Shown: positions 1-30,722 of the stretch, one piece after another
How positions within the stretch are numbered: position 1 is the stretch's first letter
How the letters are laid out: every line of letters starts with the position of its first letter
Origin: a virus
Strand: one strand, 5' to 3'
IMG/VR virus record: IMGVR_UViG_3300048020_000148
Coordinates: 1-30,722 of that record
Length of the DNA stretch: 30,722 bases
Translations under genes and position numbers: made by a program
The notes under the pieces: model-generated
The model's database searches: none
Told to the model about the DNA's origin: nothing
What the model saw: only the letters and a program-made list of their open reading frames with translations

Positions 1-395
1 GCAAGAGTTGTTCCAACGGGTGCAGGAATCACCACAACATTCGAAGGAGGTTTCGGAGTTGAGGATGGAGATTGAGTTGTAACGGGAGCAAGGGTGGTCG
101 GAGCAAGGGTGGTCGGAGCGGAAGTTGTCGTCCCATGAGTAAACGGCACTCCTTCGGGCATATAATAAGTCACCCCATTTAATATATGAGAATGAAATGA
201 TCCGTTTCCTGCCGAGATCGCACAAGGAATGCTTGTATAAAGAGGATAGAAACCTTCGATTGAGAGAGGAGCGTGGCAAGTCGTTGTCGGTGCGAGAGTC
301 GTTACCACTCCCGACCCTCCCTGCGGATTCGGATGATTTATAAAATTCGTTGCCACAATATTTCCGACCAATCCCCCTCCGATTGAGTTGCCCAC
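1..395 (-). CDS. Tail fibre/tail-tip protein, N-terminal part, runs off window edge
   Basis: An open frame begins at a GTG at 395, two codons after the TAA that ends the preceding gene, and remains open to position 1 (131 codons). The product starts with a glycine-rich stretch (VGNSIGGGLVGN), followed by a TTLAPTTT linker, a short globular segment containing CHAP, IPCAISAGNG and HSHILNGVTYY, and then a second Thr/Pro linker (TTSAPTTLAPTTLAP). The last two bases (GC) join in frame to base 30722 to give an Ala codon and then the open frame at 30721..29819, so this is probably the N-terminal third of one protein of about 432 residues. Mucin-like linkers between small domains are common in phage tail appendages. 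No fold was recognised. The start lacks an obvious Shine-Dalgarno sequence. Confidence 0.7.
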   Translation of the reverse strand, partial: MGNSIGGGLVGNIVATNFINHPNPQGGSGVVTTLAPTTTCHAPLSIEGFYPLYTSIPCAISAGNGSFHSHILNGVTYYMPEGVPFTHGTTTSAPTTLAPTTLAPVTTQSPSSTPKPPSNVVVIPAPVGTTL

Positions 396-398
396 ATC

Positions 399-1190
399 TT
401 ACGCCCGTCGCCCAGAAATATAAACTTTCAGTCCAGACCCTGCGGAACTTGATCCGACTTGATCGACATCAATTTTGATTTCTGAATCGTCCGAAATTAA
501 TGGGTTTGAAATGGTAGGCAAAACGCTTGCAGTCTGTGAGGTGGTTTCCCCAGAGTCGATCGATATTAAATCCGTCAAAATGCTTGATCCATTTGCATTG
601 ACATCAACAATGACGGACGATCCCGAAGGTGCATTCGTCAAAGATGCTCGGACATCTTGAACCAAGAAATTAAAAGGGACTCGGAAGGTAACTTTTCCCG
701 ATCCGATTGTCACGGAATCGACCTCGTTCGTGATTGCAACGATGAAATTTTCTTTGAATATTTCCGAGCCACTCGATGCGGTAACAACTTGCCCCGTAAT
801 TTCAACGGGTGCTTGAAGAATCGTTCTTCGATTTCCAGAAAAGTCAGTTGTTTGAATTTCAAAAATGGTCGAAATACTTCCCGATCCGAGAGCAGTTTTC
901 AAGTCGCTTGAGTCGAGGGGAATTTCAACTTGCCATCCGTTGGCAATAGAAAGTGCGGTTGATTGCTCGGCATAAATTGTCCCTCCGATTTCTCCGATCT
1001 GACAAGTCACGCTTGAAAGAGTTTGCGGAGGAATGTAATTCCCCGATCCGTCCGTCAAATAAATATTAAAAGTTCTTGTATCATCCGCAATCAAGTCGGC
1101 AAAGACTCGATTCACGGGATTGCCAAGTCCTTGAATCCTTGCGGTTGTCAAAGATGCGGAATTAATGTTGACGAAAATTTCCTCGATCAT
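399..1190 (-). CDS. Putative tail-tip/baseplate protein, beta-rich
   Basis: A 263-residue protein in the tail-tip cluster after the tape-measure gene. It opens with MIEEIFVNINSASLTTARIQ and then contains a segment resembling BppU-type baseplate or upper-fibre N-terminal domains: FNIYLTDGSGNYIPP, a central EIPLDSSDLKTAL, and TIFEIQTTDFSGNRRTILQAPVEI. That pattern of a typed parameter range followed by a beta sandwich is my reading and not a confirmed match. The C-terminal half (about residues 145-263) is Ser/Val-rich and beta-like (FRVPFNFLVQDVRASL, DVNANGSSIL, EIKIDVDQVGSSSAG), like a carbohydrate- or receptor-facing domain. There is no clear Shine-Dalgarno sequence before the ATG. The gene is followed by the GTG-started fibre gene after three bases. 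Confidence 0.6.
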   Translation of the reverse strand: MIEEIFVNINSASLTTARIQGLGNPVNRVFADLIADDTRTFNIYLTDGSGNYIPPQTLSSVTCQIGEIGGTIYAEQSTALSIANGWQVEIPLDSSDLKTALGSGSISTIFEIQTTDFSGNRRTILQAPVEITGQVVTASSGSEIFKENFIVAITNEVDSVTIGSGKVTFRVPFNFLVQDVRASLTNAPSGSSVIVDVNANGSSILTDLISIDSGETTSQTASVLPTISNPLISDDSEIKIDVDQVGSSSAGSGLKVYISGRRA

Positions 1191-1212
1191 TTGAAAAGGT
1201 CAATTTCGTCAA

Positions 1213-1662
1213 TTATAGAAAAATTGGTGACCACAATTGCTCGCCATTAATCAAAACAGAATAAGCAGTATTTGAGGGTGAATATATTTCTGCACATTCT
1301 GGAGAATCAAAAACCGCAAAAGTGAAGTCGCCTTCTGGATTCAATCGAGTTTCTGTTTTGTAAAAATCCGTAAATCTCGGATCGCATAATTGAGTCGTCT
1401 GGGGAGGTTGTGGAGTGGTCGAAGATGTGGGGAAAATTGTTGTCGATGAGGTGGTTGGAAATGGAGTCGTCGATGAGGTGGGTGGAAATGGAGTCGTCGA
1501 TGATGGAAATGGAGTTGTCGATGATGGAAATGGAGTTGTCGATGATGGAAATGGAGTTGTCGATGTCGATGTGGTTGTTCCGTCGCAAGGGTCGCATGGA
1601 CTACCCCGACCACACGGATCGACGCAACATTCTCCGTTCACGGGTTGGATTAAAAAATCCAT
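1213..1662 (-). CDS. Tail-associated protein with mucin-like TTPFPSS repeats
   Basis: A 149-residue protein in three parts. A Cys-rich head (residues 1-28) contains CCVDPCGRGSPCDPC. A low-complexity linker (about 29-92) is built from seven-residue units TTPFPSS and variants TTPFPTS and TTIFPTS. A small C-terminal domain contains RFTDFYKTETRLNPEG, FAVFDSPECAEIY and NGEQLWSPIFL. The linker is almost wholly Thr, Ser, Pro and Phe, like mucin-type O-glycosylated segments. The start codon overlaps the upstream stop by one base (TAATG), so translation is coupled. It is one of three places in the tail region with Thr/Pro repeats of different sequence (TTPFPSS, TTLAP, TTQAP). Function unknown; probably a virion surface or adhesion component. 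Confidence 0.6.
   Translation of the reverse strand: MDFLIQPVNGECCVDPCGRGSPCDPCDGTTTSTSTTPFPSSTTPFPSSTTPFPSSTTPFPPTSSTTPFPTTSSTTIFPTSSTTPQPPQTTQLCDPRFTDFYKTETRLNPEGDFTFAVFDSPECAEIYSPSNTAYSVLINGEQLWSPIFL
1440..1575 (-). repeat. In-frame tandem repeat coding TTPFPSS units
   Basis: A 21-bp tandem repeat, with minus-strand units based on TCCATTTCCATCATCGACAA, encodes successive TTPFPSS heptads. The central three units are nearly identical and the flanking ones are longer and diverged. The unit is a multiple of three, so copy-number change would keep the frame and alter only linker length. Confidence 0.75.
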
Positions 1663-2033
1663 TATTTCCTAATTACAAAATCGACAAATTCGGTTGATCC
1701 ATTTGAGCAAATTGCGATCCTTCTTGTTTTAAAACTTGAATCCACTCTTTCCGCTTCGACCAAGACTCCCTCATCAAAAGTTAAATTCCAACCCTTCGAA
1801 ATGTCTCCACCATCAATCACGAAAATTGTCGTCGTCGTTCCGTCCGTGACTCCTCCCTTGTAAAAAATATCAATCCCCGTGGATGTCTTTTCAATGTGAT
1901 CTTTATCGCCCTTCTGGATCGTCATGTTTGCGATCGCATTAATTGAATCGATGACCTCGTTTCCTTTGCTAGTTTCGAGGAGAGTCGGGGTCGATCCCTT
2001 GACTAGTCTTTTGATCGGGTCGGGGAAACTCAT
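1662..2033 (-). CDS. Uncharacterised tail-region protein
   Basis: A 123-residue protein with no signal peptide or membrane segment. The N-terminal half is mixed (KRLVKGSTPTLLETSKGNEVIDSINAI). The rest looks like alternating beta strands (GTTTTIFVIDGGDISKGWNLTFDEGVLV and RRIAICSNGSTEFVDFVIRK). The stretch NEVIDSINAIANMTI resembles the short helix of small tail or baseplate accessory proteins placed just before fibre genes, but I cannot assign a family. The start overlaps the stop of the preceding gene (ATGA) and its own stop overlaps the next ATG (TAATG), so it is translated as part of the tail-tip operon. Probably a structural or assembly protein of the tail tip. Confidence 0.55.
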   Translation of the reverse strand: MSFPDPIKRLVKGSTPTLLETSKGNEVIDSINAIANMTIQKGDKDHIEKTSTGIDIFYKGGVTDGTTTTIFVIDGGDISKGWNLTFDEGVLVEAERVDSSFKTRRIAICSNGSTEFVDFVIRK

Positions 2034-2653
2034 CGAGCTTTAACAAGTTGATTTCTCATCTGCCAGATATCACCCATCCATCGAGAAATCTCGGTTTGCT
2101 TTGTTTGCAAATATCCTCCCGAATTCACAAGATAAATATAATCGGGGAAAGTCGGATTTGTATCCGTCGCAATAAAATTGCAATCGTTTCCAGACGCATC
2201 CTTCGGAGAAAATTGATCCGTCAAGATGATATCATTTTCGGGGTCTGTTGTGTGAATGTAAGAATAGGAAACCTTGATCACTCCATTCCTCGAAATTGTT
2301 GTCCGTCGAGTTGTTGTTGATGATGATCGATCCTTGAAGCTTGGAAAAATAAAAGTTCCCGTTTCGAATTCATCTCGATTCGAAGGGATGGTCGAAAAGA
2401 TTCTTGTAAATTTTACAATTCCATTTCCTTCATTCACGGGATTTGTCTCGTTCACAAGAATTGCTTTCGGATCGTCTGGACATTTCATGCCAAGCGGACT
2501 CGGTTGAAAAAGTTCGATGCGATGAGCATATTCAATCGAATAATTAATCGCAGACAAATCCTCACGGATCGGAAAAGTCTTGATCGGGGTGACCGAAACT
2601 CGGATCGGATCGACAAAGTCGTCAGAATAAGGAGAGTCAAAAAATGGTTTCAT
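2030..2653 (-). CDS. Uncharacterised tail protein downstream of tape measure
   Basis: A 207-residue protein encoded directly after the tape-measure gene with an ATGA overlap. In long-tailed phages this is where distal-tail and tail-tip proteins are usually encoded. The visible sequence is rich in beta-type stretches with aromatic residues (FPIREDLSAINYSIEYAHRIELF, NGIVKFTRIFSTIP, GVIKVSYSYI, FPDYIYLVNSGGYLQT) and ends in a helical segment (EISRWMGDIWQMRNQLVKAR). A run RSSSTTTRRTTISR lies near the middle. I do not recognise a domain. Role inferred from position only: tail-tip or initiator-complex component. Confidence 0.55.
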   Translation of the reverse strand: MKPFFDSPYSDDFVDPIRVSVTPIKTFPIREDLSAINYSIEYAHRIELFQPSPLGMKCPDDPKAILVNETNPVNEGNGIVKFTRIFSTIPSNRDEFETGTFIFPSFKDRSSSTTTRRTTISRNGVIKVSYSYIHTTDPENDIILTDQFSPKDASGNDCNFIATDTNPTFPDYIYLVNSGGYLQTKQTEISRWMGDIWQMRNQLVKAR

Positions 2654-5550
2654 TGATTTACAAATTTTCCAGACAAGGCTCGGTTGATTGAATAAAGATG
2701 CCCCTCGGTTGTTGAGAGATCGAGATCGGATGGGTCTTTATCGACAAGGTCGCCCATGAGATTTTCAATATTCTGAAGATGTCCCTTCTGGTCGGTGTTC
2801 AAAGTGAGATCAACATCTCCAAGCTTATTGAAAAAGTCCTCAAATTTCTCAAGTTCTTTTCTGATTTCTCCGAGTCCCTTTTTCCGCTCCTCATTGATGG
2901 TCTCTTCATGTTCTTTCTCTGCCTTCAAGATCGCTCTCTTTTGTGCGATGATTTGATTCTCATAAACGCCCTTATTATGAACTGCGATCTCCTCTTCTTC
3001 AGCAAGTGCCTTTGCGTCAGCAAGTGCAATCGTTCCTCTCTCGATGATTGCGTCCCTTGCTTTCTTTTGTGCGGATGCTTGAGTCGTAACCATATTTTGA
3101 AAGTCCCTCAAGGTCTCGACATTCGGTGGAAGCTTTCCTTCTTCTTTAAGCTTTTTGAACTCTCTATGCATCTCCGCATAATTCGGAGTAATCTTTCCCT
3201 TGAAATCTTTCTGGAAGAATTTCTTGAGTGGCTCAAGTCCATCTTCGGCAACTTTTAATTCTGCTCGAAGTGCTTCAACCTCGGCAAGTTTTGCCTCCTT
3301 GTTTTTGGTTGCTTTGTCTGCCCGATCATTTTCGTCCTTTAAAAGTTTTGCAAGCTCATCAACTTGATCTCGCATGATTCCAAGTTCATCATTTCGAAGA
3401 CCGATAATTTCGTCCTTGAGAAGATTTCGAAGGTCTTGTCTTTTGTTTAAAATATCTTGCTCCGTTTGAGCCAACAAATCCGCTTCACCTTTCTCCAGAC
3501 TTCGAGCGTCCCTCGCATCTCCGATCAATTTTTTCTTTCTCGCCTCAAGATCAAGGATTGCTTGTTGTGTTAATTGAATTTTTCCGAGTGCAGTATTCTG
3601 GAGGACAAATTCTTCTTGAGTTTTTTTGACTGCATTCTCGATATCCTCCTCAAGAAAAAGTGCTTGAGCGAGTGCCTTGTTTCGCTTTGCATCTGCCTCC
3701 GCAAAAGCTTTTGCATTTGCTTTGATTTCTTCTCCTCGTTTGCTTGTCGCATCGATCAATTTTAATTCCGTTTTTTCTTGATCCTCCATTGATCTCAAAA
3801 TCGAAATCTCATTTTTCTTAATATCTTCCCGAATCTTGATTACTTTATTTGATTGCTTTGCGATTTCATTTTGAGATTTACCCTGCTTAACCATCTCAAT
3901 TAATAATTCTTTCTCAACGAATAATTGACCATCCAGATCATCTCTCATGGACTTGGCAGACGCTTGAAATCGCTTCGCTTGAGTGACCATTTTTTTAAGC
4001 TCATCGACTTGCTCACTTAAAGAAAGTTTTTGAATCTTCTCAAACGGATCAAGGTTCTCAATCAATCCGAGAGATTTTTTCATCGCAAGAATTTTTTCAT
4101 CAAGCGTCATTATGTTTTTTGCTAGTTCCTTGCTTTCTTTATTTATCCCTTGAAGGATTTTTTGATCAACGGATTTTTTTAAATCTTCGGTCGTTGTTGT
4201 GAGTGTCTTCCAAGTGAAGACAAGTGCGTCACCTAAAAGCTTGCCCGTTTCAAATGCGAGAAAAAGTGTAGTAAAAGGAAGAGCGAGAGATTTGACGGAT
4301 TTTCCGAGTGCAGTTGATGCAATCGCTGAAAGCTTTGCCCCTGCGGTAAATGCAGTTAAGCCGAGAACAACTTTCGTCAGAATTGGAGCAATCGCAATAA
4401 TCCCTTTTATCATCGTCGCAACTGAATCACCAAGCTTCTTCAAAGCAGGGACGGAGTTCATTAATCCTTGAGTCAAATTCGGCAAGTGTTTTTCAATGAT
4501 GGGAAGAAATGATTCCGCAAATTTCATTCCGACCTCTTTGAAAGTCGCCATAATTTTTGAGAATCGTTGTGAGGTCGTATCGTTCAAACGCTGAAACGCT
4601 TCTTCGGTTGCTCCTGCATCCGCTTGAATTTTGTTAAGGTTTGCCGACAATTCTTTGCCCGAATTTGTGACCAACATCAAAGCCCCATTTCCTGCCTCGA
4701 TCCCTCGAAACATATCCATCAAGCTCATGTTGTTTGCTTCAGCGTGATCCTTCATCTTCATCAACGCTTCTTGGACGCTTCCACCTTGTCGGATGAATTC
4801 TGGAAATGAGACTCCTGCAAGTTCCTTAAAATTATCACTCGCCTTCATTCCTGCCTTCGCAAGTTCGGCAAGCATTGATCGAATTGCAGTCCCTGCTTCT
4901 GCGGTTTTCCCTGCTCCCATCTGCTTAGTCAAGGTCGCAAACATTGCCCCGACCTCGTCAATCTGGATTCCAAGAGCGGAAGCAATCGGGGTGACCTTAC
5001 CAATATTCTGACCGAGTTCGGTCATGGTCGTGACTCCATTTTTTACCACGGAAAAAAGAACATCAGAAACCTTCGTCGTCTCTTTTGCTTCCATCCCGTA
5101 TCCGTTGAGAATTGTGGTCAATGCACCGACTGCATCCTCAAGGGACGAGACCCCTGCAATTGCAGTCTTAGAAGCGTCTTCCAGAAATGTGACTGCATTG
5201 TCTGGGTCAACTCCTGCGGAGATTGCTTGATAAAGTCCATTGACTGCATCGGTCAAATCGATTCCCATCGTCGTCGCAAGTCTTCGAACATCATCCGTCA
5301 TCTTGCCCATTGATTCTTTCGAAGCATTCGGGAGAAGCGTGAAAACTTCGTTGATCTTTTTATCAAAATCGACGAGGTCTTTTATTCCTTTTACTGCAAA
5401 GGCAGTCATTGCCATCGTTGCAATTTTCACCCCACTCGCAATCAGACTTCCGAACTTGTCAGAAAATTTCTTTGTCTTTTCTTCGACTCGTCCAAGCTTC
5501 CGATTAAAATCATCGGTATCGAGTCCCATTTTTGCCAGAATACTTGCCAT
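2650..5550 (-). CDS. Tail tape measure protein
   Basis: This is the longest gene (966 residues), which fits a tape-measure protein. Residues about 65-240 match the TP901-type tail tape-measure core: FTLLPNASKESMGKMTDDVRRLA, GLYQAISAGVDPDNAVTFLE, and the VSSLEDAVGALTTILNGYGM to VTPIASALGIQIDEVGAMFATLTKQ region. Around residues 360-430 there are hydrophobic helices (TMIKGIIAIAPILTKVVLGLTAF and LALPFTTLFLAFETGKLLG) typical of tape-measure membrane segments. From about residue 440 the protein is long, charged coiled coil. By the usual rule of about 1.5 angstrom per residue, the tail would be near 145 nm; that is an inference. The start follows the stop of the chaperone gene directly (TAAATG). Confidence 0.93.
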   Translation of the reverse strand: MASILAKMGLDTDDFNRKLGRVEEKTKKFSDKFGSLIASGVKIATMAMTAFAVKGIKDLVDFDKKINEVFTLLPNASKESMGKMTDDVRRLATTMGIDLTDAVNGLYQAISAGVDPDNAVTFLEDASKTAIAGVSSLEDAVGALTTILNGYGMEAKETTKVSDVLFSVVKNGVTTMTELGQNIGKVTPIASALGIQIDEVGAMFATLTKQMGAGKTAEAGTAIRSMLAELAKAGMKASDNFKELAGVSFPEFIRQGGSVQEALMKMKDHAEANNMSLMDMFRGIEAGNGALMLVTNSGKELSANLNKIQADAGATEEAFQRLNDTTSQRFSKIMATFKEVGMKFAESFLPIIEKHLPNLTQGLMNSVPALKKLGDSVATMIKGIIAIAPILTKVVLGLTAFTAGAKLSAIASTALGKSVKSLALPFTTLFLAFETGKLLGDALVFTWKTLTTTTEDLKKSVDQKILQGINKESKELAKNIMTLDEKILAMKKSLGLIENLDPFEKIQKLSLSEQVDELKKMVTQAKRFQASAKSMRDDLDGQLFVEKELLIEMVKQGKSQNEIAKQSNKVIKIREDIKKNEISILRSMEDQEKTELKLIDATSKRGEEIKANAKAFAEADAKRNKALAQALFLEEDIENAVKKTQEEFVLQNTALGKIQLTQQAILDLEARKKKLIGDARDARSLEKGEADLLAQTEQDILNKRQDLRNLLKDEIIGLRNDELGIMRDQVDELAKLLKDENDRADKATKNKEAKLAEVEALRAELKVAEDGLEPLKKFFQKDFKGKITPNYAEMHREFKKLKEEGKLPPNVETLRDFQNMVTTQASAQKKARDAIIERGTIALADAKALAEEEEIAVHNKGVYENQIIAQKRAILKAEKEHEETINEERKKGLGEIRKELEKFEDFFNKLGDVDLTLNTDQKGHLQNIENLMGDLVDKDPSDLDLSTTEGHLYSINRALSGKFVNQ

Positions 5551-6132
5551 TTAATTTCTTTCGTTCATTCGTTGCATGAACTCCGCTTGGAGACGATCCG
5601 CCTCAGAATTAAATTTCACGGGGTTGCCCGTGATCCGTTCCCTTATTCGTCGAAGGTAAAGAAAGAGTCGAGGGAGTGGAGTTTGAAGGATGGTTGATTC
5701 TTCCCACCCGTATTCACTAGCGAAGGTATCCACGACGCTCGATATCCATTCCCGTGATGATGTGCCTTCCTCCTTCTTTGAAGAGGCAGGAGCGAGCAGG
5801 AAAGCGTCATCAATATAATCTCGAATCTCCTTTTGGTAGTCTTTCCATTTAATCAATCGATTTTCCTCAATAAAGATTTTTGCCTTGATTGGATCGGTCG
5901 AGAAATCGGGAGACAAAATCCACAACGCTCGAAGAACGGGGATCGATGGATCGGCAGAATTCCAGACTTCATCGATCGACAAAAGTGCGAATCGCTCAAG
6001 AGTAATCGGGACGACTTGAAAGTCCCCGATCTTTTCCTTTGTGGTTACGAAATGCGAGTGGAGATTATTCGTCTCCCTCGACTTCGCTCTCCTTATCTTT
6101 TCCTGATAAGTCGTCCACAAATCATTGTCCAC
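5551..6132 (-). CDS. Putative tail assembly chaperone
   Basis: A 193-residue protein encoded between the tail tube and the tape measure, where lambda-like phages carry gpG/gpGT-type assembly chaperones. The C-terminal third (SREWISSVVDTFASEYGWEES, TPLPRLFLYLRRI) has the helical pattern and position of the T part of such chaperones, which recruits the tube protein to the tape measure. No frameshift product was identified: the protein is already full length in one frame. The only start that opens this frame is GTG at 6132, in the junction TAAGATGTGG. The overlapping ATG gives a frame that stops within about 14 codons. The assignment rests on position and length, with weak sequence support. Confidence 0.6.
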   Translation of the reverse strand: MDNDLWTTYQEKIRRAKSRETNNLHSHFVTTKEKIGDFQVVPITLERFALLSIDEVWNSADPSIPVLRALWILSPDFSTDPIKAKIFIEENRLIKWKDYQKEIRDYIDDAFLLAPASSKKEEGTSSREWISSVVDTFASEYGWEESTILQTPLPRLFLYLRRIRERITGNPVKFNSEADRLQAEFMQRMNERN

Positions 6133-6135
6133 ATC

Positions 6136-6909
6136 TTATGCGAGTCCTTGTGCTGAACCCGTGGAAGAACTTCCAACTGCAACCGATCCGACAAGATTTG
6201 CCGAGGAGATTGTGTGGACTCCAGATGCAACCGATTGGATGGAAACTTGATTTGCAGTCCCTCCTGCAACTCCGCTCACTTTCGCAAGTTTTGTCGCAGA
6301 ACCAGAACCGAGTTTTGCTTCGGTGTTATTGTTTGATCCGTTTAATACTGCAAGAAGTGAAATCGCAGTCCCTGCATCACCAGAACCACTTGATTTAAGA
6401 ACTTCAACATTATCCGCAGAAACCGAGCCACTCAAAGTATCAACCAGAGTGATGGTCACAACATCGGAATCATAAGTGATGGTGAACGAATTCCCTGCAC
6501 CATTTCCAGAAAGATCAAATTCATCAACAAGCTTCGCAAAAGTTGCAGAAGTAATTGTCGGATTTAATTTGCGATAAAAAGAAACTGAAACTTTCACATA
6601 ATCTCCTTGCGATTGTGCCTCGCTTGAATCGGTGATCATGTATGCTCCGCTTGCTCTTGTGCCTTGAAGGACAAAAGTTTGACCAACGAGATCGGGACTT
6701 GCTCCGCTTGTTGCAAGTTGCAAAGTCGCACTTCCCTCAATTCTTCCTTTCACGATTGTTGTCGCAAGAGGTTCTCCGTTTGAATTATTTAAATCCGCAC
6801 GGGTTGAGGTAAAATTGAAATTCATATTCTCGGCAACATAGGTGACTCCATTAATTGTCACGGGTGATGCCTCAATTCCGAAAGCTTGTGATCCGTCTTG
6901 TATAATCAT
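6136..6909 (-). CDS. Major tail (tube) protein
   Basis: A 257-residue Ser/Thr/Gly-rich, beta-rich protein directly upstream of the chaperone and tape-measure genes, the usual place of the tail tube subunit. N-terminal segments (SQAFGIEASPVTINGVTYVAEN, FTSTRADLNNSNGEPLATTI, GSATLQLAT) look like the tube beta-sandwich. A second part (about residues 115-257) is a more repetitive extension with NSFTITYDSDVVTITL and VSIQSVASGVHTISSANL, possibly a surface-exposed C-terminal domain as found on lambda gpV. The ATG at 6909 has no visible Shine-Dalgarno sequence despite the expected high expression. Confidence 0.75.
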   Translation of the reverse strand: MIIQDGSQAFGIEASPVTINGVTYVAENMNFNFTSTRADLNNSNGEPLATTIVKGRIEGSATLQLATSGASPDLVGQTFVLQGTRASGAYMITDSSEAQSQGDYVKVSVSFYRKLNPTITSATFAKLVDEFDLSGNGAGNSFTITYDSDVVTITLVDTLSGSVSADNVEVLKSSGSGDAGTAISLLAVLNGSNNNTEAKLGSGSATKLAKVSGVAGGTANQVSIQSVASGVHTISSANLVGSVAVGSSSTGSAQGLA

Positions 6910-6949
6910 AATTTAAAAAATGGTTGAGTTTTCAAAAAGGTAAATTCCG

Positions 6950-7408
6950 TCAACTTGGAAAAGCGTCGTCTCGGATCGCAAATTTAATTTCGAAGTTCAT
7001 TTCCGTCCGAATTAAATCCCCGTCGGTTTCTCGAAATGAGGATTGTTGCCGAATAAATTTTAAGTCGTAAAAAGGGAGATTCGTTTTGTTCCAATTATCC
7101 GCACCCCTCAAAAGGGACGCTCGGACTTTTCCGACGATGTCAAAATGTTCCATCCTTGGTTGATCCAAAAAAGTATCCGTGATTATGTTTGTCGTGAAGA
7201 TCGCTTGATGATTCGTGAACTCTGGATGGTTGTTCGTTTGATCTGCTTCGATCGAGTCGAAAGAGACCTCGATCCGTGGACTCGTCAAATCTTCATTCGA
7301 GCCAGAGACGAAAACATTCGTCCCCGTTGCGGATTCAAGAAAGGTCTTTGAAGCATCCTCGAAATGAAGTTCGAAGGAATATAAATCGGGCAAATCCATA
7401 GCACTCAT
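6950..7408 (-). CDS. Putative tail terminator/tail completion protein
   Basis: A 152-residue protein between the head-tail connector gene and the tail tube gene, the normal slot for the tail terminator (gpU-like) that caps the tube. The sequence alternates strands and helices (LYSFELHFEDASKTFL, RIEVSFDSIEADQTN, HQAIFTTNIITDTF, HFDIVGKVRASLLR, TEMNFEIKFAIR), in keeping with the alpha/beta fold of terminators and their habit of ending in two beta strands. The start codon overlaps the preceding stop (ATGA). No motif makes this certain; function inferred mainly from gene order. Confidence 0.6.
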   Translation of the reverse strand: MSAMDLPDLYSFELHFEDASKTFLESATGTNVFVSGSNEDLTSPRIEVSFDSIEADQTNNHPEFTNHQAIFTTNIITDTFLDQPRMEHFDIVGKVRASLLRGADNWNKTNLPFYDLKFIRQQSSFRETDGDLIRTEMNFEIKFAIRDDAFPS

Positions 7409-7746
7409 TGTCGGGCAAATTTAGAGATTACTTTTAATGAAATCACCGATCCGAAATCTTCCTCGGTTGAATTAAAAACTTTGAAAAGATTTCCTTCGTC
7501 GTCCTTGAGAATTGATCCCTTCGATGGGATTTCTGAATGATGATCTCGATTGATGATGATCTCGGAATCGACATCGTCTTCAACTCCGTGCAATTCAAGA
7601 TCAATTCCATTGTCGATCGATCGGAACGCTCCGACATATTTGACCCCTTGAATTCTGCTCGGAGAAACTCCCTCAATCTCGACTCCCGTTTCGGCAATTA
7701 AAAAATCAAGATCGTTTGAAAAAAAATCTTTCGAAAGTGTTCCCAT
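7405..7746 (-). CDS. Putative head-tail connector/joining protein
   Basis: A 113-residue protein encoded after the capsid region and before the putative tail terminator. Sequence features are moderate: an N-terminal DFFSNDLDFLIAETG followed by beta-type segments (VKYVGAFRSI, GSILKDDEGNLFKVFNSTE, VISLKVISKFARQ). The first part, with a small phage protein that begins with an acidic helix and continues as a beta barrel, resembles gpFII/stopper-type connectors. The ATG lies only 9 bases beyond the T-run of a terminator hairpin, so expression would be reduced relative to the capsid gene. There is no Shine-Dalgarno sequence; the start reads ATAAGATG. Confidence 0.5.
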   Translation of the reverse strand: MGTLSKDFFSNDLDFLIAETGVEIEGVSPSRIQGVKYVGAFRSIDNGIDLELHGVEDDVDSEIIINRDHHSEIPSKGSILKDDEGNLFKVFNSTEEDFGSVISLKVISKFARQ

Positions 7747-7755
7747 CTTATAAAC

Positions 7756-7780
7756 GAAAAAGGAGTCAATTAAGACTCCT
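7756..7780 (-). terminator. Rho-independent terminator after the capsid genes
   Basis: A perfect 7-bp stem, AGGAGTC / GACTCCT, with a 6-base loop, followed on the minus strand by TTTTT. It lies between the 68-residue protein gene and the connector gene, so it should attenuate transcription from the capsid genes into the tail genes. Confidence 0.75.
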
Positions 7781-7823
7781 CTTTCCTCACTACCCCACGA
7801 AGTGAAACTAAATTATAAGGTGT

Positions 7824-8030
7824 TCATTTCTTCGGTTCTGGTTTCGCTTTTGCTTTCGCTTCAGCTTGTCCACGCTTGCGGATCAAGCCTCCACTTGAGT
7901 CAAAGAAAACAACCTTATCGAATTGTGGAAATTTCCCTTTCTTGAATTCCTTCTTCACATCGTTGGCATTGCCAACGGAAACGGAAGTGAATTTCCCACC
8001 TTTTGAACCTACTATTGTCGCAAGCCTCAT
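7824..8030 (-). CDS. Small basic protein downstream of capsid protein
   Basis: A 68-residue protein that starts one base after the capsid stop codon (TAAG-ATG). The N-terminal two thirds are compact (MRLATIVGSKGGKFTSVSVG, FPQFDKVVFFDSSGGLIRKRG) and the C-terminus is a low-complexity Ala/Lys/Pro tail (AEAKAKAKPEPKK). Small genes here often encode head decoration, completion or connector proteins. Nothing in the sequence decides between these. It shares the capsid transcript and precedes the terminator at 7756..7780, so it should be made in quantity. Confidence 0.55.
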   Translation of the reverse strand: MRLATIVGSKGGKFTSVSVGNANDVKKEFKKGKFPQFDKVVFFDSSGGLIRKRGQAEAKAKAKPEPKK

Positions 8031-8031
8031 C

Positions 8032-8949
8032 TTAGGAAGTTACAAGACGAACGATTCCCTCTGGTCGTCCAACCGCAGAACCATAAACGCATTCGAGGAC
8101 TGCGGTTTGCACTCCCATTTTAGCGTCATAAAATTCACGATATCCCATAACAAGACCAGACTTCGGATCGGAAACTCTGCGAGCAGAAATGTACTCTTGA
8201 GTATTTGATGGTTCAAGGTAACGCATCGCAACCGCAAGTCCGCAAGGATGAGCAAGGAAACCTTGAAGATTTTCCGCAGTACCACCTTGTGGATTATTGT
8301 CTGGAACTGAATTTGTTTCATAAACGGAAGGAATTCCGAAAAGACTTGGAACATTACCACCACGGATCGCATCACTTGATCCATAATTCAAAGCGGATGC
8401 GACTGCGGAATCTTTAAGAAGATTTGTGAAATGTCCGTTATTCAAAACCAGACTGCAACCTTCAATCGGAAGATTATTTCCAAGAGCAAGTGATCTCATG
8501 TCTGCAACATCATCCGCATCGAAAGAACCTGCAACCGAAACTTTTTCATCTGAATAATTTGCGGTTGTAATATCGGAGCAAATATCTTGAAAAACTGCTT
8601 TCGCTAAGTCTGCACCTTTTTGATATCCGAAACGCTCAAGCTCAACCGAAGATGACTCGGAGCGTTCTTTGTCGGTGATGTGCCAAGAAACAAACTTATG
8701 ATTATCCAGAGAAATTTGAGTCTGCCCGTAGCTTGTATTCTGCGAAGCATACCCCGTGCTTGCTCCGAAATCAGTTGCGGAACTTGTGTTCGCAAGATTT
8801 AAGATCGTGACCTTATTTCCTCTTTGACTCGCCTCATCGTTGAAGCTTGTCGAGAAAGCATTCAGAGGAGCGAGGATTGAAGCAAACTGCTCCAAGGCAC
8901 TCTGGGAAATTATATTGTTTTGTAAATTTGCGTTTATTGTATTTGCCAT
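8032..8949 (-). CDS. Major capsid protein (P22 coat/HK97-fold type)
   Basis: A 305-residue protein following the protease/scaffold gene. The N-terminal helix (IISQSALEQFASILAPLNAFSTS), the strand region (GNKVTILNLANTSSA), the long turn with SLDNHKFVSWHITDKERSES, and the spine-helix and A-domain type segment (LPIEGCSLVLNNGHFTNLLKD, GIPSVYETNSVP, GFLAHPCGLAVAMRYL, YREFYDAKMGVQTAVLECVYG) fit the P22 coat-like branch of HK97-fold capsid proteins. Gene order (portal, protease/scaffold, capsid) agrees. The protein is shorter than P22 coat (430 residues), so the inserted I-domain of P22 is probably absent. The ATG follows the upstream stop by four bases, with no strong ribosome binding site. Confidence 0.85.
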   Translation of the reverse strand: MANTINANLQNNIISQSALEQFASILAPLNAFSTSFNDEASQRGNKVTILNLANTSSATDFGASTGYASQNTSYGQTQISLDNHKFVSWHITDKERSESSSVELERFGYQKGADLAKAVFQDICSDITTANYSDEKVSVAGSFDADDVADMRSLALGNNLPIEGCSLVLNNGHFTNLLKDSAVASALNYGSSDAIRGGNVPSLFGIPSVYETNSVPDNNPQGGTAENLQGFLAHPCGLAVAMRYLEPSNTQEYISARRVSDPKSGLVMGYREFYDAKMGVQTAVLECVYGSAVGRPEGIVRLVTS

Positions 8950-8953
8950 GATC

Positions 8954-10057
8954 TTAGCCTCTGCGGTTTTTGTTAAAAGATGTTAAAATTTCGGATTTGT
9001 GTTTTCTGAAAAGTTCGGTCGCTTCAGCACCTTCGGCATTTGCGAATTGTTCCTCGATTGAGACGGACTCCAGATTCTCGACGACTTCCTCATCAATTGC
9101 CTCAACTCCCTCAATTAAACTCGAAAGAGTCTCATTGACTTTTTCGCTTTCGGAAAGTTGTCCTTGGAGATCGGTGATCCTCTTATCTGACTCGGTCAAT
9201 CTTTTTTCGAGTTCTTCAATTTTGGATTCAAGAGATGGTTTTTCATCGACTTGCTCCTCGGAAACTTCGGTCGCTTCCTCAAGTTTTTCCTCGATGATTT
9301 CTTCTTCGATTTTTTGTTCGTCAGTCATATTAAAAAGTTTTGTTGAAAATAATCCGTTCTCATTGCTCGCAGGAGCGTCAACAAAGTCGGCAGATTTTAT
9401 CGAAATAAATCGAACGCTCGGAAGGTCTCGGACAAGATTGACTTGATCTTCTTCGTCCAATTCATTCGCAGGAATCTCCTTTCCGCTCTTTAAAACATAA
9501 ACGATCAAAGCTTCGAAAACCAATGAGATTCCAAAAGTTTCGGGCATCTCGGAAGCGATATCAAAAAGACGATTGAATCTTTTTTTCTCGTCCTCCTTAA
9601 ATGATGAAAGTGCCTTGAAGGATCGAGCTTTCAACTTATCCTCCTCGATATAAAATTCGGAAAAGACTCCAACCTCTTTAAGGATTCGATCGGTGGACAA
9701 CGCTCCTTCATGTGTTATATATGCAGGAAGAGAATCCCCGATGACTTCGAGTGCAGTTTCCAAAGATCGATCATCGACGAAAAGATCGTGACCTTTCGCC
9801 TCTCCGACTTGGATTAATGAAAGCTCGGTCATCACACCTTGACTCTGATCAACCTTATGACCAGACCCGTCACGGAATGCGATCCGATGTCTTGAGAATC
9901 CTGCTTTTTCTTTTTCTCCTCGATATCGAGTTTGAATTGAGCAGACTTGGAGTCTTTGATTTAAATCATCGAATTCACTTTTCATCATGTCGTCGCTCAT
10001 GCAACGATCGAGAAAGTTTTGTTCGGTTTCTTCAGCGAGTGGAAATGGTATTGGCAT
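8954..10057 (-). CDS. Putative prohead protease/scaffold fusion protein
   Basis: A 367-residue protein between the portal and capsid genes. It opens with a motif seen at the start of many phage head-maturation proteins: FLDRCMSDDMMKSEF and QRLQVCSIQTR. The middle domain (about residues 75-255: LSLIQVGEAKGHDLFVDDRSL, AYITHEGALSTDRILKEVG, FGISLVFEALIVY) resembles protease-type head proteins of lambda-like phages; I could not fix the catalytic residues. Residues about 260-340 are an acidic coiled coil of E/K/V/S, as in scaffolding proteins, and the C-terminus is basic (FRKHKSEILTSFNKNRRG), as expected for a capsid-binding tail. I infer that scaffold and protease are fused, as in gpC/Nu3-type systems. 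A good ribosome site (AAGGAGAA) precedes the ATG. Confidence 0.65.
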   Translation of the reverse strand: MPIPFPLAEETEQNFLDRCMSDDMMKSEFDDLNQRLQVCSIQTRYRGEKEKAGFSRHRIAFRDGSGHKVDQSQGVMTELSLIQVGEAKGHDLFVDDRSLETALEVIGDSLPAYITHEGALSTDRILKEVGVFSEFYIEEDKLKARSFKALSSFKEDEKKRFNRLFDIASEMPETFGISLVFEALIVYVLKSGKEIPANELDEEDQVNLVRDLPSVRFISIKSADFVDAPASNENGLFSTKLFNMTDEQKIEEEIIEEKLEEATEVSEEQVDEKPSLESKIEELEKRLTESDKRITDLQGQLSESEKVNETLSSLIEGVEAIDEEVVENLESVSIEEQFANAEGAEATELFRKHKSEILTSFNKNRRG

Positions 10058-10059
10058 TT

Positions 10060-11553
10060 TTATTCTCCTTGTTCTTGAGTTGTTTGATCATCTCTTCCGA
10101 GTAGTTCAGCAAAGTTCGCTTGTGCGGTTGTCGGGAATGGATTGAATAATTCTTGCCAATCCTCGATCCCATATTCTTCAGCGATCTTCTTTGCGTCCCG
10201 AATATTCTTTGCTTTTCGTTCGAGCGAAGTTTTCGCATCCGTTCCGAAAGTCGCAGAAATATCATCGAGGGAAATTGCTCCGAGTCCGAGATAAGTTGCG
10301 TCCGCTTTTACTTGAGCTTGTCGGTTTACCCATCGGAAGGAGGGAGGTTGCCAACGGACTTGAAATGGATTCTCGGTTTCCTTGTTGTATTCAATTGATC
10401 CGTCTGCGATCCAATTCGAAACCTTCCACCTCCACAACTTTGAAAGGATTGGAAATAAATCCCTTTGCTCGCTTTCGATCGTTGCTTGATAGAGAAGGAT
10501 CATTCCTTGGCTCGCAGAAAATGAAGTCTCTCCGATTGTCTGGAGAAGAAATTCCACGGGGATTCCAATTGATGATCCGATCTTGCGGAGTCGATAAAGT
10601 AAATAAGGGATTGCTTGCGTGTTTGGTCTTCCACCTTGCCCGATGACGGAGATGTCTTCCCCTGCCTCAAGATAATGGAATTGTCCTGCATTGAAAGTCT
10701 CCAGACGCTCGGACTCTTCGTCCTCTCCTGCAAGCTCGAAATCCATTGCACCTTCCCTTTTTACAACCGCAGAAAGTGAAGCGGAAACCTTTGCCGAAAT
10801 CATTTCAATTTCGTCATATTCGTCGAGGTCTTGAAGGTCGTCTGCAATGGTTGCAAGTTCCGGAATCCCACGAATTTGAGTCGGTCGAATTTTCTTCCGA
10901 TGGAAAATGAAATTGCGAGCGGAGATTCTTTTTACATCTCGAAGGAATCCGTCTTCCCTTGTTCCGATGTGGTATGCTTTCGGAGCATTTTGCGGAGTTA
11001 ATTCAACCCCATCAATAATCCTTCGACCATCTTTTCCCTCGATCTCATCCGCTTGCTTTCTGAAAAATCCATCTCCCTCATCCGTTCCGATCCGATCACC
11101 CTCAACCAATTGAACCCGACCAGACTTGGTCAAAATCAATCCACCATCTCCGAAGATTAATGGCATGGATGAAAGCGATCTTTGAAGGTCTCTCATGGTC
11201 ATGGAAAAAGTGACTTCTGGATTCCGTGAAAACTCTTCCCACTTCTTTTCAAGTTGTGCATCAAGGTCATCATTTCCCGAATTGACTTGAGGGAAAATCC
11301 CTGCACCGACGACATCAGTTTCCCGAAGTCGGCAAATGCTCGAAACGATTGGATTGTTCCTTCGGTAGTCGAGAAGAGTTCCAATCACTCTGGCTCGATC
11401 CGAGAGGTCGAGTGCGAGGTGTTCGGGTCTTGGTTGACTTTCTCTTCTCCGTGATCTCCGTCTCGATGACTTCGATGCGTCATAACCATGATGACGGGAA
11501 AAAAGAATCTTCCGTGCTTTGTTTAATCGACCGAAAAAGTTTTGTTTTTTCAT
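10060..11553 (-). CDS. Portal protein (lambda gpB-like)
   Basis: A 497-residue protein with the length and content of lambda-type portal proteins, which form the dodecameric DNA entry ring at one capsid vertex. Typical segments are an N-terminal basic region (SSRRRSRRRE), the LDLSDRARVIGTLLDYRRNNPIVSSICRL stretch, WEEFSRNPEVTFSMTMRDLQRS, MPLIFGDGGLILT, the ISARNFIFHRKKIRPTQIRGIPELATIADDLQDLDEY region, and the C-terminal GSSIGIPVEFLLQTIGETSFSASQGMILLYQ with RWVNRQAQVKADATYLGLG. It overlaps the upstream small gene by ATGA and is followed after two bases by the protease/scaffold gene, as in lambda-like head operons. Confidence 0.9.
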   Translation of the reverse strand: MKKQNFFGRLNKARKILFSRHHGYDASKSSRRRSRRRESQPRPEHLALDLSDRARVIGTLLDYRRNNPIVSSICRLRETDVVGAGIFPQVNSGNDDLDAQLEKKWEEFSRNPEVTFSMTMRDLQRSLSSMPLIFGDGGLILTKSGRVQLVEGDRIGTDEGDGFFRKQADEIEGKDGRRIIDGVELTPQNAPKAYHIGTREDGFLRDVKRISARNFIFHRKKIRPTQIRGIPELATIADDLQDLDEYDEIEMISAKVSASLSAVVKREGAMDFELAGEDEESERLETFNAGQFHYLEAGEDISVIGQGGRPNTQAIPYLLYRLRKIGSSIGIPVEFLLQTIGETSFSASQGMILLYQATIESEQRDLFPILSKLWRWKVSNWIADGSIEYNKETENPFQVRWQPPSFRWVNRQAQVKADATYLGLGAISLDDISATFGTDAKTSLERKAKNIRDAKKIAEEYGIEDWQELFNPFPTTAQANFAELLGRDDQTTQEQGE

Positions 11554-11795
11554 ATTGAATCGTAAGCTCGAAAGGATTCAAGGGAAGGAGATTTAAAACC
11601 TTTTGCCGACTTTTCAAGAAGTGCAATCTTCCGATCATATGACTTCAATTCCTTTCGAATTTCCGATCGTCTTTCGTGAATGACTTGACGCTCTTGAACG
11701 GAATATTGATTGATCGTGACCTTCGTTAATTCCTTCAAAGCGGAGAGAAGATTGTCACGAATCTCGATGTAAGATGCAAGAGTTGTCGTCGGCAT
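11550..11795 (-). CDS. gpW-like head-tail connector candidate
   Basis: An 81-residue helical protein directly before the portal gene, where lambda encodes gpW (68 residues), the connector that joins filled heads to tails. The order helix (YIEIRDNLLSALKELTK), short strand-like segment (TINQYSVQERQVIH), long helix (ERRSEIRKELKSYDRKIALLEK) parallels gpW. The classic gpW hairpin motif is not obvious, so the assignment is positional. The ATG has no recognisable ribosome site. The stop overlaps the portal start (ATGA), giving coupled translation. Confidence 0.5.
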   Translation of the reverse strand: MPTTTLASYIEIRDNLLSALKELTKVTINQYSVQERQVIHERRSEIRKELKSYDRKIALLEKSAKGFKSPSLESFRAYDSI

Positions 11796-11816
11796 GAAAA
11801 AGCCGAGATCGTCAAT

Positions 11817-12584
11817 TCACTTATCAAGGACTCTCAATTCTGGATATTTTTGAAGAATCTTTTTCATCGATTTAAAAACTCCCTTGTCGATGTTTTTTTC
11901 ATAGAAAGCTTGTCGCCCGTAAAACGCTTTAAAGAATGCGGATCGTCCTCCTGCTCCTCCGCTCGCCAAAGTCGAATTTGCGACCCGTCCATTGTGAACC
12001 ATTGTGACTCCGTAATTATTCCCTCTCGTTGATTCGTGAGTCTTGATCAATGATCTCAATTTCGTTGAAAGCTTCGAGGTCAATTGATTGACATATGCAG
12101 GGACTCGGACTCCACCAAATTTCGATTTCTCTGCGGTTGTATCCTTGATCTTCAGTTTTTCTGCCATATGGATGAAGGTCGCCTTTGATTGACCGAGTTG
12201 AGAAAGAGCGTATTTTTTTTGATCCTTCAATGCAGTCATCATCTTTTTATAAAGAGGATTAATTCGATTAGGATAATATTTCCACTTTCCATTCTTCAAC
12301 TGAGCGAATACCCCTTTCTTTTTTATCTTCCGCACTTGGTGAAGTTTCCCATCGATGCGGACATATTTTACAACCGCAGGAGGAGCGGATTCACCTTCAC
12401 CCTTATAAGTATATTTTGAGACGATCTTTTTCTTATCTGCCTTCTTAGTCGTCTCCATCGTCTTTCCTAATACCGCCCGACATTCTGCCTTGATTATATC
12501 CGCTTGAGAAAATCCCGTGATCCGAGACAATGCTCCGATCGCTTCGTCAAACCCTCTGGACTCAATCTTGAATTGTGCTTTCAT
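11817..12584 (-). CDS. Uncharacterised head-region protein, basic
   Basis: A 255-residue Lys-rich protein between TerL and the gpW-like gene. The N-terminal part (FKIESRGFDEAIGALSRITGFSQADIIKAECRAVLGKTME) resembles the start of HK97 gp10-type tail-completion or minor proteins, but the gene is twice as long and in the wrong place. The middle is rich in KKK and Tyr (KGKLHQVRKIKKKG, KNGKWKYYPNRINPLYKKMM), and the C-terminal third contains GNNYGVTMVHNGRVANSTLASGGAGGRSAFFKAFYGRQ. No catalytic motif was seen. Probably a DNA-contacting minor head or completion protein; this is inferred from its charge and location. Confidence 0.5.
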   Translation of the reverse strand: MKAQFKIESRGFDEAIGALSRITGFSQADIIKAECRAVLGKTMETTKKADKKKIVSKYTYKGEGESAPPAVVKYVRIDGKLHQVRKIKKKGVFAQLKNGKWKYYPNRINPLYKKMMTALKDQKKYALSQLGQSKATFIHMAEKLKIKDTTAEKSKFGGVRVPAYVNQLTSKLSTKLRSLIKTHESTRGNNYGVTMVHNGRVANSTLASGGAGGRSAFFKAFYGRQAFYEKNIDKGVFKSMKKILQKYPELRVLDK

Positions 12585-12786
12585 TCCGTTGCTTGATCAT
12601 TGTAATCGGAATGTAAAAAGGGAGAAAAAATCCAGAGATAATCCCTGCGAAGATTCCGAATAAAATCGAAAAAAGAGAATAAACCAAGAAATGGAAAAGC
12701 TTTTTAAGCTTACCAAAGGGACTCCTTTTTTTTCTGAAAGGGTCGTTTTGTTTTTCGTTTGTTTTCGGTAGTTCCGTTTGATTCAT
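12562..12786 (-). CDS. Small membrane protein overlapping terL 3' end
   Basis: A 74-residue protein starting inside the last 77 bases of terL in another frame and ending inside the next gene. It has a polar, Lys-rich N-terminus (about residues 1-30: MNQTELPKTNEKQ, FRKKRSPFGKLKKL) and one long hydrophobic stretch (LVYSLFSILFGIFAGIISGF to FYIPITMI), then a short polar tail. A Shine-Dalgarno-like AAGGAAAAAAG precedes the ATG, supporting translation. One long or two short membrane helices would fit a holin-like or superinfection-exclusion protein, but the location in the packaging cluster is unusual for either. Function unknown. Confidence 0.6.
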   Translation of the reverse strand: MNQTELPKTNEKQNDPFRKKRSPFGKLKKLFHFLVYSLFSILFGIFAGIISGFFLPFYIPITMIKQRNESTIQD

Positions 12787-14506
12787 CTTTTTTCCTTTTT
12801 ACTTGTCCAAGTCCGAGGACTTTTGAGAGTGCAAGCAAATAGACCTCGCAATCGAAAAAGTGATCTTGTCCATGTGCTTTTGTTCTCCATTCTTGTTTGA
12901 GTTCACCCGTCCGAGAGACGGATTCGATTATAAATTTTCCATTCAGTTGTCGGATATAATCTCGATCGGGTTTCTCATAAAGGTAAAATCCGTCAATGAC
13001 TTTGCCCCTCCTTTTGAGAATTTCACCTCCGAAGATTCCGACATCAACATGAAGCAATCGAAGCTTTTTTGAGCCACTCTTGTTCGTTCCAGAAAAAGGG
13101 TCGATCGCTTTTATTCCGACGGGTTGAGTCAATGATTTCCATCCCTTGCAAGCCCACCATTTTGATCGTCTCGCCCATATCTGTTCATAACATTCCTGCG
13201 TCCTTTCTCCGAATCCCGTATCCATCACCCCTGCCGAACATTCGTAATTCTTGAAGACCTCATCGAGTTCTCGAAATGTTGGAGCATATCCATGATCAAT
13301 GAGATAAGAAGTCCCGTCCTTATCGATCCCACGAACCAACCAGACGAAGTGAGTCCGCTGAACATCGCAAGACATGATCCGAAATTCTCCCTTCATGTCT
13401 CCTCTTTGATAATCGCTCGCAAGTTCCGATGTCGCTTCCTCGGTAACATCGAGAAGATCATCTTTCCAAGGTTCGGCAAGCCAACCCGTCACAAATTGCT
13501 TGAGACCATCGACCGAGTCTTGAGCTTTGATCCATCGGGTCATAATTTCACCGAAGGTCAAGGTCGGAGAATAAAGAGAGGAGAGGTGAAAGGATCGGAC
13601 TCCGACTTCACCTTTTGCGGATGGAATCCATCGACCTTTCCGCAACATTCGAAATTTGTCGGAATCTTGGATTTGTCCTCCGCACTTCTGGCAAGCGTAG
13701 TGAGTAGATCGAGCGATCATCTGCCAATCATACGACCCATCTTCTCCCCTTGCTTCCTCTGGATACTGCAACCGATATTCTCCTTTTTTCGATTTCCATT
13801 CAAAATTAATTTCCTCACCACAATGGACGCAAGGCATGAAATATCTCGATTGATCCCCTGCAAGAAATTCTGACCAGATTCCTCCTTCACCGATCGGGGT
13901 GGATGATTGGAAAATCTTGTAAGACCTCCGACCCTTGATCCGATCCATTACATCTTTTCGAATTCCATCGGGGATCACATCGATTTCATCGAGGATTAAA
14001 TAAGAGACGGGATAATTCCGAACATTCTTTTGCGATTGTCCTCCGATCAAATTCATTGAGCATCGGGCAAACTCGATCCGAAGTGCCGACGCTCGATCTC
14101 GATCAACTTTTCCATCAGAGGTTCGGGGAAGATGACGGGCAAGATTCGGAGAGTCTTCGCAAAAGGGGAGGAAGCGATCATTCGAAAAGTTTCTTGCTTG
14201 TTTCTCATTTGACCAGACCCACAAGATCGGAGAAGGGGAACGATCGATCGACCAACCAAGTCCGATGTAAAGAGTCGTTGTCTTGGAGGTTTGCGATCCC
14301 CATGCAAGGGAAACTTTTTTGACCTTCGGGTCTTGCCAAAGATTGAGAATTTCTCGGACATATGGATGCTCGCTCGTTGAGTATCTTCCTGCCATTTCGG
14401 TGACCCGTTCGGAGAGATAGCAATTTTTTTCTGCCCATTCGACAACGGATTCTTTCCGAGCAACTTCAAAGATTTTGAAAGCGTGGTCAAGAAGTTGCTT
14501 ATTCAT
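12710..14506 (-). CDS. terL: Terminase large subunit (lambda GpA type)
   Basis: A 598-residue GpA-type terminase, the ATPase/nuclease that cuts concatemeric DNA and pumps it into the prohead. The Walker A-like loop is WGSQTSKT (residues 69-76) and the Walker B strand with catalytic acid is YLILDEID (about 168-175). Two Cys pairs (C225/C228 and C271/C274) form the zinc-binding insertion found in GpA proteins. Nuclease-domain acids are visible at MSCDVQ (about D380), VMDTGFGERT (about D428) and HGQDHFFDCEVY near residue 550. The C-terminus is a basic tail rich in Lys. It overlaps terS by ATGA with a good ribosome site (AAAGGAGTGAA). GpA-type terminases usually cut at cos sites, so cohesive ends are likely. 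Confidence 0.93.
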   Translation of the reverse strand: MNKQLLDHAFKIFEVARKESVVEWAEKNCYLSERVTEMAGRYSTSEHPYVREILNLWQDPKVKKVSLAWGSQTSKTTTLYIGLGWSIDRSPSPILWVWSNEKQARNFSNDRFLPFCEDSPNLARHLPRTSDGKVDRDRASALRIEFARCSMNLIGGQSQKNVRNYPVSYLILDEIDVIPDGIRKDVMDRIKGRRSYKIFQSSTPIGEGGIWSEFLAGDQSRYFMPCVHCGEEINFEWKSKKGEYRLQYPEEARGEDGSYDWQMIARSTHYACQKCGGQIQDSDKFRMLRKGRWIPSAKGEVGVRSFHLSSLYSPTLTFGEIMTRWIKAQDSVDGLKQFVTGWLAEPWKDDLLDVTEEATSELASDYQRGDMKGEFRIMSCDVQRTHFVWLVRGIDKDGTSYLIDHGYAPTFRELDEVFKNYECSAGVMDTGFGERTQECYEQIWARRSKWWACKGWKSLTQPVGIKAIDPFSGTNKSGSKKLRLLHVDVGIFGGEILKRRGKVIDGFYLYEKPDRDYIRQLNGKFIIESVSRTGELKQEWRTKAHGQDHFFDCEVYLLALSKVLGLGQVKRKKDESNGTTENKRKTKRPFQKKKESLW

Positions 14507-14991
14507 TTCACTCCTTTTCTTTTTGAAATCTTCTTCCCTCGATCTGCTTGGATTTGCGACTTCACCTCCTCGACCATTTCCCTCAACATCTGTTCCGCAT
14601 GATCGGGATCGGACGGATTCATTCGGAGAGAATATTTTTTCGGGATCGCAGAAAATAAACGGGCAATCGGTTCAAGGACTCTGGTGATTGCTTGCTTTGC
14701 TTCTTCCATAGGAACAAATCCTTTCTCTTCTCGATCCAATTTTATTTCCTTGAGCTTCCGTTCAATCTCTTCTTTCCCTGCTCGCTCCTTGAGAAGTTTT
14801 GCTTTGAGTTGATTGATCTCGTCGGGAGAAATTCGGTCGGACGATGTTGCTGACTTTCGTGCAGATGCAAAGAACGATTGCCACTCCTTCAGATCGTTTC
14901 CAGAAGGAGCGTTCGGAAGCTTTGCAAGTCGGTAGAACTCCGATGAGGAAACTGCTAGTTGACTGATTAAAGCTTTACGGGTCAGACTCAA
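14503..14991 (-). CDS. terS: Terminase small subunit (Nu1-like)
   Basis: About 162 residues from the TTG at 14991, chosen because AATCGGAGGAGTT precedes it at good spacing; an upstream in-frame TTG at 15009 has no ribosome site. The N-terminus reads LTRKALISQLAVSSSEFYRLAKLP, a helix-turn-helix of the Nu1/terminase small subunit type, which binds cos-region DNA. A charged coiled coil follows (LKAKLLKERAGKEEIERKLKEIKLDREE), then VPMEEAKQAITRVLEPIARLFSAIPKK and a helical C-terminus that should contact TerL. It is the first gene of the late operon, just after the terminator at 15028..15074, and couples to terL. Confidence 0.82.
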   Translation of the reverse strand: MSLTRKALISQLAVSSSEFYRLAKLPNAPSGNDLKEWQSFFASARKSATSSDRISPDEINQLKAKLLKERAGKEEIERKLKEIKLDREEKGFVPMEEAKQAITRVLEPIARLFSAIPKKYSLRMNPSDPDHAEQMLREMVEEVKSQIQADRGKKISKRKGVK

Positions 14992-15027
14992 AACTCCTCC
15001 GATTTTCAAAAATTTTTAATTATGTGC

Positions 15028-15074
15028 AAAAAAACCGAGACGGGGGATCAACCTGCGGTTCTCGACCCCCTCGG
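15028..15074 (-). terminator. Rho-independent terminator between early and late operons
   Basis: On the minus strand: CCGAG-GGGG, a loop of about 20 bases, CCCC, a three-base bulge, CTCGG, then TTTTTTT. The 9-bp G/C-rich stem plus seven T is a strong terminator. It lies between the last early gene (ends 15200) and terS (starts 14991). The flanking 15075..15199 holds a G7 run at about 15086..15092 and no convincing gene; a cos site is expected near here for a GpA-type terminase but cannot be pinpointed. Confidence 0.8.
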
Positions 15075-15199
15075 AGTACCTTTTAGGGGGGGCAAAAAGA
15101 CATAAAATTGAGAATTTTTCCACGAATTTCGCACAAATCCTCCCCGATATATGTTTATTTTGCCTTGAAATTTCGACATGAGGGACTTGATTTTCAAGG

Positions 15200-15640
15200 T
15201 CAACTGACATTTTTCGCCTTGTTTTTGTCAGAACTCTTCGATTTTCGAGTCAATATTGTTCGCATTGAGTCCGCAACCTCTGGAAGAATTGATTCAATCT
15301 TCTCAAGGTCTCGATTTCTCCTTTGATGAATTGCTTGCTTGCTGAATGATTGCTCACTCCCTTGCTCGCTCAAGCTTTGCTCAAGCTTTCGTCCTCCTGC
15401 TAGTATTTCCAAGCATACCCAGAGTGCCGAGGGGGACTTTCTCGCCAATCGTGTGAAGGTATGCAGGAGGACAATCGGTTTTTGTGATGAATGATCTCTC
15501 AAGTCCAAGAATCTCGATGCGATCTCACTCACAATTTTAACATCCTCTGACAACTCATCACGCTCAAGAATTTCGTACAATTTGTCGGGAATAAAACCCG
15601 TTTTCTTGCTTCTTGGTTCATCCGAATAGTCGTCAGTCAT
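15200..15640 (-). CDS. Uncharacterised protein, last gene of the early operon
   Basis: A 146-residue protein from the ATG at 15640 (an upstream TTG at 15649 is possible; neither has a ribosome site). The middle is helical and hydrophobic (LYEILERDELSEDVKIVSEIASRFLD, IVLLHTFTRLARKSPSALWVCLEILAGG). A second part reads SLSEQGSEQSFSKQAIHQRRNRDLEKIESILPEVADSMRTIL, which has the spacing of a helix-turn-helix (SKQAIHQRRNRDLEKI), followed by a Lys/Ser tail. Its place just before the terminator and terS would suit a late-gene regulator or small packaging factor. This is inference; no family recognised. Confidence 0.55.
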   Translation of the reverse strand: MTDDYSDEPRSKKTGFIPDKLYEILERDELSEDVKIVSEIASRFLDLRDHSSQKPIVLLHTFTRLARKSPSALWVCLEILAGGRKLEQSLSEQGSEQSFSKQAIHQRRNRDLEKIESILPEVADSMRTILTRKSKSSDKNKAKNVS

Positions 15641-15662
15641 GTCGGTCAATCGTGTTAAAATA

Positions 15663-15696
15663 GGTTAATGGTAACCCGTTCGGAAACATCTTCCGA
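15663..15696. promoter_or_regulatory. Two adjacent short palindromes in an intergenic gap
   Basis: GGTTA-ATGG-TAACC (15663..15676) is followed after three bases by TCGGAA-ACATC-TTCCGA (15680..15696). Both are perfect. They sit in the 101-base gap before the 15200..15640 gene and could be operators or RNA hairpins. No -35/-10 pair was recognised beside them. Confidence 0.4.
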
Positions 15697-15741
15697 CTCT
15701 ATGCCCATGACCAACATCACCAACCCGTCGCCAGAACTAAT

Positions 15742-16146
15742 CTAAATTGTAGGATCGTCGATGATGCTTTTCACCTCGTCAGAAACCGAAGGATCAACTT
15801 CGAATAAGGTCATCTGATCTTTTTCCTCCAGAGCATCCAGAAGAGCGTTTTCCGATCCCCTAAGTGCCGAAATCTTACTCTTTGCTTGCGACTTAATCTC
15901 GGTCAATTGTGACTCAATCGCTTCTCTCGCTTTCCTTAGTTCCAACATCAAGTCAATGATCCGTTGTGCCTTCTGGACATCCCCCCCAGAGGTGCTTTTT
16001 GTTTCCATTCCACCCGATGGGGTGGGGTTAATTACTGCATCCATCATATTGCTCCCTTCGTTGATATTATATCGCTTTTCGATCCTTTCCGAATCCCGTT
16101 GAACCTTTCGAATGATCTCATTTTGCGATTCTGTAAAAGTTTTCAT
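15742..16146 (-). CDS. Uncharacterised coiled-coil protein
   Basis: A 134-residue protein. The N-terminus (FTESQNEIIRKVQRDSERIEKRY) and the centre (DVQKAQRIIDLMLELRKAREAIESQLTEIKSQAKSKISALRG) are strongly helical with heptad spacing. A Gly/Ser/Thr linker (PTPSGGMETKSTSGGD) separates them. The C-terminus is acidic and ends EVDPSVSDEVKSIIDDPTI. No enzymatic motif. Such small coiled-coil proteins next to phage replication genes sometimes act as nuclease inhibitors or DNA-mimic anti-defence proteins, but there is no specific signature for that. The start has no Shine-Dalgarno sequence. It ends the tightly coupled replication gene block, 13 bases after the preceding gene. Confidence 0.5.
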   Translation of the reverse strand: MKTFTESQNEIIRKVQRDSERIEKRYNINEGSNMMDAVINPTPSGGMETKSTSGGDVQKAQRIIDLMLELRKAREAIESQLTEIKSQAKSKISALRGSENALLDALEEKDQMTLFEVDPSVSDEVKSIIDDPTI

Positions 16147-16159
16147 GTTTTTTCAAATT

Positions 16160-16474
16160 CTACTCGTCAAACTTCCAACCATTGCCCCTTGATCGTTCCC
16201 TCGATTCATGCAAATCCTCTTGATATTCATCCAAGAGAGACTCTCTCTCGAATCTCGCCTCTTCGTCGATTTTCACAAGTTCCGTGAAAAGATAAAACCA
16301 CAAATCCATGACCTCTTCCATCGAGCTTTTGATCCGTTGCTTTGATGTCATTCGAGCCAATCCCTTGTCCCCGTTCGGATTGTGTTCCTTGATCCCTTGC
16401 TTGAATTTTGCCTTCGCTTTTAGTTGGAATTCCTTCAACGCAAAATCCATTATTTCTTCATCCTTCATCTTCAT
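16160..16474 (-). CDS. MazG-like nucleotide pyrophosphohydrolase candidate
   Basis: About 104 residues from the third of three consecutive ATG codons (16480, 16477, 16474), which is best spaced from AAAGGAGG. The centre reads KFKQGIKEHNPNGDKG, then SSMEEVMDLWFYLFTELVKI. The pattern of a helix with E-E-x-x-D followed by a hydrophobic helix resembles the nucleotide-binding helices of all-alpha NTP pyrophosphohydrolases (MazG/dUTPase-like families), and K-F-x-x-G-x-x-E-H is a segment I associate with phage members. The second acidic motif of MazG is weak (FERESLLDEYQEDLHESRER). If correct, it would trim the nucleotide or alarmone pool. It overlaps the 42-residue gene upstream. Confidence 0.4.
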   Translation of the reverse strand: MKMKDEEIMDFALKEFQLKAKAKFKQGIKEHNPNGDKGLARMTSKQRIKSSMEEVMDLWFYLFTELVKIDEEARFERESLLDEYQEDLHESRERSRGNGWKFDE

Positions 16475-16586
16475 CATCATCCTCCTTTTCTATTCCAAAA
16501 TTAAATTTTATCTCTTCAATATCGTCTTGATTTATTTCAAGAAAATCGTCACTCGGTTCGAGCAACCACCAACGATCAACGATCAT
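16458..16586 (-). CDS. Small acidic protein (42 residues)
   Basis: Short gene supported by context: the ATG at 16586 overlaps the stop of the preceding gene (ATGA) and has a near-perfect ribosome site, AAGGAGGTTTCGAAATG. The peptide starts MIVDRWWLLEPSDDF and ends in an acidic run (KEDDDEDEG), with 13 Asp/Glu among the last 25 residues or so. The 3' end overlaps the start region of the following gene by 17-23 bases, in another frame. Role unknown; the charge would suit a DNA-mimic or a protein-binding tail. Confidence 0.55.
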   Translation of the reverse strand: MIVDRWWLLEPSDDFLEINQDDIEEIKFNFGIEKEDDDEDEG

Positions 16587-16810
16587 TTCGAAACCTCCTT
16601 TGCTTGTTCGAAATCTGCTCCCATAAGGTGAGCGAAATTCTTTGCCTTTTGATCTGCTTCAGCTTGAGACCTCGCCTCGATCTCGCATGGTGAAAAGATT
16701 TCCCGTTTGTAATTCTTACGGACAAGAATGACTTTAAAAGTCTTAATCCGTTCATAAGGTCTGACAACGCTTCCTCGATCGTTCCCATCTCTTCCGCATC
16801 CGTTAATCAT
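16583..16810 (-). CDS. Uncharacterised small protein in replication operon
   Basis: A 75-residue protein coupled on both sides by ATGA overlaps (with the DnaC-like gene before it and the 42-residue gene after it). The N-terminal part (INGCGRDGNDRGSVVRPYER) is polar. From residue 22 it reads like a small alpha/beta unit: TFKVILVRKNYKREIFSPCEIEARSQAEADQKAKNFAHLMG. Phage proteins of this design (two strands, then a helix beginning with S/A-EAD) are common and uncharacterised. No motif allows a function. Confidence 0.5.
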   Translation of the reverse strand: MINGCGRDGNDRGSVVRPYERIKTFKVILVRKNYKREIFSPCEIEARSQAEADQKAKNFAHLMGADFEQAKEVSK

Positions 16811-17634
16811 AAATCAAAACCTCCTTGTTGTTGAGGGACGAAAGAGACAACTTGAAAAAACTCTTTCACCCTCGCAAAAAATGCTTCGCATCGTTTCGGA
16901 GAATGGAATCTTTGCTTCGCTTCTTTTGCAGTTAATTGAGTTGTGATCAGAGTCGGTCGATTCCATGAGATTCTTTCGTCCAGAATATCGAACATCGATG
17001 ACTCGACTCGCTCCGTTAGTTTTGAAGCAAAAAGATCATCAATAAAAAGAATATTTGCCGAGGTGATTTCATATTTCCACTTTCTGAACGATCGCTCGGA
17101 TCGGATGACCTCGACAAGTTCATCATTAAAATTGCCATGAAAGAAAGTCTTCACGGAATGACCTTCCTTGATTAGAGCGTCAAGAAGGAGGCAAATCGTC
17201 CTCGTCTTACCTTGCCTAGTGTCTCCGACTACCCATAACCCTTTCCCGTCCCTCTGCGGTCTCCATCGTCCAACCTCATCCCGTTGCGGATATGGCAAGC
17301 GATTATAATCGGTCGAGTGGTAAAGCGGAGGAATCAAGCTTGATTTTTGCTCAAGATGTTTTGTCTCCTTTTCTTCGTCTCCCTGCTCCCTCTCTTTCTT
17401 CTTTGCTATTTCAAGACAAGGTTCACATCTTGCGGTTGGAACAATGCCAAAATAAATCGGATTCCACATTTCCTTTTTTCCACAATCTGGACAAGTCCAT
17501 TCTTCCTCCTCGAATTTCTTGTGAGTTTCGTTTGTATCCGACATCAGATCGAGCAAATTCCAATCCCTCGGATCGGATGGGAGGACTCGATTTTGTGGCT
17601 CGAATAGTTTTTTAGGTTCTGCGATTTCGCTCAT
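16807..17634 (-). CDS. DnaC-like helicase loader ATPase with zinc finger
   Basis: A 275-residue protein. Residues 48-73 contain two Cys pairs (C48-x2-C51 and C70-x2-C73), a zinc finger. An AAA+ core of the DnaC/IstB/DnaI type follows, with a Walker A-like loop GDTRQGKT (residues 137-144), a Walker B NILFIDD (about 194-200), and an arginine-finger region near FFARVKEFFQVVSF at the C-terminus. This family loads the replicative helicase on origin DNA. It is encoded one gene downstream of the O-like initiator, as in lambda O/P and related phages, and is coupled by ATGA to the sigma-like regulator. The phage encodes no helicase that I can see, so it presumably recruits the host DnaB. Confidence 0.85.
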   Translation of the reverse strand: MSEIAEPKKLFEPQNRVLPSDPRDWNLLDLMSDTNETHKKFEEEEWTCPDCGKKEMWNPIYFGIVPTARCEPCLEIAKKKEREQGDEEKETKHLEQKSSLIPPLYHSTDYNRLPYPQRDEVGRWRPQRDGKGLWVVGDTRQGKTRTICLLLDALIKEGHSVKTFFHGNFNDELVEVIRSERSFRKWKYEITSANILFIDDLFASKLTERVESSMFDILDERISWNRPTLITTQLTAKEAKQRFHSPKRCEAFFARVKEFFQVVSFVPQQQGGFDL

Positions 17635-17963
17635 TGATTCATTTCCTTTTTTATTTGTTTTGTGTGGTGATGGTTTCTGACCTTCCTTAACGCTTGCTTT
17701 TCGATCTGATCGATCCGTTGATGGGTCAGTCCCGTAAATTCTGCGATTTCACGGAGCGAGTAAGAATGGTTTTCGGGTTGTTGGACAACCATGACGGAAA
17801 GAAGATGATCCGTGATCCAAGAATCGATCGTCTTGTCTGGAACGCTCCTCCCTTCCAACCAATTCAAGCAAGTAAAAAAAGAGACATCGCAATCCTCCGC
17901 AAGTTCTCGACTCGCTTCTCTTAATGGTTGTCCGTTCGGTGCTTTTTTTATTGCGGTTTTCAT
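17631..17963 (-). CDS. Regulator with sigma-70 region-4-like helix-turn-helix
   Basis: A 110-residue protein with two DNA-binding-like parts. Residues about 15-45 resemble a Cro/XRE-type helix-turn-helix (REASRELAEDCDVSFFTCLNWLEGRSVP). Residues 68-97 closely follow sigma-70 region 4: YSLREIAEFTGLTHQRIDQI then EKQALRKVRN, with the characteristic T-x-x-R-I-x-Q-I-E-x-x-A-L-x-K-V-R order. Region 2 is missing, so it is unlikely to be a complete sigma factor. It could be an activator that touches host RNA polymerase for late genes, or a replication-linked DNA-binding protein. It overlaps the initiator gene and the DnaC-like gene by ATGA on both sides. Confidence 0.65.
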   Translation of the reverse strand: MKTAIKKAPNGQPLREASRELAEDCDVSFFTCLNWLEGRSVPDKTIDSWITDHLLSVMVVQQPENHSYSLREIAEFTGLTHQRIDQIEKQALRKVRNHHHTKQIKKEMNQ

Positions 17964-18712
17964 AGTGACAATGGGTCGGAATAATTCCGATCGGTGATGG
18001 GTTGCTTTGCTCCGTTTTTATACTCTGGGAAAAATACTCCTTGCCATTGTGCCTTAATCGAGTCCTTGAGTGCTTGAATCGTCGAATCGAGTCCCCACTT
18101 TTTGAACTCTTTGAATTTCGCCTTTGTTGCAGTTGCTCCAAGTTTCCGATGCTTTGCCTCTTTCCTCATCTGCAAGTACTCTTCCCATACCTCCTTGAAG
18201 ATCGGATCGGGAAATGGGAGGTCTTCTTCCTTCCCCTTAACAATCCCCTTATTATCCTTATCCTTATCCTTATCCTTATATAGTACCCTTGAGGAAGGGT
18301 TACCCGACCCTTGACCAACCCTTGAGCTACCCTTGACCAACCCTTGACCAACCCTTGAGCAACCCTTGACCAACCCTTGGTCATCCATCTCATGTCCATG
18401 ATGTTCAAGTGCTTTTAAAATTGGCTTATGATAGTTTGAGGTCGAAGAAAGTTCCGTCCCGAATTGAAACTTGATGAATTTCGGGATCAAAATCTTGTCT
18501 CCAAGATCGACAATCCGATCCCCTAAGTCCTCAACAAGTGCTTTTATTGAAATTCCGATCCCCGTTTCGAACTGAAACTTTTTCTCAAACTTTTCCCATG
18601 TTCCAGAGTGGTCGCAATTATCCAACAAGTACAACCAGAAGACCTTCGCTTTCGGATCGAGATCGACGAACCAAGGGTCTGACCATTTTGTCGTTTCCGT
18701 GTATCTTTTCAT
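17960..18712 (-). CDS. O-like replication initiator containing origin repeats
   Basis: A 250-residue protein. The N-terminal domain (about residues 1-110: RYTETTKWSDPWFVDLDPKAK, FWLYLLDNCDHSGTWEKFEK, ISIKALVEDLGDRIVDLGDK) is a winged-helix phage replication-initiation domain of the lambda O/DnaD-like group. Residues 113-140 are repetitive (QGLVKGCSRVG, QGLVKGSSRVG, QGSG), because the gene carries seven 11-bp iterons at 18307..18383; a KDKDKDKD run follows from a 6-bp repeat. The C-terminal domain (EVWEEYLQMRKEAKHRKLGATATKAKFKEF, QALKDSIKAQWQGVFFPEYKN) resembles the partner-binding domains of phage initiators. By analogy with lambda O, the protein should bind the iterons and recruit the DnaC-like loader. 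No Shine-Dalgarno sequence is present before the ATG. Confidence 0.75.
   Translation of the reverse strand: MKRYTETTKWSDPWFVDLDPKAKVFWLYLLDNCDHSGTWEKFEKKFQFETGIGISIKALVEDLGDRIVDLGDKILIPKFIKFQFGTELSSTSNYHKPILKALEHHGHEMDDQGLVKGCSRVGQGLVKGSSRVGQGSGNPSSRVLYKDKDKDKDNKGIVKGKEEDLPFPDPIFKEVWEEYLQMRKEAKHRKLGATATKAKFKEFKKWGLDSTIQALKDSIKAQWQGVFFPEYKNGAKQPITDRNYSDPLSL
18255..18278 (-). repeat. Hexanucleotide repeat next to iterons
   Basis: Four tandem copies of TCCTTA, encoding the KD run of the initiator. The array lies about 30 bases to the left of the iterons, beside TATATAG, and is A/T-rich, so it could be the DNA-unwinding side of the origin. It may instead simply encode a flexible linker. Confidence 0.55.
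18307..18383. repeat. Seven 11-bp iterons, probable replication origin
   Basis: A perfect-phase tandem array of seven 11-bp units ACCCTTGACCA (variants end in GCT, GCA; the last is ACCCTTGGTCA), 77 bp in total. To the left an inverted repeat ACCCTT-GAGG-AAGGGT (18285..18300) uses the same core. The unit is one helical turn and not a multiple of three, so coding constraint cannot explain its regularity. Position inside the initiator gene parallels the lambda origin inside gene O. Confidence 0.75.
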
Positions 18713-18735
18713 TATTTATTTATTTATTTTTTATT
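18710..18735 (-). repeat. TTTA tetranucleotide tract before initiator ATG
   Basis: On the plus strand an ATTATTTATTTATTTATT-type tract covers the 21-base gap before the initiator start, so the minus-strand leader is AAATAAATAAATAATG. The A/T-only spacer might ease translation without a Shine-Dalgarno sequence. Replication slippage could change its length. Confidence 0.4.
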
Positions 18736-19195
18736 AGTTTTTGACCTTATAAAATTCCTTGAAGAAAAAAGGTGGAATGCAGACCATCGGTTCACGATCG
18801 AAGTCTTTATCCGACCTCTCATCCCCCCACCATATCACCTCAAATTCTTCGTGCTTTCCGAGCCAAGTTTTGAACGAGTAGTCGTTGCATCGAACGATCA
18901 AACAAGTCGAAATCTGCGTTGACTGATGGATGGATTTGATCCTTATCCATTTTTTCAATGGTAAATAAAACCCTCCTCCGTTTGCTATGATCGACCAATT
19001 TTTTCGACGACTGCGAACCTCCAGAAACCCGATGACTTTTTCGTCCGCAGTCAAACAAAAATCGAGGATATCCATCTTCGGCAATTTCTTTGCTTGGATA
19101 TTTGTTCCCCTTGTGATCTCCCCGATCACCTCCCTTTCGAGAGAGAGGTGATGAGGAGTTTCGTAAGAGTCCTTGAATGATCTTTTCTCGATCAT
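18734..19195 (-). CDS. PD-(D/E)XK nuclease-like protein
   Basis: A 153-residue protein with a nuclease-like core. An N-terminal helix carries E20/E26 (SLEREVIGEITRG). The strand KMDILDFCLTADEK contains D42/D45, and the next strand VIGFLEVRSRRKN contains E59-V-R61, matching the D...ExK arrangement of PD-(D/E)XK enzymes with R in place of K. Related small phage proteins often sit in recombination or replication modules and act on branched or ssDNA. The Lys-to-Arg change could lower or abolish cleavage, so it may be a binding protein. It begins within the SSB-like gene's stop (TAATG) and ends 21 bases before the initiator gene. Confidence 0.55.
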   Translation of the reverse strand: MIEKRSFKDSYETPHHLSLEREVIGEITRGTNIQAKKLPKMDILDFCLTADEKVIGFLEVRSRRKNWSIIANGGGFYLPLKKWIRIKSIHQSTQISTCLIVRCNDYSFKTWLGKHEEFEVIWWGDERSDKDFDREPMVCIPPFFFKEFYKVKN

Positions 19196-19668
19196 TAAAA
19201 TGGCACATCGTCTGGGTCTTCCGTTGTCGTTGGTCGATCGTGTTCGATCGGATCGCTTAACTCATCGGGAACGGGTTCGGGAGCAGTTTGCGAAAAAGCG
19301 TAGGTCGCAACGATATTGTTTCGATCGTTCTTAACCTCGACTTTTCCTCGGAACATCCTATGAATCCAATCTTCCGTCCTCATTTCAAACTCTTCCCCGA
19401 CTTCGGGAGCAAGGTCGATCGAGTTTAAAAAATGGTAAACTTTGATCGATCTTTCGGGATCAAGAAAAATGCAATGGGTCAGACGCAATCCCGATTCCTT
19501 CTCGCAACATTGCACCTTAATGTATGGAGTCCCCGTTCTGGCAACTAATTCGTTCCCGTCTTGATCCTCTTTAAACACATTTAAGATCGTGAATGTATAT
19601 GTTCCTGCGTCGAGAAGCTCGAAACCTCCCTCGTCGCTTCCGCTCGGTTTGTTTATAGTGAATTTCAT
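19195..19668 (-). CDS. Single-stranded DNA-binding-like protein
   Basis: A 157-residue protein from the ATG at 19668, which overlaps the exonuclease stop as ATGA; a longer frame back to 19818 only shadows the exonuclease gene. The body is beta-rich (MKFTINKPSGSDEGGFELLDAG, TYTFTILNVFKEDQDGNEL, TPYIKVQCCEKESGLRL, GEEFEMRTEDWIHRMFRGKV), like an OB-fold ssDNA-binding protein of the phage DUF669-type. The end is acidic and finishes DPDDVPF, very close to the bacterial SSB tail (DDDIPF) that recruits partner enzymes. It lies in an ERF, exonuclease, SSB, nuclease order, so it likely coats ssDNA in recombination and replication. Confidence 0.7.
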   Translation of the reverse strand: MKFTINKPSGSDEGGFELLDAGTYTFTILNVFKEDQDGNELVARTGTPYIKVQCCEKESGLRLTHCIFLDPERSIKVYHFLNSIDLAPEVGEEFEMRTEDWIHRMFRGKVEVKNDRNNIVATYAFSQTAPEPVPDELSDPIEHDRPTTTEDPDDVPF

Positions 19669-20336
19669 AAGATACAATTGAGAACTTTTTTTGCTAGTTT
19701 GTAGGTGATTCGAATATCGTTTTGAAGATACTCTTCCGCTCGATCTGGTTCGTCTTCCAATAACTTCCAGAAGTATTTGCCCGACCCGTTTTTCCCTTCG
19801 ATTCCGAATGCTTTGCACATCCGATCAAGTGAGATGGTCGCCTTGAAATCTCCTGCTTGCCAAATTTCCATTAAGTCTTTCCAGAATAATTGAGACCAAT
19901 ATCGAGTCACGGGGATCACCTCTTTCGGAACTTTGACCCCTGCGATTAATGATCTCCGAAGGAGGAACGGAAGGTCGAAATTGTTTGAATTAAAACCGAC
20001 CCACAATGCATCTCCCTCGCAATAATCATCCAAGACCATTGACCAGAATTTCGGGAGCATTTCTTCTTCCGATCCGAAGAGCAATCTTTCGTCGTCTCCC
20101 TCCTTGATTCCGATCGCAACGATGAATCCATATTCTGCGGACAATGCTCCTCGATCGACTTTATCCTCGATGAAGTTTTCTTTTGCTTTTGCGATCTTCT
20201 CCATTGCTTTCTCAAGACCTAGATTTCCCGTCTTCACGGAGTTTTCGTCAAAGTCTCCTGCAAGCTCGATGATTCGTTCTCTTGGAAGTGGACTCGTTTC
20301 GATGTCAAATGCGATGATCCTTTTGTCCCGATTCAT
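19665..20336 (-). CDS. DEDDy-type 3'-5' exonuclease domain protein
   Basis: A 223-residue protein starting at the ATG at 20336, chosen because AAAGGAGGAGGAGGT precedes it and it overlaps the ERF stop (ATGA). Motif I is IIAFDIETS (D11, E13). Motif II appears as LWVGFNSNNFDLPFLLRRS. Motif III is EEYLQNDIRITYKLAKKV, a Y-x-x-x-D arrangement of the DEDDy class used by DNA polymerase proofreading domains. The length and absence of a polymerase domain indicate a stand-alone exonuclease, likely providing 3'-end processing for the adjacent ERF annealing protein. Lambda-type 5'-3' exonucleases differ in fold. Confidence 0.82.
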   Translation of the reverse strand: MNRDKRIIAFDIETSPLPRERIIELAGDFDENSVKTGNLGLEKAMEKIAKAKENFIEDKVDRGALSAEYGFIVAIGIKEGDDERLLFGSEEEMLPKFWSMVLDDYCEGDALWVGFNSNNFDLPFLLRRSLIAGVKVPKEVIPVTRYWSQLFWKDLMEIWQAGDFKATISLDRMCKAFGIEGKNGSGKYFWKLLEDEPDRAEEYLQNDIRITYKLAKKVLNCIL

Positions 20337-20956
20337 ACCTCCTCCTCCTTTTGCTTCTGCTTCAACCAATCCTCGACCTTGTCTTTCATTCCGTCGATTC
20401 CATATCCCGTCACTCGCTTCGCTAATGGCTCGGCTAATTTTGCGACATCAATATCACCTTTCGAGATTGATTTGATGAACTCCGTCGCATGAGGAATCTG
20501 AGTGATGATCGAATATGCTCGCTCTTGAAGAGTGACCAAAGGACTTCTTCTCGGCAATGATTGCGATGACTTTGTCGATGTCATTCCCATTGCGTCCGAT
20601 CCGTCGTCATCCTCTGGACAAACTCCGACAAGTGCCGACAAAGAATATCTTCTTGCGTAAGTAATTGCCGACCCCATCGAGTGCCAATCTTTGATCCATT
20701 GAAGCGGAAGTCTTGAATCAATCCTTTCCGTTCCTTTCATTAATGATGAGCGGAGAAAGAGCGTTCCATCTTCAAGAGTCTCAAAGACTTGAACGACTGC
20801 GATTCCGTTTTCTGAAAGAGCATCTCGGCAAGCTTCATATACCGAGGCTAAGTCGGCATATTTATTCTTGAGAAATTTATTCTCTTTCGTTGCTTTTGCT
20901 CCACCGATGCTCGCTTGTGCTTTCGCTAGTGAGTCGGCAAGATTTCCTTGTTCCAT
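20333..20956 (-). CDS. erf: ERF-family ssDNA annealing protein
   Basis: A 207-residue protein with the ERF signature: LADSLAKAQASIGGAKATKE, NKYADLASVYEACRDALSENGIAVVQ, and the later GSAITYARRYSLSALVGVCPEDDDG. ERF proteins form rings on single-stranded DNA and anneal complementary strands; in temperate phages they support recombination and genome circularisation or concatemer formation. The C-terminal part (about residues 125-207) is variable and ends in a Lys/Glu helix. The start at 20956 lies inside the upstream gene, whose sequence carries a copy of the leader motif (20972..20985). It is the first recognisable enzyme of the recombination cassette. Confidence 0.88.
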   Translation of the reverse strand: MEQGNLADSLAKAQASIGGAKATKENKFLKNKYADLASVYEACRDALSENGIAVVQVFETLEDGTLFLRSSLMKGTERIDSRLPLQWIKDWHSMGSAITYARRYSLSALVGVCPEDDDGSDAMGMTSTKSSQSLPRRSPLVTLQERAYSIITQIPHATEFIKSISKGDIDVAKLAEPLAKRVTGYGIDGMKDKVEDWLKQKQKEEEV

Positions 20957-21144
20957 TTATTTTCCTTTTGTTCCGTGGGTTGTGAGAGACGGATCAAGTC
21001 CGTCATTAAATATGCGAAGACGAATTTTCTCTTGTCGTCTCGTTTCAAACGGATCGCAGGGATGGAATTCCCGTCGGATAATTCCGACATGACCTCAAGC
21101 GACTTTTTTTCTACTTGCGTCAGTTTCATTCCCATCCCCCACAT
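20926..21144 (-). CDS. Uncharacterised small protein upstream of ERF
   Basis: A 72-residue protein; starts at 21144, 21135 and 21129 are all ATG and in frame, and the last (MKLTQVEKKSLEVMSELSDG) has the best G-rich upstream sequence. The middle (SIPAIRLKRDDKRKFVFAYLMTDLIRLSQ) looks helical and amphipathic. It overlaps the RHH gene before it and the ERF gene after it, in different frames, and its coding sequence contains the leader motif used by ERF. No function can be assigned; the position suggests a small regulator or recombination accessory protein. Confidence 0.5.
   Translation of the reverse strand: MWGMGMKLTQVEKKSLEVMSELSDGNSIPAIRLKRDDKRKFVFAYLMTDLIRLSQPTEQKENKWNKEILPTH
20972..20985 (-). 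promoter_or_regulatory. Leader motif copy before ERF gene
   Basis: Minus strand CACAACCCACGGA, 16 bases before the ERF ATG and inside the previous coding region, where it encodes part of SQPTEQ. The spacing to the start is a little longer than in other copies because of an extra AAAAGG. Confidence 0.55.
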
Positions 21145-21304
21145 CCTTGGTTTTTTGTTGGAATACTTCTGGGTAACATTTCGCCAATGCTTCCCGAATA
21201 ATCCAAGATTCCGATCGATCCAGATCGAATGATTTTTGCTGAATAAACCTCGCCTCGGTTTCAGTCATTCTGATCTGCTTTTGTTTTGTCAATTTTCCCG
21301 CCAT
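21095..21304 (-). CDS. Ribbon-helix-helix regulator, minus strand
   Basis: A 69-residue protein from the ATG at 21304. The core reads KQIRMTETEARFIQQKSFDL, then DRSESWIIREALAKCYPEV: one strand and two helices with the S-E-x-x-I-R-E-A-L pattern of Arc/CopG-type regulators. The promoter TTGACA-N16-TAAACA lies at 21313..21340, so the transcript would start only a few bases before the ATG and be nearly leaderless. An upstream in-frame ATG at 21364 would run through the promoter and is unlikely. Together with the plus-strand RHH gene it flanks a palindrome-rich spacer, like the divergent repressors of temperate phages. The operon downstream starts with the 72-residue gene and ERF. Confidence 0.7.
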   Translation of the reverse strand: MAGKLTKQKQIRMTETEARFIQQKSFDLDRSESWIIREALAKCYPEVFQQKTKDVGDGNETDASRKKVA

Positions 21305-21312
21305 GAAATTGA

Positions 21313-21340
21313 TGTTTAAAGTTGCGTCACCTATTGTCAA
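21313..21340 (-). promoter_or_regulatory. Leftward promoter for RHH/recombination operon
   Basis: TTGACA, a 16-base spacer, TAAACA, the same design as the early promoters at 24.3, 25.2, 26.4 and 27.1 kb. The -35 box overlaps the palindrome GTCAAC-TTTCT-GTTGAC (21336..21352), a likely operator. The predicted start is about 2-3 bases before the ATG at 21304. Confidence 0.6.
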
Positions 21341-21352
21341 CTTTCTGTTGAC

Positions 21353-21495
21353 GAATGCAGACAAGTGGTGACAAAATAAATAATAAAATTTGCTAAATTC
21401 CTATAATTGTTTAGTGAGTATAAATTGTAAACAATCCCTTAAATAAAAAAAAACACATATATAATGTTTTAATTTCGTCATTTCTGACAAAAAAT
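21353..21495. promoter_or_regulatory. Divergent control region between two RHH genes
   Basis: A very A/T-rich spacer. It holds the inverted repeat ATTGTTTA-N14-TAAACAAT (21406..21435), a consensus -10 box TATAAT on the plus strand (21460..21465, no good -35) and GTCA-TTTC-TGAC (21475..21486). The last is similar to the palindrome at 21336..21352. These look like operators for one or both flanking regulators. Confidence 0.5.
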
Positions 21496-21705
21496 ATGAA
21501 AAAAGATTCTCGATATTCCATCCGCTTGCCTTCAGATGATGCCGAGATGATCGAATCGATTGCCGAAAAGGAGTCCGTTGAGAAATCAATGGTCGTCCGT
21601 TTCGCCATTACATCCACGATGAAACTCATCAAAGTCAAAGACATTCCAGAAAGTTTAATTTCTCCCGAACTCGCTTTTTTAAGAAAGTCCATTAGTTCAA
21701 AGTAA
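21496..21705 (+). CDS. Ribbon-helix-helix repressor candidate, plus strand
   Basis: The only convincing plus-strand gene. The 69-residue product begins MKKDSRYSIRLPSDDAEMIE and continues SIAEKESVEKSMVVRFAITST: strand (YSIRLP), helix, turn, helix, the Arc/CopG-type RHH fold. The second half (MKLIKVKDIPESLISPELAFL) is uncharacterised. It is convergent with the integrase gene (14-bp overlap at the 3' ends) and divergent from the other RHH gene across a palindrome-rich spacer. A lone rightward regulator facing a leftward lytic operon is the usual arrangement of a lysogeny repressor or Mnt/Arc-type switch. A TATAAT box precedes it; no Shine-Dalgarno sequence is visible. Confidence 0.7.
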   Translation: MKKDSRYSIRLPSDDAEMIESIAEKESVEKSMVVRFAITSTMKLIKVKDIPESLISPELAFLRKSISSK

Positions 21706-23203
21706 ATAAATCAGAGACCTCAAAATCGTTGGTCTCGATTATGACTTCTTTGTCAGTCGTCAAGGTTGCTTTGTACTTGACCCCATTGACCAATTTGACC
21801 CGAATTGTTCTTTCCCTAAAATCAACGATCAATCCCCCTTTTTGAATGTTCGCTCTCAAAGCTTGATAAATTTGCTCATCAGTTGCCCGTAGAGGGTCGA
21901 GGATCATGCTTTTACCCTTCGAGAGAATCTTTTCACGAATGTCATCCATCTCCCTTTTTTTGTCGCTCTTCTCGGACTCCCGATCGTTCTTTCTTTTGAG
22001 CAATCCTTTGTCTGGGTCGTCCTCCAATAATTCCTCAAGATTTTGAATCTTCTTTTCGAGCTTCCCGATCTCGTCTTCTAACCTTGCAAGTCTTGATTCT
22101 TCGCTTGTCGATTCGGTTTCAACCTTCAGAGCAAGTCGCATTGAGTAAAGAAGGATCGAATCGATTTCTCGTTTGCTCCACAAAGCATTCTCAAATCCGT
22201 GACCGATATGTGCCATTTTCGGGAGGTAAGAATGATTTCCAGAGTTGCGAGTTTTCAAATAAATAGAATCACCCGTCGGATCGGTTGCAATCTTGCGAAG
22301 AAAATTTGTGTAAGTCTTCGACTTGCGTCCTCGGTCGGATGAATTGTTTTTAAGAACTTGTCGAGCTTTTGCGAAAGTTTCTCGATCAATGATTGCAGGA
22401 AAGTGATTCTCGATGTCTCCGTCCTTCGTTTGCAGAGTTCCAATCGGGGAGGGGATTTCAATCAAGGTTTTGATCGTGGATGGATTCCAGACCTTCGCAG
22501 GATTTTTCATTTCTCTCATCATCGTCAGAGTCGGGACTTTTCGATCTGTAAGGTCTCGACCAATACTTGCGATCGTCTCACCTTTTGCGACCCTTTTTAT
22601 GACCTCTTGCACGATACGAACATTGCTTGCAATCAGAGAATATTTCCCGTCGATTGCTCTGATCCATGCAGTCGGTCGGTCGGAATAAATTTTTCCGTTT
22701 CTTGCATCTTCTCTTTTTTTCTCAAATGATTTTTTGATGCGGATCGATTTTGTTTTCGATTCATTATATGCTCTGGACATTGTCACGATCGCAACAATCA
22801 ATCCTCCGAGGTCGTTTAATGAGTCTTTGTCATAGGTTTGACCATCTGCCAAGGTGACGATCTTGATCCCTGCTTCAACGATTGCTTTGAGTTGATTAAG
22901 AGCGGACATGATCTTTTCCCGACTCAACCGATCCAATGACTCGACCAGAAGAAAGACTTCGTCCGTCTCGATCCGATCTGCGAAGCTTGGAGTCTTGATG
23001 AATTCCAAGAAATCTCCGAGGTCTCCTTTACTGACATGATGTGCCTTAAAAGCTGAGAGACCGAAATCGTTAAGTTCTTTTTCGAGGGTGACATCTGGAT
23101 TTCTCTTGAGCCACTCATCTCTCGATGCGTTCTGCCTTCGGAAAGAATCTCCCGACGCTTGGAGCATGGAGGAAAAGCGAAGATAACTAATAGCGATCTT
23201 CAT
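21692..23203 (-). CDS. Large serine recombinase (integrase)
   Basis: A 503-residue large serine recombinase. The resolvase-type N-terminal domain has the catalytic Ser in YLRFSS (S11 or S12), the Q-x-x-x-S-x-x-x-Q-type segment, and LLVESLDRLSRE. The recombinase domain (about residues 165-275) includes IYSDRPTAWIRAIDGKYSLI and VPTLTMMREMKNPAKVWNPS, then TIKTLIEIPSPIGTLQT. A charged coiled coil (about 358-430: LEDEIGKLEKKIQNLEELLE) follows the zinc-ribbon position. The ribbon itself (about 300-345) has no Cys; I see no cysteine anywhere in the protein. It should integrate the phage at an attB/attP pair. No attP was recognised. The start overlaps the preceding stop (ATGA). Confidence 0.9.
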   Translation of the reverse strand: MKIAISYLRFSSMLQASGDSFRRQNASRDEWLKRNPDVTLEKELNDFGLSAFKAHHVSKGDLGDFLEFIKTPSFADRIETDEVFLLVESLDRLSREKIMSALNQLKAIVEAGIKIVTLADGQTYDKDSLNDLGGLIVAIVTMSRAYNESKTKSIRIKKSFEKKREDARNGKIYSDRPTAWIRAIDGKYSLIASNVRIVQEVIKRVAKGETIASIGRDLTDRKVPTLTMMREMKNPAKVWNPSTIKTLIEIPSPIGTLQTKDGDIENHFPAIIDRETFAKARQVLKNNSSDRGRKSKTYTNFLRKIATDPTGDSIYLKTRNSGNHSYLPKMAHIGHGFENALWSKREIDSILLYSMRLALKVETESTSEESRLARLEDEIGKLEKKIQNLEELLEDDPDKGLLKRKNDRESEKSDKKREMDDIREKILSKGKSMILDPLRATDEQIYQALRANIQKGGLIVDFRERTIRVKLVNGVKYKATLTTDKEVIIETNDFEVSDLFTLN

Positions 23204-23409
23204 GAGTTTGTAAAATCTCCGCTCATGTTTCCTTGCAATTCAAATTTCTCAATTCTCCACACTCTTCTCCATGATATTTTTGAACGATCGAGAGTCTTGT
23301 TTGCTTTCTTTTGAAACTCCTTAATATCGTTGCACTCAATTAATTTCGGTCGAATTTTGTTTCCGTCTTGGTCATTGAGAAAATGTAATTTGAAAATGAA
23401 TTGATTCAT
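23200..23409 (-). CDS. Uncharacterised protein upstream of integrase
   Basis: A 69-residue protein starting MNQFIFKLHFLNDQDG at 23409, preceded by AAAGGAGGGGAGATCG; longer starts add only a polar run that duplicates the membrane-peptide frame. The content alternates strand and helix (FIFKLHFLNDQDGNKIRPKL, IKEFQKKANKTLDRSKISWR, VWRIEKFELQGN). The design of two strands, a Lys-rich helix and a final strand resembles the small early proteins at 24.9-25.1 kb. It is coupled to the integrase by an ATGA overlap and to the 36-residue membrane peptide by another. Could be a recombination directionality factor from its place beside the integrase, but no sequence support exists. Confidence 0.55.
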   Translation of the reverse strand: MNQFIFKLHFLNDQDGNKIRPKLIECNDIKEFQKKANKTLDRSKISWRRVWRIEKFELQGNMSGDFTNS

Positions 23410-23516
23410 CGATCTCCCCTCCTTTCGTCGATCTTCCCGACGATCCATAGAAAGATCGGGACGAGGATGAATTGGAATCCTATGAGGATGAGAAAGCTTT
23501 TGTCTAGTTCGCTCAT
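23406..23516 (-). CDS. Single-pass membrane peptide (36 residues)
   Basis: A short gene: MSELDKSFLILIGFQFILVP then IFLWIVGKIDERRGDR. It has one transmembrane helix (about residues 8-27), an acidic N-terminus and a charged C-terminus. The stop overlaps the next ATG (ATGA). A weak ribosome site GGGAAG precedes the start. Its coding end supplies the AAAGGAGG used by the next gene. Role unknown; small membrane peptides in early regions often alter host membrane or superinfection. Confidence 0.5.
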   Translation of the reverse strand: MSELDKSFLILIGFQFILVPIFLWIVGKIDERRGDR

Positions 23517-23520
23517 GGTC

Positions 23521-23757
23521 TTACTTCCCTATGAAAAGAGTTATTCCCTTGCCTTCATTCCATCTCAAAATCATTGCAATGATATTACCACGATCATCAG
23601 TCCAGACATTATTTTCATTCGATCCATAATTTAAGAACTCCGTGCAAGCTTGCATTGCATCGGTTTTGGATACATTGATCGAGCGAGTCATGTCGGTGTA
23701 TAAGTGAATGCTTGCTTTGATTTCTTTTGCGTCTTCAATTGCTTTTTTAAGTATCAT
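23521..23757 (-). CDS. Uncharacterised early protein
   Basis: A 78-residue protein (MILKKAIEDAKEIKASIHLY to ILRWNEGKGITLFIGK). The order helix, strand, helix, two strands looks like a compact alpha/beta fold. The start is preceded by a copy of the leader motif (CTCCGTGGGTTG on the plus strand at 23768..23779) with GGAG as ribosome site. No family recognised. One of a run of small genes between integrase and the first early promoter; such genes commonly encode host-takeover or anti-defence factors. Confidence 0.55.
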   Translation of the reverse strand: MILKKAIEDAKEIKASIHLYTDMTRSINVSKTDAMQACTEFLNYGSNENNVWTDDRGNIIAMILRWNEGKGITLFIGK

Positions 23758-23767
23758 TGTTTTTGTT

Positions 23768-23779
23768 CTCCGTGGGTTG
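23768..23779 (-). promoter_or_regulatory. Leader motif copy
   Basis: Minus strand CAACCCACGGAG, 10 bases before the ATG at 23757. Confidence 0.6.
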
Positions 23780-23785
23780 AGTGAT

Positions 23786-24253
23786 TTATTTTTTTAAGTT
23801 CAAGGAATAATAGGTCTCGGAATATGCGATGTATTGCTCTTCGAAAAATGCGTTCTTCGCATAACGAACGATGACCACAAGATGCTCTCGATTTTGATAA
23901 TCTTGAGTCTGTAATTTCCTTTGAATGCCCCCCATTGCTTGCTCTAAAGATGAATAAACTTTTGTGGTAGCTCGGTGAGATTCGCACATTGAATAAGTGG
24001 ATTGATAATCAAAGTTTTTTGGATTGTTGCGATTTAACATTGCGAACATTTCATCCTCGGAATCTCTGACAAAAATATCTGCAGTTGTTTTTACTGCTTT
24101 CATTCCAAGTCCTTGCTCTGCATTTTTAATGATCTCTAAAGTCTTAAATCCTTCGTTTTGAGTAAGAGTCTTTTTAAGAGAAACCTTAAAAGAATCTTTT
24201 CCTGCAACTCCGACCATTGTTTCGCTTTGTTTGATGATGTTTGAATTTGTCAT
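23786..24253 (-). CDS. Uncharacterised early protein
   Basis: A 155-residue protein with no membrane segment. It contains a strand-rich N-terminal part (DSFKVSLKKTLTQNEGFKTLE), a helix (NAEQGLGMKAVKTTADIFVR), and HRATTKVYSSLEQAMGGIQRKL, ending YAKNAFFEEQYIAYSETYYS. A degenerate leader motif (GTGGGTTTGT, 24261..24270) precedes the ATG but without GGAG. It has its own promoter 51 bases upstream (TTGACA-N16-TAAAGT at 24304..24331). Function unknown. Confidence 0.55.
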   Translation of the reverse strand: MTNSNIIKQSETMVGVAGKDSFKVSLKKTLTQNEGFKTLEIIKNAEQGLGMKAVKTTADIFVRDSEDEMFAMLNRNNPKNFDYQSTYSMCESHRATTKVYSSLEQAMGGIQRKLQTQDYQNREHLVVIVRYAKNAFFEEQYIAYSETYYSLNLKK

Positions 24254-24303
24254 TTTTATTGTGGGTTTGTTAGTGATAATCTATGCGTCAATTTATGAGA
24301 TTC

Positions 24304-24331
24304 ACTTTAGTGGTTTGCCATTAATTGTCAA
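24304..24331 (-). promoter_or_regulatory. Early promoter without palindrome
   Basis: TTGACA, a 16-base spacer, TAAAGT. Same -35, spacing and -10 as the palindrome-bearing promoters, but the spacer sequence is unrelated, so it should escape the regulator of the others. It is in the gap 24254..24387. Confidence 0.6.
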
Positions 24332-24387
24332 GACTATCGTAACAAGTTTTGAAAAGTTTTTTTTACGAATCGCTTGAGTCCCTTTAT

Positions 24388-24612
24388 TTAAGCGGACTTT
24401 AGCGGATTATTTTTTTTTGATTTTTCTTCGATCATCAACTCCATTTTTTGAGTCATCCAATCAATGTCGTTTTTCAATCGATTAATATGGAGTTGATCAA
24501 GTCTCCCCTTATCATGCCTTTCCTGCAATTGATCGAGGTGGAGACTTGCGATATTTAGAAGAGGGATAAAGTCCTCAATCTTATTTTTAAAAAGGTTTTT
24601 TGCGATGCTCAT
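24388..24612 (-). CDS. Uncharacterised helical early protein
   Basis: A 74-residue protein beginning MSIAKNLFKNKIEDFIPLLN, from the ATG at 24612 that follows CACGGAGAAAATAAA. An upstream in-frame start would run through the leader motif. The body is one or two long helices (LLNIASLHLDQLQERHDKGR, LHINRLKNDIDWMTQKMELM) and a Lys-rich tail. Coiled-coil-like; no family recognised. The leader motif copy 24621..24635 decides the start. Confidence 0.55.
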   Translation of the reverse strand: MSIAKNLFKNKIEDFIPLLNIASLHLDQLQERHDKGRLDQLHINRLKNDIDWMTQKMELMIEEKSKKNNPLKSA

Positions 24613-24620
24613 TTTATTTT

Positions 24621-24635
24621 CTCCGTGGGTTGTGA
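24621..24635 (-). promoter_or_regulatory. Leader motif copy
   Basis: Minus strand CACAACCCACGGAG, 8 bases before the ATG at 24612. Best-conserved form, together with the copy at 24866..24882. Confidence 0.65.
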
Positions 24636-24857
24636 TCAAAATGCAGGATCGTAAAAACGATCGATCTTAACTGCTTTGTCATCTCTCAAGACCACAATCC
24701 AGAAATCTCCTTTTCCATCTGGTAAAGATTTTTGCAAAGAAAGCTCAACTCGTTCGCTTGCTATTGACTTCGGAAATCCTCGATCGATTCGATTTTGAAT
24801 TACTTGCTTTCTAAATTTTTTCGCTTCTTTTGAACAATATGTTTTGATCTCTTTCAT
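24636..24857 (-). CDS. Uncharacterised early protein
   Basis: A 73-residue basic protein (MKEIKTYCSKEAKKFRKQVI, GFPKSIASERVELSLQKSLP, GDFWIVVLRDDKAVKIDRFY). It combines a Lys/Arg-rich N-terminal helix with a two-strand C-terminus. Preceded by the leader motif at 24866..24882. The stop codon lies within the next gene's motif. Function unknown. Confidence 0.55.
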   Translation of the reverse strand: MKEIKTYCSKEAKKFRKQVIQNRIDRGFPKSIASERVELSLQKSLPDGKGDFWIVVLRDDKAVKIDRFYDPAF

Positions 24858-24865
24858 TTTATTTT

Positions 24866-24882
24866 CCTCCGTGGGTTGTGAT
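24866..24882 (-). promoter_or_regulatory. Leader motif copy
   Basis: Minus strand CACAACCCACGGAGGA, before the ATG at 24857, with the extended Shine-Dalgarno GGAGGA. The preceding stop codon at 24882 abuts it. Confidence 0.65.
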
Positions 24883-25088
24883 TAAATTTCGTAAATGCAA
24901 CGCTCCGCTTTCATTGTGTAAGATGGATATTGCTCCTTGATTTCTTTGAGGTCTTCTTGATAGTGCCTCCCCTTTAAACGAGCCTTGCAAAGTTTCATTG
25001 CTTGGCTTGCGTTATCCGCATCGACTTGGATGAAACATCCGATGATGAGATTTCCGTTTTCGTAAAAGTTGAGATTGTAGTAGTACAT
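24882..25088 (-). CDS. Uncharacterised early protein
   Basis: A 68-residue protein with the pattern strand, strand, long helix: MYYYNLNFYENGNLIIGCFI and VDADNASQAMKLCKARLKGR, ending YTMKAERCIYEI. The DADNASQAMKLCKARL helix is like the small DNA- or protein-binding modules with D-A-E/D-N-x-x-x-A seen in phage proteins, but no function follows. The leader before it is degenerate (CACAACTCAACAAAATTAATT) and lacks GGAG, so it is probably translated by coupling to the 37-residue gene, whose stop is two bases upstream. Confidence 0.55.
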   Translation of the reverse strand: MYYYNLNFYENGNLIIGCFIQVDADNASQAMKLCKARLKGRHYQEDLKEIKEQYPSYTMKAERCIYEI

Positions 25089-25090
25089 AA

Positions 25091-25204
25091 TTAATTTTGT
25101 TGAGTTGTGATTGTTTCGGTTTCAAGACGACTCTCAACCCACCTCGCAGACTCGAAAATCGAGATCGAAACGAGGAGGATTGTGATGAGTTGTCTTGCTT
25201 TCAT
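25091..25204 (-). CDS. Small hydrophobic peptide (37 residues), leaderless
   Basis: A short gene: MKARQLITILLVSISIFESA, then RWVESRLETETITTQQN. A positively charged start and a hydrophobic stretch make a signal-anchor-like segment. The ATG is only 8 bases from a promoter -10 box (25212..25217), so the mRNA should begin at or within a base or two of the start codon. It ends two bases before the next ATG. Too short for a family assignment. Its proximity to a palindrome-bearing promoter suggests expression in step with the other early genes. Confidence 0.45.
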   Translation of the reverse strand: MKARQLITILLVSISIFESARWVESRLETETITTQQN

Positions 25205-25211
25205 GTTTATA

Positions 25212-25239
25212 GATTTATCATAACTAGTTATGAAGTCAA
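25212..25239 (-). promoter_or_regulatory. Early promoter with palindrome operator
   Basis: TTGACT, a 16-base spacer holding CATAACTAGTTATG (25219..25232), TAAATC. One mismatch each in the -35 and -10 boxes relative to the two stronger copies. Confidence 0.65.
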
Positions 25240-25246
25240 GCTTTCT

Positions 25247-25594
25247 TCAATCTTTTTTCAATTTTTTTTCTTCTCTTGATTTTGCCCGTGCTTTCTGGAG
25301 TTTCGCTTGTTGCTCTGGAGTGATCTTCCGCTTGCTTTTTGCCCCTCCCTTCGCTTGTGCTTGTGCTTTGTACTCTCCGCACTTGTGGTCGATCACGATC
25401 TCATCTCGGACGGGATCAAACATCCTCTGGATTGTGTAGTTGATTGCCTCGATCATGGTTTTTGTGAATCCGAGATTCAGATTTTTTTGATCGGGAGTTG
25501 ATCCCTTGCCCGTGATATCAAAATCAATTTGATAATGATATCCATCGGGAGAGGTTTCGGGATTTGCTTTTGTGATTTTATATTTTGTTTTCAT
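25247..25594 (-). CDS. Uncharacterised basic early protein
   Basis: A 115-residue protein. The N-terminal two thirds are alpha/beta (MKTKYKITKANPETSPDGYH, NLNLGFTKTMIEAINYTIQR, MFDPVRDEIVIDHKCGEYKA). The last 40 residues are highly basic and helical (AQAKGGAKSKRKITPEQQAK, LQKARAKSREEKKLKKD), suggesting nucleic-acid binding. The leader motif at 25603..25618 contains CCTACGGAG. No known family. Confidence 0.55.
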   Translation of the reverse strand: MKTKYKITKANPETSPDGYHYQIDFDITGKGSTPDQKNLNLGFTKTMIEAINYTIQRMFDPVRDEIVIDHKCGEYKAQAQAKGGAKSKRKITPEQQAKLQKARAKSREEKKLKKD

Positions 25595-25602
25595 TGTGCT
25601 TT

Positions 25603-25618
25603 TCTCCGTAGGTTATGG
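25603..25618 (-). promoter_or_regulatory. Leader motif copy, diverged
   Basis: Minus strand CCATAACCTACGGAGA: two changes from the common form, GGAG kept, 8 bases before the ATG at 25594. Confidence 0.5.
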
Positions 25619-25622
25619 GGTC

Positions 25623-26165
25623 TCAAGCGACCCCTTTTAATTTGTGGTAGAGGTGAGAATCATCGGTCATCAACCACCCGAACTTATTCATCAATTTTCT
25701 TGATTCTCCAGACTTCGAGAAGGGGAAAGGAATGTCCATGCCTCCGTCAGAATATAAAGTAGTTTCAGAAAAATTCATATTAACGAACTGCCTTTTCATT
25801 TGCCGAGGAGTATAGAAAGAAATATTTTCGGTACTGACAAACTCCTCTCCTTTTGCTTCTGCTTTTAATTGCTCCATTGATTGATCAAATGATTGATCTG
25901 AAATAATCCGAAAGAGTCCAGAATCACTCATCGAAGAGAAGGTCGGTTCAAAGTGATGGAGAAAACTTGCTCCTTCTTTTGCCTTAAAGATGTAATAAAC
26001 GAGACCATCAATCAAGACCCATTCTTTGACCTCTGAGACCTTCTTTGCGAATGCGGACTTGCCGAGATATTCTTCGGCATTCTTTAAACGCTCCTGCTCC
26101 TTGGTTGAAGCTTGAGCGAATACTTGTTCAAATTTTGTAATTCCTCTTGTGATTTGTAATTTCAT
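25623..26165 (-). CDS. Uncharacterised early protein
   Basis: A 180-residue protein, the largest of the early unknowns. The N-terminal part is helical (ITKFEQVFAQASTKEQERLK, NAEEYLGKSAFAKKVSEVKE), followed by strands (WVLIDGLVYYIFKAKEGASF) and a C-terminal half with SDQSFDQSMEQLKAEAKGEE and FYTPRQMKRQFVNMNFSETT. No motif, signal or membrane segment. The leader motif at 26174..26191 precedes it. Confidence 0.55.
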   Translation of the reverse strand: MKLQITRGITKFEQVFAQASTKEQERLKNAEEYLGKSAFAKKVSEVKEWVLIDGLVYYIFKAKEGASFLHHFEPTFSSMSDSGLFRIISDQSFDQSMEQLKAEAKGEEFVSTENISFYTPRQMKRQFVNMNFSETTLYSDGGMDIPFPFSKSGESRKLMNKFGWLMTDDSHLYHKLKGVA

Positions 26166-26173
26166 TTTTATTT

Positions 26174-26191
26174 TCTCCGTGGGTTTGTGAT
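26174..26191 (-). promoter_or_regulatory. Leader motif copy
   Basis: Minus strand ATCACAAACCCACGGAGA, 8 bases before the ATG at 26165; one inserted A relative to the common form. The stop codon of the previous gene overlaps it. Confidence 0.6.
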
Positions 26192-26400
26192 TAGGAAAGA
26201 ATTTTGATTTTCTTATTTACGATTGCGATGATCTCGCTTTTCAAGTGGGGAAGTTCAGTTCCGATTTTCTCTCCATTGCGAAGAAATTCGGTGACTACTG
26301 AATTCAAGATCATTTCGATTGCATCTTGCTTCTTCGATCCTTCTGCGAATCTGTGGTCGTTTTCAAGTTTGTTGAGTTGGTGTTTAATTGAGTTGATCAT
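26191..26400 (-). CDS. Uncharacterised helical early protein
   Basis: A 69-residue protein made of helices with alternating charge (MINSIKHQLNKLENDHRFAE, GSKKQDAIEMILNSVVTEFL, LPHLKSEIIAIVNKKIKIL). No family recognised. It is the first gene after the promoter at 26442..26469. The leader has GTGGGTT but CACGAAA in place of GGAG, so its Shine-Dalgarno sequence is weak. Confidence 0.5.
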   Translation of the reverse strand: MINSIKHQLNKLENDHRFAEGSKKQDAIEMILNSVVTEFLRNGEKIGTELPHLKSEIIAIVNKKIKILS

Positions 26401-26414
26401 TTTGATTTTTTTTC

Positions 26415-26481
26415 GTGGGTTAATGTGTTAAATATAATTTGACTTTATCATAACTAGTTATGTTGTCAACCCCTAATCAAT
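26415..26481 (-). repeat. Promoter-leader direct repeat, copy A
   Basis: About 66 bp nearly identical to 27094..27161, covering the leader motif, the promoter with its palindrome and upstream sequence. I count about four or five differences. Confidence 0.75.
26442..26469 (-). promoter_or_regulatory. Early promoter with palindrome operator
   Basis: TTGACA, a 16-base spacer containing the perfect 14-bp palindrome CATAACTAGTTATG (26449..26462), TAAAGT. Drives the 69-residue gene and those downstream. Confidence 0.75.
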
Positions 26482-26501
26482 CTTTTTTTAAAAAAGTTTT
26501 T

Positions 26502-26657
26502 TTACTCGTTTTCGAATTCAAGAATCTGCTCGACTAAGTCCCTTGGAGACTCACCCCAGAAGGATTCCGATTTCCATTTGATTGCATAAGGCTCATCATC
26601 GTAGTCCATGAATCTTGCGTTGTCTTGTACAAATTTAACTATTTCGTTTTCGTTCAT
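26502..26657 (-). CDS. Small acidic early protein (51 residues)
   Basis: A short gene with good support: the ATG at 26657 follows CACGGAGGAAATAAA. The peptide begins MNENEIVKFVQDNARFMDYD, then DEPYAIKWKSESFWGESPRD, ending LVEQILEFENE. Acidic and helical, about 25 percent Asp/Glu, which would suit a DNA-mimic or protein inhibitor, though no structure is implied. It ends 33 bases before the promoter at 26442..26469. Confidence 0.55.
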   Translation of the reverse strand: MNENEIVKFVQDNARFMDYDDEPYAIKWKSESFWGESPRDLVEQILEFENE

Positions 26658-26663
26658 TTTATT

Positions 26664-26680
26664 TCCTCCGTGGGTTAATA
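26664..26680 (-). promoter_or_regulatory. Leader motif copy
   Basis: Minus strand TATTAACCCACGGAGGA, before the ATG at 26657; TTAACCCACGGAG replaces CACAACCCACGGAG. Confidence 0.55.
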
Positions 26681-27085
26681 TTATCTTGTTTTATAAACTG
26701 CATGAATCCCTGCGATTCTTCTCTTGTCGATCTTGCGAGGGTCGGTATCAATTAAGGTCTTGCCTTCGTGATCCAAGAGCATGAGGTGAGCGGAGCGACC
26801 ATATCTCACGGAGACCATATATTTCACGAAGTCTCCGTCATCAAGTTTTGCGATCTTTTTCCGTGCTTGCCCGATCGAGCAATTCTTCCCGATCTTGGAG
26901 AGACGGGAGCGACAAGCGAATCCGTTGCGGTTGAGGATCGCATTCCTGCGGTTGTCGGCAAGTGATCCCGTGTAATGGAATGAGTTCACATCGATTCCAA
27001 GTGCGGTGAGGACTGCGGTGACGCAGATGGTTTTTTGCTCTCCACTCTTGTGAGTGATGTGGTTTTGTAGTTTTACGGGTGTCAT
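26681..27085 (-). CDS. Papain-like cysteine peptidase-fold early protein
   Basis: A 134-residue protein, the first gene of the early region. Residues 15-30 (GEQKTICVTAVLTALG) have Gln17 and Cys21 in the Q-x-x-x-C-x-x-x-A-x-x-x-A helix of papain-like/C39-like folds; GRSAHLMLLDHEGKTLIDTD supplies His100 and a following Asp. A phage family with this Cys...His...D-T-x layout is known, usually without proven function. The central helix (CSIGQARKKIAKLDDGDFVK) is similar in such proteins. It could be a peptidase, deamidase or transferase acting on a host or defence protein; an amidase/endolysin role is possible but the early promoter argues against it. Confidence 0.55.
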   Translation of the reverse strand: MTPVKLQNHITHKSGEQKTICVTAVLTALGIDVNSFHYTGSLADNRRNAILNRNGFACRSRLSKIGKNCSIGQARKKIAKLDDGDFVKYMVSVRYGRSAHLMLLDHEGKTLIDTDPRKIDKRRIAGIHAVYKTR

Positions 27086-27093
27086 TTTATTAA

Positions 27094-27161
27094 GTGGGTT
27101 AATGTGTTAAATATGACTTAACTTTATCATAACTAGTTATGATGTCAACCCCTAATCCAAT
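27094..27161 (-). repeat. Promoter-leader direct repeat, copy B
   Basis: Partner of 26415..26481. The leader here lacks the CGGAG, reading AACCCACTTAATAAAATG. Confidence 0.75.
27121..27148 (-). promoter_or_regulatory. First early promoter with palindrome operator
   Basis: TTGACA, a 16-base spacer with CATAACTAGTTATG (27128..27141), TAAAGT. It is the most upstream promoter of the leftward early region, just after the late terminator. Confidence 0.78.
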
Positions 27162-27175
27162 TTATTTTCAATCAC

Positions 27176-27218
27176 AAAAAAACCCTCGGAGATCGCATAA
27201 ATAAAGGGACTCGGAGGG
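27176..27218 (-). terminator. Terminator ending the late operon
   Basis: On the minus strand CCCTCCGAG, an 18-base loop, CTCCGAGGG (one C-C mismatch), then TTTTTTT. It separates the membrane-protein genes from the first early promoter. The same -CCGAG-/-CTCGG- core occurs in the terminator at 15028..15074. Confidence 0.7.
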
Positions 27219-27246
27219 ATTGTTTAAATTAGCCTTAAAAAAAGTT

Positions 27247-27666
27247 TTATTTTTCTTTTTGTTTTTTGTGCAAATATCGAGAATATAAAATCGGAACGAA
27301 ATTCCAGAGAGCAAATCCGATTCCGCAAAGGATCAGTAAGTCCCATAAATTATCGAGGGTCGATTCGATCCATCCCTTTTGATCTTTCATTGAAAGCTCG
27401 ATCATCTTGGATGCTTCTCCTTTAGAAAGTGCCTCAAATGCCTCGACCTTTTCTTTGATGTCTTTGTCTGAACTCTTCTCGATGATCTGCCCGACTGCAC
27501 CTCCTGCGAGTCCTCCGAGGATCGGTTGACCTCCGATTGATCCGATCCCTGCCCCGATTCCTGCTCCTGCGGTTGGTGCAAAGTTATGCCATGAGCAACC
27601 GACGCAAACAACCAGAGACCAAGTGACGAAAAAGCAAAGGATTAAGAATTGTTCGACCTTCTCCAT
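27247..27666 (-). CDS. Membrane protein with glycine zipper, lysis candidate
   Basis: A 139-residue protein with three notable parts. A hydrophobic N-terminus (residues 5-24, FLILCFFVTWSLVVCVGC) is a signal or anchor with a Cys at 23 that only loosely resembles a lipobox. Residues 30-62 form a Gly-zipper stretch (GAGIGAGIGSIGGQPILGGL, AGGAVGQII) typical of membrane-inserting segments. The C-terminus has a second membrane helix (WDLLILCGIGFALWNFVPIL) followed by a Lys-rich tail. It overlaps the preceding gene by 25 bases and ends the late operon. A pore-forming or spanin-like lysis protein is plausible; not proven. Confidence 0.55.
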   Translation of the reverse strand: MEKVEQFLILCFFVTWSLVVCVGCSWHNFAPTAGAGIGAGIGSIGGQPILGGLAGGAVGQIIEKSSDKDIKEKVEAFEALSKGEASKMIELSMKDQKGWIESTLDNLWDLLILCGIGFALWNFVPILYSRYLHKKQKEK

Positions 27667-27884
27667 GACTCCAAAATCCGATCAATCTTATTTTCTATTC
27701 CATCAAGTCTTTTAAATAGGGTCTCATTCTCGGAAGAGTTCCTCGCCATATTGATCTCAAGTTGATTAATTCTTTTTCCATAAGAATCGAGACGAGCGAA
27801 AATTCCTTTGACCATGAAAGCGACAACCGCAAGTAATATCGTAATAAGTCCTTGGAAAGCGTATAAAATAAATTGATCATTCAT
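27642..27884 (-). CDS. Small membrane/coiled-coil protein, holin-accessory-like
   Basis: An 80-residue protein from the ATG at 27884 (an in-frame TTG at 27890 is possible). It has one transmembrane helix (about residues 6-28, ILYAFQGLITILLAVVAFMV) followed by a coiled coil (RLDSYGKRINQLEINMARNS, ETLFKRLDGIENKIDRILES). A helix plus coiled coil is the layout of XhlA-type or haemolysin-like holin-associated proteins, though here the helix comes first. It lies next to the other membrane gene at the end of the late operon, the customary site of lysis genes. Confidence 0.5.
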   Translation of the reverse strand: MNDQFILYAFQGLITILLAVVAFMVKGIFARLDSYGKRINQLEINMARNSSENETLFKRLDGIENKIDRILESWRRSNNS

Positions 27885-27902
27885 CCACAATTGACGATTG
27901 CG

Positions 27903-28769
27903 TCAAGTTCTCCTTCTTCGGATCGCATCGTCCCGATCCATTTTCATCAACTCATCGATCTCGGATTCAATTGCTTTTAAATCGAGACCTTTATTTGTCT
28001 CCGAAAAGTGGTCATGGATTCCTTGAACATCTTGTTGATTTTCCTTCCACCCGATAAAATAATTCGAGATTCTCTCTTGAATTTTCAGAGAATAAACCAC
28101 TCCTCTCGGACGAGTGAATCGATGATTCCACCTCAACCAAGGGAGACAAATGTTTCTTGCCCCTGCTCGTCTGGTCTTTTCATGGATATATCCCTCTTCT
28201 CCACCGAATCCAAGAAACAACGGATTGAATCCCTGCCAAGCTTTTTTCCGTTGCATGAAGAGTCCGAGTCCATGAAGAGGGATTTCGAACGGATCGCAAT
28301 TTCGATTCGCTCCTCTTGGCGAGTGTTCCCATGTGCCGAACATCTGGGATCGCCATTCGGGTTTCATGTTGGTGCATCCATTTCCCTTTAATGAATCATA
28401 AACCATCACTCCTCCGAAGAGATCATTTGAAGTCGGGTTGTCATTTGCAAATTTCAAAATCCTCCCGATCGTCTGTGGCTCGATTAAAACATGAGGATCA
28501 AGACAAAGAACCCACTCGGATTCTGCTCGCTGAAAAACGAGATCACGGGTTGCGGTTGATCTCCATTCTTTCTCTGGGAAATACTTTGCCCCGATCTTAT
28601 TTGCGTGATCTCTGGTCGCTCGACCTTCCGCACTTTCTGAATTATTGTCGATGATTAAAAATTCGAGTTGATCCATCCGCTCTTGATTCGCCATTCGGAT
28701 CGCTTGCGTAGTAAAAAAGACCCCATCAAAATCATCGAAGGTCGCCATTCCGATCGTTAATTTTCTCAT
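27903..28769 (-). CDS. Glycosyltransferase, GT-A fold (GT2-like, DxH motif)
   Basis: A 288-residue protein. It begins LTIGMATFDDFDGVFFTTQA and EFLIIDNNSES, the nucleotide-sugar-binding start of family 2 type glycosyltransferases. LCLDPHVLI gives D91-x-H93, in the place of the DxD metal motif. DxH is the form found in mucin-type polypeptide GalNAc-transferases. A second region, FNPLFLGFGGEEGYIHEKTRRAG, resembles the acceptor-side GGEE/E-x-D segment of related enzymes, and the C-terminus is a charged helix. No signal peptide, so it acts in the cytoplasm, where it could modify a virion protein. It overlaps the PD-(D/E)XK gene (ATGA). Confidence 0.78.
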   Translation of the reverse strand: MRKLTIGMATFDDFDGVFFTTQAIRMANQERMDQLEFLIIDNNSESAEGRATRDHANKIGAKYFPEKEWRSTATRDLVFQRAESEWVLCLDPHVLIEPQTIGRILKFANDNPTSNDLFGGVMVYDSLKGNGCTNMKPEWRSQMFGTWEHSPRGANRNCDPFEIPLHGLGLFMQRKKAWQGFNPLFLGFGGEEGYIHEKTRRAGARNICLPWLRWNHRFTRPRGVVYSLKIQERISNYFIGWKENQQDVQGIHDHFSETNKGLDLKAIESEIDELMKMDRDDAIRRRRT

Positions 28770-29167
28770 TCAAATATTGTCCATGCTGAACGAAACTTTT
28801 CAAACTTTGCTCGACTATTCGGGTTCGGAAAAACCCGAAGGCAAGATTGATCACCAAGGAACTCAGACGGGATGATATAAAAAATTCGATCTCCATCTCG
28901 TTCGACAATTCCGACGAGGACATCAATTTCTTTTTTGTAGTTAACTCGTTTTTTTCTTAAATTCCCTCTTCTTGTTGTGAAGGTAAAACCACTTTTCTGC
29001 GGAGTTGATGTTCCCTTAATTTGAACTCGAAACATCTTCGAAGATTTATTCGAAATTATAAAATCGAAAGGAAGGTGATTCCCATCGGGTCGAGCTACAA
29101 TCAACCCTCGTCGAGTTGCTTCAAATGCAAAAAGATTTTCCCAGATCAATCCTTTTTCAGAGGTCAT
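28766..29167 (-). CDS. PD-(D/E)XK nuclease-superfamily protein
   Basis: A 133-residue protein matching the small PD-(D/E)XK proteins common in phage and archaea: an N-terminal helix with Glu10 (GLIWENLFAFEATRRGLIVA), then PFDFIISN with Asp35, and FRVQIKGTS with Gln49-x-Lys51 (Q/E-x-K). The basic stretch GNLRKKRVNYKKEIDVLVGIV follows, and the C-terminus is polar. Such proteins may be homing-type or restriction-like nucleases, or nuclease-derived binding proteins. It lies between two sugar-transfer genes with ATGA overlaps on both sides, so it belongs to that late cluster and is not a recent insertion. Confidence 0.65.
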   Translation of the reverse strand: MTSEKGLIWENLFAFEATRRGLIVARPDGNHLPFDFIISNKSSKMFRVQIKGTSTPQKSGFTFTTRRGNLRKKRVNYKKEIDVLVGIVERDGDRIFYIIPSEFLGDQSCLRVFPNPNSRAKFEKFRSAWTIFE

Positions 29168-29832
29168 CGAAAATCTTCAATCGATACTTTCGGCATTGGA
29201 TTAATGCCCGTTGTGACGGGTGACAAATTCACGATCTCAATTCCTAATCTTTTTGAATTCTCAATGAGTTGTTTAAACTTTCCTCTCAAGTGATCCTCGC
29301 CAAGTCTCAACGGGTCGGGAGTGCCTTGACCATAAAAAGAATCTTGCTTCATACCATCAAAGAAATTCTCTCCCCATTTCTTGATCGATTCGTCCCCTTT
29401 CAAATATTGATTTTGTGGATTCGGTTGTCCTCCCTCTCTCCACTTCTTGACTTTTTCGGGATTGTAATCGTGATCAAATCCGAGGAGACCAATTCTTTTC
29501 GGTTTCAATTCAGTCATTATCCAATGGAGTCCGAGAAAGAAAATTGTATAACCGACATAATGTTGCGGACTTGGTGTTTTGATTCCTAATGAATCACAAA
29601 ATTGCTTTGAAGTTTCTTTATATTCTGAATACGAAATCTCGGTCTTGAAGTTTTGTTTCTCTGGACGATTCTCACGGGGGAAGTCTCCCGAATGAATCCA
29701 GAAATCAAATTCCTCAAAAAGTCGCCAAGCGTTATTCGCTCCGCAGATCACAAAATCTTTTTGATCTATCTGATCAATGAGCTTCGATGAGTTCCCCGAT
29801 CCGCAATAAATTATATTCTTAGCAAGAACCAT
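29164..29832 (-). CDS. Sugar-nucleotide-linked protein, DUF115/MAF-like candidate
   Basis: A 222-residue protein with an N-terminal Rossmann-like loop (NIIYCGSGNSSKLIDQI), FVICGANNAWRLFEEFDFWI, a central RIGLLGFDHDYNPEKVKKW, and a C-terminal IEIVNLSPVTTGINPMPKVS. This set is reminiscent of DUF115/MAF-type proteins, known for roles in flagellin or glycan modification, and of similar phage proteins of unknown function near tail genes. The start overlaps the end of the mucin-like tail gene by 14 bases. Together with the GT-A enzyme it forms a late sugar-modification cluster. The fold call is by eye. Confidence 0.5.
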   Translation of the reverse strand: MVLAKNIIYCGSGNSSKLIDQIDQKDFVICGANNAWRLFEEFDFWIHSGDFPRENRPEKQNFKTEISYSEYKETSKQFCDSLGIKTPSPQHYVGYTIFFLGLHWIMTELKPKRIGLLGFDHDYNPEKVKKWREGGQPNPQNQYLKGDESIKKWGENFFDGMKQDSFYGQGTPDPLRLGEDHLRGKFKQLIENSKRLGIEIVNLSPVTTGINPMPKVSIEDFR

Positions 29833-30722
29833 CGACGACCGAAACGGAATTTAGTTGCCATCCCGTTGCATCTTTCGGGTGGGTGGGGACGGATGATTTA
29901 TAATTGTAAGTGCTACCCATGTGCGAGTAAGACAGAAGGGTGGTCGTCCCGTTTCCTCTAGTTAATACCCACCTAATATTGCTTGAAGACTGAGGATTCG
30001 ATTCGATTTTGACTTGAGGTCGTGATGACCCGTTTACCCCCTCATAAATAGGGAAGACATAACCACCACCCATGTCAGTTTCACCGACCTTTGTGAAGGT
30101 AAATGATCCGCTCAAATAATAGGAAGAGGAGGTGACGCAAATTGTTTCGGGTGCTTGCGTGGTGGGTGCTTGCGTGGTCGGTGCAAGCGTTGTTCCATTA
30201 TGGGAAAAAGTTCCGCTTATTGTGGTCACAAAAACATTCGAAACGGGAGTTAATAAATTCACCGAATCTGAAACAATCAAAAGCTCATCTCCTGCACTCA
30301 TCGGGAATTGATACATATTGTACAACCTCCACTTGCCATCAATGAATTTAATCGACCCCCATGATGACGAATACCAATCTTCAGAGTTTGTATTGTTTTT
30401 GACAAAAGTATCAACATAATCATTTCCGCTTTTTGTATATCCAAAATATGTATGACTCGGAATCGCTTGAACTGCACTTCCCGACAAATCAAAACTATGC
30501 GGAACGAAGGCGAGAGTTGTAGTGGGTGCTTGTGTAGTCGGTGCTTGCGTAGTGGGTGCTTGCGTGGTGGGTGCTTGCGTGGTGGGTGCTTGTGTGGTGG
30601 GTGCTTGTGTGGTGGGTGCTTGTGTGGTGGGTGCAATATAAAGCTCAGTCCTAACTAAATATTGATTGTGGCTCGACCAAATTACTGACCCGTTAGAACG
30701 AAGATATCTTTTCCCTCCACTT
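29819..30722 (-). CDS. Tail fibre protein with TTQAP repeats, C-terminal part, open at window edge
   Basis: 301 codons open to the right edge with no start in the window; position 30722 is the last base of a codon that would be completed by the GC at positions 2-1. The sequence begins SGGKRYLRSNGS, then LYIAPTTQAP, seven PTTQA units, PTTTLA, a domain of about 100 residues (HSFDLSGSAVQAIPSHTYFG, EDWYSSSWGSIKFIDGKWRL), a second short linker (TTLAPTTQAPTTQAPE), and a C-terminal beta-type domain (SSYYLSGSFTFTKVGETDMG, GGYVFPIYEGVNGSSRPQVK, IRWVLTRGNGTTTLL, ATGWQLNSVSVVDGSC). A modular adhesion protein of the tail tip; receptor binding is inferred. Confidence 0.7.
   Translation of the reverse strand, partial: SGGKRYLRSNGSVIWSSHNQYLVRTELYIAPTTQAPTTQAPTTQAPTTQAPTTQAPTTQAPTTQAPTTTLAFVPHSFDLSGSAVQAIPSHTYFGYTKSGNDYVDTFVKNNTNSEDWYSSSWGSIKFIDGKWRLYNMYQFPMSAGDELLIVSDSVNLLTPVSNVFVTTISGTFSHNGTTLAPTTQAPTTQAPETICVTSSSYYLSGSFTFTKVGETDMGGGYVFPIYEGVNGSSRPQVKIESNPQSSSNIRWVLTRGNGTTTLLSYSHMGSTYNYKSSVPTHPKDATGWQLNSVSVVDGSC
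30518..30633 (-). repeat. 15-bp tandem repeat coding PTTQA
   Basis: Seven or so 15-bp units on the minus strand (GCACCCACCACACAA and near-identical variants) encode a run of APTTQ. The unit is divisible by three, so expansions or losses would be in frame. Confidence 0.75.

Follow-up and report, generated by a model that had tools for sequence, protein, structure and literature searches.

The viral record analyzed here (30,722 bases, the whole of which is referred to below as the window) very probably carries the theta-type replication origin of the phage within its replication initiator gene, where an array of nine iteron slots of exactly 11 bp adjoins a melt-prone hexamer tract. The analysis shows how this sequence is built, that it is conserved as DNA, that it goes together with initiator genes and that it resembles the origins of characterized lactococcal phages; we infer that in this phage the initiator binds the array and forms a filament, that the tract is melted and that the opened DNA is handed over to a helicase loader.

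The initial annotation reported seven uninterrupted 11-bp units, and seven CAAGGGTnnnn units are indeed present back to back on the coding (minus) strand at 18307-18383, with no insertion or deletion; TRF detects a period of 11 (6.6 copies, 90% matches, 0 indels) and also a period of 33 (97% matches). The array is, however, longer than reported and comprises nine slots at 18281-18379 (minus strand), of which slots 1-7 and 9 are direct and slot 8 is inverted. The inverted copy (AAGGGT on the plus strand, 18295-18300) fills its slot to within about 1 bp, and the direct copy in slot 9 (18285-18291) lies exactly 22 bp from copy seven. The repeat core, previously given as 8 bp, is invariant over 7 bp only (CAAGGGT on the coding strand, ACCCTTG on the plus strand), being limited by the rightmost copy of the array, ACCCTTGG. 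Compared with the consensus unit, the eight direct copies contain nine substitutions, all of which (9/9) are confined to the 4-bp spacer, so that the 7-bp core is free of changes. Since the copies cycle through the codon frames (0,2,1,0,2,1,0 for the seven successive units), the protein repeat only returns every 33 bp (QGLVKGCSRVG / QGLVKGSSRVG). A search of the window for three spaced core copies with up to 3 mismatches recovered this array only, and none of 100 shuffles yielded a comparable match. The other strong tandem arrays of the window have periods of 15, 21 and 27 bp, each divisible by three, and their protein repeats are rich in threonine and proline: the in-frame 21/27-bp repeats at 1413-1565 encode TTPFPSS and the 15-bp repeats at 30518-30634 encode TTQAP. 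The proteins concerned, located near both ends of the record, are apparently tail or surface proteins.

Directly after slot 9 begins the hexamer tract ATATAAGGATAAGGATAAGGATAAGGATAA, which extends over 18252-18283 on the minus strand (TATAAGGATAAGGATAAGGATAAGG), codes for YKDKDKDKD and contains the TTATCC repeats (18252-18279; 4.7 copies according to TRF). The inverted ACCCTT/AAGGGT pair and the A/T-rich repeats of the initial annotation do adjoin the array, but what was described there as the left side is downstream in this minus-strand gene. The tract, a candidate unwinding element, ranks among the least stable 3-5% of the 30-60 bp stretches of the window, and a melt-prone tract adjoining the repeats recurs in the homologues. 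The tract is nevertheless surpassed in instability by an A/T run (TTATTTATTTATT, 18711-18745) that lies some 330 bp away from the array, just upstream of the initiator start codon; this run, which is the lowest-stability stretch of the window at both 30 and 60 bp, may represent a leader or a second place at which the DNA could open. Across 68 homologous tracts, the hexamers resemble AAGGAT, AAG is used over AAA (OR 2.5, p=9e-15), by which the A/T content is lowered, and GAT over GAC (OR 2.1, p=9e-7); furthermore, two or more K/D positions have turned to M or V by A-to-T changes in 14 of the 68. This pattern points to a constraint on the DNA hexamer itself, beyond charge or A/T content, although repeat expansion via slippage could have contributed to it as well. 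A DnaA-trio reading of the tract was rejected, given that triplets like GAT and the TGG and GTT variants are unlike [T/A]A[G/A]. Overuse of GATC, striking by eye, turned out to be near expectation (330 vs 294 expected).

The gene that contains the array and the tract (17960-18712, minus strand, an ORF of 250 aa) encodes a phage initiator, judging from the match of its C-terminal part (aa 146-243) to phrog_678 (replication initiation, O-like; E=1.8e-10). The N-terminal domain (aa 1-105, 18398-18712, minus strand) belongs to no Pfam family and is predicted to be a winged-helix-like, DNA-binding domain; it is modelled confidently by AlphaFold2 (pLDDT 82-97 per 10-residue block, mean 88.6 when modelled alone) and is conserved in 46 aligned homologues. 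Searches with the initiator protein returned no match in Pfam and none in a PDB sequence search, and fold searches of the PDB, whether based on the full-length protein or on its N-terminal domain, gave no match at E<=0.001; a fold search of a viral structure library produced weak matches to replisome organizers. The linker that follows (aa 106-168, 18209-18397, minus strand) is disordered in the model (pLDDT mostly <60 for residues 111-170) and is encoded by the array and the tract; given this overlap, an origin placed in linker code would be free to follow selection at the DNA level. The C-terminal three-helix domain (aa 170-223, 18044-18205, minus strand; helices 170-186, 193-205 and 209-223 in the model), to which the phrog_678 match corresponds, likely contacts the helicase loader or the replisome. 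The DnaC-like helicase loader gene (16807-17634, minus strand; phrog_50, E=4.2e-18) is close to the array, two genes past the initiator, and the gene in between (17631-17963, minus strand) encodes a small HTH protein whose motif resembles sigma-70 region 4 (Pfam Sigma70_r4, E=1.6e-7). At the homologue loci, a P-loop ORF is found within 3.5 kb downstream in 32 of 84 cases, and 4 match the loader of the window. Other nearby genes encode an Erf-like annealing protein, a PolB-type exonuclease and a large serine integrase.

The contribution of the protein sequence to the 11-bp period was assessed with synonymous nulls in which the protein was kept fixed and either codons were resampled from the phage usage or the gene's own codons were permuted (20,000 draws each). 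The observed 11-bp match fraction is 0.89, against null means of 0.49 and 0.59 and maxima of 0.76 and 0.82, so that none of the 20,000 recodings reached the observed periodicity under either null. Given that the recodings never attain it, the amino-acid sequence alone does not give the DNA period.

Protein searches of viral contigs and genomes yielded 196 initiators, 96 of them at <85% N-terminal identity; the genome search with the initiator protein found five distant loci only. In 69 deduplicated cases, the linker that joins the N-terminal domain to the KDKD tract was analyzed with a per-gene synonymous null, and the best lag was 11 bp in 52 of these linkers, 10 bp in 2 and 12 bp in 2, counts that are not independent events because the linkers share descent. 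Values of p<=0.01 were obtained at lag 11 in 35 of the 69, at lag 22 in 13 and at other lags in 0-2, and the mean z is 2.64 at lag 11, with lag 22 as the runner-up (1.03). The core differs by branch: CAAGGGT or AAGGGTAnnnn in L004, L008 and L173; AAGCCCCTTnn twice plus AAGGGGCT in L242, L251 and L253; ATCCCATnnnn six times with an inverted copy in L005; and AACAGTTnnnn in L007. The direct cores of the homologues are distributed over the codon frames as 60/57/48, and an inverted copy is present near the tract in 43 of the 56 homologues with non-palindromic lag-11 cores, compared with 12 for the reversed and 8 for the complemented control. When homologues (roughly 23-48% identity) are compared, as the initial annotation proposed, the amino acids of the linker and even the core vary, whereas the DNA retains its 11-bp period; the opposite pattern, a conserved amino-acid repeat with a lost DNA period, accordingly did not occur. 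According to the synonymous nulls, selection on the DNA maintains multiple direct repeats both in the window and in the homologues, and the earlier suggestion that the DNA itself is the probable target stands. In one branch of mutually very similar genes with the same N-terminal domain (L009-L029), neither iterons nor the KDKD tract are found in the gene, so the origin of these phages must lie elsewhere. In three homologues (L024, L157 and L186), the N-terminal domain is followed by an additional segment whose motifs, by eye, are HNH-endonuclease-like (CEYCQ...VIDHFIP; VVDHIIP); these segments are possibly homing-type insertions beside the origin.

Selection on the protein could in principle produce such a locus if a flexible low-complexity linker (KG/QG and KDKD repeats) were needed and the DNA repeat were its by-product; the region is a disordered linker in the AlphaFold2 model, and KDKDKD is kept widely at the protein level. 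We nevertheless regard this explanation as extremely unlikely because, for the array, it is contradicted by the loss of the observed period in all 20,000 of 20,000 synonymous recodings, the cores use all three frames and homologues with a common core have differing linker residues, whereas for the tract, the K/M and D/V swaps in 14 of 68 cases, together with the biased synonymous codons, argue for a DNA-level constraint. Neutral tandem duplication through replication slippage easily makes tandem repeats and would be compatible with copy numbers that differ among homologues, but it is scarcely credible as the source of an array in which all nine substitutions fall in the 4-bp spacer, leaving the 7-bp core untouched, in which one slot is inverted yet in register, and whose 11-bp pitch is kept across families despite different cores, with 10 or 12 bp being rare.

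Independently of the homologue set, the 11-bp pitch was recovered in a scan that was blind to iterons and to homology, in which AAGGATAAGGATAAGGATAAGG alone was sought. Among the 63 usable distinct linkers in ORFs, the best lag was 11 bp in 34 and 10 bp in 3, with every other lag accounting for at most 4. Many of these ORFs match initiator PHROGs (270, 9474, 428, DnaD-like 1701, O-like 678/345) and 20 of 53 match Pfam DUF6291, although some of the PHROG and DUF6291 matches may be aided by the low-complexity tract. BLAST grouping of the N-termini, to which those from the window, r1t and Tuc2009 were joined, resulted in two large groups with no link between them, namely the family of the window (35 members, 17 significant) and a DUF6291-type group (21, 8 significant); the remainder consists of a pair with one significant member and eight singletons, none significant. 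The DUF6291 (PF19808) genes are similar to that of the window in that 11-bp AAGCGAAnnnn arrays directly precede the same (AAGGAT)n tract, but their N-terminus has no BLAST link to that of the window. The genes with such arrays are L321, L324, L326, L335, L342, L352, L364, L372 and L387. The association ties a Pfam family of unknown function to origin-type arrays and points to DUF6291 as the domain with which these initiators bind DNA.

As a control, the same lag test was run on lambda O and P22; for lambda O it returned the iteron spacings given in the annotation (20/24/23 bp), and for P22 it found 24/23/20. The r1t ORF11 carries four GGAACCnnnnn units spaced at 11 bp (p=0.005), after which come a GATAAGAATAGATTA tract and then a DnaC-like gene; in Tuc2009 Rep, the record of which is annotated as 'contains origin of replication', CAACCAnnnnn occurs four times at 11 bp, with a weaker signal (p=0.047), and is followed by AGGATAGGAT repeats. 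Arrays of 11 bp are also present in phages 38502, NF5 and Javan207. No 11-bp array was found in phiJB (including its annotated origin), AQ113, Fpv7 or TP901-1 rep, some of which are r1t-like isolates; given the TP901-1 rep and the phiJB origin, the 11-bp rule is not universal. According to PMC8965321, Tuc2009 ORF16 and TP901-1 ORF13 bind direct repeats inside their own genes that serve as ori, and r1t ORF11 is named as a homologue of Rep2009.

The locus of the window is similar to those of r1t ORF11 and Tuc2009 Rep2009 (ORF16) in having origin-type repeats of 11-bp units in the linker-coding part of the initiator gene and short A/T- and purine-rich repeats directly after the array, with a DnaC-like loader gene next in r1t. 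The differences concern the core (GGAACC and CAACCA vs CAAGGGT), the number of units (4 vs 9) and the period of the tract (15 or 5 bp vs 6 bp). The order of putative 11-bp iterons followed by a short-repeat tract is that of the r1t/Tuc2009 replisome-organizer family. The N-terminal domains are connected through intermediates (a single-linkage BLAST chain with L369/L391, E about 1e-5), and in a comparison with hhalign the similarity is marginal (probability 21%, E=0.0011). With lambda O/ori-lambda and P22 gene 18, the window has in common the location of the iterons in the initiator gene, the AT-rich tract alongside and the helicase-loading or helicase gene next, and the match of aa 146-243 to the O-like phrog_678 indicates that the C-terminal domain is O-like as well. 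In contrast, the 18-bp iterons of lambda, spaced at about two turns (20/24/23 bp, and 24/23/20 in P22), have no counterpart in the window, where one 7-bp core recurs per 11 bp, and no relation to the lambda or P22 proteins was detected for the N-terminal domain. The lambda-like layout initially proposed for the locus holds with respect to the iterons and the adjoining tract, whereas the closest precedent is r1t/Tuc2009. In Stx and lambda phages, the origin consists of the gene O iterons and an AT-rich tract, and O binding does not need the AT-rich tract (PMC7466680). The oriL of SPP1 is similar by its published description, with direct repeats and an AT-rich unwinding element within gene 38 and a dedicated helicase loader (PMC6316719). 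The proposed origin is of a known kind, closest to the r1t/Tuc2009 type, and would work like the lambda origin.

Under the mechanism that we propose, the origin would be embedded in the stretch of the initiator gene that codes for the disordered linker, and the N-terminal domain would bind one CAAGGGT per slot, in nine slots, at a strict 11-bp pitch. The bound initiators would build a regular helical nucleoprotein filament, an analogue of the O-some, the stop of which may be set by the inverted copy near the end of the array. Strain or protein contact from the filament end would then open the adjoining purine-strand hexamer tract, and the C-terminal domain would pass the single strand to the DnaC-like loader, which in turn would load the replicative helicase. 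The cumulative GC skew of the window, proposed in the initial annotation as a check for an origin, shows no turn at 18.3 kb; it is uninformative because almost all genes share a strand, which makes skew a poor indicator for or against an origin, and with no switch seen, the origin activity itself is what we infer. The skew would also be compatible with replication starting elsewhere and the array being an operator for autorepression or for limiting copy number, given that sites for a DNA-binding protein in its own gene can be roadblocks or titration sites. Such an arrangement is very unlikely because the sites are about 330 bp inside the gene and not at the promoter, are coupled to a melt-prone tract across families and, in the closest characterized relatives, such repeats serve as origins (PMC8965321). 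An operator function could be an additional role of the array.

With regard to the pitch of the origin array, 11 bp had been equated with one helical turn, which is nearly but not exactly correct for B-DNA: over nine slots the drift amounts to about 4.5 bp, so that the sites wind gently around the helix if the DNA is not constrained to 11 bp per turn. For same-face binding on DNA with 10.5 bp per turn, spacings of 10 and 11 bp are about equally good. As the best lag, 11 bp prevails over 10 bp by 52 vs 2 in the homologues and by 34 vs 3 in the tract scan; given that 10 bp drifts equally in the other sense and yet is rare, we hypothesize that the pitch more likely comes from a protein filament or footprint than from same-face geometry alone. 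It is conceivable, if rather doubtful, that phage initiator filaments have a structural rule of exactly 11 bp in common and that the spacing is part of the opening mechanism. In that case, a row of identical protomers, one every 11 bp, would force the DNA to about 11 bp per turn, by which the array would be slightly unwound and melting would be driven into the adjoining hexamer tract; the rule would span initiator families for which BLAST detects no homology, and origins and binding sites could be predicted straight from metagenomic DNA. The preference for 11 over 10 bp is the less expected part of these results, and it makes DNA melting by initiators testable through spacing alone; the cross-family regularity, no description of which was found in the open-access text searched and which may be described elsewhere, lifts the case above routine annotation. 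For this uncultivated phage, the analysis provides a candidate origin, initiator and binding site, and for unclassified phages, a signature (11-bp array, inverted copy near its end, period-6 tract, disordered linker) by which origins and cognate sites could be recognized.

In a scan of viral contigs for AAGGGT triplets, most of the matches listed were protein repeats that stay in frame, with periods of 9, 12 and 18 bp. Among the listed matches with uniform periods that are not multiples of three, 11 bp leads, with at least 15 cases compared with at least 4 at 10 bp and at least 1 at 8 bp. AAGGGT arrays at 12 bp are present in L049, L054, L075 and L086, at least two of which end in an inverted copy; given that such arrays exist, 12 bp may be an alternative pitch.

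Follow-up and report, generated by a model that had tools for sequence, protein, structure and literature searches.

Why do so many early genes of one phage carry the same short sequence directly before their start codons, and is that sequence anything other than a ribosome binding site? The window, by which we mean the whole stretch of DNA that was analysed, is a complete IMG/VR virus record (30,722 bases, linear, G+C content 42.6%) whose minus strand encodes nearly all of its genes. Matches from PHROG and Pfam searches make a temperate tailed phage the very probable source: they include a tape measure protein, a portal, a terminase, a DnaC-like helicase loader, an O-like replication protein, an exonuclease, an annealing protein of the Erf type, and a large integrase of the serine family. 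When the integrase, Erf, portal, and terminase were compared to named phages, all matches were below 60% identity and were scattered across phyla, and no relative of the phage was found in genome scans with terminase and portal queries. No known RNA family or tRNA was found in the window. The gene starts discussed here are computational calls.

A preliminary description of this locus reported a motif of 12–14 bases, ending in GGAG, before at least seven early starts (20956, 23757, 24612, 24857, 25594, 26165, and 26657) and degraded forms before four others. All seven named starts do match the 14-mer CACAACCCACGGAG with at most three mismatches. There are 12 such matches in the window versus 1.35 ± 1.23 in 100 dinucleotide shuffles (the largest count was 7). 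The repeat itself holds up, but its outline needs to be redrawn: the exact 14-mer occurs only twice (Table 1), the nearly invariant unit across the aligned sites is AACCCAC, and GGAA takes the place of GGAG at the site of start 20956. The aligned sites read TCAC-AACCCAC-GGAG, with an information content of 10.5 bits for the core versus 3.2 bits for the GGAG block, which is present at six of the 10 sites and missing at four (starts 24253, 26400, and 27085, plus 20956). The four degraded sites are best read as three with an intact AACCCAC and no GGAG (24253, 26400, and 27085) together with 25088 (AACTCAAC). Conservation beyond the ribosome binding site, which had also been claimed, turns out to be stronger than was proposed, as GGAG is the less conserved block, lacking at three starts and also from the relative G002 (discussed below).

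On the minus (coding) strand, all nine copies of AACCCAC lie 7–18 nt upstream of a called early-gene start (the probability of this placement at random is about 6 × 10−14), and there are no copies elsewhere on that strand of the window. The tenth site (start 25594) reads AACCTAC. Base composition does not account for AACCCAC at starts: once permutations of the heptamer that overlap with the motif itself are set aside, none of the others occurs near a start. Among the sites checked across the window, none was at a structural gene, the integrase, or the lone plus-strand ORF.

Table 1. Motif sites and promoter-like sequences in the window.
Feature	Position	Strand	Remarks
Site of start 20956 (Erf-like gene 20333-20956)	20971..20984	-	CACAACCCACGGAA; core 20975-20981; GGAA, not GGAG
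Separate AAAAGGAAAA after the motif, start 20956		-	extra element
AACCCACGGAG upstream of start 23757 (78 aa ORF)	23768..23778	-	entire linker 23758-23785
AACCCAC without GGAG, 7 nt from start 24253 (155 aa ORF)	24261..24267	-	downstream of promoter
Exact CACAACCCACGGAG upstream of start 24612	24621..24634	-	
Exact CACAACCCACGGAG upstream of start 24857	24867..24880	-	
Variant AACCTACGGAG upstream of start 25594	25604..25614	-	
AACCCACGGAG upstream of start 26165	26175..26185	-	
AACCCAC without GGAG, 14 nt from start 26400	26415..26421	-	downstream of promoter
AACCCACGGAG upstream of start 26657	26666..26676	-	
AACCCAC without GGAG, 8 nt from start 27085	27094..27100	-	downstream of promoter
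Promoter-like TTGACA-N16-TAAAGT, gene 24253	24304..24331	-	consensus match; without palindrome
Promoter-like TTGACA-N16-TAAAGT with palindrome CATAACTAGTTATG, gene 26400	26442..26469	-	ESAS-like
Promoter-like TTGACA-N16-TAAAGT with palindrome CATAACTAGTTATG, gene 27085	27121..27148	-	ESAS-like
Promoter unit with spacer palindrome CATAACTAGTTATG, gene 25204	25204..25236	-	third palindrome copy

The sites differ in what surrounds the core. At the six internal cistrons (23757, 24612, 24857, 25594, 26165, and 26657), the gene is joined to the preceding one by a linker of 23–28 nt, typically with the layout stop-(A)TCACAACCCACGGAGAAAATAAA-ATG; the most regular linkers read stop-(A)TCAC-AACCCAC-GGAG-AAAATAAA-ATG. 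The three starts without GGAG (24253, 26400, and 27085) coincide exactly with the genes that follow the three TTGACA-N16-TAAAGT promoters of the window. (A search of the window for TTGACA-N15..18-TAnAnT gave only three matches, all of this form, and looser promoter-like matches were not more frequent than in shuffled sequence.) From consensus spacing, which predicts transcription to begin near 24297, 26435, and 27114, we infer that the core of these promoter-proximal genes falls in the 5′ UTR.

We also observed three promoter units, almost identical to each other, that contain the palindrome (Table 1). The palindromes sit in the promoter spacer, the units belong to a family of 88-nt repeats (86% and 60% identity), and the palindromes are probably operators of one regulator. 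The third copy precedes gene 25204 (ORF 25097-25204), which is without the motif; the unit there would yield an almost leaderless mRNA.

The explanation that we favor, with a probability of roughly 55%, is that the AACCCAC repeats are a start-associated translation-initiation element that works at the RNA level and is shared among early genes of a single uncultured temperate phage. The core lies in an unstructured leader 7–18 nt before the AUG, followed in operon-internal cistrons by the Shine-Dalgarno sequence GGAG and then an A-rich spacer, and standing without GGAG in genes directly behind a promoter. Action on the mRNA is suggested by the short distance to the AUG and, in the three promoter-proximal cases, by the position downstream of the predicted transcription start. 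Recognition of the core would be specific and in trans. It could be read by an RNA-binding protein, of either phage or host origin, or by the 30S subunit during initiation, and could be an enhancer or standby site or else an operator that shuts early genes off. In this way, the early operons would all be set to the same level or timing. What points to an initiation element is that the core is found at early starts, is kept without GGAG, is kept in the relatives G002 and L196, and lies in leaders with little structure. Against it, the core-to-ATG spacing varies more than expected of a rigid ribosome contact, and the uniform linkers are also compatible with gene shuffling. A regulator site, an RNA element, and a recombination seed, the roles suggested in the preliminary description, are not separable by sequence alone.

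The predicted structure of the leaders narrows the second of these roles. The mean minimum free energy was −6.2 kcal/mol for motif leaders versus −13.0 kcal/mol for other starts of the same phage (p = 0.003), and accessibility was 0.72 versus 0.54 (p = 0.0006). As the leaders are unusually unstructured, a hairpin-type RNA element is disfavored, and a single-strand recognition site fits. The low structure follows in part, and may follow entirely, from composition (A-rich and G-poor).

Two relatives only cover an early region, G002 and L196; the close relatives L006, L012, and L013 span the late region only. G002 (27.5 kb, 53.6% G+C) has 67% identity in the portal, 45% in Erf, and 56% in the exonuclease. 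It has ACCCAC upstream of three early starts (GACCCACCAAAAATG, AACCCACGCTATG, and AACCCACGAATG), and GGAG in none of them. Three of its seven coding-strand copies of ACCCAC are near starts (p = 5 × 10−4; 2/38 for permutations). The distance from the core to the ATG is 2 to 5 nt in G002 versus 7 to 18 nt in the window, and the two have the core alone in common, with no shared stretch of seed length. The Erf site of G002 is a weak witness, because the upstream ORF is homologous in G002 and has the motif in the same reading frame as in the window (QPTE / KPTN), so that protein constraint may explain the motif. The small homologous ORFs (window 20926-21144 and L011:11962-12183) overlap the Erf start by ~20–30 nt in both phages, and the motif site in the window lies in the 3′ end of ORF 20926-21144. 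The motif does lie inside another gene there, as had been noted, but given the homologous frame this is weak evidence for its conservation.

L196 is a 7 kb contig that contains a homologue of gene 24253 (57–59% amino acid identity). In the leader of this gene, 19 of the 20 bases adjoining the ATG agree with the window, versus 13 of 23 fourfold sites (Fisher p = 0.005). The next cistron of L196 has AACCCACGGAG upstream, and its protein is not homologous to the window's counterpart at the same place in the order. Because L196 was found by a search with the motif pattern, its second motif does not count as independent; the 24253 leader does, as it has no GGAG and falls outside the search pattern. 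Conservation of GGAG alone, for which a check in homologous genomes had been proposed, is not what we found: both G002 and L196 keep the core. The motif was not found at starts in L041 and L123, which are relatives in the exonuclease and Erf. Separately, we observed that L196 (reverse complement, 1140-2880) places another sequence of its own, AAGAAAGGAA(A)CTAGC, directly before the ATG of about three genes; early regions of this kind may commonly have start-associated leaders. (Database matches of the 24253 protein itself were weak and corresponded to a stretch inside terminases, and we take them to be spurious.)

The main rival to an initiation element, although we consider it unlikely, is that the near-identical linkers of 23–28 nt are short homology seeds for the gain, loss, or shuffling of small early genes as cassettes. 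Their identity would then be maintained by gene exchange, for which the phage has an Erf-type annealing protein encoded in the same region, and not by regulation through the core. This would account for the six internal-cistron linkers being nearly identical from stop to ATG, for L196 having this linker ahead of an unrelated gene at the corresponding place in the order, and for the duplicated 88-nt promoter-leader unit. It would not account for the core being kept despite different flanks and the loss of GGAG, for an orthologous leader that is conserved above the gene's own synonymous sites, or for G002, which has the core without any stretch long enough to be a seed. The short core-to-ATG distance is also left unexplained. 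The two roles may coexist.

A bolder form of the initiation reading, which we think doubtful, is that AACCCAC would be a phage-specific signal independent of the Shine-Dalgarno sequence: a phage-encoded or hijacked host RNA-binding factor would recruit the 30S subunit to all early mRNAs, or would later block it there. If so, the promoter-proximal copies without GGAG would depend wholly on this factor.

It is improbable that these are just ordinary strong ribosome-binding regions, in which A/C-rich unstructured DNA, GGAG, and an A-rich spacer were selected for high expression and AACCCAC is not read specifically. The lack of structure in the leaders fits, as does the frequent occurrence of the GGAGAAAATAAAATG half of the linker elsewhere in phages and plasmids. 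(Among named phages and plasmids, a search with the entire linker gave no near matches, and many of the top matches span that half only.) But composition does not predict the heptamer, and GGAG is less conserved than the core and is absent at three starts; in a plain Shine-Dalgarno motif, the complementary part would be the conserved part, but here it has 3.2 bits versus 10.5.

More improbable still is a site in double-stranded DNA at which a phage repressor stops elongation into the early genes in the lysogen. The model would be the stoperators of cluster A mycobacteriophages, which are DNA sites of the immunity repressor spread across the genome (PMC9283540). As with the stoperators, we see a multi-copy asymmetric phage motif with an orientation; here the orientation is single, the copies are in the early region only, where intergenic gaps are short, and the phage is temperate, with an integrase. 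Unlike the stoperators (PMC9283540), every coding-strand copy in the window is tied to a start codon, with none in mid-intergenic positions or in late genes, and the palindrome is a likelier operator at the promoters.

Finally, it is very improbable that GGAG in the early leaders, where it does occur, is the target of an endoribonuclease that turns early mRNAs off, as with RegB of phage T4, which acts on GGAG: GGAG is missing at four of 10 sites (24253, 26400, 27085, and 20956), including all of the promoter-proximal ones, AACCCAC is the conserved part, and the early proteins scanned gave no match resembling RegB.

If the repeats are an initiation element, do they belong to a known family? The likeness to the start-associated sequences (SAS) of cluster K mycobacteriophages, which the preliminary description pointed to, is apt. 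These are 13-bp repeats (5′-GGGATAGGAGCCC; consensus from PMC3203893 and PMC12699233) that lie before non-structural starts in one orientation and contain AGGAG (PMC3203893). About half of them have an upstream inverted repeat and are termed ESAS (PMC3203893), later described as containing SigA-like promoters, with an ill-defined role in cluster K (PMC11373665). The window shares with SAS a multi-copy asymmetric motif, in one orientation and immediately upstream of ATG starts, that is limited to non-structural genes, is conserved beyond the Shine-Dalgarno sequence, and precedes genes of different families (PMC3203893). It also shares with ESAS a subset of motif genes (26400 and 27085) with a promoter and an inverted repeat (PMC3203893, PMC11373665), a likeness that the preliminary description did not include. 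In contrast to SAS, the sequence is unrelated (no agreement with the GGGATAGGAGCCC consensus at up to two mismatches), the 7-base core at the 10 sites excludes the Shine-Dalgarno sequence and survives without it, and internal sites are in gaps of 23–28 nt, whereas SAS favor gaps of >50 bp (PMC3203893). Unlike ESAS, which have an imperfect 17-bp repeat, the window has a perfect short palindrome inside the promoter spacer; its third copy is at a gene without the motif (25204), and the 24253 promoter has no palindrome. The motif is SAS/ESAS-like in layout but, judged by its sequence, Shine-Dalgarno content, and intergenic spacing, is not a member.

Other phage groups have start-linked motifs of their own. 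Microbacterium phages of cluster EF have GGGAAAGGACCCC, a G-rich motif in ten copies that is positioned as a ribosome binding site, and the cluster EC phage Quhwah has repeats 22–30 bp upstream of starts (PMC7302621). The window resembles these as another independent phage group with its own repeated start-linked motif, in ten copies as in EF, but its core is A/C only and is upstream of, or without, a Shine-Dalgarno sequence (PMC7302621). The function of start-linked motifs in these phage groups is stated to be unclear (PMC3203893, PMC11373665, PMC7302621).

Descriptions of start-associated sequences in actinobacteriophages go back to 2011, and their function was never settled. The present case has a different sequence and falls outside of the described clusters; its conserved element is distinct from the Shine-Dalgarno sequence and survives the loss of the latter. 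This separability makes it directly testable whether such motifs do more than good ribosome sites do. If confirmed, it would point to a general strategy in which phages tag their early mRNAs with a common translational address.

We considered whether the motif is widespread among viruses. A scan for AACCCACGGAG-NAAA-ATG gave 76 stretches, but with one or a few copies per whole record, and we rejected this possibility; a stricter pattern had zero matches, and the other viral records matched by the pattern did not show AACCCACGG in multiple copies. Among the loci examined from the scan, L196 alone has a homologous early gene. We also rejected two potential pairing partners. AACCCAC complements positions 1419-1425 of E. 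coli 16S rRNA (helix 44), but exact 16S complements exist as well for 6 of the heptamer's 35 permutations. Because the match is not above chance and this helix is buried, we do not take it as evidence. Similarly, GTGGGTT, the exact complement of the core, occurs twice on minus-strand transcripts, which is not above chance for a phage antisense RNA; both copies (25136-25142, in ORF 25097-25204, and 28509-28515) are inside ORFs.

Several other features of the window were observed. Structure prediction for two early proteins gave mean pLDDT values of 45 and 42. The single plus-strand ORF (21496-21705, 69 aa) resembles, by eye, a ribbon-helix-helix protein and adjoins the serine integrase (21692-23203) and a divergent region rich in TGTC/GACA; it is a candidate lysogeny regulator. 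Short tandem repeats (15-nt and 21/27-nt units) are found close to both ends of the record (30518-30634 and 1413-1565), possibly in tail or fibre genes. An 11-bp unit, ACCCTTGACCA, is repeated 6.6 times at 18307-18379, within the gene for the O-like replication initiator (17960-18712), and these repeats are likely to be origin iterons.

Follow-up and report, generated by a model that had tools for sequence, protein, structure and literature searches.

A putative cytoplasmic mucin-like O-glycosylation cassette behind the tail fiber gene of an uncultured phage

INTRODUCTION

Few cultured phages are on record as carrying glycosylated virions. In the virus record IMGVR_UViG_3300048020_000148 (30,722 nucleotides, analyzed at full length and called the window here), Thr/Pro-rich repeats in tail proteins lie close to genes for sugar-transfer enzymes, which raises the question of whether this phage glycosylates its own tail. 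A first-pass annotation had proposed that a phage glycosyltransferase (GT288) modifies the phage's own Thr/Pro linkers. This proposal gained support from the recurrent adjacency of the genes, from the predicted fold of the enzyme and from the apparent capping-type character of M222 and its neighbors, and we favor it with a probability of about 0.74.

RESULTS

Thr/Pro-rich tandem repeats in the tail module

The reading frame from 395 to 3 runs in frame through the record ends into 30721 to 29819, so that the record behaves as a circularly permuted, circularly closing genome, and the two ORFs together encode one tail-fiber-like protein of 432 aa (Table 1). The three Thr/Pro linker types (TTQAP, TTLAP and TTPFPSS) were present where the first-pass annotation had placed them, but its assignment of TTLAP and TTQAP to separate proteins was rejected because both ORFs join across the record ends. 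Tandem-repeat analysis of the TTQAP array gave 7.8 copies of a 15-bp unit at 30518-30634; a second short array in the same gene lies at 30149-30184 and the TTLAP array at 85-119, and 13 TT[QL]AP units were counted in the protein. TTPFPSS occurs in the 149-aa protein as three exact copies plus variants (1413-1565). The Thr/Pro repeats of the window are tandem arrays, not chance occurrences. They sit between globular modules of the tail proteins, and the nearby tape measure gene indicates that the repeat proteins belong to the tail module.

The N-terminal 88 residues of the 432-aa protein are kept in two related phages, L112 (80%) and L120 (53%). L112 also shares the N-terminus of the 149-aa protein, but its repeats are TTLAP/TTSTTTT. 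Both linker type and downstream domains have been exchanged between the near-identical window and L112.

Table 1. Tail and cassette features of the window
Feature	Coordinates	Strand	Basis
432-aa tail-fiber-like protein, N-terminal part, GTG start at 395, TTLAP linkers	1..395	-	ORF and repeats
263-aa protein of the tail region, immediately upstream of the fiber gene with repeats	399..1190	-	conserved in three relatives (96, 45 and 42% identity)
149-aa protein of the tail region, TTPFPSS repeats	1213..1662	-	ORF and tandem repeats, array 1413-1565
Tail tape measure protein	2650..5550	-	PHROGs 5.7e-59
82-aa small protein, first gene past the cassette	27642..27890	-	best match phrog_462, lipoprotein
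GT288, GT-A glycosyltransferase, predicted polypeptide-GalNAc-transferase-like fold	27903..28769	-	PF00535 8e-9; model pLDDT 95.9; Foldseek, VIA
PD-(D/E)XK_5 protein, role unassigned	28766..29167	-	PF11645 1.6e-10
M222, predicted GT42-sialyltransferase-like protein; ATG overlaps the fiber stop by 14 bases	29164..29832	-	model pLDDT 77, VIA Z 9.9
432-aa tail-fiber-like protein, C-terminal 300 codons	29819..30722	-	ORF and tandem repeats; in-frame continuation of 1..395

A late cassette overlapping the fiber gene

The fiber gene is followed by M222, the PD-(D/E)XK protein and GT288. Because the genes of this cassette overlap the fiber gene and each other (4-14 bases at every junction) and a search for a promoter-like excess at them found none, the cassette reads as late. 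The first-pass annotation had placed two sugar enzymes immediately downstream of the fiber gene; this was correct for M222, which is directly next, but the PD-(D/E)XK gene (PF11645) in front of GT288 had been overlooked, and two genes separate the fiber from GT288. In L120, a counterpart of the PD-(D/E)XK_5 protein with 60% identity occupies the same gene position. The gene for the 82-aa protein presumably marks the start of the lysis genes. The window's phage also encodes a large serine integrase. No base-modification enzyme was found among the scanned window proteins, and none of these proteins matched a GtrA flippase, a GtrB bactoprenol transferase or a membrane glycosyltransferase, some small ORFs being outside the scan.

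Predicted fold of GT288

The description of GT288 as a GT-A glycosyltransferase with DxH and GGEE motifs was borne out: the gene encodes D91-P92-H93 (codons 28499-28491) and a GGEE segment. H216, downstream of DxH, is a candidate third metal ligand and lines up with a His of GalNAc-T10. In the family alignment (66 rows, alignment numbering), D90 and H92 are invariant, H215 is conserved at 90% or more, and GGE is invariant or nearly so. The segment FGGEEGYIHEK of GT288 aligns with WGGEQYEISFK of GalNAc-T10; the Trp and Asn positions of the WGGEN-type Gal/GalNAc-T motif differ. PF00535 was the sole Pfam match above cut-off (36.1 bits, curated cut-off 23.3), and a profile search of PDB sequences with the family retrieved GT2-type enzymes but no GalNAc-transferase at E 0.01.

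The structure model of GT288 forms one soluble globular domain. When it was compared with the PDB by VIA, polypeptide GalNAc-transferases filled ranks 1-29 (Z 24.0-19.4, alignments of 245-260 residues), the next best match being GlfT2 (Z 18.6), and the closest solved structures found by Foldseek were likewise polypeptide GalNAc-transferases. On this confident model, the catalytic domain is predicted to be closest in fold to these enzymes (CAZy GT27), as the first-pass annotation had surmised from the DxH motif. With 288 aa, the protein comprises the catalytic domain only and lacks the C-terminal ricin-type lectin domain.

Recurrent adjacency of the GT family to Thr/Pro-rich genes

Single-sequence scans of viral contigs and cultured phages with GT288 gave no matches, and the family was recovered by a motif pattern scan. 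It is abundant in environmental phages and viral contigs; no match was found in 50,697 cultured phage records, with other family members included as queries, and a scan with the p207 alignment added no further relatives. At 119 loci selected by the GT signature alone, a mucin-like (Thr/Pro-rich) ORF was present in 44, and all 53 such ORFs were on the same strand as the GT. The mucin-like gene was the immediate upstream neighbor in 38 of these 44 loci, mostly at a gap of 10-14 bp, compared with a permutation mean of 6.9 and a maximum of 16 in 20,000 draws. Under strict thresholds, 43 of 119 GT loci but 0 of 120 random viral loci had a mucin-like gene (p = 9e-16). The random-loci control and the permutation test led us to reject chance pairing. 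When GTs were clustered at 80% identity, 28 of 68 clusters had a mucin-like gene, and such clusters occurred in all three deep groups of the GT tree. The first-pass annotation had named relatives that have the GT genes but lack the repeats as a case against its proposal, and such a case was found in one clade (43 loci), which follows a RecB-like nuclease with no mucin gene nearby and in which several large genomes contained no poly-Thr; the pairing is therefore frequent but not universal.

Pro at the +3 position of Thr was enriched 1.5-fold and was seen in 32 of 38 phage loci; the bacterial set showed no such signal. GalNAc-T1 reads the +3 Pro position in the -TSAP- sequence of Muc1 (PMC10901373).

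The repeats could be no more than spacers that separate receptor-binding modules and are flexible or prone to recombination, with the GT acting on another virion protein or elsewhere. The exchange of linkers and downstream domains between the window and L112 is consistent with such a role, as is the number of TTxAP proteins in records lacking a GT2 gene (35 of 50 TTxAP-bearing viral records had no PF00535 gene above cut-off). However, this reading leaves unexplained why a mucin-like gene immediately precedes the GT in 38 of 44 loci and why the GT is paired with non-tail proteins in bacteria, where homologs of the family adjoin Tat-signal-like proteins with Thr/Pro-rich tails, often with sulfotransferases nearby. 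We consider it unlikely as a full account; a spacer role and glycosylation are compatible.

M222 and candidate capping enzymes

The first-pass annotation had called M222 a DUF115/MAF-like protein, an identity that we do not retain: M222 had no Pfam match, DUF115 and MAF included, and a profile search of PDB sequences was also empty. With its moderate model, VIA placed CstI/CstII on top (Z 9.9, 166 residues aligned, 3.6 Å), with an MptE-like HPPK fold among the next matches after GT42, and Foldseek gave no significant match. The predicted fold of M222 is probably closest to GT42 sialyltransferases. The order mucin-like gene, GT, M222 was found again in two unrelated phages, L451 and L452, and in L452 it goes on to a GT29 sialyltransferase. 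In L120, the PD-(D/E)XK and GT genes are kept behind fibers with EPTTSTS linkers, and a sulfotransferase and another protein stand in place of M222; the sulfotransferase gene belongs to PF03567 and was missed by a search with PF13469. From these models and gene orders, M222 and its neighbors look like sugar-capping enzymes.

M222 relatives also sit in phage sugar islands, where one (in L002) is paired with NeuB and a CMP-sugar synthetase. This setting, together with the serine integrase of a temperate phage, would suit lysogenic conversion, in which the phage would remodel glycans of the host surface such as LPS or capsule by means of the GT, M222 and similar enzymes and so keep out superinfecting phages, the closeness of these genes to the fiber gene being incidental; conversion genes are often near tail or integrase genes. 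Lysogenic conversion is nevertheless quite improbable here, given a cassette that overlaps the fiber gene and reads as late, a GT modeled as a single soluble domain, and a preferred GT neighbor across phages that is specifically a Thr/Pro-rich gene. DNA glycosylation at a modified base, of the kind found in phages whose DNA is hypermodified, was rejected as the main role and is very improbable: DNA modification by phage GTs is known (Pyle et al. 2024, as cited in PMC12619734), in one GT clade a RecB-like nuclease precedes the GT and in the window a PD-(D/E)XK protein does, but the best fold matches are peptide O-glycosyltransferases, the gene lies inside the tail operon and the scanned window proteins include no base-modification enzyme.

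DISCUSSION

Our preferred explanation is a phage-encoded, cytoplasmic mucin-like O-glycosylation cassette that would act on the phage's own tail. GT288, co-translated with the tail genes, would most likely use a host nucleotide-sugar to attach a first sugar, perhaps HexNAc, to linker Thr residues during late expression. M222, or the sulfotransferase in a relative, would then probably cap or modify this sugar. Before assembly, the fiber stalk would thereby gain a bottlebrush-like coat, stiff and hydrophilic, which could extend the stalk, protect it from proteases, or hide or tune receptor contact; the first-pass annotation had suggested evasion of antibodies or binding of host lectins or glycans as possible purposes. 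The sequences, the operon, the repeated gene adjacency and the fold matches were observed directly. From these we infer that the adjacent linker is modified, which sugar it receives, in what order the steps run, what M222 uses as donor, and any benefit.

A broader reading, on which we are evenly divided, is that a GT-A family of polypeptide-GalNAc-transferase fold O-glycosylates mucin-like tail linkers in phages and exported Thr/Pro-tailed proteins in bacteria, as a counterpart of mucin glycosylation widespread in prokaryotes and served by interchangeable caps (sialyltransferase-like or sulfotransferase). The family might then share its origin with the eukaryotic mucin-type enzymes. Gene order links one GT family to mucin-like tail proteins, and its predicted fold links it to the animal mucin-initiating enzymes. 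If the proposal is true, sugar-coated tail stalks would occur in many environmental phages, with consequences for tail fiber modeling, the interpretation of receptor binding and views on the evolution of mucin-type glycosylation. Bacterial homologs in Rhodococcus and others make the question accessible in culturable organisms; in Rhodococcus erythropolis (L431), the protein adjacent to the homolog is Thr/Pro-rich and has 190 aa. A literature search, mostly outside subscription papers, returned nothing relevant on phage mucin-like O-glycosylation by a GT288-type enzyme.

GT288 resembles GT27 enzymes in a predicted GT-A fold that matches along its entire length (Z 24), its DxH metal motif and its GGE segment, and in both systems the partner is acceptor-like and Thr/Pro-rich and has a Pro at +3 (TQAP, TLAP and TPFP, compared with TSAP in Muc1 and TPSP in Muc5AC). 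In contrast to GT27 enzymes, GT288 has 288 aa and no lectin domain, is predicted to be cytoplasmic and shows no sequence-level membership of the family. M222 and CstI/CstII (GT42) are alike in predicted fold with no detected sequence similarity; phage relatives carry M222 beside GT29 or beside NeuB and a CMP-sugar synthetase, whereas the window has no CMP-sugar genes. Mycobacteriophage virions carry glycans on capsid and tail-tube subunits (Freeman et al. 2023, as cited in PMC12619734 and PMC11256854). Phage-encoded glycosyltransferases and virion proteins as targets, here proposed ones, are common to both systems; the present one differs in its enzyme family, in its mucin-like tail linkers as putative targets and in belonging to uncultured phages. 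In bacterial clusters with an HprK-related kinase A-like domain (TIGR04352), a PqqD-like protein and a Tat-signal-like Thr/Pro-tailed protein, a homologous GT lies directly beside the Thr/Pro-rich protein, often with sulfotransferases, but these clusters are chromosomal, have extra GT domains and offer a small exported-looking acceptor candidate rather than a tail fiber.

The repeat-bearing fibre and its downstream cassette

The window record (30,722 bases, viral) encodes terminase, portal, major head protein, tape measure, large serine integrase, ERF and DnaC-like genes, and nearly all of its genes are on the minus strand. Its first and last ORFs form one reading frame, which joins over the window ends (...GTTLA to SGGKRYL...) to give a single 432-aa tail-fibre-like protein whose residues 1-88 are conserved in two relatives of the phage. 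Because the ends (positions 1 and 30722) join in frame within the fibre gene, TTLAP and TTQAP are linkers of one protein, and the record can be read as a circularly permuted genome. This genome is probably complete, although the record carries no end repeats. The first-pass annotation, which proposed phage-encoded O-glycosylation of mucin-like tail proteins, was correct in assigning Thr/Pro repeats to tail proteins, but the TTLAP and TTQAP types, which it listed at separate coordinates, share one carrier. The TTPFPSS carrier is a separate 149-aa protein encoded a few genes past the tape measure gene. Both arrays are tandem DNA repeats: the fibre has 13 TT[QL]AP units, and the 149-aa protein has 3 exact copies of TTPFPSS. 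A 250-aa early protein (GLVKGCSRVGQGLVKGSSRVGQG) also has an 11-bp tandem repeat (6.6 copies) in its coding region.

Behind the fibre gene, the observed order is M222, a PD-(D/E)XK_5 protein and then GT288, a 288-aa DxH glycosyltransferase (GT) whose fold and motifs are described below. These neighbours overlap one another by 4-14 bases, and no sign of a separate promoter for the cassette was found in the window. The PD-(D/E)XK_5 protein is kept within the putative sugar cassettes of both the window and L120, a contig locus of a relative.

Coordinates of features in the window and in comparison loci
Feature	Record	Position	Remark
Fibre, first ORF	window	395->3	one frame with the last ORF
Fibre, last ORF	window	30721->29819	one frame with the first ORF
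11-bp tandem repeat	window	18307-18379	within an early gene
GT288	window	27903-28769 (-)	DxH glycosyltransferase
PD-(D/E)XK_5 protein	window	28766-29167	between accessory sugar gene and GT, conserved in two phages
M222	window	29164-29832 (-)	directly behind the fibre gene
Two fibre proteins	L120	4877-10018	RCC1-like repeats, other domains, EPTTSTS linkers
PD-(D/E)XK_5 protein	L120	11322-11726	between accessory sugar gene and GT, conserved in two phages
769-aa protein	L452	7256-9565	PIG-L de-N-acetylase and CTP-dependent riboflavin-kinase-like domains

GT288 resembles polypeptide GalNAc-transferases in fold

A DNA pattern scan with the family signature (GFGGEEGYIHEK) recovered at least 119 loci in viral contigs, all of whose family members are 31-61% identical to GT288. 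None of three members tested had a match among 50,697 records of cultured phages. The Asp and His of the DxH motif were invariant in 66 aligned rows, and GGE and a later His were nearly so. The AlphaFold model of GT288 (pLDDT 95.9) matched polypeptide GalNAc-transferases best in both Foldseek (E 2.8e-12) and VIA-align (Z 24.0, 258 of 287 residues). These enzymes occupied VIA-align ranks 1 to 29 throughout, followed by GlfT2 (18.6) and chondroitin synthase (18.4). Since sequence profiles did not retrieve polypeptide GalNAc-transferases and GT288, unlike the GT27 enzymes, has no lectin domain, we classify it under PF00535 and not as a GT27 member, although its mode of action is probably similar to that of polypeptide GalNAc-transferases.

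The GT is often paired with mucin-like genes

Mucin-like ORFs (a 30-residue window with T+S+P >=0.6, T >=0.3 and P >=0.1) were present in 44 of the 119 GT loci among the matches listed. At the strictest thresholds the count was 43/119, versus 0/120 viral loci drawn at random to a comparable total length, irrespective of habitat or tail region (Fisher p 9e-16). All 53 of 53 mucin-like ORFs were on the same strand as the GT. The mucin-like gene was the immediate upstream neighbour in 38 loci, versus 6.9 expected when the label was shuffled randomly within each locus (maximum 16 over 20,000 draws), typically with a gap of 10-14 bases. The pairing was found in 28 of 68 GT clusters (80% identity) and in each of the tree's three deep groups. 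Pro at +3 of Thr was the most enriched offset in mucin-like segments (1.5-fold, 32/38 loci), a weak test that is inflated by tandem repeats and gave no signal in the bacterial set.

Relatives carrying the GT but no repeats, which the first-pass annotation had named as a refutation, do occur, but in one lineage only: 43 GT loci, essentially one clade, sit behind a RecB-like PD-(D/E)XK nuclease (PF12705) without a mucin-like gene. The nuclease gene directly precedes the GT in L127, L134, L141 and about 40 other loci. Poly-Thr runs were absent from several large records of this clade, and its GTs possibly have a different acceptor. From the repeat side, a PF00535 gene over the cut-off was found in 15/50 TTxAP-pattern records versus 4/50 random records (p 0.009); most of the TTxAP records, many of them fragments, had none. 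Another PF00535 enzyme (about 330-355 aa) lies kilobases from the repeat gene in L020, L022, L029, L056 and L069 (TTxAP phage records G018, G019, G022, G038 and G048).

Linkers and accessory genes vary among relatives

One close relative, whose single contig contains both L017 and L112, is 97% identical in the portal and 98% in the 207-aa tail protein. Its version of the 149-aa protein keeps residues 1-27 but has TTLAP/TTSTTTT repeats instead of TTPFPSS, and its fibre, of ~904 aa, has other domains. Another relative (L015/L120; TerL 79%) has EPTTSTS linkers. Its fibre genes are likewise followed by the PD-(D/E)XK gene (60%) and by the GT (66%), which the contig end truncates, but the place of M222 is taken by a sulfotransferase (PF03567, 4e-11) together with a second protein. 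Among these phages, therefore, the repeat sequence and the accessory enzyme differ, but the GT is retained and the linkers remain rich in Thr and Pro. The Thr-rich linkers of the L120 fibres look like module-shuffling joints.

No Pfam family was found for M222. The closest matches of its model (pLDDT 77) were CstI and CstII (Z 9.9), which are sialyltransferases, followed by thiamine pyrophosphokinases and MptE-like HPPK; this agrees at the fold level with the earlier DUF115/MAF-like assignment. M222 relatives occur in phage sugar islands, adjoining NeuB and CMP-sugar synthetase (L002), fused to a TylF-like methyltransferase (L003) or beside GT11 and GT25 genes (L005). In the otherwise unrelated L451 (116 kb) and L452 (94 kb), a mucin-like tail gene, the family GT and M222 abut in that order, and in L452 a Glyco_transf_29 sialyltransferase gene follows directly. 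The PIG-L protein of L452 sits behind these four genes. From the fold match and these gene neighbours, our best guess, with moderate confidence, is that M222 is a capping enzyme using a CMP-sugar.

Bacterial homologues

GT homologues, usually of 500-1,100 aa, are encoded at 80 bacterial genome loci. Family matches identified an HprK-related N-terminal domain in some and a fusion to GT25 and sulfotransferase domains in one. Judged by eye, some adjoin PqqD-like proteins or sulfotransferases, and several (for example in Rhodococcus, Desulfobulbaceae, Bradyrhizobium and Pyrinomonadaceae) adjoin a Tat-signal-like protein ending in a Thr/Pro-rich tail, which independently supports that neighbour as the acceptor. 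Clusters that combine an HprK-related kinase domain, a PqqD-like protein, a sulfotransferase, this GT and a Tat-signal-like protein with a Thr/Pro-rich tail (L404, L371, L369, L399, L430 and L440) suggest a so far undescribed system by which bacteria O-glycosylate proteins or peptides.

Discussion

The gene order, fold match and motifs are observations; the acceptor, the sugar and any benefit are our inference. Late, coupled translation would place GT288 and M222 beside the nascent fibre protein, where GT288 would initiate O-glycosylation of linker Thr with a host UDP-sugar as donor; M222 or its substitutes would then elongate or cap the glycans ahead of tail assembly. We consider such tail O-glycosylation more likely than lysogenic conversion, DNA glycosylation or a role of the linkers as inert spacers.

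A pocket of GalNAc-T1 reads the +3 position in Muc1 -TSAP- and Muc5AC -TPSP- (PMC10901373), with which the window linkers -TQAP-, -TLAP- and -TPFP- are comparable. A polypeptide-GalNAc-transferase-like enzyme linked to mucin-like phage tails had no match in the literature searched, largely outside subscription journals. Phage virion glycosylation as such is already known (Freeman et al. 2023, as cited in PMC12619734 and PMC11256854).
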